Shown here: positions 1-62,224 of the stretch, piece by piece | Layout of the letters: each line of letters starts with the position of its first letter | Numbering within the stretch: the first letter of the stretch is position 1 | Source: a virus | DNA length: 62,224 nt | IMG/VR virus record: IMGVR_UViG_3300030331_005246 | Location: 1-62,224 of that record | Strand: one strand, 5' to 3' | Notes under the pieces: model-generated | The model's database searches: none | The model's input: only the letters and a program-made list of their open reading frames with translations | Told to the model about the DNA's origin: nothing | Position numbers and translations under genes: made by a program

Positions 1-510
1 GTCAGCCAACGGATTAAAGTTGGCACTTGGTGCATAGCTATCTGGAGTGTATGTAAAGCTACCAGCAGGATCTGCAGGAGCGACCTGAGAATTATTAGTA
101 TTGTTTTTGCTAGCTAAAGCACTAACCATATTGTCATAATAAATATCCTCATTCGGTGTACCGCCATTCAAAATATTTGAAAATTCAGCTTTGGCGTTCG
201 CATCCTTTAAATTCTGGTTGTCTTTCCTGATCAATAACGATTGAGTGTTAGTCGTTGCTGCACCACCCTCATCTGCTCCAGCTGCCATCCCTAAAGCAGC
301 TGCATAACCTGCTTCCCTATTGTCTCTGGCAAGAGTGGAACCAGTCATAATATCGTTCCCACGGTTATATTTAATGCTTTCAATCTCTGCATCAGCTGGG
401 TTCTCCGTATAGACATCGTTTCTAAGATCAAAAGTATTTAACCTGTCTTTGTAATCTGGAATACCCAGCATACGGCGAATGTCTTGTCCTGCATTTTTGC
501 CCGTAGCCAT
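1..510 (-). CDS. Partial hypothetical protein, C-terminus cut by window edge
   Basis: The minus strand is open for 170 codons from the ATG at 510 and runs off the left edge without a stop, so only the N-terminal part is present (begins MATGKNAGQDIRRMLGIP). It is hydrophilic, rich in Ala, Asn and Asp, with low-complexity stretches such as GMAAGADEGGAATT, and has no membrane segment. I do not recognise a family. Composition and strand resemble the structural proteins at 42-48 kb, so a virion role is only a guess. It diverges from the primase operon across a 101 bp AT-rich gap that should hold both promoters. Confidence 0.72.
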   Translation of the reverse strand, partial: MATGKNAGQDIRRMLGIPDYKDRLNTFDLRNDVYTENPADAEIESIKYNRGNDIMTGSTLARDNREAGYAAALGMAAGADEGGAATTNTQSLLIRKDNQNLKDANAKAEFSNILNGGTPNEDIYYDNMVSALASKNNTNNSQVAPADPAGSFTYTPDSYAPSANFNPLAD

Positions 511-611
511 TAGTTTTTAGCCTATTATCTATCATTCTAAGAGTAGAAATACTAAAACTTTTTTGGGATATAGCACCTCTAAGATAAAGAAATCAAAAAA
601 CGAGAAGCCCC

Positions 612-785
612 ATGGAGATCAGGATCCCAACGGGGCATTGGATCGCCGCGCTTTGTCAGACAATTGTGTCTGCACAGGATGGCGATACCTTTGTTCTGCC
701 TTCAATTGCTCACGTTCATGCGTTTGAAATAGCACAGAAAGACACAGAAACCTGGAAACACTTTAAAGTGAGGGTTCAACCGTGA
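612..785 (+). CDS. Small hypothetical protein (57 aa) coupled to primase
   Basis: This 57-residue frame starts at ATG 612 (MEIRIPTGHW) and ends at a TGA whose bases overlap the GTG start of the primase-helicase in a GTGA junction, typical of translational coupling. The protein is short, mixed alpha/beta in character, with a His/Thr-rich C-terminal half and no recognisable domain. It is the first gene of the left plus-strand operon. Its function is unknown; its placement suggests expression together with the replication gene. Confidence 0.6.
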   Translation: MEIRIPTGHWIAALCQTIVSAQDGDTFVLPSIAHVHAFEIAQKDTETWKHFKVRVQP

Positions 786-3409
786 ATCAAATGACAAAAA
801 GGATTAAACCGGGAGAAGTTAATTTAGATCTCATCCCTTTCGATTGGCCCTTGACACCAGTTGGGATGAATAAAAACCCTTACATTGGTGGATGGCAAGC
901 CAAACCTTTCACTATTGACCAGGTAAAAAAAGAACTCGATTCAGGTAAAGCTGGTGGTGTAGGTTTAATCTCTGGTCCTGTCTATAACAAGCCTTACGGT
1001 TTAGTTTGGGTCGATATTGATGGCCCTACCGTCTATGAAGTCATTCGTCAAGAATCGGGACTGACGGTTGATCAAGCTCTCCCCAGGACCTTGACGATCT
1101 GCAGCGGACGTGAAGGTCGTGAACGCAAACTTTATCTGGTCCCTCAAAAATCCTGGCCCCAGTTCGCCCGTAATAAATACAATTGGCACGGCGAAGGCGA
1201 TGGCGAAAAACTTGAAGTACTTTGGAAGCGGCACCAAGGTGTCCTCATGGGGTTCCATCCAGATACGGATGGTTACTACACTAAGGATGGTGAGGACTAT
1301 TCATTTGTCCACAACTTACCGGTTATTCCTGACTGGATATTAAATGCCATCGCAAAGAAAAATAAAGCACAAGGCAAGATAGCTTTAAGTAACTCACGTA
1401 TCTTTGGTGAGACCTTTGCGATCAATACGCAAATTGGTCACGACAGACAAATCAAAGAAGCAATCAGAGCACTCTGGACTTTAAAACCAGAAGACGCAGA
1501 AGACTACGAAAAATGGTTAACGGCTGGCCAAGCACTGCACTCGATCGACGATTCGCTCCTCGAAGAATGGGATAAGTGGTCACAAATAGGCAGTAATTAC
1601 AGGCCTGGTGAATGCCAACGCAAATGGAGATCGTTCACCAAAGGGGCAGGAATTACTGCTGGCACTCTCTTTGCCAGAGCACAAGAAAATGGTTTTAAGT
1701 TCTCTCAAGAACACACAACCATGGCTGCACCCCATGATGTAATCGACAATGTTCAACGTTTAATTGACGAACTTTATCAAGCTAACGAAATGGAATCAGA
1801 ATCAGAAGAACTAAAGACATTGCCAGATGCAGTCAAAACAGAATTCAAAAGGCCATCCGATAAAAGATCAGGAAAGAAACTCAAGACTGTTAATAAAAAC
1901 GCGCCGCAAAATGAAATAAGAGACAGACTCATTGTCCTCTTTCATAAAGACTTTGTCTTTGATGAAAGCGACAATAAGTTCTACAAGTACGAACACAACC
2001 AACCAGGTATGTGGGCTCCGTTGCGTGAAAACGAAATGAAGCATTACATCTCAGCTGAGCTGGATCAGATGACGAATGAATCATTGCTGCCTCAAGGTTA
2101 TGCATTGGATCTGATCGATACGATGTATAAGACTCTGAAATCCAAACTCGTTTTTACAGAAGAGTGGAACCAAGATAAAAACCTATTGCTGTTTGAAAAT
2201 GGTGTCTACGATCTCGACACCACTGAACTCGGTGGCTTTAAACGCGGCTATTACATCAACCGCACACTGCCTTATTCCTTTGATCCATCAGCTGATGGTA
2301 CGCCCATCATCGAGTGGTTACACTACATCCAAAGTAATGACCACCACAGGGTTCAACTGCTTAGAGCCTGGATGCGAGCTGTCCTGGTTGGTAACACCGG
2401 CATCCAAAAATTCCTAGAGATCATTGGCCCTGGTGGTTCAGGTAAAACATCATTCACCTCTCTCTGTCATGCACTGGTTGGCTGGGATGGTGCTGCTGTC
2501 TCAAGCCTTGAACGCATCGAAAAGAATCGCTTTGAGATGGCCAAGTTGTTCAACAAACGGCTCTGTCTCTTCAATGATGTCAGTCGCTACGGCAGCACTG
2601 TTGATTCGCTCAAGCAACTGACTGGTGCAGACATCGTCAACAACGAGCACAAGTACAAGCAAGAAGAAACCAACTTCCGTTTCACTGGCCTGGTCATGGT
2701 CACCGCCAATGAACAGGTGCAGATGCAGGATCCCACCTCTGGTCTGGCCAGGCGCAGAATCACAATCCCATTCGATGTCGTCTTCAATGGACCTGTCGAT
2801 CAGATGTGCACACTCATTCAGTGTTCACCAGGGCGCATCGAGGGTAAGTTCGCTCCTGACTTGCCGGGTCTGGTCAACTGGTTACTCAAGATGCCAGAGC
2901 AGGAAATGCGTGAGTACCTGCTGGCAACCAATAAGAAGGTTGAGTACATGCGGACGTTCAACATCAAGCAGATGAAGTGCGCCAATCCAATCGCTGCCTG
3001 GATGGATGATTGCGTCATCTTTGATCCTGGCGTCAAAACCTACGTCGGTTCAGGTAAACCAGCACCTAAAGATGCTGATCGTAAATATGCCTCAGCACAC
3101 CACAGGCTCTATGCCAGCTACCTGGAATTCTGTAATGACAACAACTACGGTCAATTCAGACGTGACCGCTTTGTTGATGCTGTCAATGACATCTTCAAGA
3201 ACCAGCTCAAGCTTAATGTCACCATGTCACCAACACGCATTACTTATTTCAATAACATCACCTTGAGAGACAGGCCGGATAGCAATGGCATCGTCGATGA
3301 ATCCAAGCAACATCACTATCCTTCTGTCCTAGAACTCGCTGCTGATCCTGATAAATACCGTGAGTTTTATTCCTCGTTTCCTATAACTAGACAACAAGAT
3401 TACTCTTAA
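782..3409 (+). CDS. Bifunctional primase-polymerase / D5-like SF3 helicase
   Basis: This is the main replication enzyme seen in the window. The N-terminal third resembles the bifunctional primase-polymerase domain, with the metal-binding strand VWVDID at about residues 75-80 and a later lEv..k..GVLMGFHP strand near 144-160. A PriCT-type linker follows (about 240-300, W..F...T.GTLF). The C-terminal half has a D5_N-like region (about 465-530) and an SF3/P4-type ATPase: Walker A GPGGSGKT at 549-556, Walker B RLCLFND near 593-599, sensor VMVTANE at 638-644 and an RRR cluster at 657-659. The 875-residue length fits primase-helicase fusions. The GTG start overlaps the previous stop. It probably primes and unwinds phage DNA in the cytoplasm. 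Confidence 0.9.
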   Translation: MNQMTKRIKPGEVNLDLIPFDWPLTPVGMNKNPYIGGWQAKPFTIDQVKKELDSGKAGGVGLISGPVYNKPYGLVWVDIDGPTVYEVIRQESGLTVDQALPRTLTICSGREGRERKLYLVPQKSWPQFARNKYNWHGEGDGEKLEVLWKRHQGVLMGFHPDTDGYYTKDGEDYSFVHNLPVIPDWILNAIAKKNKAQGKIALSNSRIFGETFAINTQIGHDRQIKEAIRALWTLKPEDAEDYEKWLTAGQALHSIDDSLLEEWDKWSQIGSNYRPGECQRKWRSFTKGAGITAGTLFARAQENGFKFSQEHTTMAAPHDVIDNVQRLIDELYQANEMESESEELKTLPDAVKTEFKRPSDKRSGKKLKTVNKNAPQNEIRDRLIVLFHKDFVFDESDNKFYKYEHNQPGMWAPLRENEMKHYISAELDQMTNESLLPQGYALDLIDTMYKTLKSKLVFTEEWNQDKNLLLFENGVYDLDTTELGGFKRGYYINRTLPYSFDPSADGTPIIEWLHYIQSNDHHRVQLLRAWMRAVLVGNTGIQKFLEIIGPGGSGKTSFTSLCHALVGWDGAAVSSLERIEKNRFEMAKLFNKRLCLFNDVSRYGSTVDSLKQLTGADIVNNEHKYKQEETNFRFTGLVMVTANEQVQMQDPTSGLARRRITIPFDVVFNGPVDQMCTLIQCSPGRIEGKFAPDLPGLVNWLLKMPEQEMREYLLATNKKVEYMRTFNIKQMKCANPIAAWMDDCVIFDPGVKTYVGSGKPAPKDADRKYASAHHRLYASYLEFCNDNNYGQFRRDRFVDAVNDIFKNQLKLNVTMSPTRITYFNNITLRDRPDSNGIVDESKQHHYPSVLELAADPDKYREFYSSFPITRQQDYS

Positions 3410-3419
3410 TTGTTGTAGC

Positions 3420-3446
3420 ATTGCGTCAATAATATATTGGCGTAAT
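3420..3446 (+). promoter_or_regulatory. Hairpin covering the glycosyltransferase start codon
   Basis: The arms at 3420-3429 and 3437-3446 pair over 10 positions (two G-U wobbles) around a 7-nt AT-rich loop. The ATG of the next gene (3445) lies at the end of the 3' arm, so the fold would partly hide the start codon. It could be a translational brake or a processing site between the primase and glycosyltransferase genes. Confidence 0.45.
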
Positions 3447-4686
3447 GTCTAAGCCTAAAATCTTATGGAGTGGTGATGCTGTAGCAACCACTGGATTTGC
3501 TAGGGTTACTGAAAATCTAATTACTAGACTAAAAGATAAGTTTGAAATCGTTGTCCTAGCTAATAACCATTGGGGTGATCCTTGTTGGCTCGATAAAGAT
3601 TTCAAGATCTATCCTTCTTCCAACCGCTTTGCCCAAGAACCTTTTGGTGTCCAACGCATTCGAGAAGTAACAGAAAAAGAGAAGCCTGACATTGTCTTTG
3701 CCGTCAATGACATGTGGATCCTCAACAATCTCTATGCACAGATCAAAGAGCACCATGAACGTGGTGACTTCAAGTTCGTTGCCTACACACCCATGGACAG
3801 CTACGGCTGGACTGGTGCACTTAAAGACTTCTCTGAAAAGTGGGACAACCTGGTCGTATACACGGAGTTTGGGGCTAAAGAATTTTTTTACGCTGGTGTC
3901 AAACGACCTGTCACCGTGATTCCTCACGGCATCACACGGGATCAGTTCTATCCACTCGATAAACAAGAATGCCGCAAAAAACTCGGTATCCCAGAAGATT
4001 CATTCATCATCTTCAATGGCAACCGCAACCAGGCCCGCAAGCGGATTGACATCACCATCGATGCCTTTGCTCAGTTCGCTGTCGATAAGCCGGATGCCAA
4101 GCTCTACCTGCACATGGGCATGAAAGATCAGGGCTGGGATGTCATGTCTTTGTTCGGTCGCGAGATGACCAAGCGGGGCATCGATCCTAACGGACGCATC
4201 ATCATGACAACCAAGAATGCTCAGCCTCCTGCAGTGCCAGTGGAGATGCTCAACACCATCTACAACTGCGCTGACATCTCAGTCAACACCACCAAAGGTG
4301 AGGGCCATGGACTGGTCAACCACGAAAGCGCCGCCTGCCGTGTGGCCCAGGTCGTCCCCAGCCACACTTCCTGTAAAGAAATTTTTGAAGGGGCCGCACC
4401 ACTGATTGACAACTGCTTCTTGGATGTTGATGTCAACTTCAACCGGGACATGCCAGTGCCATCAGCAGAACACCTCGCTGAGATCATGACCGATCTCTAC
4501 AACGACAGAGAGCTGCTCGATCGAGTCGCTGACGATTGCTACAAGCGAGCGATCGATGAGAAGTATCAGTGGGACAACATCGCTGAACAGTTCGCTGGCG
4601 TCTTTGAAGACGTGCTCAAGCCGGTTGAAAAGCCAGTCATCAAACGGTCTAAGCGCCGCAAGAAACAGCCCATTGGTATGAAATAA
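3445..4686 (+). CDS. GT-B fold glycosyltransferase, GT4-like
   Basis: This 413-residue protein has the layout of a GT4-type glycosyltransferase: a Gly-rich N-terminal strand-loop (GDAVATTGFAR, 10-20), the mid-protein VTVIPHGI motif (156-163), a basic NGNRNQARKRID segment at 191-202 typical of the nucleotide-sugar site, and the C-terminal EX7E motif E286/E294 in GEGHGLVNHE. The last 20 residues are Lys/Arg-rich. It probably transfers a sugar from a nucleotide sugar to a cytoplasmic acceptor; candidates are phage DNA bases, a virion protein or a host glycan, and the sequence does not decide. It follows the primase by 35 bp and is closed by a strong terminator. Confidence 0.85.
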   Translation: MSKPKILWSGDAVATTGFARVTENLITRLKDKFEIVVLANNHWGDPCWLDKDFKIYPSSNRFAQEPFGVQRIREVTEKEKPDIVFAVNDMWILNNLYAQIKEHHERGDFKFVAYTPMDSYGWTGALKDFSEKWDNLVVYTEFGAKEFFYAGVKRPVTVIPHGITRDQFYPLDKQECRKKLGIPEDSFIIFNGNRNQARKRIDITIDAFAQFAVDKPDAKLYLHMGMKDQGWDVMSLFGREMTKRGIDPNGRIIMTTKNAQPPAVPVEMLNTIYNCADISVNTTKGEGHGLVNHESAACRVAQVVPSHTSCKEIFEGAAPLIDNCFLDVDVNFNRDMPVPSAEHLAEIMTDLYNDRELLDRVADDCYKRAIDEKYQWDNIAEQFAGVFEDVLKPVEKPVIKRSKRRKKQPIGMK

Positions 4687-4708
4687 TAGAGAGGACACGG
4701 TTGAGTAC

Positions 4709-4741
4709 GGCCTGGGGTTCACGCCTCAGGTCGTTTTTTTT
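4709..4741 (+). terminator. Rho-independent terminator after glycosyltransferase
   Basis: A 9-bp stem (4709-4717 with 4724-4732, two G-U pairs) closes a 6-nt loop TTCACG and is followed by eight T residues (4734-4741). It lies 23 bases past the glycosyltransferase stop and ends the left plus-strand transcription unit. Confidence 0.9.
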
Positions 4742-4754
4742 GTGCCTCAATTTT

Positions 4755-4780
4755 CATTACTTAAAAAAAATTAAGTAATG
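4755..4780. repeat. Perfect inverted repeat, 10-bp arms
   Basis: The arms CATTACTTAA (4755-4764) and TTAAGTAATG (4771-4780) flank a loop of six A residues. It sits just after the terminator at the left edge of the repeat-rich non-coding region. It could be a second terminator reading leftward, where the loop becomes T-rich, or a protein-binding operator. Confidence 0.6.
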
Positions 4781-5007
4781 GCGCAAGTAGAAAGTGAGCA
4801 CCAAAGTGAGCGGCCCAAACCCCTTGCAATGACTGGGGTGTTGGAAAGTGGCGCGTTTGAAGTGGCCAAAATTCTTTTTTCCTAGGTGTTTGCGACAGAT
4901 CGTGTAACGACAAAACGTGGAGACGCTTGCGACACACGATTAAGTGAGTGACACTGTGGGATACGGAGGGGGTGCGGGGGAGGGTGAGACGGGTGAGACA
5001 GCACAAG

Positions 5008-5042
5008 ACTGCACGAAATGTCGTAACTGCACAAAATGTCGT
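5008..5042. repeat. Tandem 17-bp direct repeat (period 18)
   Basis: Two copies of ACTGCAC(G/A)AAATGTCGT at 5008-5024 and 5026-5042 differ at one base. They lie inside the non-coding region before the HNH-like gene and look like paired binding sites. Confidence 0.7.
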
Positions 5043-5150
5043 TGCATTTTTTGTATCATTCGCATAGAGAAAAGAAAATCTGGCTCAAAATCAGGCCCAC
5101 TTTCACTCCACCCCGCCAAACCCCTTGCTACCACTGGGTTCTCACTTTCA

Positions 5151-5169
5151 AAAGTAAACGCTTTACTTT
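5151..5169. promoter_or_regulatory. Palindrome AAAGTAAA-CGC-TTTACTTT abutting a start codon
   Basis: A perfect 8-bp palindrome around a 3-bp centre ends one base before the ATG at 5171. Its position and symmetry fit an operator for a dimeric regulator that would block expression of the HNH-like gene; as RNA it could also fold over the start region. Confidence 0.5.
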
Positions 5170-5170
5170 C

Positions 5171-5857
5171 ATGTCCACCCACCTCCCAGGCAGACCTGCG
5201 CGTTCAGTGGCTGCCATCGCTGACCTCAACTTCAGACTGTTCAACCCAGAGCAGGGCACAGCAGAAGAGCAGGGTTTCTATCACGGCTTCCCCTGTCATC
5301 TCGGTCACACACTGCGTGATCAGAAGAACCACTGGTGCCATGACTGTGCCAAGCGAATCAAATCCAATGTCAGTGGCCTGGATATCTCATTCATCCACTC
5401 GGACTACCGGAGGCGTCTGGTCTCCATCCTCGATATGGTGCGTCAAACCATTGATGATGACCTCGATCCCACTGCCTGCTGGGATGTCGGTAAGAGTGCG
5501 TCCGCTCGTTACAACTATCCTTCTTACAGATCACAGACAAGTAAACGCAAGAATGATCTGATCATGCTGAAGAAGATTATGTATCAATCATTCTGGGGTG
5601 ATGTAGGCAAGCTGTATGTCACCAGGGATCAGAATGTTTGCCAGAATCCTGGTTGTGTTAATCCATTACATCTATCTTCTACGTTGCACATGACAACGTA
5701 CAGACATAATCATTCTTTCCATTACTTTGATTTGGATTACAACCCACAGAAATTAATGTTGATGGATAAAAGCATGCTCTATGGTTTATCGATTGATGAG
5801 ATTTTAAGTAAAGTTTATAGGTCGACAATTAGAGATCCTAGAATGTTAGAAGAATAG
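5171..5857 (+). CDS. HNH-like zinc-binding protein, possible endonuclease
   Basis: I chose ATG 5171 (MSTHLPGRPARSVAA); an upstream extension to 5036 would read through the repeat region. The 228-residue protein has a Cys/His cluster CHLGH...CHDC at about 50-72 and a second motif CQNPGCVNPLHL at about 170-181, the pattern found in HNH_3-type homing nucleases (CxNPxCVNPxHL). Family members make DNA nicks or breaks and often promote gene homing. A possible operator overlaps its start. Nuclease activity is inferred from the motif only; a sequence-specific DNA-binding regulator is the alternative. Confidence 0.6.
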   Translation: MSTHLPGRPARSVAAIADLNFRLFNPEQGTAEEQGFYHGFPCHLGHTLRDQKNHWCHDCAKRIKSNVSGLDISFIHSDYRRRLVSILDMVRQTIDDDLDPTACWDVGKSASARYNYPSYRSQTSKRKNDLIMLKKIMYQSFWGDVGKLYVTRDQNVCQNPGCVNPLHLSSTLHMTTYRHNHSFHYFDLDYNPQKLMLMDKSMLYGLSIDEILSKVYRSTIRDPRMLEE

Positions 5858-5870
5858 CGCGGGTTGGGTG

Positions 5871-6839
5871 ATGCCTCGGGGTCCATTTATCGGCGGTAAT
5901 AATAGTACGTCTCAGCGACAACGCAATCAATTTAATCCTCTCAACTTAGGCACCTTTGATCAGACAAGTCTACGTGTGCTTCAAGGTACGCTTGGCATGC
6001 GTAGTGAAATTATTCAGGGAGGCTATGGACGTGATACCTATAACCACTGGTATTCAATCAAGTTAGCTAAGAAAGGCTATCTTTTATTGTTCAAGGCTGG
6101 AACAAAGTTAGCAACATCAAATTTAGTTGCTGCTGATGTTGGTAATCAGTACGTCAATGATCGTTTCATGGTTGCAGCGTATGACCAGAATAGGAATCCA
6201 TTGTTCCCATTACCTGTTCTGCAGCAGCCAGAGATTTATTTCGGTCAAGTTGCGCCTGTCCAGGGACCAACAATGAATACTGTTGTTCCTTATCGTTTTG
6301 AAGAAGGTAATGAACTTTATTATGAATTGCAGCCAGGGCGTTATTTAATTTGTGTTTCGGCTACGTGTAATGAGTTATCTGACTTTGGTGTTGGCTTAGC
6401 GATTGAATTCCCCACGCCATCAGAGCAATTCATTCTGTTGGAAGATACAGAAATTGCTTATCTCCTGCAGGAGAGTCTTCTCAATACACCCGGTGGTGAA
6501 ACGTTTACTGAAATTCTTTCGCCCCTTCAAGCTAACGTAACGATTGATACGATCAGTGCTCTTACACGTCCGCCAGCAATTATTAACCCAGGGATTTTTT
6601 GTCAGGTAAATAACACAAATTCTAATGGTGTTCCTTTGGCTTGGGTGATTAAAGATTTTGCTGCTGACCCTGATGATGAGGCCAATGACCGTGTGCTTTT
6701 AGATGCTACAGAGAACTGGTATTTGTCTGTTCCACGTACACATTCAAGAACTGAATGGAGAGAAGCATGGAGACGAGATCATAGTCAGGATAATAGATAC
6801 CCTGCGATAGTATTTGATAAATATACCAACACTGAGTGA
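5871..6839 (+). CDS. Hypothetical protein, possible virion component
   Basis: The protein has 322 residues from ATG 5871 (a GTG codon directly before is a possible alternative start). It begins with a Gly/Asn/Gln-rich stretch (RGPFIGGNNSTSQRQRNQ), followed by beta-rich sequence with many Phe, Tyr and Leu and no membrane helix. I do not recognise a family. The next gene starts on its stop (TGATG), so this and the following small genes are co-translated. A structural role is inferred from length, composition and phage context. Confidence 0.65.
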   Translation: MPRGPFIGGNNSTSQRQRNQFNPLNLGTFDQTSLRVLQGTLGMRSEIIQGGYGRDTYNHWYSIKLAKKGYLLLFKAGTKLATSNLVAADVGNQYVNDRFMVAAYDQNRNPLFPLPVLQQPEIYFGQVAPVQGPTMNTVVPYRFEEGNELYYELQPGRYLICVSATCNELSDFGVGLAIEFPTPSEQFILLEDTEIAYLLQESLLNTPGGETFTEILSPLQANVTIDTISALTRPPAIINPGIFCQVNNTNSNGVPLAWVIKDFAADPDDEANDRVLLDATENWYLSVPRTHSRTEWREAWRRDHSQDNRYPAIVFDKYTNTE

Positions 6840-6952
6840 TGGCTACTAAGGAAAATAAGAAGTCAAAGGTTCAAGAAAAACCTGAGAAAGTTTTCAAAGA
6901 GTACTGCAAATTATATCCTTGGGCTGTAGAGTGTAAGCAATATGAAGTGTAA
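6839..6952 (+). CDS. Small basic protein (37 aa)
   Basis: The ATG at 6839 overlaps the previous stop in TGATG. The peptide has a Lys-rich N-terminal half (MATKENKKSKVQEK) and a C-terminal half with two Cys (CKLYPWAVECKQYEV). The tight overlap on both sides supports real coding. Function unknown. Confidence 0.55.
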   Translation: MATKENKKSKVQEKPEKVFKEYCKLYPWAVECKQYEV

Positions 6953-6955
6953 TGA

Positions 6956-7690
6956 GTGGCTACGTTAATTACTAATGCCCCGCCGCAGAAAGTTTGGATT
7001 AGAAAAGAATATCTCCGTGACCTGCGCGATGGTCATGGTGAATTTGTACTTGGTTATTGGGTCTCTATTAAGTCCTTACCAGGGCGGTGTTTCTATTTCG
7101 AGACGTTCATTCCAGAGTATGGTGCGCTGTTTGACAAGCTCCCCATCTCTGCTTTTGTAGCATGGGATTCGGATAATCCACACAATCCCAAAACACCTGA
7201 CCCTGATCTTCCCTTAGAAGAACTGCAATTCTGGAACTGTTTTAACTATGACATTACCACGTTGGAAAAGAATCTTTTATACACAGCACGATGGGAGGTG
7301 CGTACTAAGACCCATGGCTCTTTACATGGCGACTACTTGTTCACTATTGATAGCTACAACGGCGATAAGAGTGGGACAGACATCAGCTTTGCCGAAGTCC
7401 CCGACGAACACAAATCGTTCAACATCATACAACTGTCAACAGCTCAGTTTGCAGCCTATCCCAACAATCGATGCCGAATTATTGATCCTTCTCTGTCGCC
7501 CGAAACCCTCAAGCAACCCGACTTTCTCGTATCCACAAGGGATTTCAATGTAGAGTATCCCAACGCTAAGTGGGGCAGGCTTGGTGAATCAGAAGAGTAT
7601 TTCTGGGAGACCAAGACAGAGTCAAATTACAGGAAGATAGAACCAACTCCACAAGCTAAGTTTGCTTTGCAAGCAGATTTTGACCGGTAG
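6956..7690 (+). CDS. Hypothetical protein (244 aa)
   Basis: The frame starts at GTG 6956, three bases after the preceding stop. The protein is aromatic-rich (many Trp, Tyr and Phe), beta-strand-rich and without membrane segments or known catalytic motifs. It belongs to the compact operon 5871-7987. A virion or virion-assembly role would fit the context, but no domain is recognised. Confidence 0.65.
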   Translation: MATLITNAPPQKVWIRKEYLRDLRDGHGEFVLGYWVSIKSLPGRCFYFETFIPEYGALFDKLPISAFVAWDSDNPHNPKTPDPDLPLEELQFWNCFNYDITTLEKNLLYTARWEVRTKTHGSLHGDYLFTIDSYNGDKSGTDISFAEVPDEHKSFNIIQLSTAQFAAYPNNRCRIIDPSLSPETLKQPDFLVSTRDFNVEYPNAKWGRLGESEEYFWETKTESNYRKIEPTPQAKFALQADFDR

Positions 7691-7715
7691 AATAGTTCTA
7701 TCAGTACCGATCGTT

Positions 7716-7856
7716 ATGGAACACAATTTTTTTAGTGACCCTTTTTTTTGGTTGACGTTAGCGTCAGAAATTATTGCTTTGACTCCACTGAAGTCCAATA
7801 GTGTGGTGCAGCTTTTGCTATCTGCAATTAAAAGCATTAAGCCAGCAAAAAAGTAA
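7716..7856 (+). CDS. Small hydrophobic protein (46 aa)
   Basis: From ATG 7716 the peptide has an aromatic N-terminus (FFSDPFFWLTLASEIIAL), a Ser/Leu-rich amphipathic middle and a Lys-rich C-terminus (IKSIKPAKK). It may lie on or cross a membrane; a small holin-like or membrane-binding protein is possible. An upstream in-frame extension to 7662 overlaps the previous gene and is less likely. Confidence 0.5.
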   Translation: MEHNFFSDPFFWLTLASEIIALTPLKSNSVVQLLLSAIKSIKPAKK

Positions 7857-7870
7857 AGATTCGGCGGACC

Positions 7871-7987
7871 ATGATGCGTCTCGATCAGGAAATCGAGGCG
7901 TACATGCAAGAGACCGAGCCCCCACCAGACGAGGCGATTACTGAAATCAGTGGCTGGTCAATGCGGAAACGTGCGCCTTGGACTTAA
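7871..7987 (+). CDS. Small acidic protein (38 aa)
   Basis: The frame starts at ATG 7871 (MMRLDQEIEAYMQETEPPP) and ends with WSMRKRAPWT. It overlaps by 4 bp, tail to tail, the stop of the minus-strand gene at 7984. The distinct acidic, Pro-rich and basic parts suggest a real peptide. Function unknown. Confidence 0.45.
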   Translation: MMRLDQEIEAYMQETEPPPDEAITEISGWSMRKRAPWT

Positions 7988-8256
7988 TTATCTAGCACTG
8001 TTTTCGTCTGAGTCACAGGAGTCAAAGGTCCATTAGCTTTGTTAGCATTGACCACTTCTTCTTTCCACACCACAGCGGCAATGGCTTGTACTTCCTGTGG
8101 TTCGGCTGATACGTCCGAGCCAGGCATAAAAAGCTGGCGCTCATAGGAACGTGCAATCTCAACATCGTCTTTTAGGACAATGTCGGCTTTGCGGACGCCG
8201 AGAGAATAGTCTTCGTTGACTTCTATTTTGTAGCGAAAAGTTTCAGTTAGAGCCAT
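7984..8256 (-). CDS. Fibre-associated accessory protein B
   Basis: This 90-residue protein is clearly related to the 127-residue protein at 11165-11548: both share VRKADIV / VRRADVV, an IARSYxR segment, PGxDxSxEPxEVQ and a VW..E....KAN end. Each copy lies directly downstream of a fibre gene. The pairing suggests a fibre-assembly chaperone or a fibre-bound protein. It is the last gene of the minus-strand fibre/lysis operon, with no terminator seen before the convergent plus-strand gene. Confidence 0.65.
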   Translation of the reverse strand: MALTETFRYKIEVNEDYSLGVRKADIVLKDDVEIARSYERQLFMPGSDVSAEPQEVQAIAAVVWKEEVVNANKANGPLTPVTQTKTVLDN

Positions 8257-8327
8257 TTTAGGAACCGCCGACTGACGGGAACAGATTTAATGATTGCCGT
8301 AGTTTATTGACAGTTGCGGTCTAATAT

Positions 8328-9449
8328 TTACGTAAGGGTTTGTATTATAAAATTACCTTTAAATGCTGTGGTAGGACCTGTATTTGGTGTTTTAACATCT
8401 GCCCATGTTATTTTTGCGCCGGTTTCTAGATTAAACAATCTAATCTCACCATCATAGAATACTCCTCGATAACCCGTAGTGTTATCTCCATAAGCACTAA
8501 AATTATTGTTTACATTGTTTCGGTTGTCTACTAAAAAAGGAACCTCTTGGATTGCACCATTAGTATTAAAAGGGAACCCAGTGATTCTTACAAGTTGAGT
8601 ACCATCAGCAATGTTTGAGTTACCTTCGTATCTAACCGTAAAAGCTCCAAATGCTAAATCTCCACACCTAACGTATCGACCAGTAGTAGTTCCGCTAAAA
8701 GTATTTCCGCCTTGTTCTTCAAGTGCAGGCGTCCAAGTCCCTTCTTCATATTCATCAATCGTGTTAGCAGCAGTAGTGCCGCCGATTGATACTGTGCCAG
8801 CAAACACAGCCGATCCAGAAGAATCGATTGACGAAGTAATAGGACTACTACCTGCTGTACGTCCCTGCCAAATTGGCTCGCCACTATTTCTAGCAGCAGC
8901 AATAGTGCCTTGATTCATAAGTTTGACACCTGCTGAAATTCCGCCTGCGGTGGGATCACCTCCAGAAATAATGTTATTAATCGTAGAAATTTTGCCGTTA
9001 CTACCGAGCAGAAGATTGGGCGATCCAGAAGTATTGCCAAGTTTTATATCACCTTTTGAAAAAACAGCACCGCCAGCAAATATATCCATTCTTTTTTGAT
9101 CGCCACGATAAATTTCAATTGGAGGACTGGTTGCACCGCTTGAACGTTGAATTATAATTTTTCCTGCTGGTTTAAAAGTAATGCCGTTTGTATTGGTTAG
9201 ACTAAGGTCTGGGTTTCCAATTGTAATGTCACCATCGACATTCATATTGCCGTCATTTTTTAGTTCAATGTTGGGCGATGTTTCTGTGCCGCCGACTGAT
9301 ACGCTATCGAGCACACCATCAATAATGCCGGACACGATTCCAGAGACTTGTAGAGGTGTGACGCCACCGCCCCCTCCGCCACCTGATGCCATGTTGACGA
9401 CATAAACTGCCTTAACGAGTTCGCCGTTAACGTATCTACCTTGTGACAT
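8328..9449 (-). CDS. Short fibre / receptor-binding protein (373 aa)
   Basis: The N-terminus (MSQGRYVNGELVKAVYVVN) is followed by a Gly run and a beta-strand repeat region (SIGGTETSPNIELKNDGN and similar). A C-terminal domain begins at EYEEGTWTPALE and includes TTGRYVRCGDLAFGAF and ITGFPFN. The same C-terminal type ends the 945-residue fibre at 11562-14399, so the two share a receptor-binding tip architecture. The N-terminal 20 residues are echoed in the 49-residue gene just upstream. Likely a virion fibre contacting the host envelope. Confidence 0.75.
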   Translation of the reverse strand: MSQGRYVNGELVKAVYVVNMASGGGGGGGVTPLQVSGIVSGIIDGVLDSVSVGGTETSPNIELKNDGNMNVDGDITIGNPDLSLTNTNGITFKPAGKIIIQRSSGATSPPIEIYRGDQKRMDIFAGGAVFSKGDIKLGNTSGSPNLLLGSNGKISTINNIISGGDPTAGGISAGVKLMNQGTIAAARNSGEPIWQGRTAGSSPITSSIDSSGSAVFAGTVSIGGTTAANTIDEYEEGTWTPALEEQGGNTFSGTTTGRYVRCGDLAFGAFTVRYEGNSNIADGTQLVRITGFPFNTNGAIQEVPFLVDNRNNVNNNFSAYGDNTTGYRGVFYDGEIRLFNLETGAKITWADVKTPNTGPTTAFKGNFIIQTLT

Positions 9450-9477
9450 CTTAAATTAAAGTATTTCTATTTATATT

Positions 9478-9627
9478 TTAACCGGAAGCATTCACAATAA
9501 ATACAGTGTCAAATTTGTATCCATCTTGCCAAGGGCTGAGGCTTTCGCCACTGGTGATTGGAATGCCGCTGTTGACAACAACTACAGCTTGGACCAATTC
9601 ACCGTTGTACCAAACTTTCCCGCCCAT
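9478..9627 (-). CDS. Mini-protein resembling the fibre N-terminus (49 aa)
   Basis: Starting at the ATG at 9627 the peptide reads MGGKVWYNGELVQAVVVVN, matching the first 19 residues of the downstream fibre (NGELV.AV.VVN). It then continues with its own 30 residues and a TAA at 9478. It may be a free copy of the fibre attachment module or the leftover of an exchanged fibre gene. It lies 28 bp upstream of the fibre start in the same operon. Confidence 0.5.
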   Translation of the reverse strand: MGGKVWYNGELVQAVVVVNSGIPITSGESLSPWQDGYKFDTVFIVNASG

Positions 9628-9656
9628 GATGTTATTGTTTTTTCCTATTCTATTCC

Positions 9657-9818
9657 TTACTCATCTAGTGCTTGAAACCAGTAGGTGAAGCCATTGTTCT
9701 CATCAAGCCAAGCTTTGAGAGCATAAGCTTCATTTCTGGTCATGGTTTTACATTCTCTATGGTCGCCAATTTCCCAGCAGACGTTGACACGGTGCTCACG
9801 TAATTCTTTTTTATCCAT
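9657..9818 (-). CDS. Small hypothetical protein (53 aa)
   Basis: The ATG at 9818 (MDKKELREHRVNVCWEIGDHR) is the likely start; an in-frame extension to 9839 exists. The small charged protein ends in WFQALDE. Its 5' part overlaps the 3' end of the HNH gene by 79 bp in another frame, which could mean the HNH gene was inserted against it. Function unknown. Confidence 0.5.
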   Translation of the reverse strand: MDKKELREHRVNVCWEIGDHRECKTMTRNEAYALKAWLDENNGFTYWFQALDE

Positions 9819-10294
9819 GATATTAAAGGTTGTGAGCATTCGTAGTCTTTGGCAATTGCTCTTTGTGATTCTCCTTTTTTCAATCGCTCCATGATGATGG
9901 GATAATCCTCTGGCATTACCTTTGACGGTTTATAACAAGTTGATTGACTTGCTGATCCGATGCGAAGCTGATGCCTGGTGGTATCTGCCTGGCTTTTCCA
10001 CTCTAGGTTATCTGCATGGTTGTTTAATTTGTTTCCATCCTTGTGGTTAACCGTCAAAGAGTGATCGCCTTCTACCCAGGCCAAGGCGACTAGCCTATGG
10101 ATAGAAATTTTCTCGCGCTTTTTTTTATTCCAGAGAGATGTAACTAGATATCCAGTGTTGTCGCGTGTAAGTTTTCTCTCTTTTTCACAGGGATTACCTG
10201 CATAAGTTTTGATGCGCCGTACTTTGCCGCACCGAGACACTTCATAGACGCCCTCGTAACCGACGACAGCTTTCCATTCACACTCTGAAGACAC
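9740..10294 (-). CDS. HNH homing endonuclease (NUMOD4-HNH type)
   Basis: The N-terminal W..V.GYEGVYEVSRCGKVR (7-26) is the NUMOD4 signature. The HNH core lies at about 64-100: HRLVALAWV, then VNHKDGNKLNNHADNLEW. The C-terminal part has a helix-turn-helix-like segment (KKGESQRAIAKDYECS). Proteins of this class nick or cut phage genes and spread by homing. The GTG start lies inside the last codons of the GH19 endolysin and the 3' end overlaps the next small gene, as expected for a mobile intergenic endonuclease. Confidence 0.85.
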   Translation of the reverse strand: MSSECEWKAVVGYEGVYEVSRCGKVRRIKTYAGNPCEKERKLTRDNTGYLVTSLWNKKKREKISIHRLVALAWVEGDHSLTVNHKDGNKLNNHADNLEWKSQADTTRHQLRIGSASQSTCYKPSKVMPEDYPIIMERLKKGESQRAIAKDYECSQPLISWIKKNYVSTVSTSAGKLATIENVKP

Positions 10295-10961
10295 GTTTGG
10301 CGATCTCGTATTTGGCTACTCTATCGTCATAGCCCCGATAACCACCATTAATACGATAACAGCAGGCATCAAATCCTACTTCAAGACAGATATTAAGGAG
10401 GTTATTGTCTTCTATCCAGCAAAGAGCAGAGCGGAAAGGGTAATGATCAGCGGTGTAATTACAACCCCTTTCTAAAATCAAAGGATCGCTCAGACGCTCT
10501 GCGGCACGGGAGTAGTTGTACTTTCCAGTCAGCATCAGGACACCAGCACCTTTGTACTTAGGCCCATCACCAGGGGAGTCATTGCCAAGATCATCGCGCC
10601 ACTCATAGGCGCTGCCGTCTGCGATCTCTTTCATCCAACGAAAATCGCCAGTCTCATGCATTAAGTTTGCAACTAACATGGCAATGGCTTCATAGTGATT
10701 GTCAAAGCCAGTGGCCATCAAGAGCTTGTTGAAGTCACCGCAAAAAGTTGCATCGAACTTGTCAGCTGCGTAGCCGGTCAGCTGCTCCATGATTTCTGGA
10801 GTGATGATCTCATCCTTGGGGTTGGCAGGACCACCCCGGTAGATGCTGGCGAACTCATCGAGAACGCCATCGGATGTTTGTTTTTCTAGGAAATTCCAGG
10901 CTGCGATTTGATGTGGCTGCTCTCGGTAATACTTAGCAGCATTATTCAGGTTGATTGTCAC
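10278..10961 (-). CDS. GH19 chitinase-like endolysin
   Basis: The 227-residue protein carries the GH19 active-site region: LMHETGDFRWM with the likely catalytic Glu at 103, the substrate-binding stretch YKGAGVLMLTGKYNYSR (136-152), and a C-terminal RVAKYEIAKRVF helix. The first ~70 residues precede the enzyme core and have no clear domain. In phages GH19 enzymes cut peptidoglycan sugars for lysis. No signal peptide is seen, so release would need a holin or virion delivery. It lies inside the fibre block, upstream of the HNH gene. Confidence 0.85.
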   Translation of the reverse strand: MTINLNNAAKYYREQPHQIAAWNFLEKQTSDGVLDEFASIYRGGPANPKDEIITPEIMEQLTGYAADKFDATFCGDFNKLLMATGFDNHYEAIAMLVANLMHETGDFRWMKEIADGSAYEWRDDLGNDSPGDGPKYKGAGVLMLTGKYNYSRAAERLSDPLILERGCNYTADHYPFRSALCWIEDNNLLNICLEVGFDACCYRINGGYRGYDDRVAKYEIAKRVFRV

Positions 10962-11130
10962 CTTCTGACTCCGTAGTTTCTGCTTTAAATTCTAATGTTT
11001 CAATCAAATTGCCGACTAATTGTCCAGCAAATTGAATAAGTGTTTGATCATTAGTGGCTTTTGCATTAGCAAAGGAATTGATAGCAGACACCAGCTCAGA
11101 TTTAGTGCAAGCGTTTTCGTTGCAGCTCAT
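10942..11130 (-). CDS. Small hypothetical protein (62 aa)
   Basis: I prefer ATG 11130 (MSCNENACTKSELVSAINSF) over an upstream TTG at 11175. The protein is helical, with two Cys near the start and an acidic end (TTESEGDNQPE). Its 3' end overlaps the start of the GH19 gene by 20 bp, indicating coupled translation. It could assist lysis; there is no membrane segment, so a classical holin is unlikely. Confidence 0.55.
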   Translation of the reverse strand: MSCNENACTKSELVSAINSFANAKATNDQTLIQFAGQLVGNLIETLEFKAETTESEGDNQPE

Positions 11131-11164
11131 ATGTTGCGTGTAATTCTTGTTAACTATAACAAGA

Positions 11165-11548
11165 TTATTCTTCAATGTCTGCGGTAGAAACCGAATCTTC
11201 CTCAGCGTCTGCGGTAGAAACTGAATCTTCCTCAGCGTCTGCGGTAGAAACTGAATCTTCCTCAGCGTCTGCGGTAGAAACTGAATCTTTCTCTTCTACT
11301 TGTTGATTTGCTTTGTAGGCTTCAATAATTTCTGGTGTCCAGAGTGCATTAGCAACCGTCTGTACTTCAGCAGGTTCTTTGCTGATGTCATCACCAGGGG
11401 ATACAACATGGCGGTGGTAACTACGTGCAATTTCTTTTTCGCCACGCATGACGACATCAGCGCGACGTACTTGGATGACGTAGGTGATTGGTAGGATTTC
11501 AAGTTGGTACTCGAAATGTTCGCTGAGTGTGTTATCGAGTAATGGCAT
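11165..11548 (-). CDS. Fibre-associated accessory protein A with repeat tail
   Basis: The first ~90 residues are the paralogue of the protein at 7984-8256 (VRRADVV, IARSYHR, PGDDISKEPAEVQ). The last ~40 residues are four copies of the 10-residue unit EEDSVSTADA, encoded by a nearly perfect 30-bp tandem repeat. A good ribosome site (AAAGGAG) precedes the ATG on the minus strand. It lies 13 bp after the 945-residue fibre gene, so assembly or decoration of that fibre is the likely task. The acidic tail is absent from the paralogue. Confidence 0.7.
   Translation of the reverse strand: MPLLDNTLSEHFEYQLEILPITYVIQVRRADVVMRGEKEIARSYHRHVVSPGDDISKEPAEVQTVANALWTPEIIEAYKANQQVEEKDSVSTADAEEDSVSTADAEEDSVSTADAEEDSVSTADIEE
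11169..11290. repeat. In-frame 30-bp tandem repeat, about four units
   Basis: Units starting near 11178, 11208, 11238 and 11268 are nearly identical (TCTGCGGTAGAAACTGAATC and following bases). As each unit is ten codons, copy-number change by slippage would lengthen or shorten the acidic tail of the accessory protein without breaking the frame. Confidence 0.85.
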
Positions 11549-11561
11549 TTTAGGGACTCCT

Positions 11562-14399
11562 TTAATTAGAACGATAGCTGAAAGTGGTGATGATATTTCC
11601 TTCAGCTGCCCAGGCTATTGTACTTCCTGCAGGTGATGTTGTGCTTGAATTGAATTGTCTACATTGTATAGTATTAACATTAGCACCCAGGAAAAGACAA
11701 GGGGTTGTATCTGAACTGATAGTAGAAACTTCTGTCATTATGGGAATCCAGCCAATGCCAAATGTGGCTTGATTAAAGTTGTTATAGGGTAAGCCTGTAA
11801 TTCTTAATCCTCCAGCTCCGCCGACTCCTGAATTCCACTGAACACGCATGTTGATAGTTACAACATTACCTATTTTTGTGTAAAATCCAAATCGCATACC
11901 GTAAGTAACTGAACCTGCTGTGGTATTTCCTATAACTGTCGGAGTAAAAGTTCCTTCTTCGTAGTCTTCAAGTGTTTTGCTGGTGACAGGGGCAACAGCA
12001 TTACCAAAGACAAGCCCATCGTTTATATTAACTGGACCAGCAAAAGCATGTCTGTCAGCTGTATAACTCACAGAACCTTCTACTGCACCACTATTTATAA
12101 GTGATCTACAAGTAATATCTGCAATTGCTTGATAACTGCCATCAAAATAAGCTCGCCACTCAATTTTTCCAGTACGGTCATTATTCTGGACAGGTGCTAT
12201 AGTCCCAGATCCGCCTCTAGACTTTTCAAAAAGGAGTTTAGGTTCATTCCCATTATTTACATTTGTTTGGACTGTAATTGCGTTAGAAGAAGTTGTAGAG
12301 CTAAGGGCAATATTACCACTAGAAACATTTAATGCAGTTGTGCGAATGTCTCCATTAACATCTAACGTTGCATTGGGAGTTAATTTGTTAATAGCGACTT
12401 TCTGATCAGCTGTAAAAGTTGCAACGCACTGGTTAAGACCAGTTTGAGAGCCTGTAGCTATCTGCATGAAAGCGTCGGTTTCGTCGCCGCCTGCAGGCCT
12501 TTGTCCTATAATTCTGCAGCCGATTTGGTTTTCAAACGTCCAAGTAATTGCTCTACTGCGGCTAGAGGTGTTATCTGAAGAATTTTCTAATATCCGGCTA
12601 CCCGCTCTAATAGTTCCATTAACATCTAACTTTTCCTGCGGATCAGTATTATTGATACCGACACGTCCGCCATCTCTGATGTTCACATATTGATTGGTTC
12701 CTTTGCCGAAAGAAAGCATTGGATTGGAGGGCGTATCAGAACCGCCAATCCCCCCAAAGGCCATGTAGCCCATCAAAGTCCCGTCAACTTTACGTTGAAT
12801 CTTGTGAAATACAGTGGGCCACGTATTGCCGTTAGTTTCTCTTTCTGAAATAAAGTTTATTGCGTCTAGGTTAGTTGTTCTTACATTTACACTCAGTGTT
12901 GTTATTGAATCGCCAGCTGTTTCTCCTAGAGTGCCACCACCAACATCTAGCTTTGTCAGTGGATTATTTACGCCAATACCGACCCTGCCGGTCCTGGTGA
13001 TCCGCATTACATGATCGGCTGGGGCTACAGTAGTCGCGGTGTTGTCATTGTTTAGCAGAAAAGCCAGGTCACATCTTCCGTTACTGCCTGTGTTGATAAC
13101 CTGAAGGGCAGCTTTGGGATTGGCAGACTTGCCAAAATAAATCTGTCGGGTTGTTCCGCTTCCATCATTTGATGGAGTTCTTACCATAAGGTCTCCAACT
13201 ACGTCCAGCCTGTGTAGTGGCGAGCTTGTATTGATGCCGACATTGCCGTCGCCAGTAACTCTGAATTTTTCATTTACAGATCCAGTAGCTAGCTTGTTTC
13301 TGACGACAAACGCATTAACACCGGCTATTCCGATATAAAGGTTATTTCCTTCGCTAGACCCAAAACGCAGAAGAGACTGATCCGTTGTCGAGGTAAGTCT
13401 GGCTACGGTTCCACTGTTGGACTCTACCTCTAGCTTCTGGGTTGGAGCATCCGTGCCAATACCCACATTACCGAATGCGTCTATACGCATCTTTTCGCTG
13501 TCGGCGTTAAAAGTGCCTCTACTATGAAAAACTATAGGGGAGCCGAGGGATCCGTTTGAAGAGATAATATTGAAAGCAGAGTCGCCAGATACAGCCCCTG
13601 ATGCAGGCCCAACTTCTTTTACAAATGTCGCTTCAGATTGACCCGGTGCGGTAGATTGAACAGCTGACAGGGTTATTGATGCATCGGCTCCGTTTTCTGA
13701 TACATGTAATTTCACCTGTGGATCGTTCGTGCCAATGCCGACGTCGCCTCCAGGCAGGATAGTTATTTGATCTGTTTCAGAACCATTATTACCAGAAAGG
13801 AATTGAAATTTGCCGCTGCTTCGATTAAATTGAAGTATTCTATTGCCAAGCGTTTGACCCGTCCTGTTGTTGCCAAACTGTATATTTGACGTTGCAGATT
13901 TGCCTTCAATTAAAACACTGTCAGAGGTTCTACCAAAATAAGCAGAAACTTGAGTTGAATTAAAGACGTCAAGCTCTCCCTGTGGATCATCCGTGCCAAT
14001 GCCGACGTTGCCGTCAATACTTAGTCCACCACCGCCGGTAATATCTTGCTGCGTTCCACCATCATTGAGTTTCACGTAGCCAACCAGACCAGTGGCAATT
14101 AGTTCACCGTTTACTGTTAAATCGCCACTGACTGTCGCATCGTTTTGAACAATAAGTCCACTGGTGATGGTAATTCCCGAAACAGTGTTATCACTTTCAA
14201 TAACACTGTTTCCAGAGACGAGCAGATCTCCTGAAATTGAAGCGTTGCCTTCTATTTCTGCGTTACCTTGGACAACGACATCACCACTGAATGTAGGGCT
14301 GTTGACTAAGCTAGAGACAGTAATAGTTGCGTTAGCTTCAGGACTAACACCTGTTGTATACGTAATAAAGTCGACACGTACTTCACCGTATTGGGCCAT
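11562..14399 (-). CDS. Long tail/side fibre (945 aa)
   Basis: The N-terminus (MAQYGEVRVDFITYTTG) is followed by SGDLxVxGN-type beta repeats. At least seven spaced copies of an IGTxxPxxKLDV motif follow (for example VGIGTDDPQGELDV, VGIGTNDPQVKLHV, VGINNTDPQEKLDV), typical of trimeric beta-helical phage fibres. The C-terminal domain starts at LEDYEEGTFTPTV and resembles the tip of the 373-residue fibre. It should form the distal host-recognition fibre. The downstream gene is its probable accessory protein. Confidence 0.82.
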   Translation of the reverse strand: MAQYGEVRVDFITYTTGVSPEANATITVSSLVNSPTFSGDVVVQGNAEIEGNASISGDLLVSGNSVIESDNTVSGITITSGLIVQNDATVSGDLTVNGELIATGLVGYVKLNDGGTQQDITGGGGLSIDGNVGIGTDDPQGELDVFNSTQVSAYFGRTSDSVLIEGKSATSNIQFGNNRTGQTLGNRILQFNRSSGKFQFLSGNNGSETDQITILPGGDVGIGTNDPQVKLHVSENGADASITLSAVQSTAPGQSEATFVKEVGPASGAVSGDSAFNIISSNGSLGSPIVFHSRGTFNADSEKMRIDAFGNVGIGTDAPTQKLEVESNSGTVARLTSTTDQSLLRFGSSEGNNLYIGIAGVNAFVVRNKLATGSVNEKFRVTGDGNVGINTSSPLHRLDVVGDLMVRTPSNDGSGTTRQIYFGKSANPKAALQVINTGSNGRCDLAFLLNNDNTATTVAPADHVMRITRTGRVGIGVNNPLTKLDVGGGTLGETAGDSITTLSVNVRTTNLDAINFISERETNGNTWPTVFHKIQRKVDGTLMGYMAFGGIGGSDTPSNPMLSFGKGTNQYVNIRDGGRVGINNTDPQEKLDVNGTIRAGSRILENSSDNTSSRSRAITWTFENQIGCRIIGQRPAGGDETDAFMQIATGSQTGLNQCVATFTADQKVAINKLTPNATLDVNGDIRTTALNVSSGNIALSSTTSSNAITVQTNVNNGNEPKLLFEKSRGGSGTIAPVQNNDRTGKIEWRAYFDGSYQAIADITCRSLINSGAVEGSVSYTADRHAFAGPVNINDGLVFGNAVAPVTSKTLEDYEEGTFTPTVIGNTTAGSVTYGMRFGFYTKIGNVVTINMRVQWNSGVGGAGGLRITGLPYNNFNQATFGIGWIPIMTEVSTISSDTTPCLFLGANVNTIQCRQFNSSTTSPAGSTIAWAAEGNIITTFSYRSN

Positions 14400-14432
14400 G
14401 ATTATCTAGCTCTTAACATAGATAAATTCATT

Positions 14433-16457
14433 CTACTGGTAGTTGCCCCATATAGTTAATACCATGCGTCCTGCACTTGTTCCGGTGCCTGATTCCAATG
14501 TCATACCAGGTGATCCATTAACTGAATGGGTCATGGCATTACCTGCTTGATTCAGGATGCCCATGGATGGATCAGCTGTAAATGCAAAGCCAGGTGCACC
14601 CACGGTTCCAAAAGGCGCAAGGATTTGTCCATCATTAACTGAAAGACCGTCTTGAATAACTCCGCTGCCACTGACGAATGTGTTGCCACTGACAGTAAGG
14701 TCATTTGAAACTATTAATCCGTTGTTGAGTATAGCTGAATTGTTGATAATTAAGCTATCAAAATTAGCATTAGTGCCGTTGACTTGAATAGCATTAAATG
14801 TAGATCCAGTTAAGGTCGTTATTGTTCCATTGGCTGCATTTAAGTTTGTGAATTGTCCAGCGGTGCCTGTAATCGTTATACCACTAATCAGTGTGCCTCT
14901 GATTTGTCCACCGGTAATATCGTTGCAATTAATAGCACCTGCAACGTCAAGTGTCCCACCTAGATTTGTGGATCCTGAAACACCTAAGTTACCGCTGACT
15001 GTAAGGTTATCTGTTGTTAAATCATCGAAGACGATATCACCACTGACATCAAGGTTGCCGCTGATGACTAAATCATTTTCGATATAGCCACTACTAATAA
15101 CTAAGCTATCAATTCCACTTATTGAAGTATTGCCATCACCGGTAATGTTGCCGCTGGTAATACTAAGGTTGCCACTGATTGATGTGTCGCCTCCAATATC
15201 AACTGCTCCATCAATTTCAGCGGTTCCGCTAACAGCAAGGTTACCGCTAACAGTTGTATTACCAGTAAGAATAGTGATGCCATCAACAACAAGATCGTTG
15301 CCGACTTGTAGATCATTACCGACATTTGTATTACCTGTAATTGTTGCGTTGCCATTAACAAGTAGACCTGTAAATGTTGCTGATCCACCGGAGAATGTAG
15401 GTGCTGTGACGATCGTGTCGAACGTTCCACTTTGACCTGTGAAGGTGGTTCCTGAAGTTAAGCCTGAAACGTATAAATCAAATCCGATAAAACCAGATCC
15501 GCTTGGTAGTAAAAAATTTTCAAGAACTTCTAAGTTACCACTGATCTGTTGGTCACCAGAGAATGCAAGTTCTGTTGCATTAAGTGTGGTGACATTAATT
15601 AGACTAAAGTTTCCTGTATCTCCTGTAATTGTTTGACCAGAAAATTGAATAAACTCACCTGAGTTAGCTGTGATGTGATCAGCAGTAATATCATCAACAA
15701 CGAGGTCGCCTGAAATATTGATGTCTTGAGTGACAGTTAAGCTTTCAAAAATACCAGTGGTTGCTAATACTTCAGTACCAGTAATCGTTGTGCCTGAAAT
15801 TATACCTGTAGCATTAATATCATTTGCATTAATAGTGCCACTTGCATTGAAATCACCTGTAATTGTGATGCCACTTACAGTAATGTTTTGAATATCAAGT
15901 TCAGTTATGTTTGCAACATCTGCTTGCAGGTTATCAAACGTGCCAGTGACAAAACTAATAGTAGTGCCTGTGGCAAATTGTGTGAATGTCCTTTCAAAGT
16001 TTCCGCTGACGAAGTTAGCAGTAGTGCCTGAAAGTGTTGATTGGACAAAAGCATTGCCTTGAACTTCTAAACCATCAGTGGTAACAAACACACAATCAAT
16101 AAATTGTGCGTCAATGTTTCCACCGATGTTGGCATCACCGGATGTAGAGATATTTCCACTGACATCTAGGCTCTGCCCAATATTTACATTACCGCTGAAG
16201 TTGACAGGTCCAGTAAAAAAGGAGCTGCCACTTACAAGTAGGTTCCCAGATACAATTGCATTGGGTACAATGATCGGGTCGATTTCATTGGTGTTGACGT
16301 AATATGTATCTAGATATTGTCTGAATTCTGTAAAGGTAATTTTTTTATTTCTAAGAGCAGGGTCAATTTCAAAGACACTGACGGTTGTCAATAGATCCTG
16401 ATCTACAATCTGTCCCGCCGTAACGGGAGGAAATTGTGTAATTCTTCTATTAGGCAC
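14433..16457 (-). CDS. Repeat-rich fibre or fibre adaptor (674 aa)
   Basis: The N-terminal 60 residues (RRITQFPPVTAGQIVDQDLL, then FEIDPALRNKKITF) form a distinct attachment-like domain. The remainder is dominated by about 25 degenerate SGNLxVSGx / TGTTxTGTx units forming a predicted beta-helix, and it ends in SPGMTLESGTGTSAGRMVL. The start is a GTG at 16457. As the first of three fibre genes it may be the proximal shaft that anchors the others to the particle. Confidence 0.75.
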   Translation of the reverse strand: MPNRRITQFPPVTAGQIVDQDLLTTVSVFEIDPALRNKKITFTEFRQYLDTYYVNTNEIDPIIVPNAIVSGNLLVSGSSFFTGPVNFSGNVNIGQSLDVSGNISTSGDANIGGNIDAQFIDCVFVTTDGLEVQGNAFVQSTLSGTTANFVSGNFERTFTQFATGTTISFVTGTFDNLQADVANITELDIQNITVSGITITGDFNASGTINANDINATGIISGTTITGTEVLATTGIFESLTVTQDINISGDLVVDDITADHITANSGEFIQFSGQTITGDTGNFSLINVTTLNATELAFSGDQQISGNLEVLENFLLPSGSGFIGFDLYVSGLTSGTTFTGQSGTFDTIVTAPTFSGGSATFTGLLVNGNATITGNTNVGNDLQVGNDLVVDGITILTGNTTVSGNLAVSGTAEIDGAVDIGGDTSISGNLSITSGNITGDGNTSISGIDSLVISSGYIENDLVISGNLDVSGDIVFDDLTTDNLTVSGNLGVSGSTNLGGTLDVAGAINCNDITGGQIRGTLISGITITGTAGQFTNLNAANGTITTLTGSTFNAIQVNGTNANFDSLIINNSAILNNGLIVSNDLTVSGNTFVSGSGVIQDGLSVNDGQILAPFGTVGAPGFAFTADPSMGILNQAGNAMTHSVNGSPGMTLESGTGTSAGRMVLTIWGNYQ

Positions 16458-16496
16458 CCTGCTCTACCCTAGACCATAACCCAATTATAGGCCTGG

Positions 16497-16940
16497 TTAC
16501 TTCTCTCTAATTTCTAGTCGTGGTAAAACATCTGTTGCCAAAGTCCAGATGGCTTGGACACCAAGTATGCCACCGATTGATAAGGCAAAGACCAGGATGA
16601 TTTCTGCGACTGTTAGATTACGTCGTACATAAACCACTTTGGGTTGTGGTTGCAGTTCTTGTGGGTCCTCTGCTACTACCTCTCTTGCATCACCGACACC
16701 TAAACGTGCTGCTTGTGCTGCTGTTACCTGGGCAACTGCTTGCTTGTATGCGAGATCTCTCATGGCCCGAAAATCAGGCATTGGTGCCTGCGTAGGGGAA
16801 GCAGCCGGTTGTTGTAATCGTTGGTCAAATTCTGCGGGGTTGTTGTATCTTGGCCCCTGCGGATTCTGATAATAGTTCCCATCTGTTGGCAAACTACCAG
16901 GCGTTACATATTCCTGACTAGATGGGACTTGATCTTCCAT
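16497..16940 (-). CDS. Single-pass membrane protein with Pro/Gln-rich N-terminus
   Basis: The first 100 residues of this 147-residue protein are hydrophilic (Pro, Gln, Asn). A basic patch (YVRRNLT) precedes one hydrophobic helix at about 110-135 (AEIILVFALSIGGILGV), and the protein ends with a short charged tail. It is the first gene of the minus-strand fibre/lysis operon. A holin-type or virion membrane-channel role is conceivable, but one helix near the C-terminus is not diagnostic. Confidence 0.6.
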   Translation of the reverse strand: MEDQVPSSQEYVTPGSLPTDGNYYQNPQGPRYNNPAEFDQRLQQPAASPTQAPMPDFRAMRDLAYKQAVAQVTAAQAARLGVGDAREVVAEDPQELQPQPKVVYVRRNLTVAEIILVFALSIGGILGVQAIWTLATDVLPRLEIREK

Positions 16941-16986
16941 TATTAAAGCTGTATGTTTATTGAAACTGTAGCATTATTTTTAGACT

Positions 16987-17409
16987 ATGGCGGAAGATAA
17001 GGTCTTGGAGGTTATTGCTCTGGAGCTTAAGGGTATCAAACATATCCTTGCCTCTATTTGGCATTCAAAATATAGTAATGATGAGACAAACCAGGTAAGT
17101 CCAGAGATCTATGCGGATGAGTACATCTCGACTGCAGAGTGTGCCAAACGGTTAGGTGTCACAGATCAGACAATCCGTAACTGGATTCTTCAAGGGAAAA
17201 AGAAAGGGGATAAGTTTTCACCTGGTTGCTGGATACAAGGGGTTCATTACATCACATTCCCAATGGGTAATAAGAAACAGATTGTTCGTATTCCTTGGAA
17301 CAACTTAATTACAACCTTTCACAAAGGTCCTGAGGCTTCCTTACGTACATTCGACAAAAAGGGTAAGCATCTTTATGAAGAAGACCTGACGATTCAGCAG
17401 GGAACTTGA
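16987..17409 (+). CDS. HTH DNA-binding protein, MerR/excisionase-like
   Basis: Residues about 47-72 form a winged-helix-like HTH (AECAKRLGVTDQTIRNWILQ) of the MerR/HTH_17 type, followed by a basic KKKGDKF wing and a region ending in aromatic strands. It opens a plus-strand operon and diverges from the membrane-protein gene, so it may regulate that intergenic region. Alternatives are an excisionase or a DNA-packaging/terminase accessory HTH protein. Confidence 0.7.
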   Translation: MAEDKVLEVIALELKGIKHILASIWHSKYSNDETNQVSPEIYADEYISTAECAKRLGVTDQTIRNWILQGKKKGDKFSPGCWIQGVHYITFPMGNKKQIVRIPWNNLITTFHKGPEASLRTFDKKGKHLYEEDLTIQQGT

Positions 17410-17410
17410 T

Positions 17411-17872
17411 ATGCCGCATCGTTTTGATAATATAGATATCGCAAAAATCACTGTAGAAAATTACGCAGATCACTTACCAGGATCTCTAAAGCTCCAGGTG
17501 GATTCTTTCATTCCACCTTTAGGTTCGTTTGACACGCCTACCTTACAGCGATACATCAAGATGATCCGTGAGTTTGAGGTTGAGGATCCCAATAGCAATA
17601 TGACACTGGCTAATCGTTTGCGTCTTGCCTTTGTCAATATGGTGCCAGATACGATTTGTAGTCGATTTCCTAATGCAGATCTACCTTTAAAACGAAGGCT
17701 ACGTTGTGTCGCTGAATACCTGATTCGCTCTGGTGAGTTTCAAAAGATGCGAGATGAGGATGGCAAGTTAATTAAAAGACGAGGTGCACTTGGCAAGATG
17801 GTTGTTATCTATGAGCCACTTCCTAAAATGCTGGTAACATTACAAAAGCAAAAGTTACTGTCCAATGAATGA
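17411..17872 (+). CDS. Hypothetical protein (153 aa)
   Basis: It starts one base after the previous stop. The protein is mostly helical, with a basic C-terminal half (PLKRRLRCVAEYL, LIKRRGALGKM, LVTLQKQKLL). It overlaps the next gene by 8 bp. Basic patches suggest nucleic-acid contact, but no known domain is visible. Confidence 0.65.
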   Translation: MPHRFDNIDIAKITVENYADHLPGSLKLQVDSFIPPLGSFDTPTLQRYIKMIREFEVEDPNSNMTLANRLRLAFVNMVPDTICSRFPNADLPLKRRLRCVAEYLIRSGEFQKMRDEDGKLIKRRGALGKMVVIYEPLPKMLVTLQKQKLLSNE

Positions 17873-18236
17873 TCGTAGAGAGAAGTTATTAGAAGCTGTA
17901 TGTGGTAAGAACTTAGACGAGAATAGTGCTCGTTATGCTGAAGCAGTTACCAAGATTATCTTGGGTGATATGAAAGGGTTCTACCAAAAGCTTTGGCAGG
18001 CTAAAGGTCCAGGAGTGATGGTGTTGTGTCCGAATAGTGAAAAGTCGATGTTCTGGCTGACTTTCGAGGAGCTGAATGTGATTAGTGAAAAAGAGGAGGG
18101 TGAAGTTGCCGAGACCTTTAAGACAATTTTAGAATCGGCACAGAAGATTGATCCTGAATCTGCCGCTGGTTACCTCATCCAGGACCACCAGGGCATGCGT
18201 TATTTCCAGCCGGATTACAACCGCATCACAGAATAA
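17865..18236 (+). CDS. Hypothetical protein (123 aa)
   Basis: The protein is an acidic alpha/beta type with no transmembrane segment (MNDRREKLLEAVCGKNLDEN). It overlaps its neighbours at both ends (8 bp upstream, 1 bp downstream), which supports its place in the operon between the HTH protein and the Dam-like gene. Function not recognised. Confidence 0.62.
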   Translation: MNDRREKLLEAVCGKNLDENSARYAEAVTKIILGDMKGFYQKLWQAKGPGVMVLCPNSEKSMFWLTFEELNVISEKEEGEVAETFKTILESAQKIDPESAAGYLIQDHQGMRYFQPDYNRITE

Positions 18237-18829
18237 TGCCTGTACCGATTGGTAATTCTCAACGAGAAGATTATGAGTGGATCACAAACCGAGACTTAAT
18301 AGACTCAGCACATTTACTCATGGGTCGCATTGATCTTGATCCAGCGAGCAGCAAGAAGGCTAATGAGTATGTTGGTGCAAGAGATTTTTTTGCTCCACAG
18401 GATGATGGGTTAAATGATCAACAGTGGTACGGGAGAGTGTATGTGTTTCCTCCACGTAATACATACTTTTGGGATCGGAAGAATGATTGCTGGACTCCTA
18501 CCCGTGGCATGTCGCCTAGCTTGACTTCAGGTCATGCTGCCTGGTGGCGCACTTTAAAAAAGAAATGGTTAGCCCGTGAGATCAAGGAGGCTGTCTTCTT
18601 TACCAATTTTGCAGACACGATTATGTACAACCAGGATATGTTTGATTTTCCTGTCTGCATAATGAAGAGCCGACCCACACTTCTGCGTCATTATTTTAAT
18701 GAAGGCAAAGTAGAACGTAAGCGCACAGGAACTTCTTTAATTGTCTACTTACAATCGATGGACAATATAGAAGAAGGCACACAGAATTTCATTGATATCT
18801 ACTCTGAAAAGGGCAGAATCCTGGTGTAG
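18236..18829 (+). CDS. Phage Dam-like protein lacking the DPPY motif
   Basis: The 197-residue protein follows the layout of phage N6-adenine methyltransferases: WITNRDLIDSAHLLMGRIDLDPASSKKAN near the start (W16 to N43), an FF..DDGL..QW.GRVYV segment, and later WWRTLKKKW and FFTNFADT strands. In the active family the catalytic motif reads (D/N)PPY after the GRVYV strand; here it reads FPPR at about 71-74. The acidic or amide residue and the aromatic Tyr are both missing, so methyl transfer is doubtful. It may be a decoy, a DNA-binding relic or a changed-specificity enzyme. Confidence 0.65.
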   Translation: MPVPIGNSQREDYEWITNRDLIDSAHLLMGRIDLDPASSKKANEYVGARDFFAPQDDGLNDQQWYGRVYVFPPRNTYFWDRKNDCWTPTRGMSPSLTSGHAAWWRTLKKKWLAREIKEAVFFTNFADTIMYNQDMFDFPVCIMKSRPTLLRHYFNEGKVERKRTGTSLIVYLQSMDNIEEGTQNFIDIYSEKGRILV

Positions 18830-18852
18830 ATTATTAAAACTGAAGAAGAATT

Positions 18853-19440
18853 ATGTCTTTACTAAGTGATACGCAGATCATGGAACGCGCACTTAAGGGA
18901 ATGATTGACCCTTTTGTTCATAGACTAGTGAGGAAAGATGATCACGGTTCAGTTCTTAGCTATGGATTATCGTCTTATGGATACGATATTCGTCTGTCTC
19001 CAAATCAGTGTCTGCTTTTTGGTGGGGTACAGCACGGCGTCTGTGATCCTAAAGACTTTGATCCCGACATCCTGAAGGAGACCGAGTTACATGAAGATGA
19101 GCGAGGCAAGTATTTTATTCTCCCTCCTTATGGTTACTGTCTTGGCGTTGCTGTTGAACGACTCGATCTACCACGTGACATCACTGTTGTCGCTGTAGGT
19201 AAAAGTACGTATGCCAGGGCTGGAATTTTGGTCAACATCACCCCAGCTGAAGCAGGCTGGGAAGGGCATCTGACATTAGAGATCAGTAATTGCACCCCAT
19301 TGTTTAATCGAATTTATGCCAATGAAGGCATTTGTCAGCTGTTGTTTTACCAGGGGGATGATCCGTGTACTCTTACCTACAAGGATCGTAAGGGAAAATA
19401 TCAGAATCAATCTGCTGAAGTAACATTAGCTAAAGCTTAG
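18853..19440 (+). CDS. dcd: dCTP deaminase
   Basis: The 195-residue protein matches dCTP deaminases: the SYGLSSYGYDIRLSP segment (35-49), the substrate-binding core GKSTYARAGI (about 116-125) and the catalytic AGWEGHLTLEISN stretch, whose Glu in EGH is the expected proton shuttle. The enzyme turns dCTP into dUTP (or dUMP if bifunctional), feeding phage dTTP synthesis. It is the last gene of the 16987-19440 run and is end-to-end convergent with a minus-strand gene. Confidence 0.93.
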   Translation: MSLLSDTQIMERALKGMIDPFVHRLVRKDDHGSVLSYGLSSYGYDIRLSPNQCLLFGGVQHGVCDPKDFDPDILKETELHEDERGKYFILPPYGYCLGVAVERLDLPRDITVVAVGKSTYARAGILVNITPAEAGWEGHLTLEISNCTPLFNRIYANEGICQLLFYQGDDPCTLTYKDRKGKYQNQSAEVTLAKA

Positions 19441-19782
19441 TTACAGCATCCGACTATCAGCTTGAGGTTTATCTGCGTAATTAGTGCTACCTCTTCTGCC
19501 AAATCGATCACCCTCGATAATGGCTGGAGTTTGTCCTTGTAAATCTGTAAATGGTTCATCGTATTGCCTCTTCGTCCTGTACTTCCCAGCGGCTTTTGCT
19601 GCTTTCAATGACCTTGCAACACGACGCTGCTTGCCTTCGTTGCGAGTGCCCGCAACACGGGCGGTGCGCTGTGAGTCCTCATCGAAGCGACGAATATCTA
19701 CATCATATAAACGTTCAGGATTAAGGTCGTCTATACCACCAGCTGACGAGCCTCTCCGTTCGTCGGGGTCAGGAAGAACCAT
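19441..19782 (-). CDS. Basic hypothetical protein (113 aa)
   Basis: The stop touches the dCTP deaminase stop. The protein is charged and Arg-rich (RRVARSLKAAKAAGKYRTKR) and ends RGSTNYADKPQADSRML. An antisense frame of similar length exists, but this one has the more protein-like charge pattern and the end-to-end fit. It may be a small virion protein. Function unknown. Confidence 0.5.
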   Translation of the reverse strand: MVLPDPDERRGSSAGGIDDLNPERLYDVDIRRFDEDSQRTARVAGTRNEGKQRRVARSLKAAKAAGKYRTKRQYDEPFTDLQGQTPAIIEGDRFGRRGSTNYADKPQADSRML

Positions 19783-19826
19783 CGTGTTGCATCACTTATA
19801 ATGTAGTTTAAATCAGGACAATATTC

Positions 19827-20186
19827 ATGGACTTTCTTAGTGACTTCATCGAAACTAATGATGAGTTAAGAGAACGTTTGGTGACATTAGATACGTTTGG
19901 GCAACCTCTAGATAATGTGGCTAATGATGTTCCGGTCTACGATCAGTACAATCGTGGATTAGCAGTTACCCAAAATGACATGCCACGTGATAACTTAAGT
20001 ATAGATCCTAGGGCACAACCAAGATGCGGAGTAACGGGCATGATTCCAAGCGCAGAGGAGGGAATACTGCAGGGGGCAGAACCTCAACCAAGGCAGCTAA
20101 TCGTGGACATGGGGCAGATGGCTCCAGAAGAATTGGAGATGGCAAAGTTCAACCAACGAGTGTTGAGAACGGGAGTGAACCGTTAA
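19827..20186 (+). CDS. Hypothetical protein (119 aa)
   Basis: The frame starts at ATG 19827 (MDFLSDFIETNDELRERLVT). The protein is acidic with a Pro-rich middle and no recognised domain. Its last 54 codons overlap the start of the DUF3310 gene in a different frame (offset equal to -1), so either the DUF3310 gene begins later than the first ATG or the two are truly overlapping genes. It is the first gene of a short plus-strand operon. Confidence 0.55.
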   Translation: MDFLSDFIETNDELRERLVTLDTFGQPLDNVANDVPVYDQYNRGLAVTQNDMPRDNLSIDPRAQPRCGVTGMIPSAEEGILQGAEPQPRQLIVDMGQMAPEELEMAKFNQRVLRTGVNR

Positions 20187-20557
20187 AGATTTTGTTCGAG
20201 CCTATTGATGATGAATGCCCAGGAGGTGTGTGCCCAGTCCCCTGGGCAACAGACACCAGTGGTGACAATGTTGATAACACTGTCAAAGACCTTAGATTCG
20301 GACAAAAACTCATTGCAGGTCCTTACATCGAAAAACACCGCGAAGTAGTTACTGATATTGTTAATCATCCTCCTCATTACACCAAAGGTGAGATCGAATG
20401 CATTGAAGCGATTGAAGCGCAGCTGACGCGAGAAGAATTTAGAGGTTATCTAAAAGGTAACATCGCCAAATATAATTGGAGAGAAGGGGATAAAGCGGGT
20501 ATTGTGGATCTTAAAAAAGCCCAGTGGTATTTAAATCGATTGGTCGATTTACAATGA
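20024..20557 (+). CDS. DUF3310 domain protein
   Basis: The C-terminal ~70 residues are the DUF3310 fold common in phages: NHPPHYTKGEIECIEAIE, then FRGYLKGNIAKYNWR, then DLKKAQWYLNRL. The biochemical role of this domain is not firmly known; it occurs near phage nucleotide-metabolism genes. The N-terminal ~55 residues overlap the previous gene and are Arg/Gly-rich, unlike a normal domain, so the true start may lie downstream of 20024. Confidence 0.78.
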   Translation: MRSNGHDSKRRGGNTAGGRTSTKAANRGHGADGSRRIGDGKVQPTSVENGSEPLKILFEPIDDECPGGVCPVPWATDTSGDNVDNTVKDLRFGQKLIAGPYIEKHREVVTDIVNHPPHYTKGEIECIEAIEAQLTREEFRGYLKGNIAKYNWREGDKAGIVDLKKAQWYLNRLVDLQ

Positions 20558-20576
20558 ATTTAGTTTCATAAAATCT

Positions 20577-20984
20577 ATGGCTGCCAAAAAGAAAATGCCT
20601 CCTGAACTTCTAGAAAAGTTCAAGGCAAAAAATGCAAAGAAACAGGGTAAAAACGATCGTGATGACGAGAGTATTGGCGCTCGTCGTGGCAAGAAATCAC
20701 AGAGCTTGAAAGATCGTCGCGACGAATCCAAGGCAGCTGAAAAGAAAGCAGGCAAGCGTCCTTATTCCAAGGTTGATCAATCAAAACCAGGGACTAAAGG
20801 TAGGAAAACAGCTAGCCAAAAGGATGCTGAGATTAAAAAGAAACAAGGTACTGTTAAAAAGTTAGCAGCTCTTAAAAAGAAACAAGGTGGAAAACTTACT
20901 GCAGCTCAGCAAAAGAAATATGGTAAACAGTTTTCAAAGACAAAAGCAGCTCAAGCCAGGAGACGTACTGCTAGGAGAAAGTAA
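20577..20984 (+). CDS. Lys-rich basic protein (135 aa)
   Basis: Lys, Arg, Ala and Gln make up most of this protein (MAAKKKMPPELLEKF; AALKKKQGGKLTAAQQKK; QARRRTARRK). It lacks a folded-domain signature but looks like a nucleic-acid-neutralising protein, possibly packaged in the virion. The following gene starts on its stop (TAATG). Confidence 0.7.
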   Translation: MAAKKKMPPELLEKFKAKNAKKQGKNDRDDESIGARRGKKSQSLKDRRDESKAAEKKAGKRPYSKVDQSKPGTKGRKTASQKDAEIKKKQGTVKKLAALKKKQGGKLTAAQQKKYGKQFSKTKAAQARRRTARRK

Positions 20985-21118
20985 TGGCTAACCCGGATTA
21001 TTACGATCTACGTAAACTTCGCTCGTTAGTGGAGAAGCCCAAGGGTAAACCAAAAGCTAATCCGAATACCACTGTGTTCAATAAAAAGGCAACGGCTAAG
21101 AAGCAAAAAAAATCTTAG
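20984..21118 (+). CDS. Small basic protein (44 aa)
   Basis: The ATG at 20984 overlaps the previous stop. The peptide begins MANPDYYDLRKLRSLVEKPK and ends in a Lys-rich tail (KKATAKKQKKS). The overlap and matching basic character suggest it is a partner of the preceding Lys-rich protein. It converges with the NblA-like gene across 6 bp. Confidence 0.6.
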   Translation: MANPDYYDLRKLRSLVEKPKGKPKANPNTTVFNKKATAKKQKKS

Positions 21119-21124
21119 CCGTGC

Positions 21125-21418
21125 TCAACCAAACATAGGCTGTTCTTCATCGTCATCAGGTTCTTCCTGGCCCATCATGCTCAATGCCAGTTGTGCCAGT
21201 TCTAAGTCTGTTGGGATATCAAACTCCATGTCAATGGCTTCTTCCTGCATCAGATCTTTGATGGCTTGTAGCTCCAATAGACGTTGGTGATAAAGATTCA
21301 ACAGCGCAGCTTGCAGTTGATCGCATGTCATATCTTTAGCTGCTAATTCAGCTTTCCGCATGGAGAGCTGCAAATGTAGCGGCATTTCGTATTCTTGAGT
21401 AGCCCCGAATCCTTCCAT
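21125..21418 (-). CDS. NblA-like phycobilisome degradation adaptor
   Basis: Residues about 13-60 fit the short two-helix NblA pattern without gaps: PLHLQLSMRKAELAAKDM, then TCDQLQAALLNLYHQRLLEL, then QAIKDLM. The diagnostic LxxEQ(L/A)Q..L..LY.Q core is present as CDQLQAALLNLYHQ. NblA binds phycobiliproteins and brings them to the Clp protease, dismantling the antenna. Here a 30-residue acidic tail (GQEEPDDDEEQPMFG) extends the usual ~60-residue length. If correct, the host carries phycobilisomes. The family call is by eye, so another small helical adaptor remains possible. Confidence 0.62.
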   Translation of the reverse strand: MEGFGATQEYEMPLHLQLSMRKAELAAKDMTCDQLQAALLNLYHQRLLELQAIKDLMQEEAIDMEFDIPTDLELAQLALSMMGQEEPDDDEEQPMFG

Positions 21419-21450
21419 GCATTTAACTTGATCTTCCGTAATTCTACTCC

Positions 21451-22143
21451 CTATCCTTTATAAAGTTGCTCCAAAAATTCGGTGTCATTGTAATCCGGGT
21501 ATGGATCTTTAGTCACTTCAAAGTTATTGGCGAATTCGGATAATGTATAGGGATCCACACATTCTTGCAGACGCCTGATTGCTCTGACCTGGTAATCGGC
21601 TGCAGTGTAATTACGAAACGCCTTTAACAAAATGTCTTCTGATGTCCAGGCATTACCGTTGTATTGCTCCAAGAACAGTCTCATTTCCTTGCGGCGTCTA
21701 TCGATCAGGCCGCCGATAGCCTGATGGTTATTGTCAAAGATCCATTTGGTAATCTCTTTGCTGGCTTGGGCGTAATCTTCGTGTTCACAGCAGTCAACGA
21801 TATTGCTGTAGAGGAAAGGATCCCAGCCTACAGAATGGACAAATGAGATCAGGGCATTGAGCATGCAAATGTCGAGGCCCAGGTTCAGCTTGATCAGCTC
21901 GTCTGCAATCAAATTGATTTCATGCAGTAAGTATTCAATAGCTTTTGCTTCTGTGCAGCGATGGCCTCTCTGTACGGGACTTCCATCTGGGTAATAGGTA
22001 GTCCCATAACCGATGCAATATGCATTTTCTGCACCACCAGGAACCTGAAAAGCCTTTTCATTAAAGCCTTCAAAGGTTTTTATGAGGTGCAGGGCTTCTC
22101 TATAGCTATACATATCGAACAGTCTTAGGACGAATGCGACCAT
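21451..22143 (-). CDS. GH24-type lysozyme
   Basis: The core has the phage lysozyme pattern: IKTFEGFNEKAF with the likely catalytic Glu at 25, then CIGYGTTYYPDG (43-54), then a helical lobe including FVHSVGWDPFLYSN and GLIDRRRKEMRLF. The usual Asp of the E-D-T triad is not evident at the expected place. The C-terminal ~70 residues extend past the T4-type length. It likely cuts peptidoglycan for lysis or entry. The annotated start is ATG 22143; MYSYREALHL eleven codons in is an alternative. Confidence 0.82.
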   Translation of the reverse strand: MVAFVLRLFDMYSYREALHLIKTFEGFNEKAFQVPGGAENAYCIGYGTTYYPDGSPVQRGHRCTEAKAIEYLLHEINLIADELIKLNLGLDICMLNALISFVHSVGWDPFLYSNIVDCCEHEDYAQASKEITKWIFDNNHQAIGGLIDRRRKEMRLFLEQYNGNAWTSEDILLKAFRNYTAADYQVRAIRRLQECVDPYTLSEFANNFEVTKDPYPDYNDTEFLEQLYKG

Positions 22144-22162
22144 AAATTAAGAATATCTTACC

Positions 22163-22288
22163 TTATTTGCCCTGACCTCGAGTTTTTTTACGTCTGTGAT
22201 TTGGTCTCGAATGTTTACCTTGTCCTTGCGTTGTTTTCTTAGGGGGTGCCTGCACATATCCTCCACCTTTAATCATGTTGCCTTTCAT
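22163..22288 (-). CDS. Small basic protein (41 aa)
   Basis: The peptide reads MKGNMIKGGGYVQAPPKK and ends in a basic tail (HRRKKTRGQGK). Its ATG overlaps the previous stop in an ATGA junction, good evidence of coupled translation. Function unknown; it may bind DNA or another virion protein. Confidence 0.58.
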   Translation of the reverse strand: MKGNMIKGGGYVQAPPKKTTQGQGKHSRPNHRRKKTRGQGK

Positions 22289-22464
22289 AAATCTAATGCT
22301 GCTTCACACAATATACTAAACAAAAAATATTTTAGAGAGCGGAATTTTTCTTGTTCGGTAGGACACCTTGCTGGAGATCCAGGCCAAGCTTTGATTGCAT
22401 CGTCAATAGCTTGATGCAAGGCATGGACATCTTCCATGGAAAGTTCGACGGTGACGGTTACCAT
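22285..22464 (-). CDS. Small hypothetical protein (59 aa)
   Basis: This amphipathic helical protein (MVTVTVELSMEDVHALHQAI) contains two Cys and ends FLFSILCEAALDL. It overlaps the upstream gene by 7 bp and the next one by an ATGA junction. No known family. Confidence 0.58.
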   Translation of the reverse strand: MVTVTVELSMEDVHALHQAIDDAIKAWPGSPARCPTEQEKFRSLKYFLFSILCEAALDL

Positions 22465-22727
22465 GCTTTACAGGACCAGTAGCCAGCGGTGAGTTTGCTC
22501 TTCTTCTCATCACAATTATGTCTGGCTCTGAAACTTTTACGTCTTGCTGGATCATTCTTTTTGATGGTCATGTTGGCATCACCAAAACGAATGATTTTCT
22601 CTTTGCCTCCCTCGCAAGCTTTGACTACGGACTTTTTACCACCTCGAACATCCCTGCGAGGCTTGTTGCATTTCAGTGAATCCTTAGCAATTTTTGAGGC
22701 TTTCGCCGCTTTTTTACGTTTAGACAT
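22458..22727 (-). CDS. Basic four-Cys phage protein (89 aa)
   Basis: The Lys/Arg-rich protein has four Cys (KCNKPRRD, VKACEGGKEK, RHNCDEKK, YWSCKAW) and a central IIRFGDANMTIKKNDPARRK segment. A protein of this type is familiar to me from unrelated phages, where it is listed as hypothetical; spacing of the Cys suggests zinc binding. The start overlaps the stop of the 999-residue virion gene by 1 bp. Confidence 0.7.
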   Translation of the reverse strand: MSKRKKAAKASKIAKDSLKCNKPRRDVRGGKKSVVKACEGGKEKIIRFGDANMTIKKNDPARRKSFRARHNCDEKKSKLTAGYWSCKAW

Positions 22728-25726
22728 TATCCAAAGAATGTTGCAAAGTCCATTCCGATTCCTTTCTCGATCTCCTTATCATAATCTGAGTCAACTTCTG
22801 GAAATAGATCAAAATAATTTCCTCGTTCTTTAGCTTTGTCTCTATCTCTTTTTTCTTTTTCTTGGATGCCTAATTCAGAACCTGAACCAAATAATTGATC
22901 TAGTCCTGCTAAAGCTTCAAATGGATCGCTCAAATTTACACTTGAAAAACTTAGGTTTGTTTTGCCAGTCATAAAGTCAGTCAAGAATTTTTGTTCTTCT
23001 CGACTGACATCACTCATAAACTCTTCATAGAATTGATCTTCTGTACCACCGTAACCTGCATCTTTAAAAGTTTGGTAGAGAGCAGTGGCATCTGGATCGT
23101 CCTCTTCTGCGAAGTCTTCATCTCTTTCGATATATGTAATACCGAGTCTTTCTTGTGTTGGTTTTAATTTTTTTTGATTTAGATACTTAATACCTTCTCG
23201 TATGTCTTTTGCTGCACCAGTTCTTAATGTCTCTTCAATATACTCTCTAAGTTCATTGACGTTTACTTCATCACCCAGGCCATATGCTTCTAAGATCTTT
23301 TCCCACTCTTCTCGATTTTCTAATGGATCAACTCCTTCAAGTACTGCATCAGCAAATTGTTCTGGCGTTATAAAGTCAAGAAAAGGTGCTTGACCTTCGT
23401 CGTCATAGTCTTCAGTAGCTTGTGTAACAAATTTAGTTATTTGTTCTTCTACATCTTGTTCGGTTACGACATCTTCTGCAGCATCAAATTTAAACTGGCT
23501 TCCAACTGCTTGGTAATGCAGTGCTGCAAAATTTGCGTCAGGTGTATCTCCTTTACCAATTGGTATTCCATACATGTAAGCCAATTGATTCCATGTGTAT
23601 TGAGGTTCAAAAGAAAATGTTTGGCCATCAAAAGTAAAGCTACCGTTTGGTTTTGAATCTGGATTTTGTTGTGCTTGTTCCCAGTCTTCCTTCACTCTGG
23701 CTGCTTGTGCAATATAAAAATCTTCTTTGATTGGATTGACTGTTTTGTATTGATTATTTGTTGGATCTATATAAAATGTACTATTGAATTTGACTCCTCC
23801 TAATTCAGCTAAACCGCTATAAAATTCTTCAGCATTAGTAATAACTGTTTGCGTTAATGCATTCAATGTTGTTTGTGTTTGCAGTACGTTTTCTTCTTCT
23901 TGTTTAACATCTAGATAACTTGCAAATTCTTCCATTGACCTCGAAGTATTAAATCGAGGTGTAATGTAATCATCAATAAATTTGTTTATAAACTCTTGAT
24001 CAATTTCATCTCTATACTCATCTGTATCTTTTACTTGTTCCCATTCTTCATCGCTCATGTCCTCCGGTTTATCTGCATAGACATATTTCGTGCCTTTTAA
24101 ATCAGTAACGAATTCTTCTTCAAACCAGTTCTGCCAATTAACGTTTTGATCTTCTGTTTTAATACCTGTTGCATCTCCTAATTGCTTTTCAAAATTATCA
24201 ATTAATTGACTACTATTTATTCCCATTATTCCTAGATAACCACCTATTCCACTGTCTCCCAGCAAGGAATTTGCTATCGATGAGTTGACACCGAATACTT
24301 CAGAAAACCCTGGTAAACCTCTGTATAAATCAAGTTCATATTCAATTGCTTTAGCCTCCTTCATTTTTGCTGTTGTTTTCTTCAAAGAGGCTTGAACTGT
24401 CTTATAAAACTTCTGTTGATCTTCCTGGGCTTTTTCTCCTGGCCCTTCTGTTAGAAATGATGCAAGTAGTTCACTATCTTGTAAAAGTTCTAGATTAGGT
24501 TGTGACTCATAGTCTTCCCCAATGCCAAGCATTGTATCTCTGATTCTTGATTTTTCTGTATCTGTTAAATCATCAAATGTTTCGTTATATTCATCAACAG
24601 CTTTTGTGTCTTTTGCAGCATTTCCTCGAACACTCTTATCTTGTTTAACTATTTGTCCATATCTATAATTAGCCCAGTTATCTAAATATGCATAACTATT
24701 ACGTGGATTAATTCTTGAATCTGTATTGAGATCTAAGCCACCATAGTAAAAAGCAATATCTAAGTCTGGTACTTTATAACCTCCAATTCTATTAGCTATG
24801 GCATTATCCATAGCTGTTTTAATTCCATATTGACTGCCGTAGTTATCTACAAAATATTTTGTAGAAAAAGCTCCAGTGGGTGGTTGTACATTATTATCTG
24901 CAAAACTCCATTGTCCTATTTTATTTGCATAATAAGCTTGGGTAATAGCATAAGAACCTCCTTTTCCATTAGTTGAATTAAATCGAAAAAACTGTTCTCT
25001 TACAACCGGATTAAAAGCACCGACTGTTTGATTCATTATGTTTTTGTAATCTCCTCCCTTGCTCCTTTTGATCCTGGTAACAAAGGTATTTATCTTTGAT
25101 TGTGCAGCACTGCCTAAAAATTTTTTGGCAGCACCGTTTATAAATATATTGTTTTGATTGCCACCGATAATTTGTTGGGCATTAGGAATTATTCTGTCTT
25201 CTTTTTTTCCACCTGTATTCCAATGTTCTAAACCTCTGAAAATATTACTTTGAGACGGGATTGTACTTGTGACTTGCGAACTCCATAATCCATTTGTTTG
25301 GTATTCAAAATCCAAATATCTACCATATCCCCGAACGTCAGAGTATGCGTTGGTGTAGGCAGCAAAATTTCTTGTAAACGCCTTAGCCTCAGCACTTCCT
25401 GCAATGCTTTGAACAATTTTATCTGTTGCAGTCCCTCTCGAATTTTGTTGACTTAATTCTGCTTGACTTGGTTCTCGTCCTAGAAAAGTTCTATAGGCAT
25501 TTTTAATTATCTGTGGTCTATTTGCATACTCAGCACTATTTCTGTAATCAGATAGAAAGATATCTCTGGTTTTTTTTTGGGCTTGCTCTTGGCTGTTCCC
25601 TTCGTTTACAAACTTCTTTATTCGGTTTCTCCATACGTTAGCTTGATTGGCAATAACGCTATTGTTCCCTGGCACACGTCCAAAGGTCTGTAAATACAAC
25701 ATTCTAATATTGCCTTCTGCTGACAT
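22727..25726 (-). CDS. Large virion protein with DUF4214-like N-terminus (999 aa)
   Basis: Two helical repeats near the N-terminus (MLYLQTFGRVPGN at 9-21, AYRTFLGREPSQAEL at about 76-90) match the DUF4214 pattern (LYxxxxgRxP). The rest is long, acidic and mostly helical, with Asp/Glu-rich segments in the last 300 residues (DEDFAEEDDPDATALYQTF). Its size and place in the structural module suggest an internal or tail-tip virion protein. The coding sequence is visibly more AT-rich than the capsid genes. No peptidase or hydrolase motif was found. Confidence 0.68.
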   Translation of the reverse strand: MSAEGNIRMLYLQTFGRVPGNNSVIANQANVWRNRIKKFVNEGNSQEQAQKKTRDIFLSDYRNSAEYANRPQIIKNAYRTFLGREPSQAELSQQNSRGTATDKIVQSIAGSAEAKAFTRNFAAYTNAYSDVRGYGRYLDFEYQTNGLWSSQVTSTIPSQSNIFRGLEHWNTGGKKEDRIIPNAQQIIGGNQNNIFINGAAKKFLGSAAQSKINTFVTRIKRSKGGDYKNIMNQTVGAFNPVVREQFFRFNSTNGKGGSYAITQAYYANKIGQWSFADNNVQPPTGAFSTKYFVDNYGSQYGIKTAMDNAIANRIGGYKVPDLDIAFYYGGLDLNTDSRINPRNSYAYLDNWANYRYGQIVKQDKSVRGNAAKDTKAVDEYNETFDDLTDTEKSRIRDTMLGIGEDYESQPNLELLQDSELLASFLTEGPGEKAQEDQQKFYKTVQASLKKTTAKMKEAKAIEYELDLYRGLPGFSEVFGVNSSIANSLLGDSGIGGYLGIMGINSSQLIDNFEKQLGDATGIKTEDQNVNWQNWFEEEFVTDLKGTKYVYADKPEDMSDEEWEQVKDTDEYRDEIDQEFINKFIDDYITPRFNTSRSMEEFASYLDVKQEEENVLQTQTTLNALTQTVITNAEEFYSGLAELGGVKFNSTFYIDPTNNQYKTVNPIKEDFYIAQAARVKEDWEQAQQNPDSKPNGSFTFDGQTFSFEPQYTWNQLAYMYGIPIGKGDTPDANFAALHYQAVGSQFKFDAAEDVVTEQDVEEQITKFVTQATEDYDDEGQAPFLDFITPEQFADAVLEGVDPLENREEWEKILEAYGLGDEVNVNELREYIEETLRTGAAKDIREGIKYLNQKKLKPTQERLGITYIERDEDFAEEDDPDATALYQTFKDAGYGGTEDQFYEEFMSDVSREEQKFLTDFMTGKTNLSFSSVNLSDPFEALAGLDQLFGSGSELGIQEKEKRDRDKAKERGNYFDLFPEVDSDYDKEIEKGIGMDFATFFG

Positions 25727-26100
25727 TAAGCTGACCTTCTACACATGATGTCTAATGATTCTAAATCATCTTTGATGTAAATAATCTCTCTATTCTCTGC
25801 CCATTGTTGAATAGCATCTAACCGAGCTTGTTCAAAGAACTCTTGTGATCGATACCACTCTTCCATTGGTGAACTGGCTTTGTTACAGTTGCATCTTCTG
25901 CAGGCAGGGACCAGGTTGTACCAGTTGCTGGATCCTGATTTGAATTTGGGAATGATGTGATCAAGACTTGTTGCGACTGCTCCACAATATCCACAACAGT
26001 GATTCCAGGCTTTGTATATTTCTTCTCGAAAGCGTTTCTTGGCAAGTTTTGGAGTGAGTTCAACGAGGAGGGCGAGTGGTTCGTTCTCCGTCTTGAACAT
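25726..26100 (-). CDS. HNH endonuclease (124 aa)
   Basis: A compact HNH motif is present: CCGYCG (about 35-40), SLDHIIPK with the His-metal ligand (45-52), then NLVPACRRCNCNK. The two CxxC pairs form the usual zinc knuckle. In structural operons such proteins can assist DNA packaging or act as free-standing homing nucleases. The stop touches the start of the 999-residue virion gene. It diverges from the HTH gene at 26231. Confidence 0.85.
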   Translation of the reverse strand: MFKTENEPLALLVELTPKLAKKRFREEIYKAWNHCCGYCGAVATSLDHIIPKFKSGSSNWYNLVPACRRCNCNKASSPMEEWYRSQEFFEQARLDAIQQWAENREIIYIKDDLESLDIMCRRSA

Positions 26101-26177
26101 AATATACTTGCTACTCTGTCAATTTTAGGCTCGATAAATATACAAAACTAAACACATATTTTTTTAAAGTTTTATTG

Positions 26178-26205
26178 TTGACATTACTCTATGGAAGTCT
26201 AATTT
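26178..26205 (+). promoter_or_regulatory. Sigma70-like promoter before HTH gene
   Basis: A perfect -35 TTGACA (26178-26183) is followed after 16 bp by TAATTT (26200-26205) and AT-rich sequence. It points at the gene starting at 26231. The -10 match is only partial. Confidence 0.45.
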
Positions 26206-26230
26206 AAATCAGTAGCTAGTTTCACTAACC

Positions 26231-26455
26231 ATGCAGTTTCACTACTGGGTTCCTGTTTCAAAAGCGGAAAAGATCCTAGAGATTGACCGCAAAGACCTGC
26301 ACCGCATGCGGAAAAAAGGTATTTTCAAACTCGGTACGCACTTTGGAGCTGGTCCTAGAACACGCTCACAGGACACCTTCTATTGGCACATTCCGAGTGT
26401 CAGGGAGATCCTTAAGCAGCAACGAGGCACTCAGTCTTCTGTGCATGCCGCTTAG
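26231..26455 (+). CDS. Small DNA-binding protein, Xis/HTH-like
   Basis: The 74-residue protein has a helix-turn-helix-like start (VSKAEKILEIDRKDLHRMRK), a basic turn (KKGIF), and a strand-wing segment (YWHIPSVREIL). Its size and layout fit an excisionase or small repressor. It is an isolated plus-strand gene in a minus-strand block, has its own promoter, and converges on (44-bp overlap) the integrase-like remnant. Confidence 0.6.
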   Translation: MQFHYWVPVSKAEKILEIDRKDLHRMRKKGIFKLGTHFGAGPRTRSQDTFYWHIPSVREILKQQRGTQSSVHAA

Positions 26456-26831
26456 ACCATTTATCTGCAATCTTGCGGTGTTCATGCGCCGCAAGAAAAT
26501 GGTTTATGGAAAGCTGGATGTGACTTGACTTTAAAGTCATTTCTAGCTTACGGGTGAGGGGATACCAGCGGCCTTTCAGTTTGGAAGGCTGCCTTTTTTT
26601 GATTTGTAGAATCACCGCCCATTGAGGGTGGTGTGGTTTGATTGGTTTTTTCTTAGATCGGATATTAATGCTGTCGTCATCGTTCCAGGTAAACCCTTCT
26701 AGCTCTTCTGGGGGCTTTCCATAAGTAGCAATCAAGCTCAGTAGCCAACCAACATCTGCAAAATCAGGCATTGAGGTTAGTTGAAAAACCTGATCAAGAA
26801 CCTCCTGATCACTCGGAGTCCGGGTAAACAT
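26412..26831 (-). CDS. Degenerate tyrosine-recombinase-like protein
   Basis: Residues about 25-75 resemble the catalytic-domain start of cyanobacterial phage-type integrases (LLSLIATYGKPPEELEG, then a KKKPIKPHHPQW strand, where active enzymes have ATYGLRPHE and conserved basic residues). The expected Arg of motif I is replaced by Lys/Pro, and no H-x-x-R or Tyr nucleophile box is seen in the remaining 65 residues. It looks like a shortened, inactive derivative or an unrelated small protein with chance likeness. It sits tail to tail with the Xis/HTH-like gene. Confidence 0.42.
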   Translation of the reverse strand: MFTRTPSDQEVLDQVFQLTSMPDFADVGWLLSLIATYGKPPEELEGFTWNDDDSINIRSKKKPIKPHHPQWAVILQIKKRQPSKLKGRWYPLTRKLEMTLKSSHIQLSINHFLAAHEHRKIADKWSKRHAQKTECLVAA

Positions 26832-26963
26832 GATTAATGAGGAGCTGTAAGAGAACTATAGGCATAGTGGTATACCACTAACGTTCTTCAGATTGTTTTT
26901 ATTAAAAAGACTTATGTCTTCTTAATGAATTCATTATAAAGGTTAACTCTTGTCAAGTCAAAT

Positions 26964-28709
26964 CTAGTAGTTACTATCTTTGAAATCCCAATTACTAATC
27001 GTGAATCCAGATGGTTGTGGGGTCACTGCTGGTGTTCCACCAGACGCAACGTTATAAACATTTCCCTGCTGATCAATCATTCCAAAATTCTGCATCAAGA
27101 TAAACTCTTGAGGAACATTGATCAACTTAGTTATCATTGGTCCCATCATTGGTGATTGAAGATTAAATGGTGGCGTATCCATGTAACCCAAGCCGTAATA
27201 GCAAAGTCTTTCAAAGGCTTTCTCTTGACTTTTTGCAGTGTCAGTAACTAGTTTTTGTTCCCATGCAGCCATCGATCCGGCGTTGACAGGGAAGTCTGAT
27301 GGTTCATTAGGGAACTGGCCATCGGCATAACGCATGGCATAGATATGCTTGCAGTATCTATATTCATCTAAAGTGTAAGTCCAGAAATCACTGATCTCTC
27401 TGACTCGATCAGTTCCTAATTTTTTATAGTCGCCATACTTTGGCATGCCTTCTGCAACACCACTGGGTTCTATTCGATCACCAAATCCTCTGCGATACTG
27501 CATTCCAAAATCAGCAAAGATTCCCGGTAGATCACGGTACAATTTTTTAGGGTCATTAATATCTTTACCTACTAAGTCAGGTGGTAAGACCGCTCCTAAT
27601 GGTGCAAAGCGTGTTGCTCCTATAAATCCTTCACCACTGGGATAGACAATCAGCATTTGTTTATTGTCTGCTACATCATTAAATATTTTTTGTTGTGCTG
27701 CTACTAATATTTTTCCTCTTTCATTGGCGCGTACCATTTCTTCGTAACGACCTGGTTTAACTGTGGCACATTTGCTTTTGGCAAATTTTTGTCCTTTACG
27801 TAAACCTAAACTTGAAAGATAAGCATAATTACGACGACTGAAATCTTGACAACTACAAGAATACCGGGCACCTGTTTGAAAGAATCTTCCTGCATGGGGT
27901 GGAATTTTTGATGGCGTCTCTAGCACTCCATCTTCTGTTGACTGTACTGAACCTCGTTTGGCTAACTTTAAAACTCCTTGGTTCTGATCTACATCGATTA
28001 ATGTGGCTTGAACAAACCCGAAACGTTTTCCTGTTAAAGGATCACGTGTATCTGAATCAATAGCTTGGCCAGAAAAAGTAACAATTGTATCTTCTAAGAT
28101 GTCTCCATTAATCGGTTTGATTCCCACTGGTCCGCCGATCGATACAAATAAAGGAGGAGGCACTGGGCCTGATACTCCTGAAATTGTTATTGGTCCAAAG
28201 ACACCACTTAGTTGTATGTACCAAAAATCTAAATTATCTTGTGGTCGTCCTAAGAATAATTTATCTGCTGGAACCTCACCTGAAATAGCCAGAGGTGTTC
28301 CGTTTTGAGCCGTTAATCCATCAAAGCGTAAGTTACCTGCTTCAATTTTACCGGCCCAATGCATGCCATATTCTTTATTTTCAGTTATAAATCCTTGTAG
28401 TGATCCGCTAATAAATGGTGGTCTGTTACCAACAACAGGTTGGCTTCCTAATGGAACTTCATAAATGAATCTGTAAAAGAAAGGACGTTCAACACCATTC
28501 GATGTTGCTAATTCCCAGCCGCGTCTCCACCTGGACCAGGCAGCTTCTCGATCACTGGTATAAATAGCATCTGGAATACTTCCACCGAAGTCACCCTGGA
28601 TCGGTGCAATGGTATATTTTTTTGTTCCGATATCAGGCTTTTCTATTTTAGAAAAAGAATTCGCACCGAAGTTTCCAAAGTTACCTCCTGGCCGTCTTCT
28701 TTTTCCCAT
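26964..28709 (-). CDS. Virion protein with split SWIM-like zinc motif (581 aa)
   Basis: Residues 283-294 read YSCSCQDFSRRN and residues 451-460 read RYCKHIYAMR. Together they form the CxC...CxH ligand set and flanking residues of a SWIM zinc finger (usual form CxCxDFxxR..CKHIxA), but split by about 165 residues. The rest is beta-rich with Gly/Pro-rich segments (SGVSGPVPPPLFVSIGGP). The next gene upstream in the operon starts 1 bp away. Context suggests a structural tail or baseplate-like protein; zinc binding is inferred. Confidence 0.65.
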   Translation of the reverse strand: MGKRRRPGGNFGNFGANSFSKIEKPDIGTKKYTIAPIQGDFGGSIPDAIYTSDREAAWSRWRRGWELATSNGVERPFFYRFIYEVPLGSQPVVGNRPPFISGSLQGFITENKEYGMHWAGKIEAGNLRFDGLTAQNGTPLAISGEVPADKLFLGRPQDNLDFWYIQLSGVFGPITISGVSGPVPPPLFVSIGGPVGIKPINGDILEDTIVTFSGQAIDSDTRDPLTGKRFGFVQATLIDVDQNQGVLKLAKRGSVQSTEDGVLETPSKIPPHAGRFFQTGARYSCSCQDFSRRNYAYLSSLGLRKGQKFAKSKCATVKPGRYEEMVRANERGKILVAAQQKIFNDVADNKQMLIVYPSGEGFIGATRFAPLGAVLPPDLVGKDINDPKKLYRDLPGIFADFGMQYRRGFGDRIEPSGVAEGMPKYGDYKKLGTDRVREISDFWTYTLDEYRYCKHIYAMRYADGQFPNEPSDFPVNAGSMAAWEQKLVTDTAKSQEKAFERLCYYGLGYMDTPPFNLQSPMMGPMITKLINVPQEFILMQNFGMIDQQGNVYNVASGGTPAVTPQPSGFTISNWDFKDSNY

Positions 28710-28710
28710 A

Positions 28711-29490
28711 TCAATAGAAACCGCCTTGGCAAGTTACATGGGCACCTGGGATGTAACCAGAGATTGAACTAAAGGCTCCACGTTGCTGAACACCGATGTA
28801 AAGTCGTTGTCCTCTTTGTAAAACAATTGCACGATTTTTTAATGGTGTAGCTGGTCCCAAACCTGCTGTACTTCCAGTTTCAGGCACAGGGGCCATGAGT
28901 TCTGGCATCACATCACTACAATCGACGGCTTGGACACCCTCTGGAATTGTTTTGGAAAACAACACTCGGTAGTCACCATCACCAGGGATAGGAACTGTGG
29001 TGCCATTAACTAAATAAGCTACGAAAGTGACACTGGGTTGAGTCGTATCGTTTGGTGAAGTATATGAAAAACCCCCTGCAATGTTGTATGAGATTGCAGT
29101 GTTTACACCACCAGATGTAACTAATCCTGTATAAGTATAAAAACCTACGCCATTGCCAGGTGGAGTTGAAAGAACTCCTGTTTCTTGTACGTGAACGGCT
29201 TGACCACTGACTAAACCAATATACTCACCTGATGTTGCTGTATTAACAACGTAATCAGGATTAGTGCCAATAGTAGTGTCATCCCGTTGGATACGAATAC
29301 CATCAATGATGCCACCGCTATTGTTGTCAGTGCTGAGCGTTGCATCCATATCAACGACTAGTACTGGTGCTTGTCCACCAAGTACGTTTAAGTTTGTTGC
29401 ATCACCAACAACCTGATTCGTAATTCGCGACGTTGTAATTAGCGGACGATCTACAAAAACTGGTTGCTTATTGGTATTAGTAGAAGTCAT
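28711..29490 (-). CDS. Virion structural protein (259 aa)
   Basis: The sequence is beta-rich, Thr/Gly/Val-dominated without Lys-rich regions or membrane helices (for example VSGQAVHVQETG, RGQRLYIGVQQRGAFSS). It lies between the SWIM-like protein and the transglycosylase. The composition is like that of capsid decoration or tail-surface proteins, but there is no specific signature. Confidence 0.6.
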   Translation of the reverse strand: MTSTNTNKQPVFVDRPLITTSRITNQVVGDATNLNVLGGQAPVLVVDMDATLSTDNNSGGIIDGIRIQRDDTTIGTNPDYVVNTATSGEYIGLVSGQAVHVQETGVLSTPPGNGVGFYTYTGLVTSGGVNTAISYNIAGGFSYTSPNDTTQPSVTFVAYLVNGTTVPIPGDGDYRVLFSKTIPEGVQAVDCSDVMPELMAPVPETGSTAGLGPATPLKNRAIVLQRGQRLYIGVQQRGAFSSISGYIPGAHVTCQGGFY

Positions 29491-29515
29491 TGGCTCAGTA
29501 TTCTATTGTCCTATT

Positions 29516-30241
29516 TTAGAACAACAACTCTAAGGGGTTTGCGTAGCCAGATCCAACTCCACCTGCACCCATCTTTATATTTTTAATGAAACTTTCTATT
29601 GGGCTTTTGTAGGTGCTTTTTGTTAAGCTTTGATCTTCTAACCGTTTTTGTATAGCTTGATTGAGAAGTGAATTAACAAATCCTTCAGCTATTTCTTCTT
29701 CTGGATTTTGTTTTACACCTTCAGTAAATGAGAAAAGATTGATCGTATTTCCCCCTCCACCAGAGAGTTGATTCATTTGCCGATTCAGAAAACCACTTGG
29801 GCTTACTGCATCTGAATCTGAGTAGTCACCTAAATATTCTTGTCCTATTTTGTAGAGGCTACCGCCCGGTGCCATTTGTGCACCTGTGATATCACTGTCT
29901 GTGTTATTTGAATCTTTATCTCTTTGATAGGGATTACCAACTAAAACAGTTCGGTACAGTTGTACTGCATCCATCCCTGGTTTAAATCCTCGCTGGTCAA
30001 AATACTTTTTGACATAAGGCATTTGCTCAGCAATGCTCATGTCACGTACTGGCAAGTTCACCTCATTTCTTGCCCCAGGTCCAAATTGAATTAGCCCTCG
30101 ATAGTTGCCGCCATCACCACCCCAGACATTTGGTCTGAAGCCTGATTCCATGTGGATCAGTCCTGCTAATGTCGGGGCAGGAACTCCTAGTTGTTTAGCT
30201 GTTCTGATAACTGCAGCTTTATCGTATGGAGCTAATTCCAT
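29516..30241 (-). CDS. Virion-associated lytic transglycosylase
   Basis: The N-terminal ~100 residues have the SLT fold signature: GLIHMESGFRPNVWG with the likely catalytic Glu at 32, then GLIQFGPGAR (49-58), then YVKKYFDQRG and a VGNP loop. Such enzymes open peptidoglycan during DNA entry. The C-terminal 140 residues are Gln/Ser/Asn-rich and probably tether the enzyme to the particle. Its position inside the structural operon favours a virion location over a lysis role. Confidence 0.82.
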   Translation of the reverse strand: MELAPYDKAAVIRTAKQLGVPAPTLAGLIHMESGFRPNVWGGDGGNYRGLIQFGPGARNEVNLPVRDMSIAEQMPYVKKYFDQRGFKPGMDAVQLYRTVLVGNPYQRDKDSNNTDSDITGAQMAPGGSLYKIGQEYLGDYSDSDAVSPSGFLNRQMNQLSGGGGNTINLFSFTEGVKQNPEEEIAEGFVNSLLNQAIQKRLEDQSLTKSTYKSPIESFIKNIKMGAGGVGSGYANPLELLF

Positions 30242-30243
30242 GA

Positions 30244-31104
30244 TTATTTAGCTTTTGCTTTAATGTCTGCCAGCATTTTTTCGACTTCTGCAATTCTTGA
30301 TGCCACGTCATCAATTGCAATTTGTTCTTGAACCTTAGTGTTCAGATCATCTGCAAAAGCCATTTCCACTTTTTCTTGTGGACTCATATTTGCGTATGCA
30401 AAGTTATCGCTATATGCAGTCGTGTCGTTACTTATCAGTGCTGATGTTGCTTCATTATCAATCATCGTATAAGGAGCAGTTACATATCCTTCTTTAGTGA
30501 AGTTTTCCAGAGACATTGTTTGTCCGTCTGGGAATGTTGCTCTGGTTTTAGGATCGACTGACATAACACCCCGTGGTTCATACATTTCAGGATATTTTTG
30601 TCTGTGAATTGCAAGTCCTAAGTTACGTACTGCATCCATGGACTGCTTACCCTTCATGGCCTGTTGGCCTTGTCCATAAACCTGTAAGGCAAAAGCTGTC
30701 GGATCGATCATGGTCTGCTCTGCACTTGCAGGCAGTTGAGTTGCTGGATCAACAGCAGCAGGACGCACCTGGGTGTTTGTAGTCAGCGCACCATTTTCTG
30801 TTGAAACAGGACGAGGCGGCACGTAGCCAGTGCGCTCATCACGATCTAGTTGATCTTTCAGTCGTGGATTAAAAGCATTCGGATCCCCATAAACTCGACC
30901 AGGTTGATACATGGTCTCAAAAACAGTTTTGGGCTTAGTTCCATATTTTTGGACCCCATAAGGTGCAGAACTATTTTGGATATATCTCAATTCATTACCA
31001 AGATCAAATTCTTTGCCTTTGAAGTTGGTATAAGGAATCCTGCCTTGGCCCAACATATTAGCCATATATTGGAGATTATTGAAAGGCGAATACTTTCCAG
31101 ACAT
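30244..31104 (-). CDS. Virion structural protein (286 aa)
   Basis: The protein is Tyr/Pro/Gln-rich, without membrane segments, and ends in a helical, probably coiled-coil tail (IAEVEKMLADIKAKAK). It is 2 bp upstream of the transglycosylase gene. I see no catalytic motif. A tail or internal virion protein is the most likely assignment from context. Confidence 0.6.
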   Translation of the reverse strand: MSGKYSPFNNLQYMANMLGQGRIPYTNFKGKEFDLGNELRYIQNSSAPYGVQKYGTKPKTVFETMYQPGRVYGDPNAFNPRLKDQLDRDERTGYVPPRPVSTENGALTTNTQVRPAAVDPATQLPASAEQTMIDPTAFALQVYGQGQQAMKGKQSMDAVRNLGLAIHRQKYPEMYEPRGVMSVDPKTRATFPDGQTMSLENFTKEGYVTAPYTMIDNEATSALISNDTTAYSDNFAYANMSPQEKVEMAFADDLNTKVQEQIAIDDVASRIAEVEKMLADIKAKAK

Positions 31105-31111
31105 AATACTT

Positions 31112-31594
31112 TTAGCGATACGTACGGTGTAGATAGATGTTTGCTCCTACTGCAGTATCAGCAGGGCCAGGTAGAGCCATAATGAACTCTGCACCAGAAC
31201 GTTCATATCGGTAACGTGCCTGGAATTCGTCTTTGTAGTTAGGAACGTATAGTATTTGTGCAAGACGATTTGTCTCATACAGGTATACTTCGTCCCAAAC
31301 TTTTAAGGCTTCCTTTACTGTACTTGACCTAATCGTTCGATCAACGTCACCAATGATGCCTTCAATACGTGTGCTTGGCGGCGTAAATCCTGGCTCAAAA
31401 GAAGCTAATTGTGTTTTACGTTCAGCTGCATCGCAGCGATTAATCTGATAAATAATCTTATCAGCGAAGACTGAATCCGGTACGGAATTCATTGCTTCTT
31501 CCAGACGGGCGTAATCACCTGCTGGAACACTCACAATGTAGTAGCCCAGGTGATAACGAATACGGCTTTTATTAAACTGTGAAAGCTGCGACAC
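31112..31594 (-). CDS. Putative head-tail connector protein (160 aa)
   Basis: The mixed alpha/beta protein begins MSQLSQFNKSRIRYHLGYYI and ends ANIYLHRTYR. Its size and position downstream of the capsid genes fit a connector, adaptor or stopper of the neck; helices 20-110 and a C-terminal beta hairpin are consistent. No diagnostic motif, so the call rests on genome order. Confidence 0.5.
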   Translation of the reverse strand: MSQLSQFNKSRIRYHLGYYIVSVPAGDYARLEEAMNSVPDSVFADKIIYQINRCDAAERKTQLASFEPGFTPPSTRIEGIIGDVDRTIRSSTVKEALKVWDEVYLYETNRLAQILYVPNYKDEFQARYRYERSGAEFIMALPGPADTAVGANIYLHRTYR

Positions 31595-31631
31595 GCTACC
31601 CCGTCATATCTGTTTATTATAGATCTACTCA

Positions 31632-31654
31632 ATAAAAAAAGCCCCGTAGGGCTT
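31632..31654 (-). terminator. Rho-independent terminator on minus strand
   Basis: On the minus strand the stem AAGCCC-TACG-GGGCTT is followed by a run of T residues (seven A on the plus strand, 31634-31640). It lies directly after the stop of the HhH-like gene (31659) and separates the capsid part of the operon from the downstream tail genes. Confidence 0.9.
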
Positions 31655-31658
31655 AGTT

Positions 31659-32084
31659 TCAGACGCGAACTAGATCAGCTGCAAATACTGAATCCCAATC
31701 AACTCGCGGAATTTGTCTTAGTTGTTCGAGGCTATTAAATCTTTCGCCCGACAATGACAGCTGCAATTCTTTAATATCCTTGGCGGTTTTAAGACCAACT
31801 CCCTTAATGTGATCAGCAATCATTTGAGCAGTAGCGCCGTTAATGTTTAACCGTTGATCAGTAGGGAACTTGCGTGGTTCATCTCCTTTAGCTGCATCTT
31901 TTACTTGTAATGATTTTACTTTCTTAGTTGCATTTGGATCTTGTTCAATTTCCGTATGGTAGACCGTAAAGATTTTTCCGTCTTGATCTTCTACCATATA
32001 CCAATCGCCATCTTCCCACTCAGTTACAACTTTAACGCGGGCTCCAGTTCGCTTATGTTGATAAAGCATTGATGTGTCAGGCAT
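31659..32084 (-). CDS. Protein with helix-hairpin-helix-like domain (141 aa)
   Basis: I use ATG 32084 (MPDTSMLYQHKRTGARVKVV). The N-terminal half looks like a small beta-barrel (VVTEWEDGDWYMVEDQDGKI). The C-terminal half resembles paired HhH motifs (LNINGATAQMIADHIKGVG, LKTAKDIKELQ, LEQLRQIPRVD), as in ComEA-type DNA-binding proteins. A DNA-contacting role near the capsid is possible. The gene ends at a strong terminator. Confidence 0.65.
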   Translation of the reverse strand: MPDTSMLYQHKRTGARVKVVTEWEDGDWYMVEDQDGKIFTVYHTEIEQDPNATKKVKSLQVKDAAKGDEPRKFPTDQRLNINGATAQMIADHIKGVGLKTAKDIKELQLSLSGERFNSLEQLRQIPRVDWDSVFAADLVRV

Positions 32085-32085
32085 T

Positions 32086-32110
32086 AGGACCAATATTTAT
32101 TACTGGTCCT
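32086..32110 (-). promoter_or_regulatory. Hairpin just upstream of HhH-like gene
   Basis: The 7-bp stem AGGACCA / TGGTCCT with an 11-nt AT-rich loop ends two bases before the ATG at 32084 on the minus strand. It may act on translation of that gene or mark an RNA processing site. Confidence 0.4.
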
Positions 32111-32122
32111 ATGTTAACCTAA

Positions 32123-32166
32123 TTAGCCACTATTTTTCTGAATTGAGTAGATAAAATAGCGGCTAA
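32123..32166 (-). terminator. Long hairpin after the structural gene at 32172
   Basis: TTAGCC-x-CTATTTT (32123-32136) pairs with AAAATAG-x-GGCTAA (32153-32166): 13 of 14 positions around a 16-nt loop. It begins six bases past the stop of the upstream gene. There is no T-run beyond it, so it may be a 3'-end stabiliser or a factor-dependent terminator. Confidence 0.5.
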
Positions 32167-32171
32167 TACGC

Positions 32172-32972
32172 TCAGTTGTACTGTTGGCCTGGAAGCAGAC
32201 TTTCAGTCTTGTATGGCAGATACTGTTCAATGTCGTTGTAGTTGACAGGAACGTCAGGCTGGATAAAGCAAACTTCAACAATGATGTATCCGACATTACC
32301 GGCGACGAAGTCTGCATCGGTAATTGCCCAACCACCAGCGACAGATGTGCTGTTCGTTGCTGCCTTGGAATAGACAAAGAACTCTTGTCCTGAGGTGTAC
32401 TCCTTGTAGAGCATTGGCGTGGTCAGAGTGGTAGCAGTCTGGAAAGGATTGGTTCCCAGAGCACCACTACCTGCAGGGATGTTGTTAGAAACTGCAGTCA
32501 GGTTGGCTGCTTGAACAACACCGGAGAAGCTCTCGGGAGCTGTAGCAGTACCAGGGCCGAAGCCAATGACTTGAGTTGCGTTCTCAGTAATGATGCCGTC
32601 CTCAGCAACGCGACCGTCGCCCCAGCCAGAAGCAACTGAAATAGAAGCACGGTAGACATAAGCAGGACGCTCTGTACTACCACTAACAACCATGCCAGTG
32701 ATGTTTTGGCGAGTGGCGTCATTCTTGTAAGGAGAAGGAATGACCACCTGCGATACGTCAACGAAATCTGCACCAGCGTTACCACTGGTGTTCGTGACGG
32801 CTACATAGCCACGGAGCTGGAAGAAACGCCAGCCAGGGTTAGCTAAGACAGAAGTCGGGCCACCATATGAACCCACTGCAGTACCACCTGCAATAGGAAT
32901 GTTTTGATACCAGCCGTTGAGCGGCTCAGCCATATCGGCTGGGTAAATAACTTTTGCTGTTCTGTATGTCAT
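32172..32972 (-). CDS. Virion structural protein, possible capsid decoration (266 aa)
   Basis: The protein is beta-rich, Ala/Thr/Val/Gly-dominated, with no Cys-rich or membrane region (MTYRTAKVIYPADMAEPLNG; YIIVEVCFIQPDVPVNYND). It follows the major capsid gene directly and is closed by hairpins, as expected for a highly expressed structural gene. A decoration or second capsid protein is the leading idea. Confidence 0.62.
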   Translation of the reverse strand: MTYRTAKVIYPADMAEPLNGWYQNIPIAGGTAVGSYGGPTSVLANPGWRFFQLRGYVAVTNTSGNAGADFVDVSQVVIPSPYKNDATRQNITGMVVSGSTERPAYVYRASISVASGWGDGRVAEDGIITENATQVIGFGPGTATAPESFSGVVQAANLTAVSNNIPAGSGALGTNPFQTATTLTTPMLYKEYTSGQEFFVYSKAATNSTSVAGGWAITDADFVAGNVGYIIVEVCFIQPDVPVNYNDIEQYLPYKTESLLPGQQYN

Positions 32973-33008
32973 CGATTGTATCCTTTTATTTGTGTATTAG
33001 TTTGTACG

Positions 33009-34172
33009 TCAAACGTTACCATCATCAGCAACAAAGCTGAATGCGGTGGTGATGAAATCGGTGTTTAACACTTCAAAACCGGCGTACAATTGCCAGATCA
33101 AAATGATAAAGCGACTGAAGTCATCGTTGTTGTTAATTAACACTTGGGCATTGGGTCCACCAATACCTACGCCGATGGATTGAGGGCCGAAGAAGAAACC
33201 TTGAGCCACTTCTTCTGCTGCATAAGGAGCAGCGCCAGTGAAGGAAGCTTGTACAGCTTTGGTGGGGAAGTTGGTTGACTCGAAGAACTTAACGCCTTCA
33301 AACTGGACACCAGTAGGCATCACAGGTTCACCGGCCAGGAAATACCCTTGTCCAGCCTGGGGACCCATGTAGAAGCTGGTGTTGTTAGGCATCATGGGGT
33401 TAGCCATGTACATGCCTTGTCCAGGATTGCCGCTGTAGCGGGCGATCTCACGGAAGTCTTCGTCCCTCCGCAGATGCATCATGAATGTGGGATCACAAAT
33501 ACAGCGGTACATTCCGTCTGCAAATGTGGGCACATTGCGCTTTCTCAGATCTTTGACGACCTCAAGAAGGTCAGTACGAACCGAGAACTGCTGGACCTGT
33601 GCAGTGAATTCTGCAGCAGTGTAGGTGATTTGATTTTGGGCGTTCTTTGCTTTGTCGCCAGCAAAATAGTAACCACCTTGCTTGGAGTTGGCTTGGCCTT
33701 GTGCTTCTGCTTTTGCAAGCTCATCAATGAAGACGCGGTCACGCCAACGGCGATAGTCATCCAGCAGCGTCAAGCTACCGATGGACTGGTGGAACATGTT
33801 GAGGTTGCCGGTGTCTAACAGCAGACGCTGTGCAGTCACCAAGGTTTCCCGTGCAATCTTGAACGTAGAAGGCTGGGTAGGATCGCCTGGATCTGCAGGG
33901 CCGGTGTATTCCTTAAGCACCACCAGAACTTTCTCTTTAGTGATGTTACGGCTATTTGCAGTACCAATCGTCTGGTCGGAGATACGCTCGCGGCTATCCT
34001 TAGTACCAGGTTGTCCCCAAAACTTGTAACGATCGAGTTGCACAGTCTGGCCGGGTTGTGATGTGAAATCATGCACAACTACAGGCTCTGTTGCCATCTC
34101 ACAGATGTAAGCTGGGTGGGGCCGATATAATTCAGCACCTAAGATTTTTGGAAAATCGTTGTCTAAGAACAC
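33009..34172 (-). CDS. Major capsid protein candidate
   Basis: The 387-residue protein begins at GTG 34172, with a strong GGAGG ribosome site upstream. It has the length and position (after portal, scaffold and a small gene) expected of a major capsid protein. The sequence is an alpha/beta mix with few charges at the ends (FLDNDFPKILGAELYRPHP) and a long helix (YRRWRDRVFIDELAKAEAQG), reminiscent of N4 gp56-type capsid proteins. That subfamily match was not tested. Confidence 0.75.
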   Translation of the reverse strand: MFLDNDFPKILGAELYRPHPAYICEMATEPVVVHDFTSQPGQTVQLDRYKFWGQPGTKDSRERISDQTIGTANSRNITKEKVLVVLKEYTGPADPGDPTQPSTFKIARETLVTAQRLLLDTGNLNMFHQSIGSLTLLDDYRRWRDRVFIDELAKAEAQGQANSKQGGYYFAGDKAKNAQNQITYTAAEFTAQVQQFSVRTDLLEVVKDLRKRNVPTFADGMYRCICDPTFMMHLRRDEDFREIARYSGNPGQGMYMANPMMPNNTSFYMGPQAGQGYFLAGEPVMPTGVQFEGVKFFESTNFPTKAVQASFTGAAPYAAEEVAQGFFFGPQSIGVGIGGPNAQVLINNNDDFSRFIILIWQLYAGFEVLNTDFITTAFSFVADDGNV

Positions 34173-34205
34173 TTTCTTTTATCCTCCAGTGTCGCAGGAA
34201 TAATG

Positions 34206-34235
34206 TTTTTGTCGGTCGAAAGATTCGGACAAAAA
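34206..34235 (-). promoter_or_regulatory. Hairpin before the major capsid gene
   Basis: The 8-bp arms TTTTTGTC (34206-34213) and GACAAAAA (34228-34235) bracket 14 nt in the 107 bp gap between the gene at 34280 and the capsid gene. It may be a processing site, attenuator or terminator allowing separate capsid expression. Confidence 0.4.
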
Positions 34236-34279
34236 GTCCTATCTAAATTTAAGTTTAACAGTCTTTAATGTTTGTAGTA

Positions 34280-34846
34280 TCAAGTACCTACACCCATTGC
34301 GCCAGGAACCATTAATGCGCCCATACCTAACATGTTTCTTCGTGAATTAGCGGTATTACTTGAACCAGGTGCTTCTGGATCGATGCCTAACATTTCACCA
34401 ACTGCGCCGATGGCACGGCCAGCAGCCATACCACCGAGAGCAGCAGCGCCTGCACTAACAGGAACTAAGACTCCCATAGCGCCACGGCGAATATTTTGTT
34501 CGGTGTAAATGTTATCAGTTACATTCTGAGAATTTCGCATGTTGTCATCAACCCGTTTTTCGGCAGCTGAGTAAGCACGTGTTTCGCCATCTGCACCAGA
34601 TCTCATGCCTCGCGTGCGTTTATAAAGCTCGCCTTGGTCTTGAACTTGCTGATTTAAATCGACAACTCTTTGCCTGGCACCTGGAGCAAATTTGCCAGCA
34701 AGGCGCATGCCGCCGAGGCCACCAGCAAAACCGCCGACCCCAGCACCTACAACTGAAAGAGGATCATTGCCTTGAGCGGCAGCAAGTGCGGCTGTGCCTA
34801 CACCTACTGCTGCTGGGATTCCATATTCAATCCGTCGACGGGTCAT
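34280..34846 (-). CDS. Gly/Ala-rich virion protein (188 aa)
   Basis: Two hydrophobic Gly/Ala-rich stretches (VGVGTAALAAAQ near 15-26, VPVSAGAAALGGMAAGRA near 127-144) flank a charged helical middle (AEKRVDDNMRNSQNVTDN). Its lies between scaffold and capsid genes. The pattern is like the internal virion proteins at 44-47 kb, so a membrane-inserting ejection protein or capsid-lining protein is possible. Confidence 0.6.
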   Translation of the reverse strand: MTRRRIEYGIPAAVGVGTAALAAAQGNDPLSVVGAGVGGFAGGLGGMRLAGKFAPGARQRVVDLNQQVQDQGELYKRTRGMRSGADGETRAYSAAEKRVDDNMRNSQNVTDNIYTEQNIRRGAMGVLVPVSAGAAALGGMAAGRAIGAVGEMLGIDPEAPGSSNTANSRRNMLGMGALMVPGAMGVGT

Positions 34847-34850
34847 CGGA

Positions 34851-35846
34851 TCACTCCATCACGAAGAGTTTTTGAGACATGGATTGAGGAGAAGCCTGAT
34901 TAATCAGACGCCATGCCTGGCTGGGATCCACTTCCATTTGCTGTTTGAAGGTGCCCCAGAAATCTTGAGGAGCCTGGGCTGCTGCAGCCTGAGGAGGTGC
35001 GGGCATTCCAACGCCTTGATTAACAGCGGGGCCAGTGGGATAACCGGGTGTTTCTAAATCACGCTCAGATTCATACACAGGGTATGGACCTTCAGGACCA
35101 AAGAAGTTCAGCGTGTAATCGCTGAGGACATCAGGGTTGGTCAGGATTTCGTTATAAGCCAGGTTCTCACGGTGCTCGTTAACCATGAAGTTGGCTGATT
35201 GATAGAACAGTCGTTGAGCTTCGTTGCCCCAGTCGACTGCACTATCGAGCATTCCTTCGAGGTTTAGAGCGTACTGATTTAGAATCGCTGGAGCCTCGGT
35301 TCCGTAGTTTGCCACTACCATCCGACTCTCCGGACTCCAATCCAGCAGATTCGCTACGTCCTCTAATGAGTTGATTGAGGAAGTTGGGGAAGAGTTGCTG
35401 TATGAGGTCTGGTTTGTTGTATAGGTCGGCTGAGCCGATTGCTGCTGCTCCCAAGTTGGAGCCTGGCTGGGATTGGCCTGAGTACCCCAGTTGGCCTGGG
35501 TATATTGATTCGCTGCCGGAACCGGGGCCTGTGACGGTTGACCCTGGAACGGGGATGGCACCGGGCTCCCCAGTAGATTCACCACCTTGTTGAACGCCGA
35601 TTCCCATGGGTTCCCCTGAGAGTCCTGGGATTGGGGGGCGTATTGTGACGGGTTTGATGGGTAATTGGTACTCGGCACCGATGGGGCCTGGGGCACCGCC
35701 TGGGGGTAATAGGTTCCCACTTGCTGAGTCGGAGCCGCCGCTGGAGCTGCCGGGGCCGGAGCTGCCGGTGCTGCCGCCACGTAGCTGCTCGGGGCCACGG
35801 ACTGGGGGCTCGTCTGTGGGATCGATTGGACGGAAGCGTCCTGCAT
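34851..35846 (-). CDS. Capsid scaffold candidate (331 aa)
   Basis: A strong AAGGAG site eight bases before the ATG supports this start. The first ~150 residues are Pro/Gln/Ala/Ser-rich and disordered; the remainder is helical and acidic (LEDVANLLDWSPESRMVVAN, LEGMLDSAVDWGNEAQRLFY), then another Pro/Ala linker and a C-terminal helix. This is the layout and place (between portal and capsid) of scaffolding proteins, which guide capsid assembly and leave. The first 201 codons lie inside the 3' end of the portal gene in another frame. Confidence 0.68.
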   Translation of the reverse strand: MQDASVQSIPQTSPQSVAPSSYVAAAPAAPAPAAPAAAPTQQVGTYYPQAVPQAPSVPSTNYPSNPSQYAPQSQDSQGNPWESAFNKVVNLLGSPVPSPFQGQPSQAPVPAANQYTQANWGTQANPSQAPTWEQQQSAQPTYTTNQTSYSNSSPTSSINSLEDVANLLDWSPESRMVVANYGTEAPAILNQYALNLEGMLDSAVDWGNEAQRLFYQSANFMVNEHRENLAYNEILTNPDVLSDYTLNFFGPEGPYPVYESERDLETPGYPTGPAVNQGVGMPAPPQAAAAQAPQDFWGTFKQQMEVDPSQAWRLINQASPQSMSQKLFVME

Positions 35847-37623
35847 AACTCATCTCCTTTTGCATACATTCAAGAGTTCGATACAGATATGGAGTTAGAT
35901 CCAATCTTGGGTCCGCTGCCATCGGTAAATCCGGTGATTGCGGATGCGGGGTCTGCATCATCCCCGCAATCAACTTTGCAAATTGGTTGTAAGCACCTTG
36001 CAATTCGTTGACCATTCTGAACGGAAAACCCGAAAGCATTTCCGCTCTTTCTTCATCAGTTTTGGATGGAAAAAGATACTTCAGTGCTTCTATGCTATCA
36101 ACACCCAACTCTTGTAAGTTCCTTACAACAATTGAATTGTTCAGAATATCTTGTGTGGATTCCTCGTATACAGGGCCTAACCAACGCCAAAGCATTGTGA
36201 TATCCCCATCAGGAATTAATCCCCTGACACCAGGAGGAATCATCTGAGCACGAACACAAGCAGCGATTAATCCTTTAATACGCTCTTCGTATTCCATTAT
36301 GGCTTGTTTATACATCTCCTCTTCTTCTGGAGGTGCGCCTGGTGCAGGAGGAATTGGCTTTTCAAACTTTGCTGCAGCGGCCAACGTGTCTTTAAACAGC
36401 TGTTCCTCTTGATAGATAATCAGCTCCATGCAGCGGCAGATGCCGTGCTCATAAATGGAGTTTGCCTTTTTCTTACTGGTTGCCGCAACACGGCCATATA
36501 GTGATTTATACTCAGTTGCCGTCACACCAGCTGAGATTGAAAGTTCGTCTACACCTCCTAGTGCTGTTCGGATCTCTTCTCGGAATTGCCGTACAAATGC
36601 ATTCTGATCTCCAGAGATCGCATCGGGAACAATATAACCAACGCGATCATTGGGTTCTAGGTTGGCAATCACCCTAGGAACACGCATCTGACCATCAACA
36701 CCACGGGTGATTGGGTCTTGTTTAAACGTGGACCTGGACAGTGGTGACATGCTTTGGAAACCAGAGTTTGCTGCAATCGATGGTCGTTGTGGTACACCAT
36801 CATTACCTGGTTCCATCAAGTCAGTTTTGGGTCTGGAAGATAGCAGTGTGGGGTTACCAAAGAACTGCAGGTTCTTCTTCATGTTCCGCACAAGGTCATC
36901 ATGCGTAACGATGTGATTAGCCAGTTGATCAAATTCACCACTGCCATCCATGGTGAATCCTTTGGGGTTATTGAAGATCTCTACACAAGGGATATACCGC
37001 AATGTATTAGGGAACGTTTTTGTCTTACCAGGCATTGTTGCGCTGATATTGTCAAAGGTCATCTCGCCTTCTGAATGCGTTTCTTCAATGACATCTGGTT
37101 TGATTGATAGTCTGATGTATCGTTTCTGTCCTTGAGAATCTTGTTTGTAACCACCACTGACTTGAGCTAATGCTGACGGTGTATCAATACCACCAAGACC
37201 AATGTCCTGGTACATACTGTTTTTACCCTGTTTAACCTTATAGCTATAGATAATGACGACTTCTTCTAGTTCACCATCAACGTTGTAATAGCTTCTGTAT
37301 TCGTGAGATCTGAAATAATAGAGACGATAATTGTTTTCAGTTGGTCTGATATAAAACAATCCAGTGCCATCACATAAGAAGTAGTCCCAGATTGAATCCA
37401 GCCTGGTATCTAGCTTGTTGTATTTAGCGACCTTATCGATAAAGTCTTTACGTTGTGCACCGAAGTTATCTTGTGACGGAAAGAACTCAACTCCTTGGCG
37501 AATGCCAAAGAGTTTCATCTGAGCAATGTGTGCTGCAACAATACCAGTATCAACGTATTGACTGCCATCACGTTCGATATAGGAATTAATAATTTCCTGC
37601 AGTCGTGCACGGGTTTCCGACAT
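35242..37623 (-). CDS. Portal protein
   Basis: The 793-residue protein has an N-terminal helix plus a beta-rich clip or wing region (DYFLCDGTGLFYIRPTENNY, then RLYYFRSHEYRSYYNVDGEL), a long helical section around 330-560 (VRQFREEIRTALGGVDELSI), and a C-terminal Gly/Ser/Pro-rich tail from about 600. The core matches phage portals that form the DNA gate. The tail, about 200 residues, is encoded by the DNA that also encodes the scaffold N-terminus in another frame, and explains why the protein exceeds the usual 500-650 residues. Confidence 0.82.
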   Translation of the reverse strand: MSETRARLQEIINSYIERDGSQYVDTGIVAAHIAQMKLFGIRQGVEFFPSQDNFGAQRKDFIDKVAKYNKLDTRLDSIWDYFLCDGTGLFYIRPTENNYRLYYFRSHEYRSYYNVDGELEEVVIIYSYKVKQGKNSMYQDIGLGGIDTPSALAQVSGGYKQDSQGQKRYIRLSIKPDVIEETHSEGEMTFDNISATMPGKTKTFPNTLRYIPCVEIFNNPKGFTMDGSGEFDQLANHIVTHDDLVRNMKKNLQFFGNPTLLSSRPKTDLMEPGNDGVPQRPSIAANSGFQSMSPLSRSTFKQDPITRGVDGQMRVPRVIANLEPNDRVGYIVPDAISGDQNAFVRQFREEIRTALGGVDELSISAGVTATEYKSLYGRVAATSKKKANSIYEHGICRCMELIIYQEEQLFKDTLAAAAKFEKPIPPAPGAPPEEEEMYKQAIMEYEERIKGLIAACVRAQMIPPGVRGLIPDGDITMLWRWLGPVYEESTQDILNNSIVVRNLQELGVDSIEALKYLFPSKTDEERAEMLSGFPFRMVNELQGAYNQFAKLIAGMMQTPHPQSPDLPMAADPRLDLTPYLYRTLECMQKEMSYAGRFRPIDPTDEPPVRGPEQLRGGSTGSSGPGSSSGGSDSASGNLLPPGGAPGPIGAEYQLPIKPVTIRPPIPGLSGEPMGIGVQQGGESTGEPGAIPVPGSTVTGPGSGSESIYPGQLGYSGQSQPGSNLGAAAIGSADLYNKPDLIQQLFPNFLNQLIRGRSESAGLESGESDGSGKLRNRGSSDSKSVRSKPRRNAR

Positions 37624-37832
37624 TATTTAGCAGACTTATTTTTATACATCCTAGCAGCTTTACCGGCCTTTTTAGCTTTCTCAGTATTAGGAACAAACTG
37701 CTTTCCTTTCTTAGAAGCAGCTTGTTTTTTAGCATCAGTCTTGTCACGTTCTTCTGGTGACAATTTTGCCCAGGCTTTTTTCGGCAAATAACGTTTGGTT
37801 GTGCCGTCTTTTTGAATTGCTTTATCTGCCAT
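37623..37832 (-). CDS. Lys-rich small protein (69 aa)
   Basis: The sequence (MADKAIQKDGTTKRYLPKKA; KAGKAARMYKNKSAK) is about one-quarter Lys. The stop overlaps the portal start by 1 bp. It may be a packaged DNA-neutralising protein or portal accessory. No domain recognised. Confidence 0.62.
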   Translation of the reverse strand: MADKAIQKDGTTKRYLPKKAWAKLSPEERDKTDAKKQAASKKGKQFVPNTEKAKKAGKAARMYKNKSAK

Positions 37833-37834
37833 GG

Positions 37835-37957
37835 TTATGCATTCATATATTTACCAGCAATCTTGCCAAGCTTTTTAGCCTGTTCGCCATGCATCTTGAC
37901 CGCTGCCTGTAGCTGTTTCTGAATGGTCTTAATGGTCTTTACGTCAGCTTTGCTCAT
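37835..37957 (-). CDS. Small helical basic protein (40 aa)
   Basis: The peptide reads MSKADVKTIKTIQKQLQAAV and continues as an amphipathic helix with Lys-rich turns. Its ATG overlaps the previous stop (ATGA at 37957-37954), supporting coupled translation. Function unknown. Confidence 0.58.
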   Translation of the reverse strand: MSKADVKTIKTIQKQLQAAVKMHGEQAKKLGKIAGKYMNA

Positions 37958-38244
37958 GATTTGTCCTTGGCTTTTTTTGCAGCCTTTGCGGCTTTTTTGG
38001 CTTTACCCTTTTCGTATTCGTCTTTAGTCTGCCAATCTTCTTTACCCCATTTGCTTAATGATTTTTGTTTAGCACCTTTACCACCTTTGTACCCGCCACC
38101 AGCTTTCTTATACTCGGAAGCTACGAGCTGCGCTTTACGTGCAGACCACTGACCAGCTTTACCACCTTTGGTTCCTTTCATGACACGGTTTTTAATCCGT
38201 TCACGCAGTTCTGGTTTCGTGTATTTGCTGTCGTCTTGAGCCAT
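37954..38244 (-). CDS. DUF5872-like basic protein (96 aa)
   Basis: Residues 8-70 show the pattern YTKPELRERIKNRVMKGTKG, then GQWSARKAQLVASEYKKAGG, then KSLSKWGKEDW, the arrangement of the DUF5872 family found in phages and large algal viruses. The tail is Lys/Ala-rich. The biochemical role is not known to me; the basic tail suggests nucleic-acid binding, perhaps in the particle. Confidence 0.7.
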   Translation of the reverse strand: MAQDDSKYTKPELRERIKNRVMKGTKGGKAGQWSARKAQLVASEYKKAGGGYKGGKGAKQKSLSKWGKEDWQTKDEYEKGKAKKAAKAAKKAKDKS

Positions 38245-38501
38245 TATGCTTGAGGAAATGTAATCGGAGGTAAGCCAAGTACTCTTTCTATTTCTCTTCT
38301 AACTTTTCTTGCACCTGGTAGTTTGGGATCGTTGTAGATACTGTAGCCAGGAGTGCCTGGTCCTGATTTAGGCTTGATATCAAAACTAGGATTACCAGCC
38401 ATCATCATTCCTGGAACACCCATGCTCATGTGTAGATAATTACCTTGTGGTTGCATGACACCCAACATGGCACCAAAATTACCGCCAAATCTCGGGTCCA
38501 T
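38244..38501 (-). CDS. Met/Gly/Pro-rich small protein (85 aa)
   Basis: The N-terminal half is Met/Gly/Asn-rich (MDPRFGGNFGAMLGVMQP; MGVPGMMMAGN) and the C-terminal half is basic (KLPGARKVRREIERVLGLPP). Its start and stop overlap both neighbours by 1 bp. It is probably a small virion protein. Function unknown. Confidence 0.6.
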   Translation of the reverse strand: MDPRFGGNFGAMLGVMQPQGNYLHMSMGVPGMMMAGNPSFDIKPKSGPGTPGYSIYNDPKLPGARKVRREIERVLGLPPITFPQA

Positions 38502-38851
38502 TACGATACCCTCTTATTTAAGAATCCAGAATTCTTAGCAGGGTATTGATCTTGATTTAAACCACCAACGTTGCCACCGGCTGTGCCCTGGAAACCACCG
38601 ACAACCTGGCCTACCAAGCCTAAGTTCTGATAAGGGTTTTGTGCAATTTGTCCTGCCATACCAAACATGTTCATCCCAGGCACCGCTTGTCCCATTTGAG
38701 GTCCACCGAACATGCTGTTTTGTGGAGTGGCTTCTTCTTGATTTGGAGAAATACCCTGCATCATGCTATTGATTCCCCCAATCAGTCCGCCATAGGCTCC
38801 AATGTTTCCCATGCCTCCACCAACGGTGTAACCCTGGCTGTAGTTATACAT
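38501..38851 (-). CDS. Gly/Asn/Gln-rich virion protein (116 aa)
   Basis: Long Gly/Met/Asn/Gln-rich low-complexity sequence (GGMGNIGAYGGLIGGINSMM, GMAGQIAQNPYQNLGLVGQV) suggests a disordered or amyloid-like structural component. It overlaps the next gene by 1 bp. No domain recognised. Confidence 0.6.
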   Translation of the reverse strand: MYNYSQGYTVGGGMGNIGAYGGLIGGINSMMQGISPNQEEATPQNSMFGGPQMGQAVPGMNMFGMAGQIAQNPYQNLGLVGQVVGGFQGTAGGNVGGLNQDQYPAKNSGFLNKRVS

Positions 38852-38874
38852 TCTGAATATTCATTTCTTTCATT

Positions 38875-39426
38875 CTACACTTTGAGATCTTTTGTCCAAT
38901 AAGGTGGACCTTCTTTATCTGTAAGATTCCACTGTTTAACAAAGAAGTCTTTACGGTTTTCCTTCTTAATGAATAAGGGATGATCTTGTAAATTCTCATA
39001 TTCAATTTCTCTCCAGTCACCTGTTGGCATCGTTTGTTTTAAATTTTGCCATAGATTATTCATAAACTTGACTTGCTCTTGTAAAAACTCTTCCCAATTG
39101 TCTTTGTGGTCCTCCTGCAACCATTTAATCCTTTTCATGCTTTCCAAAATATCCGTAGGGTTGCGCTTGACTCCAATAAATCGAATATTTGGAATCTTGT
39201 CATAGATTGGTCTCCAGGCTGTCAGTGCTGCTGGACAATGAATTACGAGGTTCGTTCTGCCAACATCAAGCAGTTTATTAATTAAATTGATTCCTCGTCC
39301 TACTGGTAAAAATTCAAATTCATCAATATGATCTGCATCTAAATAATCAGCAAGTATTTTAGAGGTGATTAAGGTTCCACTACGCTGACAACCTACTACT
39401 AAAGTCGGTCTAATCGATTGGCTCAT
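38875..39426 (-). CDS. Sulfotransferase-like protein
   Basis: I place the start at ATG 39426 because an AAGGAGG site precedes it. The 183-residue protein has a 5'-phosphosulfate loop GCQRSGT at 12-18 and the 3'-phosphate motif IGVKRNPTDILES with R88 and S96 (R-x7-S). A central CPAALTAWRPIYDKIP segment may hold the acceptor. Such enzymes move sulfate from PAPS to sugars, lipids or proteins. The gene sits in the packaging operon with its start inside the AbrB-like gene. Confidence 0.75.
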   Translation of the reverse strand: MSQSIRPTLVVGCQRSGTLITSKILADYLDADHIDEFEFLPVGRGINLINKLLDVGRTNLVIHCPAALTAWRPIYDKIPNIRFIGVKRNPTDILESMKRIKWLQEDHKDNWEEFLQEQVKFMNNLWQNLKQTMPTGDWREIEYENLQDHPLFIKKENRKDFFVKQWNLTDKEGPPYWTKDLKV

Positions 39427-39589
39427 ACCCTCCTTCACCATTGAGACGCTGAAGAATAATACCATCACCTTTAATGTCCCAGGTTAAAAGTGTGTTCTCT
39501 TCCCAACCAAGTGTTTCTATAATCTCTTCTGGAATTTGAATAATGAGTTCTCCATCTTGATCTTCTTCAACTTCTACGTAATAACTCAT
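39410..39589 (-). CDS. AbrB/SpoVT-like swapped-hairpin protein (59 aa)
   Basis: Residues 13-49 (GELIIQIPEEIIETLGWEE, then LTWDIKGDGIILQRL) carry the usual order of the AbrB/MazE-type DNA-binding domain: IQIPxEIIxxLGW followed by a hydrophobic strand. Such proteins bind DNA as dimers and serve as transition-state regulators or antitoxins. The ATG overlaps the preceding stop (ATGA) and its 3' end overlaps the sulfotransferase start. Confidence 0.68.
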   Translation of the reverse strand: MSYYVEVEEDQDGELIIQIPEEIIETLGWEENTLLTWDIKGDGIILQRLNGEGGYEPID

Positions 39590-39810
39590 TTTGTTAAAAG
39601 CTTTTCGACAAGTTTATCAAGCTTAGTGTTTATTTCGCTGAATTCATTGTTCATTCGCTCCATTTCTCGTATATAATCCTGCTTCAAAACGTATTCAAGT
39701 GGCAATCGATCGATGCGATCCTCGAGTGTTCGCATCCTTCCAAAAACTTTCCCACAGAACCATCCTCCTCCTGAAACGACTGCTATAGCTACAGCAATGA
39801 CTTGTTCCAT
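39586..39810 (-). CDS. Membrane-anchored coiled-coil protein (74 aa)
   Basis: One N-terminal hydrophobic helix (about 2-20, VIAVAIAVVSGGGWFCG) is followed by a charged helix likely to be a coiled coil (MERMNNEFSEINTKLDKLVE). It is directly downstream of the terminase. A holin, spanin-like or inner-membrane lysis protein fits the one-helix-plus-coil layout, but this is only positional and structural inference. Confidence 0.6.
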   Translation of the reverse strand: MEQVIAVAIAVVSGGGWFCGKVFGRMRTLEDRIDRLPLEYVLKQDYIREMERMNNEFSEINTKLDKLVEKLLTK

Positions 39811-41346
39811 TTAATAATCCAATTGAAGTTGTCCACGTTTCATCAGTCCAGTAACCAGCCAAACAAGTGCATCCACACAGTCATCATGGGAGCTAACACC
39901 AAAGTTGGTTAGCTCTTCAAACATATTTGTGAAGTTCCTGTACCTGTTAAATATTATTTTACGATCCTCAAACATTCCCATAATTCCACGGAAACGTGCC
40001 AGTTTGTCTGAACGGAATCCTTTGACTGGATGCCAAATTAAATTATAAAGGTTCTCATTCTGCAGGCAGATTCGTTTGAAGTCTGCTTCTAAGGAAGCCT
40101 GGTATTGCACAGCTTCTGACCAGATGTCACAGGTTGAATAGGTTGGGAACCACAGGCCATCAGCTTGTTGGCCAATAATTGACCAGTCATGCAATAGCTC
40201 TTTCATGGCATCGAGCTTTTCGAGGTTGCCCATGACACGCAACCGCCTGTAGTCAATGATGTGGATTTTGTCTCCGATACGACCACCCAGTACCATGACT
40301 GTGTAGTCGTTCTTTTCCTTCACTCCTGCCGATAGATCCACACCAATACCGAGACAATCAAATTCTGTTGAGATCTCAGCTTTGACTAGTAATTCTGGTG
40401 CCAGTGACAGTTCATTCTGCCTGACAATTGTATTCATGTACTGAAACGAAAAAGCAATAGGAGCTTGGCGTTTCTTTTCTTTGAGGTACTCTAAGGACCA
40501 CATCTCAGGCCAATATGACTCTTCATCGCCTGTCTCCGGGTTATTTAAGATCGCTGATAGGACGATTTGAGTCCAATTATTTTGTGGGCAAAACGTTGTG
40601 GCATGGATATCGTCATGACGGAATCGTGTACCCAGGCAGATCGCCCGCCCTCCCTCAAACATTGTGGGAGCAATCACAGCATTCCAATTGTCCATCATCA
40701 TCTTGCGAATGTCTGGGTTGCCAATATCGGCGGCAGATTTCACAGGGTCATCAATGATGACCAGATGAGAACGTTTGGAAGTCACTGAACCTTTTAATCC
40801 AGCGGCGCATAGAGTGAATTGTTCTTCACCAGTTGTATCAATGCCAGCAAACTTATGGTCGATTGACCAGTATTCATTGCTCGTAACGTTCTTGAGCAGC
40901 TTAACTTTGGGAAAAACTCTTTGATATTTCCTTGATGCGATGATTCGTTTGATAGTGGCTGACTTGGATCTGGCGATATCAACGGTATAACTGAGATAAA
41001 GAATTTGTAGTGGCTTCTTTGCCATGGTATGAATACCAATGGCCCATGCTGTATATAAACCCAGCACAGTCGATTTGGCTGAACCACGGGGGCCGAGTAA
41101 ATCAATATTGGGACCGGCAATTTTAGTTAAACAGTTGGTGTCTTCGTTGGTAACTAATTGCCTATGCCAATCAAGATGATGTGGTGCTGGTGGTTTATCT
41201 GCTACGTATGCACAAAAGAAACCAAAGTCTTCTCTGGCTCTCTGAAAGATTTCTTCCTGGTCACTTTTACGAAAGCGATGTTTAGCTGCAGAAGCTTTAG
41301 CGTTACGTCTGTAAGCTAAATGTAAATGAGAAGGAGGTGCTGGCAC
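39811..41346 (-). CDS. terL: Terminase large subunit (ATPase-nuclease)
   Basis: The N-terminal ATPase has Walker A GPRGSAKS at 85-92 and Walker B LVIIDD at 195-200 with the coupling stretch downstream. The C-terminal nuclease half shows GVDLSAGVKEKNDYTVMVLG (about 339-358) with the metal-binding Asp and a final HDDCVDALVWLVTGL box. The 511-residue length is normal. The enzyme pumps phage DNA into the procapsid through the portal and cuts it. It starts at GTG 41346 after an AAAGG site. Confidence 0.92.
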   Translation of the reverse strand: MPAPPSHLHLAYRRNAKASAAKHRFRKSDQEEIFQRAREDFGFFCAYVADKPPAPHHLDWHRQLVTNEDTNCLTKIAGPNIDLLGPRGSAKSTVLGLYTAWAIGIHTMAKKPLQILYLSYTVDIARSKSATIKRIIASRKYQRVFPKVKLLKNVTSNEYWSIDHKFAGIDTTGEEQFTLCAAGLKGSVTSKRSHLVIIDDPVKSAADIGNPDIRKMMMDNWNAVIAPTMFEGGRAICLGTRFRHDDIHATTFCPQNNWTQIVLSAILNNPETGDEESYWPEMWSLEYLKEKKRQAPIAFSFQYMNTIVRQNELSLAPELLVKAEISTEFDCLGIGVDLSAGVKEKNDYTVMVLGGRIGDKIHIIDYRRLRVMGNLEKLDAMKELLHDWSIIGQQADGLWFPTYSTCDIWSEAVQYQASLEADFKRICLQNENLYNLIWHPVKGFRSDKLARFRGIMGMFEDRKIIFNRYRNFTNMFEELTNFGVSSHDDCVDALVWLVTGLMKRGQLQLDY

Positions 41347-41364
41347 TATCTAGCCTTTTACTAT

Positions 41365-41583
41365 TTACATAGTATCAGTTTTTTCATCCATATATTTACC
41401 AGCTAAAGGTTGTTTTGGATATGGATTACCTTGCGTAGGTATTTCAGTAACCGGTCTGAAGTTATTAAATCCAGTGGCAAGCTTACGGTTCTTATCAATT
41501 GCACTCAAGATATTAGGGATAGAATTCTGATCGAATGTACGACCCATGAATTCTCTTTCGTCTGCTTGTACGTTTGATTTCAT
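41365..41583 (-). CDS. Small hypothetical protein next to terminase (72 aa)
   Basis: I use ATG 41583 (MKSNVQADEREFMGRTFDQN), two bases after the preceding stop; an upstream TTG is less likely. It is hydrophilic with Asn/Gly/Pro content and an acidic end. Its place right before the terminase is typical for packaging accessory proteins, but no motif supports a role. Confidence 0.58.
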   Translation of the reverse strand: MKSNVQADEREFMGRTFDQNSIPNILSAIDKNRKLATGFNNFRPVTEIPTQGNPYPKQPLAGKYMDEKTDTM

Positions 41584-41585
41584 GA

Positions 41586-42164
41586 CTAGCAATCTTCAAA
41601 TTGAATTTTAGCCCATACAGCCATTCCTGCGTCTTGAAGTGCTCCTTCATTAGGTTCATCTTTAAAGATAGTGGCTAGCTCACGCAAAGCTCGATCCGCA
41701 CCAGCTAAGAGTAAACCTCTTCTATCCTTGGAGGATACAAACTCATCAACTTGTGCAATCGTGCCACGGAGTTCTTTCTGCATAGAAGCAATCCGTGCTA
41801 CGCCTGCATCACGCTTGACTAATCCTTTTTCTACATCAACACGTAATTTACGTACATCTTCTTGCATCTGTTCGATTTCATAAATCAAAACTTTATGATG
41901 ATCTGGCTTAGGGTAATTAACCTTTAACCAGTCATCGACACAGATGATACTGCTGTCATAACCAAGAAAACGTGCGTACAGATAGACCTGGATGGAAGAG
42001 AACGTATCTTCTGCAAACGCATGAAAAGATTCTCTGGATGAACTGTCCAGGTTATCAATCCAATGATCAAAGACTTTGACGTTGATATCAGAATCGATAC
42101 GCTGCGTCGGCTTGCCTACGGTCTCTGGCTTCGTCTTTTTCACTGAACTGCTGTGCTTGGGCAT
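41586..42164 (-). CDS. Terminase small subunit candidate (192 aa)
   Basis: I use ATG 42164 (MPKHSSSVKKTKPETVG). A basic N-terminus is followed by helical sequence including YLYARFLGYDSSIICVDDW and a long coiled coil (IEQMQEDVRKLRVDVEKGLV). Its size and place just upstream of the large terminase are those of small terminase subunits, which recognise packaging sites. The DNA-binding domain is not obvious, so confidence is limited. It overlaps the previous gene by 77 bp. Confidence 0.5.
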   Translation of the reverse strand: MPKHSSSVKKTKPETVGKPTQRIDSDINVKVFDHWIDNLDSSSRESFHAFAEDTFSSIQVYLYARFLGYDSSIICVDDWLKVNYPKPDHHKVLIYEIEQMQEDVRKLRVDVEKGLVKRDAGVARIASMQKELRGTIAQVDEFVSSKDRRGLLLAGADRALRELATIFKDEPNEGALQDAGMAVWAKIQFEDC

Positions 42165-42315
42165 TAGTGGTACGTTGTTGATCACCAGCTTCCCTCATCT
42201 TGCCGATGGAGAAGTCGTAAGCTACCTGAGCAGCCTTTTTATACTTATCTAGATCAAAGTAATCGTCATTTTCATAAGTACTATCAACATCTTCTTTTTC
42301 TTTGAATTCATCCAT
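42088..42315 (-). CDS. Charged helical protein (75 aa)
   Basis: The sequence is highly charged (MDEFKEKEDVDSTYENDDYF; SEKDEARDRRQADAAYRF) and helical, with no hydrophobic core visible. Its 3' end overlaps the terminase-small candidate by 77 bp in another frame. Function unknown; perhaps packaging-related from position. Confidence 0.55.
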   Translation of the reverse strand: MDEFKEKEDVDSTYENDDYFDLDKYKKAAQVAYDFSIGKMREAGDQQRTTNAQAQQFSEKDEARDRRQADAAYRF

Positions 42316-42409
42316 AATGCTTATGCTTGCAGACTAAGTATTAAAAGGTTAGCCCTTGCTAGCTGCAAAGGCCTGTTTCGCAGACCATGGTTGAGAAAAC
42401 TTCCGTGTC

Positions 42410-42595
42410 TTAGAAGTTGCTCATCATGGAAGCAAGACCCTGAGCGTAGATGTCGCGGCGTCCTTCAACAGACTTCTGACGTTGCTGACGCTTTTTAGAT
42501 CCTTCCAACCGCGCAAGTAAATCAGCAAAGGTAGTAATATTTACCTGAGCGTCATTCCTGTTAGAAGTGCTATCTCCAGCAGTTTGATTGGCCAT
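42410..42595 (-). CDS. Small hydrophilic protein (61 aa)
   Basis: The peptide begins MANQTAGDSTSNRNDAQVN with a basic segment (KKRQQRQKSVEGRRD) and ends ASMMSNF. It stands alone between two intergenic gaps in the structural operon. Function unknown. Confidence 0.55.
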   Translation of the reverse strand: MANQTAGDSTSNRNDAQVNITTFADLLARLEGSKKRQQRQKSVEGRRDIYAQGLASMMSNF

Positions 42596-42648
42596 TTATA
42601 GGTTAAAGAATAACTACGTTAATTATACTACTTAGAAAACATCTAGAT

Positions 42649-43320
42649 TTACCAGAAACCAGAGAAGAGACTTCCAAATAGACTAGCGTTCTGATTCATT
42701 TTCGCGACATCTTTCTGATATTGACCGGCGATTCTGGTGTTTTCATTTTGGTAAGCACCTTGTACAGCACTGTTTTGTGTATTCCAAGAGCCCATAATTT
42801 GTGCAACAGCTGCTTTGCCTTCGTTATCCAGTGATTGTAATGCCGCCTGACTAGCTGCATTAATTTCAGCAACGTTTGTTTGTGCAGTACTCGACATGTA
42901 CGAGGCGTAATTACTAGCTCGTTCTGCAGCCTCTGAGGCAATCTTTTGTTGTAATGTATCTTGGCTCGATCCAAACATAGAAGCAGCACCTGCAACCTGG
43001 CCTAATGCCAATGCACCTTCCTGTCTGAGTTTTTCTACAGCAAGACTCTGTTGGCCAACTAAGGACTGTAGTTGTAATGCTGTATCTCTATCAAACGACG
43101 CAGGGGTTTGTCCAATGAAGCCGCCTCCTGAGCTGCCACCGCTTCCATAGGACGCACCAACTCCGCCACTATCGATTAAAGATATGTTTTTCTGTTCAAT
43201 TTCATCTTGGGATAACCCAGAAATGTCGTCATAATATTTTTGAATTGCTTCTTCGGACGCTCCGCCAAATAGTGGATCATCACTATCTTTATAAAAGTCG
43301 TAAGTACTTGATGCTGACAT
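42649..43320 (-). CDS. Internal virion protein candidate (223 aa)
   Basis: The N-terminal ~60 residues are acidic, followed by a Gly/Ser linker (GASYGSGGSSGGGFIG) and a long Ala/Gln-rich helix (about 85-205, with AINAASQAALQSLDNEG-like heptads), ending in LFGSLFSGFW. The long helix and hydrophobic end resemble DNA-ejection proteins stored in short-tailed phage heads. It is 3 bp from the next gene. Confidence 0.6.
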   Translation of the reverse strand: MSASSTYDFYKDSDDPLFGGASEEAIQKYYDDISGLSQDEIEQKNISLIDSGGVGASYGSGGSSGGGFIGQTPASFDRDTALQLQSLVGQQSLAVEKLRQEGALALGQVAGAASMFGSSQDTLQQKIASEAAERASNYASYMSSTAQTNVAEINAASQAALQSLDNEGKAAVAQIMGSWNTQNSAVQGAYQNENTRIAGQYQKDVAKMNQNASLFGSLFSGFW

Positions 43321-43323
43321 TGT

Positions 43324-43989
43324 TTAACCTAAACTCCCATAAGCGCCCATCTTACTAGTATAATTCCTCAAACCTTGTTGAATGCTGGCCATCAACGCAT
43401 CATTCTGTGCATACTTTTCTTCATTGTCACCAAAGACCATATAACCACCTGTTCTTTTACCTTGTGCATCACGCGCAAGCGGTCCATATTTAGCAGCATA
43501 CTCTTGCTCGATAGCACTCATTCCAGGCGTATACAGGTCTGCTCCGGGTTGTTTTAATGCTTCAGAAGTAAGATATTCATTGAGTTGTCTCCTTGAACCA
43601 GTAGCACCCATTGCCCGTGCTTGTTCAAACAAGCGATTACGCAATTCTTCTGTTGCTAAGCCATCACTACCACCTAGATAGGTATTAGCGACACTATCAA
43701 AGATAGCATTTTGAGCGTCATCCGGTACTTGGTAATTAGCTAACCTTTTATATTTGCCCTTATTAACAAAATCACTGCCAGGTTCAATTCTGGAATCTAA
43801 TAATTCGCGAGCATAAAAGGGATCTAAAGTCCCTGCATTGACTTGATCTAATAAATCGACAGAGTAATCTCTTAGCTCTTGTCCTTGAAAATAATTATTG
43901 CCACCACCAACACCAATGTCTAGGAGGTCATCAAATGCATCTGTTGTTTGATACTGTGGTGTTTTGCTACCAAAAAGACCGAAAATCAT
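43324..43989 (-). CDS. Virion protein (221 aa)
   Basis: The protein is hydrophilic and mostly helical (MIFGLFGSKTPQYQTTDAFD; LRNRLFEQARAMGATGSRRQ). Its start overlaps the stop of the upstream gene by 1 bp. No catalytic motif. Grouped with the neighbouring internal virion proteins by operon position and composition. Confidence 0.58.
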   Translation of the reverse strand: MIFGLFGSKTPQYQTTDAFDDLLDIGVGGGNNYFQGQELRDYSVDLLDQVNAGTLDPFYARELLDSRIEPGSDFVNKGKYKRLANYQVPDDAQNAIFDSVANTYLGGSDGLATEELRNRLFEQARAMGATGSRRQLNEYLTSEALKQPGADLYTPGMSAIEQEYAAKYGPLARDAQGKRTGGYMVFGDNEEKYAQNDALMASIQQGLRNYTSKMGAYGSLG

Positions 43990-44474
43990 TAGAACCCTCC
44001 GTAAAGACCAGCAAGAACAGCAGAACGAGCCGGATCCATCCCTTGGAGTGCAGCTGTTCGTCCAAACTGTCGCCTAGCTGAGTCTTCATAAAGCCCACTA
44101 CGCTGGAGATTAAGACGGGCCATCTCTGCTTTTTTATTTAATTCAAATAAGTTTTGGTTTCTTAAGAAATCAGCTCCGACTCCTGCTACTAAGTTATCTT
44201 GTTGAGCACGTTGTTGAATCCCAAATGCATCTTGAATACCACGGCTACGCTGACCCTGTTGGAGGATTCCACCTACTGCATTGATCCCTGCAATAGGTAA
44301 AGCTGCTTTAAATAAACCTGCAGCGCCTGCACCTGCCAATGCTGGAAAAATCATATCAGAACCTGTCCCTGGTATGTTTGCTTGGCTGCCTAGTTGCATT
44401 CCCTGCTCGAAACCTACATTGGGAAATGAAGAGGGTATGTTGAAACTAGTGTTTATGCCGCCAAATGTACTCAT
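43989..44474 (-). CDS. Gly/Ala-rich virion protein (161 aa)
   Basis: A hydrophobic stretch (about 45-68, ALAGAGAAGLFKAALPIAGI) lies between Ser/Asn/Gly-rich and Arg/Gln-rich helical regions (QGQRSRGIQDAFGIQQRAQQ). A single membrane-inserting segment within a helical protein fits an ejection-type protein. Function not proven. Confidence 0.58.
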   Translation of the reverse strand: MSTFGGINTSFNIPSSFPNVGFEQGMQLGSQANIPGTGSDMIFPALAGAGAAGLFKAALPIAGINAVGGILQQGQRSRGIQDAFGIQQRAQQDNLVAGVGADFLRNQNLFELNKKAEMARLNLQRSGLYEDSARRQFGRTAALQGMDPARSAVLAGLYGGF

Positions 44475-44502
44475 GATAAACCTATTTCTACTTTACATTT
44501 AC

Positions 44503-45090
44503 TTAGCCTGTTCTAAAGCTATTCGAGAAGTTACCTAAAATGTTTCCTCGATTACCGGCATACAACAATGGTTGTGCAGCTTGTTGAGTTAACAAGATAT
44601 TCTGCATGACATCGTTATAGGCTTGAGAAGGACCAGAAAAAGCTTTTGGTACATCTTTAAGGAGAGAAGCAAGAAGCGTAGACTTCGCTCCAAACTTAAA
44701 CATATTCTCCGCTACTTCAAGTTGATAGTCTTTGATTGCACTTAACTCTCTGCCGGTACGATCCTCATCAAGTTTTGATTGTGCTGTGATGACTTTGATT
44801 CGATCATCCGCAGACATCGGCTTTAAAAAGCTGAGCGGATTATTAAAATCGTTAGGATCGTCTCTTGTCTCCTCTGGTAGAGATGGCTCACCATCCTCCG
44901 TAGTTGGTGCGTTCGTCTCAGTTACTGCAGATTCTGCTCCACCAAAGCCATAGCGATTTCCCGCTGGGGGTGTGTAATAACTTTGAGGAATAGCACCTGG
45001 AAAGCCAGTATAAAATGGCAAGTCTGCGTAAGGTGCAAACTCACGCGGGTACATACTTCTAAAAGGAGTAACTTGTAATTTAGTTGCCAT
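44503..45090 (-). CDS. Virion protein (195 aa)
   Basis: I use ATG 45090 (MATKLQVTPFRSMYPREFAP), two bases after the previous stop. The N-terminal half is Pro/Tyr/Gly-rich and the C-terminal half helical (LSAIKDYQLEVAENMFKFGA). A role inside or on the particle is inferred from its neighbours. No domain recognised. Confidence 0.58.
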   Translation of the reverse strand: MATKLQVTPFRSMYPREFAPYADLPFYTGFPGAIPQSYYTPPAGNRYGFGGAESAVTETNAPTTEDGEPSLPEETRDDPNDFNNPLSFLKPMSADDRIKVITAQSKLDEDRTGRELSAIKDYQLEVAENMFKFGAKSTLLASLLKDVPKAFSGPSQAYNDVMQNILLTQQAAQPLLYAGNRGNILGNFSNSFRTG

Positions 45091-45092
45091 GA

Positions 45093-45908
45093 TCAACCAA
45101 AGCTAATTTGCGGAGCTTTAAGAACGCTGTCAGCATATGGATTACTCGTAATTGCAGTTCGTAGAGTTTCACCCATTTGTGCTTGTGCGCCTTCAGCAAG
45201 TCTGCCTGCTGTAGCGACAACGCCCATGTTCATATAGTTCTGTGCATTCGATGCATTCAGTTGCTGCTGACGAACCAGTGCTTGATTCTGTAGTTGATTT
45301 ATAAGAGGAAGCATTCTCTTTGTTTGTAAATACTCTGCATCCTGATAGTTTTTATTCAAGTCAGTCATTGCTGCAACTTGAGTAGCAAGGTTGGCACTAG
45401 CCATGATGCCGTTTGCTTGTGCAGCCGTTTCTGCATCTTGGAGAATGCGCTTGCGTTGTGCTCCACGACTATCGCCACGTCCTGTTACTGCGCCGACTTT
45501 ATCTTCTGCAAAACCACCAACAGCAGCACTGAGGTTGCCTGCAACATTACCACCAAAGATAGAAGCAGCTGTTGTGGCTGCAAGTCCAACAAGGGGATTT
45601 GCGTTCCTCAAAGCTCTGTTGGCAATAGCACCTGCAGCGACAGCTCCTGTGCCACCACCGATAACTTGGCCAAGTCCTTCGCCAACTTCACCTTCCCCCA
45701 TACGCTGAACACCGCCCAGGCCTTGAAGCAACGCACCAGAAAGCATTGCTCCACGGGGAAACAACGCATTATTTCTTACAGCACCTTCAGCAGCTAACCT
45801 TTGTTCCTGTAAAAACTTTGTTGCATTCTTTAAGTCTTGTGAGTAGTCGCGGTTAAGAACGTTTTGGTTTGCTACTGCTTCAGGACTTAGTGGGTTGTAA
45901 TAAACCAT
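45093..45908 (-). CDS. Gly/Ala-rich internal virion protein (271 aa)
   Basis: A large central region (about 45-130) is Gly/Ala/Val-rich and membrane-like (GQVIGGGTGAVAAGAIANRA, PLVGLAATTAASIFGGNVAG), flanked by Gln/Asn-rich helices. The pattern of glycine-zipper segments in a virion protein suggests pore or channel formation during genome ejection. Function inferred. Confidence 0.6.
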   Translation of the reverse strand: MVYYNPLSPEAVANQNVLNRDYSQDLKNATKFLQEQRLAAEGAVRNNALFPRGAMLSGALLQGLGGVQRMGEGEVGEGLGQVIGGGTGAVAAGAIANRALRNANPLVGLAATTAASIFGGNVAGNLSAAVGGFAEDKVGAVTGRGDSRGAQRKRILQDAETAAQANGIMASANLATQVAAMTDLNKNYQDAEYLQTKRMLPLINQLQNQALVRQQQLNASNAQNYMNMGVVATAGRLAEGAQAQMGETLRTAITSNPYADSVLKAPQISFG

Positions 45909-45948
45909 ATAAGTTCAACCTAATAATAATATCTAAATTCTATCGCAG

Positions 45949-47100
45949 CTAATATCCTGCAGAATAAAGGCCCTTCGGAAACTCCTCATTAGGAGGAACA
46001 ACTTCATCGTATTTTTTACCATCTTCATCGATCAGTGTTTTACCCTCGTTTGCCATTGCAACTGCCTTGTCTGGTAAGTCACTGACATAGATCGGTTGAC
46101 TTGGATTACGTGTGGCAACGTCATATTCATAGGTGCTTGGTAATTCTGGGTTACCGGCAGTTGCAATCGCACGGTTCAATAATTTACCTACAACAGCACC
46201 AGCTAATGCACTACCAGCTCCAATCGCTGCAACCCTGCTGGCAGGAACTCGCTGCCCTGGACGAACCACTTTTGAACCACGCGAAAGCTTTGTTACTTTG
46301 CCCTGTTGCAAATTAGGTTCTGTGGCAAGCCTCACACCTGCCGTACCACCAATAGCTGCGCCTAATGATTGGAGTCCAATGGGAAATCCAGCCAAACGAA
46401 TTTCGGGTTCTCCTTGGAGGTTTTCTGTAGTGCCTTTAATGATACCGAGACCCAAGGGGCCTTTGTCGTTGTAGAGGAAGTTTTGATAATTCGCATAACG
46501 TTGTTTAGTTAAATCAGGAATATCCTGTTTTGCAGTTTCAAATTTAAGCGGTCTACCTTGACGGCCTAAAGCAAATCGATTTGCTAATTCTGGAAGAACT
46601 TGTGTGGTTTGCCTGCGATCATCACTGCCTGGTTCAGCATATTCCTGTGCAAACCCTTTAGGCCTACCTAACTCACCAATATTAGTTAAATCAAATGTAC
46701 CAAGGGTTGCACCAACTGGGAGACCAATTGCTGCCAAATTAATTGCATTCTTACGCACCGGATCATTGTTGTAAGCTTCTAGTCCAGGCGTTATTCCCTC
46801 ATAGGCACGGGTAATAATCTGCATCGGATGGTTGTAACGCCAGTAAACATTACGTGTGCCATCACTACCCACATCAACAAATAGACGTGTGCCCACAGCA
46901 CCGGCTAATTCTCGCGGCGTTTTTAGATTGACTCCTTTTTTATTCAGCTCATCATAAAATTTACGGCTGTTATTACTGACACCAGGGATGACACTTTGCC
47001 CGTAATCACTGAGTTCCCTCATGACATCACGTGCTTTTCTTGCACCCGCAAGTTCAGGAGTTCCTTCTAAGGCTTTTCTTAAAGTCTGATATCCAAGCAT
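45949..47100 (-). CDS. Internal virion protein candidate (383 aa)
   Basis: The N-terminal third is helical and charged (MLGYQTLRKALEGTPELAGA). Two Gly/Ala-rich hydrophobic segments follow (IGLPVGATLGTF around 125-136; VAAIGAGSALAGAVVGKLLN around 295-314), and an acidic C-terminus ends LYSAGY. A 2-bp gap separates it from the upstream gene. It is likely part of the ejection apparatus, from context only. Confidence 0.6.
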   Translation of the reverse strand: MLGYQTLRKALEGTPELAGARKARDVMRELSDYGQSVIPGVSNNSRKFYDELNKKGVNLKTPRELAGAVGTRLFVDVGSDGTRNVYWRYNHPMQIITRAYEGITPGLEAYNNDPVRKNAINLAAIGLPVGATLGTFDLTNIGELGRPKGFAQEYAEPGSDDRRQTTQVLPELANRFALGRQGRPLKFETAKQDIPDLTKQRYANYQNFLYNDKGPLGLGIIKGTTENLQGEPEIRLAGFPIGLQSLGAAIGGTAGVRLATEPNLQQGKVTKLSRGSKVVRPGQRVPASRVAAIGAGSALAGAVVGKLLNRAIATAGNPELPSTYEYDVATRNPSQPIYVSDLPDKAVAMANEGKTLIDEDGKKYDEVVPPNEEFPKGLYSAGY

Positions 47101-47102
47101 GA

Positions 47103-47753
47103 TTAGAGTCCTAACATTGCAGCAGCATTTTTAGCCATATTCGGATCATTCTGTAATGGCACAGACATGACATCGTTCATCAATTGTTTTGCCTGTGACT
47201 GTCTAGAAGGTAATCCTAAATCTTGGAAATTAGTATAAGGAAGATATGCACCAGCTAATAAATTAGGATCTAAGTTTACCAGTGCACGTTGCACTTGTTG
47301 AGCATCAATTGAAGTCGTTGAATTTGTTGGATTAGGAATCATCCTATCCGTTCCTCCTAAAGCCCTGAACACTGTTGGTGTGACACCAAGAGATGCTGCA
47401 AGGTTGATCGCACCTTCGCCTTTGCGTCTGATGGGATTGCCTTTGTCGTCAAATTTCAACTTGCCTTTGCCCAGGCCCCGGCGTAATCCTTGAGCGCCAC
47501 CAGAAACCACCGCATCAGTAACGGCATAACCTAAGTTCATACCCAGATTATTCAGGCCTTGACCTGAGCCAATGTCCATTGCTGTACCAGCAGCAAAGTT
47601 AATACCACCACTGACAGCAGCTTCTTTAAGTAACTGAGCAAAACCAGCTTTGCCGCCAAACTTTCCTGCTACAGCAGCTGCGCCTTTAGCGCCAAGAATT
47701 TTAGTTCCCAGCTTTCCTAAACCAGCAAGTATTCCTAAAGCAGGGGCAACCAT
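47103..47753 (-). CDS. Gly/Ala-rich internal virion protein (216 aa)
   Basis: The first ~100 residues contain glycine-zipper-like hydrophobic helices (ALGILAGLGKLGTKILGAKG, GGINFAAGTAMDIGSGQGLN), followed by a basic linker (KGNPIRRKGEG) and a polar C-terminal half. Composition matches neighbours at 45.1-47.1 kb. Probably packaged with DNA and inserted in the host envelope at entry; inference. Confidence 0.6.
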   Translation of the reverse strand: MVAPALGILAGLGKLGTKILGAKGAAAVAGKFGGKAGFAQLLKEAAVSGGINFAAGTAMDIGSGQGLNNLGMNLGYAVTDAVVSGGAQGLRRGLGKGKLKFDDKGNPIRRKGEGAINLAASLGVTPTVFRALGGTDRMIPNPTNSTTSIDAQQVQRALVNLDPNLLAGAYLPYTNFQDLGLPSRQSQAKQLMNDVMSVPLQNDPNMAKNAAAMLGL

Positions 47754-47787
47754 ATTATTACACTAATTCACTGTATTTTAAGCGGTC

Positions 47788-48375
47788 TTAACTTCCTCCT
47801 TTTCCTTCTTCCTTTTCCTTCTTGTCTTTCTCTCTTCTTGGATTCATTAACTGAGCCACCGTCTTATTGTCTTCGTATTCGTTCTCAGCTATATTCTCTT
47901 CTCTATTCATAATATGATTCATCGGATCGAGGTTAGTGCTTCTTGGCATTGGATTGCGTATTGCAGTTTCTACGGTTGGACTGTTGAAATACAACTCAGC
48001 CCAGATTTCTTTGTATTCTGGATACATCGTAAATCTTATAGGAGTATTGGGTCTGCCAATCTCAAAGTCATAGAGTTCTTCTCGTTGATTATCAAAACGT
48101 CCTTTACCACCAGTAAAGACTTCATACGATTGTGGATCAGCACCAATAAAGTTCAGCCTTGGATTAAGAGTTTGCTTTCTAGCTAATAAGCGATTGCGAA
48201 TACTACCAGCATCAAAGTGTGCGTTAATTTTAAAAGGCGGATCAACAATCGGTCCAGCAAATGATTCACCAAAATTGCGATTGATTTTATTGGCTGGATT
48301 TGTTGCATAAAAAGCTAGCTGTACCTCATCAACAGCATCAGCTGGGTTAGATAAACGCTTACGGTCTAGAGGCAT
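47788..48375 (-). CDS. Virion protein (195 aa)
   Basis: The sequence is hydrophilic (MPLDRKRLSNPADAVDEVQL) with a Tyr/Phe-rich middle (IRFTMYPEYKEIWAELYFNS) and ends in a Lys/Glu-rich tail (EKDKKEKEEGKGGS). It overlaps the upstream gene by 1 bp (TAATG). Function unknown; probably structural. Confidence 0.58.
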   Translation of the reverse strand: MPLDRKRLSNPADAVDEVQLAFYATNPANKINRNFGESFAGPIVDPPFKINAHFDAGSIRNRLLARKQTLNPRLNFIGADPQSYEVFTGGKGRFDNQREELYDFEIGRPNTPIRFTMYPEYKEIWAELYFNSPTVETAIRNPMPRSTNLDPMNHIMNREENIAENEYEDNKTVAQLMNPRREKDKKEKEEGKGGS

Positions 48376-48500
48376 TACTTCTTACTCTTCTTTTTAACAG
48401 GAACACAATTAGGAACTTTTTTACCAGTTTTCTTGGAAGTCTTCATACCTTGCTTCTTGTAGCCTTTCCAACAAGGATCACTTTTCTTTTTTGCTGGCAT
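48375..48500 (-). CDS. Lys-rich two-Cys protein (41 aa)
   Basis: The peptide (MPAKKKSDPCWKGYKKQGMK) is basic, has a CWKGYK motif and a PNCVPVKKK end. I recognise this CWKGY...PNCVP pattern as recurrent in phage genomes, though its role is unknown. It overlaps both neighbours. Confidence 0.65.
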   Translation of the reverse strand: MPAKKKSDPCWKGYKKQGMKTSKKTGKKVPNCVPVKKKSKK

Positions 48501-48699
48501 TACTCTTCTTTCGTTTGTTTAATTTTACAAGTGTTTTGCGTAAGTTTGCTTGTTTCTGTGTTTTCTTGTCAAACTTATCGGGATTACGTTCAACGTTCGC
48601 TTGCAATTGTGCAGGTGTAATTCCTTTCTTCTTTGCTTTAGCGGTGAAGGCACCAGGGTTTTTAATTGCCTTCTTGATGAATTTCTTTTTTTCAGTCAT
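48478..48699 (-). CDS. Lys-rich small protein (73 aa)
   Basis: The sequence (MTEKKKFIKKAIKNPGAFTA; NPDKFDKKTQKQANLRKTL) is very basic and helical, a type that recurs in phages and large viruses. It is the first small gene after the 1110-residue protein and overlaps the next by 23 bp. Probably binds packaged DNA. Confidence 0.65.
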   Translation of the reverse strand: MTEKKKFIKKAIKNPGAFTAKAKKKGITPAQLQANVERNPDKFDKKTQKQANLRKTLVKLNKRKKSNASKKEK

Positions 48700-48701
48700 G
48701 A

Positions 48702-51700
48702 TTAGTTTCTCCGTGAGCCACGACGACGGTCAGCTTGTGCCAGGGATCTGGACATCATTACATTAATATCATTCTCGCCCATTGAGCTGATTGGATCAAC
48801 CGGATCATCGAATTGACCTTGCAAGTAAGAGAGATTGCGCGTGGCTGGTTCGTTGTCTGGAACAGGATCGAAGCGAGCACCATAGGCTGCATTAGCTAGA
48901 TCATTATAAGGTCGCTTGGTATTCGCAATCGCTTGTGCATTAGCAGTCATATTGCCACCAAGATTGCTGAGGTAAGCAACACGCCTTTCGCTGGGAGGAG
49001 TCTCCATGGCTGCTCTGTAATCCACCATCTGAGCACCAGCTGTGCCAACATCTCGCCTGTTAATAGAAGAACCAAAAGATCGAATTTGAGATGGTCTACT
49101 TCTTGTTTGTTCAATGACTCGTTCTGAAATAGGTGAATAGGTGCGTTCGATTGTTTGATCAGGAATTACCGCAAACTTATTTGTCAGCCTTGGTGGCAGT
49201 TGATTTCCTGTATACCTTTCACGTGGTGCTGCACTATCGGATGTACTAAGAACTCGACCATATCTGACATTACGTTCTTTACCTGTGCTTGGATCAACAA
49301 CCTTTTTATCCTGCACCAGCCTGGCATCCAGCACAACCTGTGGTGCTGTGTTAATACGTGGTGTCATGAAGGCGACATTCCGCATATCGTCATAGTCATC
49401 ACCAATCGTCATTGGATCGATACCACCAACACCTCCGGTCTTGACTGCACTGGGAATTTCAAGTGCTTCACCCTGTGTCCTTGGCGTGAGCACCATGTCT
49501 GTTCCTTGTTTTTGATAGTCATAAATAATGTTGCCGTCTGCATCAAGCGCAGCTTTTGCGCCATACTTTCTTGTTTCTTTCGTTGTTCCTAACAAGTCGT
49601 TCAGGAATGTATGTGCAGCTGTGCTGTGATAACTACCAAATTTATTCTTTTGCGTTTCAAGGACAGGAATCTCTACGCCTTGCTGTAGCAGCTCATCGTA
49701 CAGTCTGCCAATGATGAAGTCATTGCGAGTTGCACCACTGCCGATTTCATTCAGTAGTTTGCCGCTAGCTACACCCTCTGCTAATTCACCAGGTCTGAAT
49801 TGTTCCAAGAAGTTTTTCTTCATGGAAGGGTTATTGCTGTAATCGTAGAGAGCATCATCGACAATCTTTTGAACTTTTCTGCGGCTCAATTGGAAATCAA
49901 CAAACGGTCTGTCCTCTAAGAATTGCAAGCTGGTGCTGCCATCAGGATTCTTCATGCGTGTAGCCATGCGTCCTTGCAAAGGCTCTGTGCCTTCAACAAC
50001 ATTTTTGCTGGACATCACATAAGGAACACCATCGATTGTTTCAATGCGTTCATCAACGTCCGCATCGAACCGACGCCTACGTTGAGCTGGTTGTTCTGTA
50101 ATATATTCACTTGCTTCTGGTGCGTCCATTTCAAAACCACCAGTCAGACGTGAGCCTTGAGTATTTAAATCATCAGAATAAAGTTTGCCATACTGCCTGT
50201 AGGCTTGTTGATCAAGTCTGGTTGCACCAGTAACAGGATCGACGTAAATACCACGGGCTGGGTCATAGTCTCCATCGGCCCTACGCACTGGAAGTTGTTG
50301 ATCTTCTGCGCGTTCCATCCGCACATACTGTGTATCAGCAGCTTGTTCAGGAACAGCACGACTCAGACTGACTCTGCCGCCTCTGGAGATCGGCCCACCA
50401 GTGGCTTCCATCACCATGCCTGGCACTTCTGTTGTGCCGGTATTGGTTCGCTCCCTGAATGTTTCGGTATCGACGATGCCGCCCACACCTTCTGCGCTGG
50501 CTAAACCTTCTGCGCCATAGGGATCAAAACTTTGTCCGGCAGCGCGGGCAACAAAAGGATTGCGGTCATCGACGATGTACATGTCATCACCGATTTGAAC
50601 TCTACGTGCCAGCATCTCGGTGTCGTTGTTGGCCAGGTCGCCACGGCCAAAGCTGGCTCTTGCACCTTCAGTGATTTCCTGCTGCATGTTGGTGCCAACA
50701 CGCCCACGGACTTCACGCAATGTCGAGCCCAGTAATGTCTGGACTTTGTCTTTGGGAACAGCTGGATCAAGCAGCTGTTGGCGCAGAACTTCTTCTTGAG
50801 CTGTATCGCCGAGTGATGCTGCTGCATTGATGCGATCAATCGCTTCATTCTTCATCTCAGCAACAAAGCCTGCAGGATCAGGACGCATACCACCAGGTGA
50901 ACGCCTGGCTCGTTCTGCTGTTTCCAGGTTGGTGTCAGTGAACATATTGCGGCGTGGACGCCCGCCGAGTAATGCTTTCTGCTCTGACTTGGAGAGTTCA
51001 CGCACGGTGCGGCCATCAGCTGTGGGCAGATCGCGGACATCACCTGTGAGCATGAAAGCAGAACTTGTGCCAGAGCTGCCTTGTGACAATGAACGTTGCA
51101 ACACCGGATCAGCCAGCTGCCGCTCAGAAAGACCACCGGACATGTCATCAGCCAGAGCGTCTTGCAACGTGGCTTTCTTGGGTCCGACATCACTGCCGGT
51201 GTAAGCAAAGTCCTGCATCATCCGTTGTTGACGCGGAGTCAAACCCCTGGCCATGTCAATGGCTGAATCGCTTTGAATTTCCACAACTGGATCAGACTTC
51301 TTAAGAAGATCGACCAGGGATGACACTGTGTTGTCAGCTAGACGCTGCGCTTTACGCACCGATGCTTGATTACCAACCTGGTTCGCTGGTGTGGAATCAG
51401 TAAAGGCATCAAAATTGAAACCAGACGCTGATTCAGCAACATCAACGGCTGCTTCGCCTAATGCGTAGGTTGGACGTGGATTACTTTGCAGAGAAGCGGC
51501 TTTTGCCTCTGCTCCTTTCTCTGCATTGTTAATAACAAAACTCTGAGAGGTTGGATTGACCGTACTGGGATTATTAACTTGATTCTGAACAATCGAGTCT
51601 GTGAATTCATTACTTGCTGCAGCTTGAGAGCGGTCAACGCGAACAGCATCAATATCAATGACTTGACTACCAGCATTGGCTGCTGCACTGCCAGCATTGG

Positions 51701-52034
51701 GTCCTCGACCTGGTTTTGGTCCTTGAGGCCCTGGTCTTGGACCGCTTGGCCCTTCCGAGGTGGGAGGCGAACCGCTTGCCTGCGGTTTCGTTCGGTTTTT
51801 AAACCCCTGCAGGCCGCGTCGACCCAGAAGAGCCGCACCACTGAGAACACCAAGTCCCAATAAGCCCGTACCAACGGCTTGAACCGGGTCAAAGTCTGAA
51901 TTTTGGTCCGCCTTCAGCTGGTTCTGGCGAAAATTCTGGACCATCGGGAATAATTCAGCCCGTTCTTCCGCTGATTGAGGGTATGGAGTGCCTGTTGCTC
52001 TGCTGTAGGCCGCATAATCTGCTGCAGTTACCAT
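48702..52034 (-). CDS. Very large internal virion protein (1110 aa)
   Basis: It has one hydrophobic segment near the N-terminus (about 50-68, AVGTGLLGLGVLSGAALLG), then a Pro/Gly-rich linker, then about 1000 residues of Asp/Arg/Gln-rich, mostly helical sequence. No hydrolase motif was found. As the first gene of the long structural operon (divergent from the early region), with this size and membrane helix, it fits the large ejection or internal core proteins of short-tailed phages. A tape-measure role cannot be excluded. Confidence 0.62.
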   Translation of the reverse strand: MVTAADYAAYSRATGTPYPQSAEERAELFPMVQNFRQNQLKADQNSDFDPVQAVGTGLLGLGVLSGAALLGRRGLQGFKNRTKPQASGSPPTSEGPSGPRPGPQGPKPGRGPNAGSAAANAGSQVIDIDAVRVDRSQAAASNEFTDSIVQNQVNNPSTVNPTSQSFVINNAEKGAEAKAASLQSNPRPTYALGEAAVDVAESASGFNFDAFTDSTPANQVGNQASVRKAQRLADNTVSSLVDLLKKSDPVVEIQSDSAIDMARGLTPRQQRMMQDFAYTGSDVGPKKATLQDALADDMSGGLSERQLADPVLQRSLSQGSSGTSSAFMLTGDVRDLPTADGRTVRELSKSEQKALLGGRPRRNMFTDTNLETAERARRSPGGMRPDPAGFVAEMKNEAIDRINAAASLGDTAQEEVLRQQLLDPAVPKDKVQTLLGSTLREVRGRVGTNMQQEITEGARASFGRGDLANNDTEMLARRVQIGDDMYIVDDRNPFVARAAGQSFDPYGAEGLASAEGVGGIVDTETFRERTNTGTTEVPGMVMEATGGPISRGGRVSLSRAVPEQAADTQYVRMERAEDQQLPVRRADGDYDPARGIYVDPVTGATRLDQQAYRQYGKLYSDDLNTQGSRLTGGFEMDAPEASEYITEQPAQRRRRFDADVDERIETIDGVPYVMSSKNVVEGTEPLQGRMATRMKNPDGSTSLQFLEDRPFVDFQLSRRKVQKIVDDALYDYSNNPSMKKNFLEQFRPGELAEGVASGKLLNEIGSGATRNDFIIGRLYDELLQQGVEIPVLETQKNKFGSYHSTAAHTFLNDLLGTTKETRKYGAKAALDADGNIIYDYQKQGTDMVLTPRTQGEALEIPSAVKTGGVGGIDPMTIGDDYDDMRNVAFMTPRINTAPQVVLDARLVQDKKVVDPSTGKERNVRYGRVLSTSDSAAPRERYTGNQLPPRLTNKFAVIPDQTIERTYSPISERVIEQTRSRPSQIRSFGSSINRRDVGTAGAQMVDYRAAMETPPSERRVAYLSNLGGNMTANAQAIANTKRPYNDLANAAYGARFDPVPDNEPATRNLSYLQGQFDDPVDPISSMGENDINVMMSRSLAQADRRRGSRRN

Positions 52035-52131
52035 AATTCCTCTATTTATTGCAGATATTTTTAGATAATCTTATTTTACCGGTTAAAATTTCAAGAAATT
52101 AGACTATTAACCAGCTAGATTTCCAAAATCG

Positions 52132-52428
52132 ATGGCATTTGAAGACGATAAGGACCCAGTTGGTCCACCGATCGCCAATTTCAGTGATCGTGACTTTAAT
52201 AACGCAGAGCGTGGAATTAAATTGTTTGCGATTGCCGATGGTGCAGAGAAATTTGCAGCAGAGGGCCACAGTCCCTTAGAAGTTCAAACCTATATCAACG
52301 CAGCGAAGCGTGAATTAGCTGCACAAAATCCAGATACTGGATCAATGAACAAAGCGTTCCAGGTTGTGAATCGATATAAGGCTATGAAGGAAAAAGCAGG
52401 GCCAGGTGAGCCGATCTTCAATCCGTAA
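52132..52428 (+). CDS. Hypothetical early protein (98 aa)
   Basis: A hydrophilic protein (MAFEDDKDPVGPPIANFSDR) with a helical middle (VQTYINAAKRELAAQ). It is the first plus-strand gene after the strand switch and lies 98 bp from the divergent 1110-residue gene. No domain recognised. Confidence 0.6.
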   Translation: MAFEDDKDPVGPPIANFSDRDFNNAERGIKLFAIADGAEKFAAEGHSPLEVQTYINAAKRELAAQNPDTGSMNKAFQVVNRYKAMKEKAGPGEPIFNP

Positions 52429-52718
52429 GATGAAGTGAATTTGGGTTAATTGTTTGGGGTAGAAGGGAACTTTTACCTCAATTTGTGCTGAAAATTTTTA
52501 TTTTTATTTATAATTTTATATTTTTTTAATTATTAACTCATATATGTGAAAAAGGCTAAAAATTATCCGAGACATCTCACACACGTCATCCGACTGTGAT
52601 GCCGTATAGAAAAAAAGAAAGGGTGGGATAGGTGTTAATACCTACTGGGCGGGACGGCAGCCAGTCGAGCGATGACTGTGACAATTTGGCCAACTGACAC
52701 ACTAACTGGCACACTAAG

Positions 52719-52733
52719 TGTCACACTGTGACA
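52719..52733. promoter_or_regulatory. 15-bp palindrome TGTCACA-C-TGTGACA
   Basis: Perfect 7-bp half-sites flank a single C. A further half-site TGTGACA occurs near 52676. The symmetry and clustering suggest a dimeric DNA-binding protein. Confidence 0.6.
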
Positions 52734-52754
52734 GTTGCCGAACTGTCCCCAACA

Positions 52755-52820
52755 CCCCTGCGAAACCCGCAGACAATCCCCTAACCGGCCACCAGCGCCC
52801 GTTAAACCCCTGCGAAACCC
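52755..52820. repeat. Direct repeat CCCCTGCGAAACCC, two copies
   Basis: Identical 14-bp copies at 52755-52768 and 52807-52820, 52 bp apart. The AACCCCTTGC words near 4817 and 5118 are loosely similar, hinting at a shared binding protein. Confidence 0.7.
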
Positions 52821-53039
52821 AGCCGAAATCCCTTCCGGCGCAATGGATCTCAGACTTTTTGCGCCCATTTGGGAAAGATTTCCGCGCTAATAATCGCCGC
52901 GTAAGACTGTTATCTACACGATCTAAATGATAATTAAGCGAGAAAGTTGATACGAATTCGTATTACTTTCCGCCGTTAATCATAGATCTAATCGTCAAGC
53001 TGGACGTTAAACGTAGCGCCAAACTCTACTCAACTCATC

Positions 53040-53264
53040 ATGGCTTACACCATCAGCACCAAGCAAGCTGTTTACGAATTCAACGTCGCTTTCATCGAAG
53101 ACAAAGTCTTTACGAAAGAGGACACTGCACCATATGCAGGTGTTGTTTACGTCACCAAGTGGATTCTTAAAGGCTCAGGTTGCAAAGACGCTCATGTCTC
53201 CACCAGCACTGACCTGACTTCCGCTTGTAAGTGGATCAAACAGCTCAAAGCTTCCAACAAGTAA
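53040..53264 (+). CDS. Small early protein (74 aa)
   Basis: From ATG 53040 (MAYTISTKQAVYEFNVAFIE) the protein is alpha/beta with three aromatic strands (VVYVTKWILKG) and a basic end. No Shine-Dalgarno is seen; the start follows a CTACTCAACTCA tract like the B elements. Its stop codon is inside the closing stem of element A1. Function unknown. Confidence 0.68.
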   Translation: MAYTISTKQAVYEFNVAFIEDKVFTKEDTAPYAGVVYVTKWILKGSGCKDAHVSTSTDLTSACKWIKQLKASNK

Positions 53265-53348
53265 CCACAGGCGTGACGCTGGAGCCTCGAAGGCTCCGGT
53301 TACTTATTGCCTCCAGCAGAGATAGGCACTGCACAACAGGAGATTCCT
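53259..53348 (+). promoter_or_regulatory. Structured leader element A1
   Basis: First of five A elements. Closing stem P1 AAGTAACC / GGTTACTT (53259-53266 with 53298-53305) includes the stop codon of the gene before. Inside are a 3-bp GCG-TGA-CGC hairpin and P3 GGAGCC / GGCTCC (53281-53297). Then TTGCC...GGCA (53307-53328) and GCAG / CTGC (53316-53332) form two short overlapping hairpins. A third hairpin ACAGGA-GAT-TCCTGT holds the AGGAG ribosome site and runs into the GTG start. Confidence 0.75.
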
Positions 53349-53600
53349 GTGACATACGTCGAACGCTTATCCGATGATGAGCTATGGACCGCTGCACTCA
53401 CTCTCGATAGTGAAGGCAACTACGTGTTCGGAGCCGCAGGCAAATTTGTTCTATTGGATCTTGATAGTCATGTGATGTCTTATTACATCAACACTGAAGA
53501 TCCTCTGCCTGAAGACTTCTATCACCACCCCAGCGATGCTGACTACGAAAACAGCATCTACGACGCTCAACTCGCTTATGAAGTGAGTACATCCAGCTGA
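53349..53600 (+). CDS. Small acidic protein (83 aa)
   Basis: GTG 53349 is chosen as start because an AGGAG site lies six bases upstream within element A1. The protein is acidic (VERLSDDELWTAALTLDSEG; EDPLPEDFYHHPSDADYE), with no membrane segment. An in-frame TTG upstream would translate the structured leader and is unlikely. Function unknown; a phage takeover protein is possible. Confidence 0.65.
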   Translation: MTYVERLSDDELWTAALTLDSEGNYVFGAAGKFVLLDLDSHVMSYYINTEDPLPEDFYHHPSDADYENSIYDAQLAYEVSTSS

Positions 53601-53687
53601 CCACCAGCGTGATGCCGGGGCCTCGAAGGCCCTGGTCAGCTCTTGCCTCCTGTGGAGATAGGCACCACATCAAACCAGAAACCAACC
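53595..53687 (+). promoter_or_regulatory. Structured leader element A2
   Basis: P1 is AGCTGACCA / TGGTCAGCT (53595-53603 with 53633-53641, 9 bp, includes the stop). P3 is GGGCC / GGCCC around TCGAA (53618-53632). The downstream hairpin is TGTGG / CCACA (53651-53655 with 53665-53669), where A1 has GCAG / CTGC: pairing kept, sequence changed. Confidence 0.75.
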
Positions 53688-53876
53688 GTGATCAACCAAC
53701 GCACGTATTTCGGCTTCGTTGCTACATGCATCGCACTCGTCGGAATAGGCGGTTATGGCTCCGTCCAACTCCTCGACAAAGCCACCGCACACCAGTGCAG
53801 CACCCATGACTGGCCTGCTGAGAAGCATGCAATCCATGTCGAGTGGTGCGAGCACAACAACTACCCAACCAACTGA
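53688..53876 (+). CDS. Small single-TM protein with two Cys (62 aa)
   Basis: The frame starts at GTG 53688. One hydrophobic helix (YFGFVATCIALVGIGGYGS, about 7-25) is followed by a short outside-type domain with Cys pair QCSTHDW...VEWCEHN. The layout is shared with the protein at 54764-54982 (helix, then LL...QC...YC), so the two look paralogous. It may sit in the thylakoid or inner membrane. Function unknown. Confidence 0.62.
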   Translation: MINQRTYFGFVATCIALVGIGGYGSVQLLDKATAHQCSTHDWPAEKHAIHVEWCEHNNYPTN

Positions 53877-53961
53877 TTCGTTCAAGCGAGTGACCAGGTG
53901 CAAACCCTGGTCCAGTTATTGCCTCCAGCAGAGATCGGCACTGCACAATTTGATTTACTTC
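53871..53961 (+). promoter_or_regulatory. Structured leader element A3
   Basis: P1 AACTG / CAGTT (53871-53875 with 53913-53917); P2 TCG-TTCAAG-CGA (53878-53889); P3 GACCAGG / CCTGGTC (53892-53898 with 53906-53912) with loop TGCAAAC; then the TTGCC...GGCA / GCAG...CTGC switch region. Nearly identical in P2/P3 to A4. Confidence 0.75.
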
Positions 53962-54120
53962 ATGAAAGTCCTTTATGAAGCAGTAGCAATCACCTCGGAC
54001 TATCAAATGATCCGATTTGGACCTCCATTCAAGACAGAGGAAGACGTGTGGTACTGGCTGCACTTTGAATGTGATTGCTGCCCCGAACATCGTTCAATCG
54101 AAGTTCTTCCAGTCGTCTGA
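53962..54120 (+). CDS. Small Cys-containing protein (52 aa)
   Basis: From ATG 53962 the protein reads MKVLYEAVAITSDYQMIRFG and continues to FECDCCPEHRSIEVLPVV, with three close Cys that could bind metal. It lies between elements A3 and A4, with its stop in the A4 closing stem. No known family. Confidence 0.62.
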   Translation: MKVLYEAVAITSDYQMIRFGPPFKTEEDVWYWLHFECDCCPEHRSIEVLPVV

Positions 54121-54210
54121 CTGATTCGTACAAGCGAGTGACCAGGTGCAAACCCTGGTCCAGTCCTTGCCCACAGCGGAGATGGGCACCGCACACAACA
54201 GGAGAATCCT
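54119..54210 (+). promoter_or_regulatory. Structured leader element A4
   Basis: P1 GACTG / CAGTC (54119-54123 with 54161-54165) differs from A3 by a compensated A-T to G-C pair. P2 and P3 match A3. The switch region reads TTGCCC...GGGCA and GCGG / CCGC (54176-54179 with 54189-54192), again compensated. A hairpin ACAGGA-GAA-TCCTGT (54198-54212) covers the ribosome site and the GTG start at 54211. Confidence 0.78.
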
Positions 54211-54393
54211 GTGACCACTACCACTCGCCCCGCACGTTCTGACTGGGACGCCATCCACGTTCCTACTCGTGAAGAGTGCGGCGAGATCGTCTTCTGTCAG
54301 ATCAAGAATCTGATGGAGGACGGTTACTCCCAAACTCTCACCCGAGAGCACGCAGCAGAGATTGCAAAGTATGCAATCAGGCTGCTCAGCTGA
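54211..54393 (+). CDS. Small helical protein (60 aa)
   Basis: The start is GTG 54211, with AGGAG at the expected distance. The sequence opens TTTTRPARSDWDAIHVPTRE and becomes helical (LTREHAAEIAKYAIRLLS). It has one Cys pair and no membrane helix. Its stop TGA lies in the A5 closing stem. Function unknown. Confidence 0.65.
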   Translation: MTTTTRPARSDWDAIHVPTREECGEIVFCQIKNLMEDGYSQTLTREHAAEIAKYAIRLLS

Positions 54394-54479
54394 TCCGTCA
54401 ACGCGGTCATCCCCGGTGCAATGCCGGGGTCAGCTTTTGCCTCCAGCAGAGATAGGCACTGCACATTGTATTGCACACT
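54388..54479 (+). promoter_or_regulatory. Structured leader element A5
   Basis: P1 AGCTGA / TCAGCT (54388-54393 with 54430-54435); P2 CCG-TCAACG-CGG (54395-54406); P3 CCCCGG / CCGGGG (54411-54416 with 54424-54429) with loop TGCAATG; switch region TTGCC...GGCA and GCAG / CTGC (54446-54449 with 54459-54462). P2 and P3 have different bases from A3/A4 but the same pairing. Confidence 0.75.
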
Positions 54480-54683
54480 ATGAAATGTTTTTCACTTCCA
54501 GTTGTTATTCCAACAGCTGTATTTGTTGCAGCAACTGCTATAGCTGCAGCTATTCCTCAACCTGCATGTGCACAACAAGCACAATGCTGGAACGAAATGC
54601 ATTACTACCAGAAGACGTGGGGTGGCTGCATACCAGTCCAACGCTTTCCAAACGGAAAGACCTTGCATGTCTGTTGCCGCTGA
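54480..54683 (+). CDS. Predicted secreted Cys-rich peptide (67 aa)
   Basis: The N-terminus has a signal peptide: MKCFSLPVVIPTAVFVAATA followed by IAAAIPQPACA with a likely cleavage after ACA. The mature ~37 residues (starting QQAQCWNEMHYY) contain four Cys that could form two disulfides. Export would place it in the periplasm or outside. It may act on the host envelope or on other phages; there is no family match. Confidence 0.65.
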   Translation: MKCFSLPVVIPTAVFVAATAIAAAIPQPACAQQAQCWNEMHYYQKTWGGCIPVQRFPNGKTLHVCCR

Positions 54684-54707
54684 CCCACAATTCCATAGTT
54701 AACACAT

Positions 54708-54763
54708 AGTCCTGAGCATGACTCTAAACTGCTCACGACTCAACTCAACCGTTAATCATTCCA
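54708..54763 (+). promoter_or_regulatory. Repeated leader element B1
   Basis: First of eight clear B elements. All share the order GTCC, stem TGAGCA, loop TGACNNTAAAC (11 nt), stem TGCTCA, then ACTCAACTCAAC and the start codon within about 15-30 nt. Here the stem is 54713-54718 with 54730-54735. It heads the gene group 54764-55733. Confidence 0.75.
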
Positions 54764-54982
54764 ATGACTCAATCCCCAGCGAGTTACATCAGCGCCATTG
54801 CATTCGGTATTGCCATTGGCCTCATCGGTTGTGTAAGCGGTCAACGCTTACTCAACAACCACAACACTGTGCAATGCGCTAACAAGAATGCAACGCACAA
54901 GCTTGTTACTTACAGCTCATACCTTGGCGATGCCAAATATTGTATGAACAAGCGTGCTTTTCATTACGGTCCTGCTCACTAA
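54764..54982 (+). CDS. Small single-TM protein with two Cys (72 aa)
   Basis: One hydrophobic helix (AIAFGIAIGLIGCVSG, about 11-26) is followed by QRLLNNHNTVQCANKN and a C-terminal YCMNKRAFHYGPAH. It has the same helix-LL-QC arrangement as the protein at 53688-53876. Function unknown; probably in a host membrane. Confidence 0.65.
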   Translation: MTQSPASYISAIAFGIAIGLIGCVSGQRLLNNHNTVQCANKNATHKLVTYSSYLGDAKYCMNKRAFHYGPAH

Positions 54983-54991
54983 TTCCTCACC

Positions 54992-55168
54992 ATGACACCA
55001 CTCAACCTTCGCAACAAGTTCAGAACAGCAACACATCTGACAGCATCCGGCTTGATGAAAGCCGGTGATGCCGTTGCTGACATGCAGATGCCAGATACAG
55101 AATCTTTTGTACTTGGCATCAAGAAAATCCGCCGTAACATAGCTCAGACCATTCAACCCAACGATTGA
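54992..55168 (+). CDS. Small hypothetical protein (58 aa)
   Basis: From ATG 54992 the peptide reads MTPLNLRNKFRTATHLTASG and continues as an Asp/Met/Ala-mixed helix ending IRRNIAQTIQPND. No domain seen. The start has no Shine-Dalgarno, as in most of this block. Confidence 0.55.
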   Translation: MTPLNLRNKFRTATHLTASGLMKAGDAVADMQMPDTESFVLGIKKIRRNIAQTIQPND

Positions 55169-55175
55169 ATCCTTT

Positions 55176-55406
55176 ATGCAAGAAAGTTACACTGAGCGTC
55201 ACCCAGACAACAACATCAGCATCGAACTACCGATGCATGAAACCATCACGACATACCTACCGAACGGTTATCGGTTTGTCGTGGAAAACACAGGTGATCA
55301 AATCATCACTCGTTATTACAATCCCAATGACGAGTGTACCCGTGAAATCACCTGTGACTATAGCGGCGAGGTCCGTTACATCAACTTTCCAACCAAATCA
55401 GTTTAA
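55176..55406 (+). CDS. Small hypothetical protein (76 aa)
   Basis: Beta-rich sequence with polar ends (MQESYTERHPDNNISIELPM; FVVENTGDQIITRYYNPNDE) and two Cys (NDECTREITCDYS). It is 7 bp from the preceding gene. Not recognised. Confidence 0.62.
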   Translation: MQESYTERHPDNNISIELPMHETITTYLPNGYRFVVENTGDQIITRYYNPNDECTREITCDYSGEVRYINFPTKSV

Positions 55407-55432
55407 TTATTCCTTAATCTTTCCTATTTGTT

Positions 55433-55606
55433 ATGTCCCCGCTCAACGAAACCCAAAAGACCACTTTGCCACTTATCGCACTGTGTGCCGTCGCAACACC
55501 GTTCGTCGGCCCAGTAGCACTCCTTGGTGGTCTTGGCATGACTGCATACTACTGCGCCAAATCCAACAAGAACCAATCCGATGACTCAACACACCCTAAG
55601 AACTGA
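55433..55606 (+). CDS. Small membrane protein (57 aa)
   Basis: The start ATG 55433 follows a TTTGTT tract. Residues 10-43 are hydrophobic and Gly/Ala-rich (LPLIALCAVATPFVGPVALL) and may form one or two membrane helices; the tail is polar. It overlaps the next gene by 26 bp. Function unknown. Confidence 0.58.
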   Translation: MSPLNETQKTTLPLIALCAVATPFVGPVALLGGLGMTAYYCAKSNKNQSDDSTHPKN

Positions 55607-55733
55607 GGCCACACATCAATGGGGCAACACTACATTTCGTGTTGGCAATCGTTTTTACAACGTTGACTCGCACAAATCACCAGGCCTACGTAACAAATTA
55701 GGCCGCGCACTCATGAAGTTACTACACCTTTAA
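55581..55733 (+). CDS. Small basic protein (50 aa)
   Basis: ATG 55581 (MTQHTLRTEATHQWGNTTFR) lies inside the previous gene in another frame. The product ends in a basic helix (GLRNKLGRALMKLLHL). Coding is plausible from the operon fit, but the 26-bp overlap adds some doubt. Confidence 0.5.
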   Translation: MTQHTLRTEATHQWGNTTFRVGNRFYNVDSHKSPGLRNKLGRALMKLLHL

Positions 55734-55738
55734 TTCAT

Positions 55739-55834
55739 AGTCCTGAGTATGACTTTAAACTGCTCATGTCAACAGAACGGCATTTACTTAACGTATCCGT
55801 TCTGACTTGTTAACTCAACTTAACTCTACTTGTT
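55739..55834 (+). promoter_or_regulatory. Repeated leader element B2 with extra hairpin
   Basis: The stem is TGAGTA / TGCTCA (a G-U replaces one pair). Between the conserved hairpin and the CAACT tract there is an inserted 8-bp hairpin CAGAACGG / CCGTTCTG (55773-55780 with 55797-55804). The end CTCTACTTGTT-ATG leads into the gene at 55835. Confidence 0.7.
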
Positions 55835-56122
55835 ATGTCCGACCATGCACACCGCATCATGATGCGTCAGCTCAATGCTGACGACAACATGATACACGCA
55901 GACGAGCAGTATGTCCACCAGCAGATCCTTGCTGAGCATGCATACCATCAAGAACAGGCTATGCGAGAAGGCATGCCTGAACCTAGTGAGACTCAACGTT
56001 CAGTGAGTGATCGATGCTTTAGCAACTGGATTTCATTGCTAAGTAACACAGGATCACATCGATCTCGCTGGTCAGAAGACGATGGTGACCTGCTCGACTA
56101 TCGTTCGGAGGATGTGATATGA
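55835..56122 (+). CDS. Hypothetical early protein (95 aa)
   Basis: Met/His/Gln-rich N-terminal half (MSDHAHRIMMRQLNADDNMI; VHQQILAEHAYHQEQAMREG) that looks helical, then a Ser/Asp-rich tail. It ends in an ATGA junction with the next gene. Function unknown. Confidence 0.6.
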   Translation: MSDHAHRIMMRQLNADDNMIHADEQYVHQQILAEHAYHQEQAMREGMPEPSETQRSVSDRCFSNWISLLSNTGSHRSRWSEDDGDLLDYRSEDVI

Positions 56123-56658
56123 GTGACATGAAACTCCGACTTCTCGATCACACCAGATACAACGTTGAATATGTGGAGGAAGACACCCTCACCATTGTCG
56201 TTGCCCTGGTCTCCTGCTTCATCACTATTCTTCTTGACTTGTTATGGCCACCATCACAGAAACAATCTTCGAGTTCAGAGTCCCCAGTGAATACGAAGTT
56301 TACAACAAGGGACTCTTTAATTTCATCGAACGTTATCCCAGAACAGGCGCAGCTCGTTACTGGCTCGAACAATACAACTATCTCACAGAGTTCAACGGCA
56401 AAGAACCAACAGCAATTCACATCCACCTTGTCTGGCAAGTCTACGTCTCACCTGCAGAAGGTGGCTGTTGGGACGAACGGCGTGAGCCCATCTACAACCA
56501 CCACGACCACAAAGACGACCAGATCAAAGAGGTCTCAACCATCTGTGTCTACAACAAGAAACAATGCATCAGAGAATGCCTTGCCCTCACCCAACACCAT
56601 GACCTTGCTTATCAACCAAGAATCGACACCACAGCAGACAACGTCGCCGTCGACGTAA
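56119..56658 (+). CDS. Membrane protein with long overlapping Ser/Thr-rich tail (179 aa)
   Basis: The start overlaps the previous stop (ATGA). Residues 24-43 form a hydrophobic helix (DTLTIVVALVSCFITILLDL). After that the frame becomes Ser/Thr-rich and runs 415 bp inside the gene at 56244 in another frame. The first 45 residues look like a genuine small membrane protein; the tail may be partly a by-product of the codons of the second gene. Confidence 0.42.
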   Translation: MSDMKLRLLDHTRYNVEYVEEDTLTIVVALVSCFITILLDLLWPPSQKQSSSSESPVNTKFTTRDSLISSNVIPEQAQLVTGSNNTTISQSSTAKNQQQFTSTLSGKSTSHLQKVAVGTNGVSPSTTTTTTKTTRSKRSQPSVSTTRNNASENALPSPNTMTLLINQESTPQQTTSPST

Positions 56659-56708
56659 CGCTTGACCATGGCTACTGTCAAGCCAAGTACCCTTCTCCTT
56701 ATTGTTAA
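56244..56708 (+). CDS. Hypothetical early protein (154 aa)
   Basis: Start ATG 56244 follows GACTTGTT, the same start context as genes after B elements. The protein has balanced composition with aromatic residues (EYEVYNKGLFNFIERYPRTG; WQVYVSPAEGGCWDERREP) and several Cys/His (VYNKKQCIRECLALTQHHDL), which could bind metal. No known family. This frame is more protein-like than the overlapping one at 56119. Confidence 0.65.
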   Translation: MATITETIFEFRVPSEYEVYNKGLFNFIERYPRTGAARYWLEQYNYLTEFNGKEPTAIHIHLVWQVYVSPAEGGCWDERREPIYNHHDHKDDQIKEVSTICVYNKKQCIRECLALTQHHDLAYQPRIDTTADNVAVDVTLDHGYCQAKYPSPYC

Positions 56709-56714
56709 TTCACC

Positions 56715-56948
56715 ATGAACATTACTGTCCAAACAACAGGTCTTAAACCTGATTCAATGATTTACGATCTCAGACTTGATCGTGATGAATTCAAAGCTTT
56801 GTACTTTACTCTTGTAAGGTATCTTGAATCCCAGGATCCTAATGATGAGATTGACTTCCATAATGGCTACAAAATGTTTAAAGATATACACACTAGAAAG
56901 ACGGCGTATATATTAAGACACCTTGAATTAATAGGTGCCAAAGAATAG
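56715..56948 (+). CDS. Hypothetical early protein (77 aa)
   Basis: Mostly helical (MNITVQTTGLKPDSMIYDLR; LYFTLVRYLESQDPNDE) with a basic end (HTRKTAYILRHLELIGAKE). It is followed after 18 bp by a strong hairpin. Function unknown. Confidence 0.6.
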   Translation: MNITVQTTGLKPDSMIYDLRLDRDEFKALYFTLVRYLESQDPNDEIDFHNGYKMFKDIHTRKTAYILRHLELIGAKE

Positions 56949-56966
56949 ATTAACTAACACAGCTAT

Positions 56967-57004
56967 GCCTGGGCAGCACATCGTGCGTAAGTCCCAGGCT
57001 TTGT
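56967..57004 (+). terminator. Bipartite hairpin, possible terminator
   Basis: GCCTGGG / CCCAGGC (56967-56973 with 56993-56999) encloses an inner GCAC-ATC-GTGC hairpin (56976-56986), and is followed by TTTGTTGTAGTT. It closes the B2 transcription group. The T-tract is interrupted, so terminator function is likely but not certain. Confidence 0.6.
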
Positions 57005-57053
57005 TGTAGTTATTTATATAAGTATTTCTTATGTCCCGCTACTTGTTTTAGCT

Positions 57054-57419
57054 ATGTCAATTCAGTTTCCATTGTATCGACTTCTCTATACCGAGAAGCT
57101 TGATCCTCCACATGACCATGTCACCAGATATCACACAATCGAGTGGTATCAAACCGACAAAGAAGCTCAATCAGCTGCCAAACGTTGGAACAAGAACCAC
57201 AGATACCACACCTCTGGGGTTCAGGCATGGCATGAAGCTGACTTCAAAGCTGAGTACAAACAATTCCAGGACGACTTCGATCCCTCACCCCAGGTCTACG
57301 ACGACTGGGCATCATGCCCTGACTACGACTCCTGGTTATACGACTGGATCGATGAGCGTAAGTATTACCACTTTGAACCTGCAGCACCACAATCACAACA
57401 ACTCACCAAACAATCATGA
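57054..57419 (+). CDS. Hypothetical early protein (121 aa)
   Basis: Rich in Tyr, Trp and Asp (FPLYRLLYTEKLDPPHDHVT; DWASCPDYDSWLYDWIDERK). Two tail regions are acidic and Gln-rich. The stop overlaps the next ATG (ATGA). No domain recognised. Confidence 0.62.
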   Translation: MSIQFPLYRLLYTEKLDPPHDHVTRYHTIEWYQTDKEAQSAAKRWNKNHRYHTSGVQAWHEADFKAEYKQFQDDFDPSPQVYDDWASCPDYDSWLYDWIDERKYYHFEPAAPQSQQLTKQS

Positions 57420-57592
57420 AAGTCTTCATTAATTTCTCCACAGATAACGCTGCGTTCGATCGACCAGATGATTACGCAGAGTTTGAACGCATCATGGAAG
57501 AACTCAAGACCACAATTAGCCATAACAACAGTGGTGTTATCCACGATATCAATGGCAACAAGATTGGACTATGGAGTTGGGTTGACTCATGA
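57416..57592 (+). CDS. Small hypothetical protein (58 aa)
   Basis: Starts in an ATGA overlap and ends in another ATGA with the gene at 57589. The peptide (MKVFINFSTDNAAFDRPDDY) is mixed alpha/beta and hydrophilic. The two overlaps argue strongly for translation as part of the operon. Confidence 0.62.
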   Translation: MKVFINFSTDNAAFDRPDDYAEFERIMEELKTTISHNNSGVIHDINGNKIGLWSWVDS

Positions 57593-57810
57593 AATACAAA
57601 CCCCATTTCGACATGCTTACAGCACGTGAGCAATTAATCGTAGACATGAACTTCATCGTTGAAGACATTACGTATGGCGCACTCAGTCCAAGCGAAATGA
57701 ATACTTTAACTCGCAAACTTTGTGATGCGGTGTACAAACACTTACCTACACCAACAGTGCCATGTGGCACTGAAATAATTTATTGGCGTTTTGTTGACTT
57801 ACCTAATTGA
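57589..57810 (+). CDS. Small early protein, paralogue 1 (73 aa)
   Basis: The protein (MKYKPHFDMLTAREQLIVDM; TRKLCDAVYKHLPTPT) matches the next gene in both its N-terminal KPHFDxLxAxEQL and its C-terminal LTRKLCDAVYK blocks. A tandem duplication is clear. It is helical, with no known domain. Confidence 0.65.
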   Translation: MKYKPHFDMLTAREQLIVDMNFIVEDITYGALSPSEMNTLTRKLCDAVYKHLPTPTVPCGTEIIYWRFVDLPN

Positions 57811-57813
57811 CCC

Positions 57814-58002
57814 ATGGAAAACAAACCTCACTTCGACAACCTGAGAGCATGCGAGCAACTAATGGAAGACATTGAATCCATCATTGAAAACTTTTGGTAT
57901 GCGACCTGGCCTGAAGGTCAATTTCTAGAAGATAGAAATGACTTGACCCGCAAGCTTTGCGATGCCGTTTACAAAAACTATCCCACCCCAACACCTGATT
58001 GA
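57814..58002 (+). CDS. Small early protein, paralogue 2 (62 aa)
   Basis: A tandem copy of the gene at 57589 (KPHFDNLRACEQLMEDIESI, then LTRKLCDAVYKNYPTPTPD). It starts three bases after the previous stop at a TTGACCC-ATG junction that recurs in this block. The copies have diverged most in the middle, so the conserved ends are probably functional. Confidence 0.65.
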   Translation: MENKPHFDNLRACEQLMEDIESIIENFWYATWPEGQFLEDRNDLTRKLCDAVYKNYPTPTPD

Positions 58003-58005
58003 CCC

Positions 58006-58233
58006 ATGATTGAACTCAACGGCTTTTGCACTGATGAACCCTTCACATTTGACGAGGGCATGACAGAGGAAGACTTTAGATCTGAGGTCATCAAGTGTCT
58101 CCAAAATCAAAGAGATGATCTTGATACTTTGTTTAATGCATTTGTTCTTATGGCAAATATGGCCGATCTTGACCCCCATGCGCTGTTCCAAGCAGCAAAG
58201 CTCATTCAAAGAGACATCTCCACACCTGATTGA
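58006..58233 (+). CDS. Small early protein (75 aa)
   Basis: Acidic helical protein (MTEEDFRSEVIKCLQNQRDD; LFNAFVLMANMADLDPHALF) ending TPD like two neighbours. The start lies three bases after the previous stop in a TTGACCC-ATG junction. Function unknown. Confidence 0.62.
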   Translation: MIELNGFCTDEPFTFDEGMTEEDFRSEVIKCLQNQRDDLDTLFNAFVLMANMADLDPHALFQAAKLIQRDISTPD

Positions 58234-58236
58234 CCT

Positions 58237-58419
58237 ATGAACCACGAAAACCGTGACACCCTCATCTACAACTACGCAACGCAGGTTGTTGATGACATGG
58301 ACTTCAAAGATCTCTGCGTTTTTGCAGTCGAGACAATTGAGAAAAACATGGAAAGCTACAGCGATGAAGAAGTCATCACTGAAATCAAGGACCACTATCC
58401 ACACTTACTTGAGGATTGA
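58237..58419 (+). CDS. Small early protein (60 aa)
   Basis: MNHENRDTLIYNYATQVVDD and a helical acidic second half (EKNMESYSDEEVITEIKDHY). It is in the same stop-CCT-ATG spaced series as its neighbours and is followed by the attenuator-like region. Function unknown. Confidence 0.6.
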   Translation: MNHENRDTLIYNYATQVVDDMDFKDLCVFAVETIEKNMESYSDEEVITEIKDHYPHLLED

Positions 58420-58422
58420 CCC

Positions 58423-58446
58423 ATGACCTACCGTAGGTCTTATTAA
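58423..58446 (+). CDS. Possible 7-residue leader peptide MTYRRSY
   Basis: An ATG at 58423 follows the same TTGACCC box as real genes and reads MTYRRSY before a TAA at 58444-58446. The last codons lie in arm a of the mutually exclusive hairpins that follow. Such a short peptide cannot be supported by length, so the call depends on its position. Confidence 0.4.
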   Translation: MTYRRSY

Positions 58447-58493
58447 AGGTTTAGGTGATTCCCTTTAATAAGAAAACTTCTTATTAAAGTTTT
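58438..58493 (+). promoter_or_regulatory. Attenuator-like pair of mutually exclusive hairpins
   Basis: Arm a (58438-58449) pairs with arm b (58462-58473) for 12 bp, while arm b shifted by one base (58463-58474) pairs with a third arm (58478-58489) for 12 bp with a 3-nt loop, followed by TTTT (58490-58493). Only one fold can exist at a time. The second is a terminator. The leader peptide ends inside arm a, so ribosome movement could decide between them. Confidence 0.55.
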
Positions 58494-58543
58494 GCCCGTT
58501 ACTCCAGTTTAGGAGCAATCGAGCCTCACGATTAATCCAATCA

Positions 58544-58598
58544 AGTCCTGAGCATGACTTTAAACTGCTTACTACTCAACTCAACTTGTTTCTAACTC
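58544..58598 (+). promoter_or_regulatory. Repeated leader element B3
   Basis: Stem TGAGCA / TGCTTA (one G-U), loop TGACTTTAAAC, followed by ACTACTCAACTCAACTTGTT and the start at 58599. It heads a single-gene unit. It sits about 50 bp after the attenuator-like region. Confidence 0.75.
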
Positions 58599-58772
58599 AT
58601 GAAACATTTCAAAGTCGTTTACGAACAGCACCTATGGGTTGATGGCCATGGCTACTCAACCAGCAGGCGTTTTCAAGACATTTACGCCAAAGACATGGAC
58701 CACGCCCTAGGTAAATGGTCAGTCATGCAGCTTGACAACCAATCACTGATGTTTATCATCGAACAACCCTAA
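58599..58772 (+). CDS. Small early protein (57 aa)
   Basis: From ATG 58599 (MKHFKVVYEQHLWVDGHGYS) the protein is compact, aromatic and basic in the middle (TSRRFQDIYAKDMDHALGK), ending IIEQP. It lies between elements B3 and B4 as a single-gene unit. Function unknown. Confidence 0.6.
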   Translation: MKHFKVVYEQHLWVDGHGYSTSRRFQDIYAKDMDHALGKWSVMQLDNQSLMFIIEQP

Positions 58773-58777
58773 TCAAT

Positions 58778-58839
58778 AGTCCTGAGCATGACTATAAACT
58801 GCTCACTACTCAACTCAACTTGGTTCTAACTATTGACCC
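58778..58839 (+). promoter_or_regulatory. Repeated leader element B4
   Basis: Canonical stem TGAGCA / TGCTCA with loop TGACTATAAAC, then ACTACTCAACTCAACTTGG. The start region ends with ATTGACCC-ATG, although no gene stops there. Confidence 0.75.
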
Positions 58840-59019
58840 ATGACCAAACGACAATTCCCCTTGATGCTCAATGAGGAGCAAGCCGAGTTTGTGCATAACG
58901 CTGTCTGCGGTGTCCCCGACGATCAACGCAAGGACGGCGACGAGGAGGTTCTCGGTTACCTACTCGAAGAACTCGACATAATCCTTTGCCGTGTTCAACT
59001 CTCTGATCCCTTTGATTGA
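58840..59019 (+). CDS. Small acidic protein (59 aa)
   Basis: MTKRQFPLMLNEEQAEFVHN followed by an acidic helix (DDQRKDGDEEVLGYLLEELD). It starts at the TTGACCC box, and is followed within 3 bp by the next gene. Shares the length class of genes 59023 and 59218. Function unknown. Confidence 0.6.
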   Translation: MTKRQFPLMLNEEQAEFVHNAVCGVPDDQRKDGDEEVLGYLLEELDIILCRVQLSDPFD

Positions 59020-59022
59020 CTT

Positions 59023-59214
59023 ATGGACTACACACTCACAGACAAACAACGCATCCTTATCGTCAACGCATTGAAAAAATACCATGCGTGGCTTGGTATA
59101 AGAGCGGAGCAAGCCTTGTACGAGAAAAACCAAGATGAAATCCTTTGGCTCATTGATCTTATTGATCTAAACCAATACATCACGCTATCAGATTCACGAC
59201 CCACACCTGATTGA
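59023..59214 (+). CDS. Small early protein, paralogue 1 (63 aa)
   Basis: The N-terminus MDYTLTDKQRILIVNALKKY is almost the same as that of the next gene. The middle is helical and the end is RPTPD. It starts three bases after the previous stop (TTGACTT-ATG). Tandem duplication with 59218. Confidence 0.62.
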   Translation: MDYTLTDKQRILIVNALKKYHAWLGIRAEQALYEKNQDEILWLIDLIDLNQYITLSDSRPTPD

Positions 59215-59217
59215 CCT

Positions 59218-59388
59218 ATGGACTACACACTCACAGAAAGACAATGCGGAATGATCATCAACGCATTAAACATTTATGTCGACAACTGTCCACGTTCATA
59301 CATACAAGAAGTCGAAACAATCATTGAGCTTCTTGATGACGAAGTTCATGCTCACTACCACGGCATTAAATTCGCCACACTTAACTAA
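59218..59388 (+). CDS. Small early protein, paralogue 2 (56 aa)
   Basis: Shares MDYTLTxxQ and INALxxY with the upstream gene, then diverges (NCPRSYIQEVETIIELLDD). It is preceded by a TTGACCT-ATG junction. The pattern suggests a duplicated small host-interaction gene; function unknown. Confidence 0.62.
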   Translation: MDYTLTERQCGMIINALNIYVDNCPRSYIQEVETIIELLDDEVHAHYHGIKFATLN

Positions 59389-59396
59389 CAACAACC

Positions 59397-59600
59397 ATGC
59401 CAACTACCAGAGTTTACGTTTGCGTCGATGCTGCTCATCAATCAATTGAACTTCAATCAGACAATGGCACCGACGCAATAGAAGATGCAGGCCTAGAAAT
59501 TGTCAGTGACATTACTGATGATTGTGCTGGTGATTTCAGTGACATCCTGACACTGGAACAATTGCTATCTTCTGAATCTAACTTCGTTCCTCACGATTAA
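59397..59600 (+). CDS. Small acidic protein (67 aa)
   Basis: Acidic alpha/beta protein (MPTTRVYVCVDAAHQSIELQ; DITDDCAGDFSDILTLEQLL). It has two Cys and no membrane segment. It lies in the B4 gene series. Not recognised. Confidence 0.62.
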   Translation: MPTTRVYVCVDAAHQSIELQSDNGTDAIEDAGLEIVSDITDDCAGDFSDILTLEQLLSSESNFVPHD

Positions 59601-59604
59601 TCTA

Positions 59605-59859
59605 ATGAAATTTTCTGATCTTCACTTCAAACCAATGAAACATACGCGAGCAGGCCAACAAGCCAAGCATAGATTCAGTAATGGTTGGTCGATCTCAATC
59701 ATTACTGGGTGTGGCTGGATGTATACGTCACCTAACAGTCCTTATGAAGTTGCAGTTATTAAACCAACAGGTGAATTCTTAAACGATGATGTTCTTAGTC
59801 ATCAAAGCAAAGAAGACATTGATGCTCTTTTGAAAAAGGTAGGTAATATCCCTACTTAA
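59605..59859 (+). CDS. Small hypothetical protein (84 aa)
   Basis: Basic N-terminal half (MKFSDLHFKPMKHTRAGQQA) and a beta-rich middle (NGWSISIITGCGWMYTSPNS), with an acidic C-terminal helix (HQSKEDIDALLKKVGNIPT). Last gene of the B4 series. Function unknown. Confidence 0.62.
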   Translation: MKFSDLHFKPMKHTRAGQQAKHRFSNGWSISIITGCGWMYTSPNSPYEVAVIKPTGEFLNDDVLSHQSKEDIDALLKKVGNIPT

Positions 59860-59864
59860 TCAAT

Positions 59865-59918
59865 AGTCCTGAGCATGACTTTAAACTGCTCACTACTCAA
59901 CTCAACTTGTTTCTAGCT
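59865..59918 (+). promoter_or_regulatory. Repeated leader element B5
   Basis: Canonical stem and loop TGACTTTAAAC, then ACTACTCAACTCAACTTG and TTTCTAGCT before ATG 59919. It is nearly identical to B6 over about 50 bp. Confidence 0.78.
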
Positions 59919-60395
59919 ATGGGCCTCGACATGTACCTCAAAGGTGTCAAGTACTTTACTACTTGCACCCATGAACACGAAGCTGGTGTTGGCTTCGTCA
60001 GTAAGATCAACCCACTCTACCAGTCAATCGCTGAACATTTTGACATCGAATGCGACGATGAGTTAGGCGTTGGTGAAATCCACATGCCAGTCATGTACTG
60101 GCGCAAGGCCAACCAAATTCACAAATGGTTTGTTGACAACACTCAAGGTGGTGAAGACAAGAATTGTGAGCCAACTCCTGTCAGCAAAGAACAGCTTCAA
60201 CAATTGCTTGATGATGTCACCTTTGTGCTCGAGCACAAAGATCCATCAGTGCTGCCAACCCAATCTGGATTTTTCTTTGGCAGCACTGACATTGATGATT
60301 ACTATTGGGAAGACTTGAACAACACACGTTCAGCTCTAGAAAAACTATTGAAAGCTGATAAGTTTGAAAGCTTCATCTATCAGTCTTCCTGGTAA
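59919..60395 (+). CDS. Conserved phage protein of the MGLDMYL type (158 aa)
   Basis: I use ATG 59919. The sequence begins MGLDMYLKGVKYF and contains MYWRKANQIHKWFVDN, LPTQSGFFFGSTDIDDYY. I recognise this combination (MGLDMYL, YWRK.N.IH.WFV, SGFFFGSTD) from many phage and bacterial genomes, where its role is unknown. It stands as a single gene under element B5. Confidence 0.75.
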   Translation: MGLDMYLKGVKYFTTCTHEHEAGVGFVSKINPLYQSIAEHFDIECDDELGVGEIHMPVMYWRKANQIHKWFVDNTQGGEDKNCEPTPVSKEQLQQLLDDVTFVLEHKDPSVLPTQSGFFFGSTDIDDYYWEDLNNTRSALEKLLKADKFESFIYQSSW

Positions 60396-60404
60396 TACCT
60401 CTCA

Positions 60405-60458
60405 CGTCCTGAGCATGACTTTAAACTGCTCACTACTCAACTCAACTTGTTTCTAACC
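60405..60458 (+). promoter_or_regulatory. Repeated leader element B6
   Basis: Canonical stem and loop TGACTTTAAAC; the tail ACTACTCAACTCAACTTG then TTTCTAACC precedes ATG 60459. Preceded by CACGTCC instead of ATAGTCC. Confidence 0.78.
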
Positions 60459-60983
60459 ATGGGTGAATACTGCTACCGACTGGCTGACAGACAGTCAGTC
60501 AAGATGGGTACATGCGCTGACATGTACTACCTCAGATTTGAAGACATGGCTGATGTAGAACCAGAAGAAGGTTCATCGTTTGGCTCACGCTTCCGTCTAC
60601 CTTGGCCTGATGAAGACCAGTACTTGCCTGGTGACTACTGCGATGGACAAGCACAAGGTGGCTACAGAGAATGCGCTCTTGTTGGTGACAGAATTAATGG
60701 CAAACTTCGATTCTTCCAACCAGCACCAGAAGAAATGCGTGAGACAGGTCCTTTCTACAGACTCACTGCTGTTCGCTGGTATGACAATTGTCTTGTCCCT
60801 GTTGTCTCTAGCTACATGAAAGAAGATGATAGTCAATTCAATTACATGCAGAGATGGCGTGACACCTGGCCCAATGTCCTGCCATACATTGGCAGCACTG
60901 GAGTCAAACTAGAACTCAAAGGCAGGCTGTACATGTACAGCATCATTACCAATGTGACTCATGCATTTACTTATGCATCGTAA
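60459..60983 (+). CDS. Hypothetical early protein (174 aa)
   Basis: I use ATG 60459 (MGEYCYRLADRQSVKMGTCA). The protein is aromatic-rich and beta-like (MYYLRFEDMADVEPEEGSSF; FRLPWPDEDQYLPGDYCDGQ; MYSIITNVTHAFTYAS). No motif identified. Single-gene unit between B6 and B7. Confidence 0.68.
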   Translation: MGEYCYRLADRQSVKMGTCADMYYLRFEDMADVEPEEGSSFGSRFRLPWPDEDQYLPGDYCDGQAQGGYRECALVGDRINGKLRFFQPAPEEMRETGPFYRLTAVRWYDNCLVPVVSSYMKEDDSQFNYMQRWRDTWPNVLPYIGSTGVKLELKGRLYMYSIITNVTHAFTYAS

Positions 60984-60992
60984 TTAATCTCA

Positions 60993-61042
60993 CGTCCTGA
61001 GCATGACTATAAACTGCTCATGTCAACTCAACTCTACTTGTT
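60993..61042 (+). promoter_or_regulatory. Repeated leader element B7
   Basis: Stem TGAGCA / TGCTCA, loop TGACTATAAAC, then TGTCAACTCAACTCTACTTG and TT before ATG 61043. Shorter tail than B5/B6. Confidence 0.75.
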
Positions 61043-61780
61043 ATGATCAACAACATCGATGCAATCAAATCCAAGATTGCCAAACTGTTGCGTATGCAGA
61101 CCTCAGGTAATGCCAACGAGGCTGCCAATGCTGCTGCCAAGGTGCACCAACTCTGTCAAGAGTATGGCCTCTCACCTGATCACATCGATCCCAACGCAGA
61201 CTCAACAGCACACCAACCCACCCATTGGTTCATGAATTTCATGGGTAAACGTTGCAACGCTGAGCAAACAATGCTGCTAGATGGCATTGTTAAATACTTC
61301 AATGGCAAAATAATTCTCAATGATCATGAGGGTCAAAAATGTTGTGAAGTATTTGCCAGTGAAGGCAGACGCATTGAAATCGAGATTTACTTTGAGTATC
61401 TCATTGAGACCATGACCAAACAGGCTGATGAAACCAGAGAGGAAAGAGATCCCTACCACGAAGACCCTACCTTCAAACGTAACTTCCGCAAAGGCTTTGC
61501 CGAGAAAGTTCAACGCAGGTTAATTGACATGCGTAAAGAAGAACAGATCGAAGCGGAAGACAACAACCACCAGGAAGCACTCGTTGCTCTCAGCCGTGGC
61601 AAGCAAGAGTTTACTCGTAATCTAGACTTGCTCAAACGCACCCATCCCAGACTCAAAAAGAGTAGTGGGTGGACTAATTCCCATGGCAATGGTGGCAGCA
61701 GCGGCAGAGCTGCTGGCTCACGTGTTGGACTCAACCGCCAAATGGCCAAAGGCAGCTCACGTCAGCTGAAAGGTTACTGA
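61043..61780 (+). CDS. DUF2786-like protein (245 aa)
   Basis: The first ~45 residues (IKSKIAKLLRMQTSGNANEA, then HQLCQEYGLSPDHID) match the DUF2786 helix pattern (KIxxLLxx...NEAxxAxxxA..L..EYGL). The middle contains FNGKIILNDHEGQKCCEV and EIYFEYLIETM, as in DUF7168-type extensions, and the end is basic Gly/Ser-rich (NGGSSGRAAGSRV). Function of the family is unknown; phage and bacterial examples are common. Confidence 0.75.
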   Translation: MINNIDAIKSKIAKLLRMQTSGNANEAANAAAKVHQLCQEYGLSPDHIDPNADSTAHQPTHWFMNFMGKRCNAEQTMLLDGIVKYFNGKIILNDHEGQKCCEVFASEGRRIEIEIYFEYLIETMTKQADETREERDPYHEDPTFKRNFRKGFAEKVQRRLIDMRKEEQIEAEDNNHQEALVALSRGKQEFTRNLDLLKRTHPRLKKSSGWTNSHGNGGSSGRAAGSRVGLNRQMAKGSSRQLKGY

Positions 61781-61786
61781 TGACAT

Positions 61787-61834
61787 CGTCCTGGACATGA
61801 CGTTAAACTGTCTACATACTCAACTCAACTTGTT
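61787..61834 (+). promoter_or_regulatory. Repeated leader element B8, compensated stem
   Basis: The stem is TGGACA / TGTCTA: the two middle pairs of the other copies (A-T, G-C) are exchanged for G-C and A-T, and pairing is kept. The loop TGACGTTAAAC and the ACTCAACTCAACTTGTT tail are conserved. The start at 61835 follows directly. Confidence 0.78.
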
Positions 61835-62155
61835 ATGACTTCATCAATTGACATGACTTCATCAATTACGACCTATGACATGCTGCTTCTTCTTATTGAA
61901 CAAGAGAAAGAAGCATACCGAAAACTACTTGGCAATGTTGGATATCCTTTACATGCTGATGACAAGACTCTGTTGTTTGAATTGTTTCTCGATGACAAGT
62001 ATACAAAGTTTGTCATGAGACTCAGCTATACACCAATGGATGGTGAGTCTGGTAGGCCATATCACAGACTCAAATGCACCATGACACTTAATGGCAAGCC
62101 TATCAGTTTAACTGCTCTCAAACTTATCGCTTGCACGGAGAAACTCAATGGCTAA
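61835..62155 (+). CDS. Hypothetical early protein (106 aa)
   Basis: The start is a tandem duplication: the 15 bases coding MTSSI occur twice 18 bp apart, so translation may begin at 61835 or 61853. The rest is alpha/beta (YDMLLLLIEQEKEAYRKLLG; CTMTLNGKPISLTALKL). It overlaps the next gene by 8 bp. Function unknown. Confidence 0.65.
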   Translation: MTSSIDMTSSITTYDMLLLLIEQEKEAYRKLLGNVGYPLHADDKTLLFELFLDDKYTKFVMRLSYTPMDGESGRPYHRLKCTMTLNGKPISLTALKLIACTEKLNG

Positions 62156-62224
62156 AGATCCTAATGACTTCAACTTCCGCAAAGAAGTTGCTGGCTTCAA
62201 TATCACTGGTGAGTTCCCTTATGT
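62148..62224 (+). CDS. Partial gene cut by right window edge
   Basis: ATG 62148 begins a frame (MAKDPNDFNFRKEVAGFNIT) that stays open to the end of the window. It overlaps the previous gene by 8 bp. Only 25 codons are visible, so no function can be given. Confidence 0.5.
   Translation, partial: MAKDPNDFNFRKEVAGFNITGEFPY

Follow-up and report, generated by a model that had tools for sequence, protein, structure and literature searches.

Five elements between short genes

The window, i.e. the whole stretch of 62,224 nucleotides that was analysed, is an incomplete virus record whose terminase large subunit is 80% identical to that of Synechococcus phage S-EIV1. A second protein, encoded at 33009–34172 and probably the major capsid protein, is 85% identical to its S-EIV1 counterpart. 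S-EIV1 is the only close isolate and carries the element described below in its own small-gene region.

A reading of positions 52200–55800 confirmed five copies of a structured RNA element between short ORFs, all on the plus strand. The original prediction had placed them here, and the P1 and P3 pairs that it listed, together with their compensatory changes, are correct. Exactly five occurrences of the 3' motif TTGCCNNNNGNNGAGATNGGCANNNCA were counted in the window as compared to none in 100 shuffles, and covariance models derived mostly from the sequences of other viruses gave significant window matches to all five copies and to nothing else. Taken singly, the copies have modest minimum-free-energy z-scores (-0.9 to -2.8) and unremarkable folding energies; the evidence for the five elements rests on comparison.

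Each copy may be considered in terms of a half-tRNA followed by a pseudoknot. In copy 1, the half-tRNA (53259–53306) is composed of P1 AAGTAACC/GGTTACTT, P2 GGCGTGACGCT and a T-arm-like P3, GGAGC-CTCGAAG-GCTCC, with a discriminator-like A at 53306; it includes the stop codon TAA (53262–53264) of the ORF at 53040–53264. The pseudoknot (53307–53331) pairs TGCCT with AGGCA in S1 and GCAG with CTGC in S2. It is followed at 53334–53351 by a Shine-Dalgarno/start hairpin, ACAGGAGATTCCTGTG, with the GTG start (53349) of the next ORF, 53349–53600. The half-tRNA of copy 2 (53595–53642) has P1 AGCTGACCA/TGGTCAGCT with a TGA stop codon inside it and P3 GGGC-CTCGAAG-GCCC, and its pseudoknot (53643–53667) has S2 GTGG/CCAC, a compensatory change relative to copy 1; the next start is the GTG at 53688. 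Copies 1 and 2 are designated type B.

The remaining three copies, designated type A, have a 7-nt T-loop. In copy 3 (half-tRNA 53871–53918), P1 AACTG/CAGTT and P3 GACCAGG-TGCAAAC-CCTGGTC add up to 5 + 7 = 12 bp, P2 is TCG-TTCAAG-CGA, and the stop is the TGA at 53874–53876. Its pseudoknot (53919–53943; S2 GCAG/CTGC) precedes the ATG at 53962. Copy 4 (half-tRNA 54119–54166) retains the same P3 with P1 GACTG/CAGTC and a TGA stop at 54118–54120; the pseudoknot (54167–54191) has S1 TGCCCA/TGGGCA and S2 GCGG/CCGC, and the next start, GTG 54211, lies in the hairpin CAGGAGAATCCTGTG. Copy 5 (half-tRNA 54388–54436) is split 6 + 6, with P1 AGCTGA/TCAGCT, P3 CCCCGG-TGCAATG-CCGGGG and a TGA stop at 54391–54393, and its pseudoknot (54437–54461; S2 GCAG/CTGC) leads to the ATG at 54480. 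A near-identical virus (L026) has GCGG/CCGC in S2 of copy 5 where the window has GCAG/CTGC. Given how closely the two viruses are related, this double compensatory change is a recent one.

A second repeated RNA element, (N)GTCCNNRRYATGACNTAAACTGYYY, is present in eight window copies on the plus strand upstream of genes, at 54709, 55740, 58545, 58779, 59866, 60406, 60994 and 61788. Among 55 distinct copies in the fetched loci, S-EIV1 included, covariation of its NGTC/GACN and of its GAGCA/TGCTC-type segments supports another pseudoknot of the H-type, and none was seen with a half-tRNA in front. Window positions 58436–58492 match (86%) the region just past the psbD stop codon of S-CAM9, antisense to psbD, possibly as a shared terminator or intergenic element.

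The half-tRNA and its 3' module

Three features of the element had been overlooked in the original prediction: the nature of the P1 and P3 stems, that of the GCAG/CTGC part, and the distance to the next start codon. P1 and P3 form a single acceptor/T-arm helix of a constant 12 bp that is closed by a T-loop and split 5 + 7, 6 + 6 or 7 + 5 in a 12-bp search; the length mode is also 12 when 10–14 bp are permitted. The order of parts is a three-way junction, one discriminator-like base, UU and then the 3' module. Among copies with a 7-nt loop, the T-loop ends 13 nt before UUG in 110 of 136, a spacing that equals 12 acceptor/T-stem bases plus one discriminator and matches the stretch in tRNA between position 60 and the nucleotide that follows the discriminator. 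The 7-nt T-loop follows the pattern U54-[G/U]55-C56-R57-A58. In a set of 180 copies, for which A58 was a search condition and UU a filter whose count carries no evidential weight, residue 54 is U in 153, residue 56 is C in 174 and the discriminator-like base is A in 155.

The covariation test called for in the original prediction was performed with two alignments that include the pseudoknot, one of 52 type A rows (A1) and one of 28 type B rows (A2). In A1, 97.6% of the cells are paired, as compared to 35–45% in slid controls, and 16 of 24 pairs are changed on both sides; doubly changed cells number 234 versus 63.6 in shuffles, which leave relatedness in, and some alignment columns are invariant owing to the search pattern. 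The A2 alignment is similar (97.1% paired, both-side changes in 16 of 25 pairs). In a ranking by corrected mutual information, calculated with no structure as input, the pairs of P3, P1, P2, S1 and S2 come out highest or nearly so. Such strong covariation bears out the earlier view of a conserved RNA that is probably a cis-regulator or processing signal. Two bases before P3 also covary with the last two T-loop bases (A1 columns 26–41 and 27–40; GU/AC, GA/UC, CA/UG). This pairing looks sterically impossible alongside P3 and would be a matter of subfamily history or an alternative fold.

The P2 hairpin occupies the place of the D-arm, and the last two residues of its loop behave like D-loop positions 18 and 19. 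A UGC T-loop goes with AG or CG at 18–19 and a UUC T-loop with GG across many different P2 scaffolds, examples being TCG-TTAAAG-like loops with UGC and TCG-TTAAGG-CGA with UUC; the rare U56 T-loops tend to have A at 19. For 50 distinct combinations, with P2 loops parsed from Watson-Crick stems and loops of at least 5 nt, 18–55 covariation (G18 with U55, A18 or C18 with G55) was found in 45 versus 30.8 expected (0 of 50,000 shuffles), and Watson-Crick 19–56 in 44 versus 40.5 expected (34 of 50,000 shuffles). The covariation supports, but does not prove, a contact between the D-loop and T-loop, and the tRNA elbow formed by the P2 loop on the T-loop is probably real. These statistics cover type A. 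Type B copies have a UCGAA core with a covarying 54–60 closing pair, which reads as a compact variant of the T-loop.

The 3' module of the window copies is a pseudoknot with S1 UGCCY/RGGCA, L1 of 3 nt, S2 GNNG/CNNC and L2 AGAU; a third loop is absent. Both crossing helices covary (S1 columns 58–76 and 61–73; S2 columns 66–80 and 67–79), as expected of the H-type. S2 was found as GCAG/CTGC, GCGG/CCGC, GTGG/CCAC, GAGG/CCTC and GCCG/CGGC and is 100% paired in A1. With 0 nt between the two 3' strands the fold is sterically tight, and it is possible that the helices alternate and do not form simultaneously. The pseudoknot is conserved more strongly than the half-tRNA. A scan for the hairpin ATTGCNNCACACTGAGTGNNGC returned 37 stretches, and nearly all distinct copies have a half-tRNA directly upstream. 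Thus, the half-tRNA occurs with two 3' structures that are unrelated to each other and both begin right after the discriminator and UU.

Membership in the manA or wcaG families, left open originally, can be answered in the negative. Both are structured cyanophage RNAs, probably located in 5' UTRs (PMC2864571), with another structure and another gene context. Neither manA (RF01745), wcaG (RF01761) nor any other Rfam 15 family matched at the gathering score in the whole window, and over the 1.3-kb five-copy region there were only chance matches up to E = 10. The RNA family has no counterpart in Rfam 15, and the open-licence PMC literature yielded no account of it, of phage tRNA-like punctuation or of tRNA-like intergenic repeats.

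Compared to tRNA (RF00005), the element has the 12-bp coaxial acceptor/T-arm helix, the 7-nt T-loop with U54, C56 and A58 (a variant loop in type B) and, by covariation, the 18–55 and 19–56 elbow. The anticodon arm is absent, its place being taken by a J region of 8–25 nt, and ARAGORN reported no tRNA or tmRNA genes. The tRNA-like domain of tmRNA is similar in that it has an acceptor stem, a T-arm, a reduced D-arm and no anticodon arm; the phage elements differ in having no mRNA-like region, no CCA and no G3-U70. This alanine identity pair occurs in 0 of 180 copies, where 3–70 is C-G or U-A, and alanine charging was rejected since it is missing.

Distribution among phages

A pattern scan of IMG/VR returned at least 119 matching stretches. 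When 155 distinct copies were parsed structurally, a half-tRNA was found in front of 146 (score of at least 17). The 138 fetched loci include 94 that encode S-EIV1-like proteins, 7 that are T7-like and 37 left unassigned. The half-tRNA sits between short genes and is usually followed by the hairpin or pseudoknot and then the next start codon. A segment GGGG(G)CTGCGCATC...CGCAG is common to S-EIV1 and an IMG/VR contig, upstream of small genes (L001 5699–5730; L104 about 5050–5080).

T7-like cyanophages have the same order of modules, with most copies in the early region, the part of the genome in which T7 has its RNase III sites, and a stop codon usually in or near P1. Two copies are present in NATL2A-133, three in 9515-10a, and one clear and two probable copies in S-CBP2. 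P-SSP7 (NC_006882) has one imperfect early copy and two weaker matches, the elements lying near 602–648, 2550–2605 and 20631–20679. The last of these is outside the early region, in the interval from psbA to the gene for the major head protein, and is a half-tRNA with a mini D-arm (TTAAAG loop, UGC T-loop). In T7 itself, the half-tRNA descriptor found nothing at score 20 and a single match at 17 across gene borders that is not convincing. A BLAST match in Synechococcus phage P60 is antisense to genes and was disregarded as probably fortuitous. In S-CBP2 (NC_025455), a 'hypothetical protein' region at 857–1100 adjoins half-tRNAs; an RNase P RNA was suspected there from GAGGAAGTCCGG, CCGATGG and GCAGAACGG and finds no support in RF00010 or, at E values of up to 1, in Rfam.

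Actinophages of Gordonia and Mycobacterium also have the half-tRNA. Gordonia phage ObLaDi has nine matches in 49.8 kb, which is part of its genome, versus none in ten shuffles per strand; seven of the nine are on one strand, six of these in one operon. Morgana has four matches in 3 kb, MyraDee two and Odin one. These copies typically have G1-C72 and a J region that contains GGU, and they lack UU; most continue with ACG, a hairpin, CACCCAACA and a start codon. The CACCCAACA sequence is conserved between the hairpin and the start codon in most intergenic copies of ObLaDi and Morgana (Gordonia phages L158, L161 and L162).

A host origin was considered and rejected: a search of 84,980 bacterial and archaeal genomes with the pseudoknot pattern as the sole 3' module matched only two MAG contigs, neither cyanobacterial by title. 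The T-arm half aligns independently to phage tRNA-Leu genes in BLAST and some relatives encode integrases, as might be anticipated if the elements were decayed tRNA genes or tRNA-derived attachment sites. This origin is very improbable given that there are many copies per genome, strictly intergenic, with compensated P1 strands, fixed kinds of mini D-arm and constant 3' modules; an attachment site needs just one tRNA 3' end.

A possible role at gene borders

P1 was originally said always to contain the upstream stop codon, which is true of all five window copies and does not extend to the family, where 74% of 145 testable copies have a stop (mostly TGA) in the P1 slot as compared to 9% of random positions. 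The next start codon is 17–19 nt past the pseudoknot in 94 of 132 copies. Some copies have a GTG within a Shine-Dalgarno hairpin and others an ATG, mostly with no Shine-Dalgarno; 58 of the 132 have the Shine-Dalgarno/start hairpin.

Since the junction is tRNA-like, a processing signal is favoured over the other options. On balance, each element is proposed to act in cis as a half-tRNA punctuation mark of the polycistronic early mRNA, which host tRNA-maturation enzymes would cut into single-gene messages. That the same half-tRNA precedes a pseudoknot or an unrelated hairpin, in an order that recurs in unrelated T7-like cyanophages and actinophages, supports the processing model. Host nucleases that recognise an elbow and acceptor end would treat the half-tRNA as a pre-tRNA, and the likeliest cut would be one made by tRNase Z immediately behind the discriminator. 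The geometry of elbow, acceptor stem and non-CCA trailer fits this enzyme, and the discriminator is mostly A followed by UU in independent cyanophages. A cut by RNase P at the 5' side may occur, above all in actinophages. An obligatory RNase P cut in cyanophages is disfavoured because the stop codon inside P1 would be detached, which would not happen in the ObLaDi copies examined. Thus, RNase P is a less probable candidate for the principal enzyme of cyanophages and a better fit for actinophages, whose copies, given G1-C72 and the absence of UU, may differ in the side that is cut or in the enzyme that cuts.

After such a cut, the upstream message would keep its stop codon and gain a tRNA-like 3' end. 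The downstream message would start with one or two unpaired bases and then the pseudoknot or hairpin, which should make it less open to attack by RNase E and RNase J that depends on the 5' end. Single-gene early messages of differing stability would result, and a ribosome terminating in P1 would open this stem, so that translation could time the cut. The cyanobacterial enzyme set includes RNase Z, RNase P, RNase E and RNase J, a 5'-3' exonuclease, and RppH is missing from it (PMC10989914). Stem-loops at the 5' terminus stabilise E. coli mRNAs (Emory, Bouvet and Belasco 1992, as cited in PMC3997798), and a cyanophage of Prochlorococcus MED4 is reported to encode a factor by which the RNase E of the host is increased in infected cells (PMC9692554). 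With a host RNase set that is without RppH and with RNase E raised by the phage, protection of the 5' end would pay.

The fold could also act with no endonuclease, by stopping exonucleases (RNase J from the 5' side, PNPase or RNase II from the 3' side) and so shielding neighbouring cistrons. A three-way junction directly before a pseudoknot or hairpin at cistron borders would suit such a roadblock, for which the T-loop residues, the discriminator-like base and the D-loop/T-loop covariation are superfluous, and this role is considered rather unlikely. The conservation of the pseudoknot is far beyond the need of mere end protection and counts against the processing model. The half-tRNA and pseudoknot may instead recruit or park a post-termination ribosome for the next start, as a standby site or in an IRES-like manner, with no cleavage. 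The stop codon in P1, the start spacing, the Shine-Dalgarno/start hairpins and a pseudoknot that outdoes the half-tRNA in conservation all favour this explanation, which is nonetheless unlikely: a plain hairpin freely replaces the pseudoknot behind the same half-tRNA, the spacing differs in S-CBP2, NATL2A-133 and actinophages, and no anticodon-like or ribosome-contacting part was identified in the element. The fixed spacing suggests a translation role as well, and one in addition to processing is quite possible. The tight spacing and the conserved AGAU loop could also indicate a ligand- or protein-sensing switch, either riboswitch-like or an autogenous repressor site, on each small early gene. 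This is improbable since the downstream genes are varied tiny ORFs with several copies per operon, an alternative terminator is absent, Shine-Dalgarno sequestration is not consistent, and the half-tRNA is also found with unrelated 3' modules and in other phyla.

In its broadest form, the half-tRNA punctuation model would have phages whose hosts belong to two or more bacterial phyla, whether by independent origin or from ancient times, using minimal half-tRNAs as intercistronic cleavage signals and host tRNA-maturation enzymes as mRNA processors, yielding an end-protected and possibly ribosome-timed message per early gene. This generalisation is plausible and is put forward tentatively. The RNA family itself, with its secondary and probable tertiary covariation, is widespread among viruses from the environment and also occurs in model phages in culture. 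If the proposed mechanism is true, it explains early-operon processing in phages with no obvious RNase III sites and extends tRNA punctuation from mitochondria to phages, and minimal half-tRNA substrates would serve to define the requirements of RNase P and tRNase Z. The P-SSP7/MED4 and the Gordonia or mycobacteriophage systems make the mechanism directly testable.

Relatives of the mechanism are already known in tRNA punctuation and phage early-mRNA processing, of which the half-tRNA family would be a new form. T7 has RNase III sites between its early genes, structured cleavage signals that give single-gene messages. Both are structured signals between early phage genes, with cleavage proposed for the present elements; the T7 sites are long double-stranded hairpins cut by RNase III, in contrast to a half-tRNA. 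Mitochondrial tRNA punctuation, in which RNase P and tRNase Z excise tRNAs, likewise places tRNA-shaped signals at the gene borders of polycistronic RNA. Those signals are full tRNAs that work in translation, whereas the phage elements have no anticodon arm or CCA end and belong to lytic phages; no paper tying the model to phages was recognised in the open-licence PMC literature. The SAS/ESAS repeats of cluster K mycobacteriophages lie ahead of many small phage genes and resemble the present elements in this respect; they are not known to be tRNA-like. RNase P cuts phage and mRNA substrates, including C4 antisense RNA, M3 RNA and a his operon site (PMC11143913). These are also tRNA-like targets in phage RNAs or polycistronic mRNA, but they are single unrelated cases as compared to a repeated intergenic family with a T-loop, an elbow and a 3' pseudoknot or hairpin.
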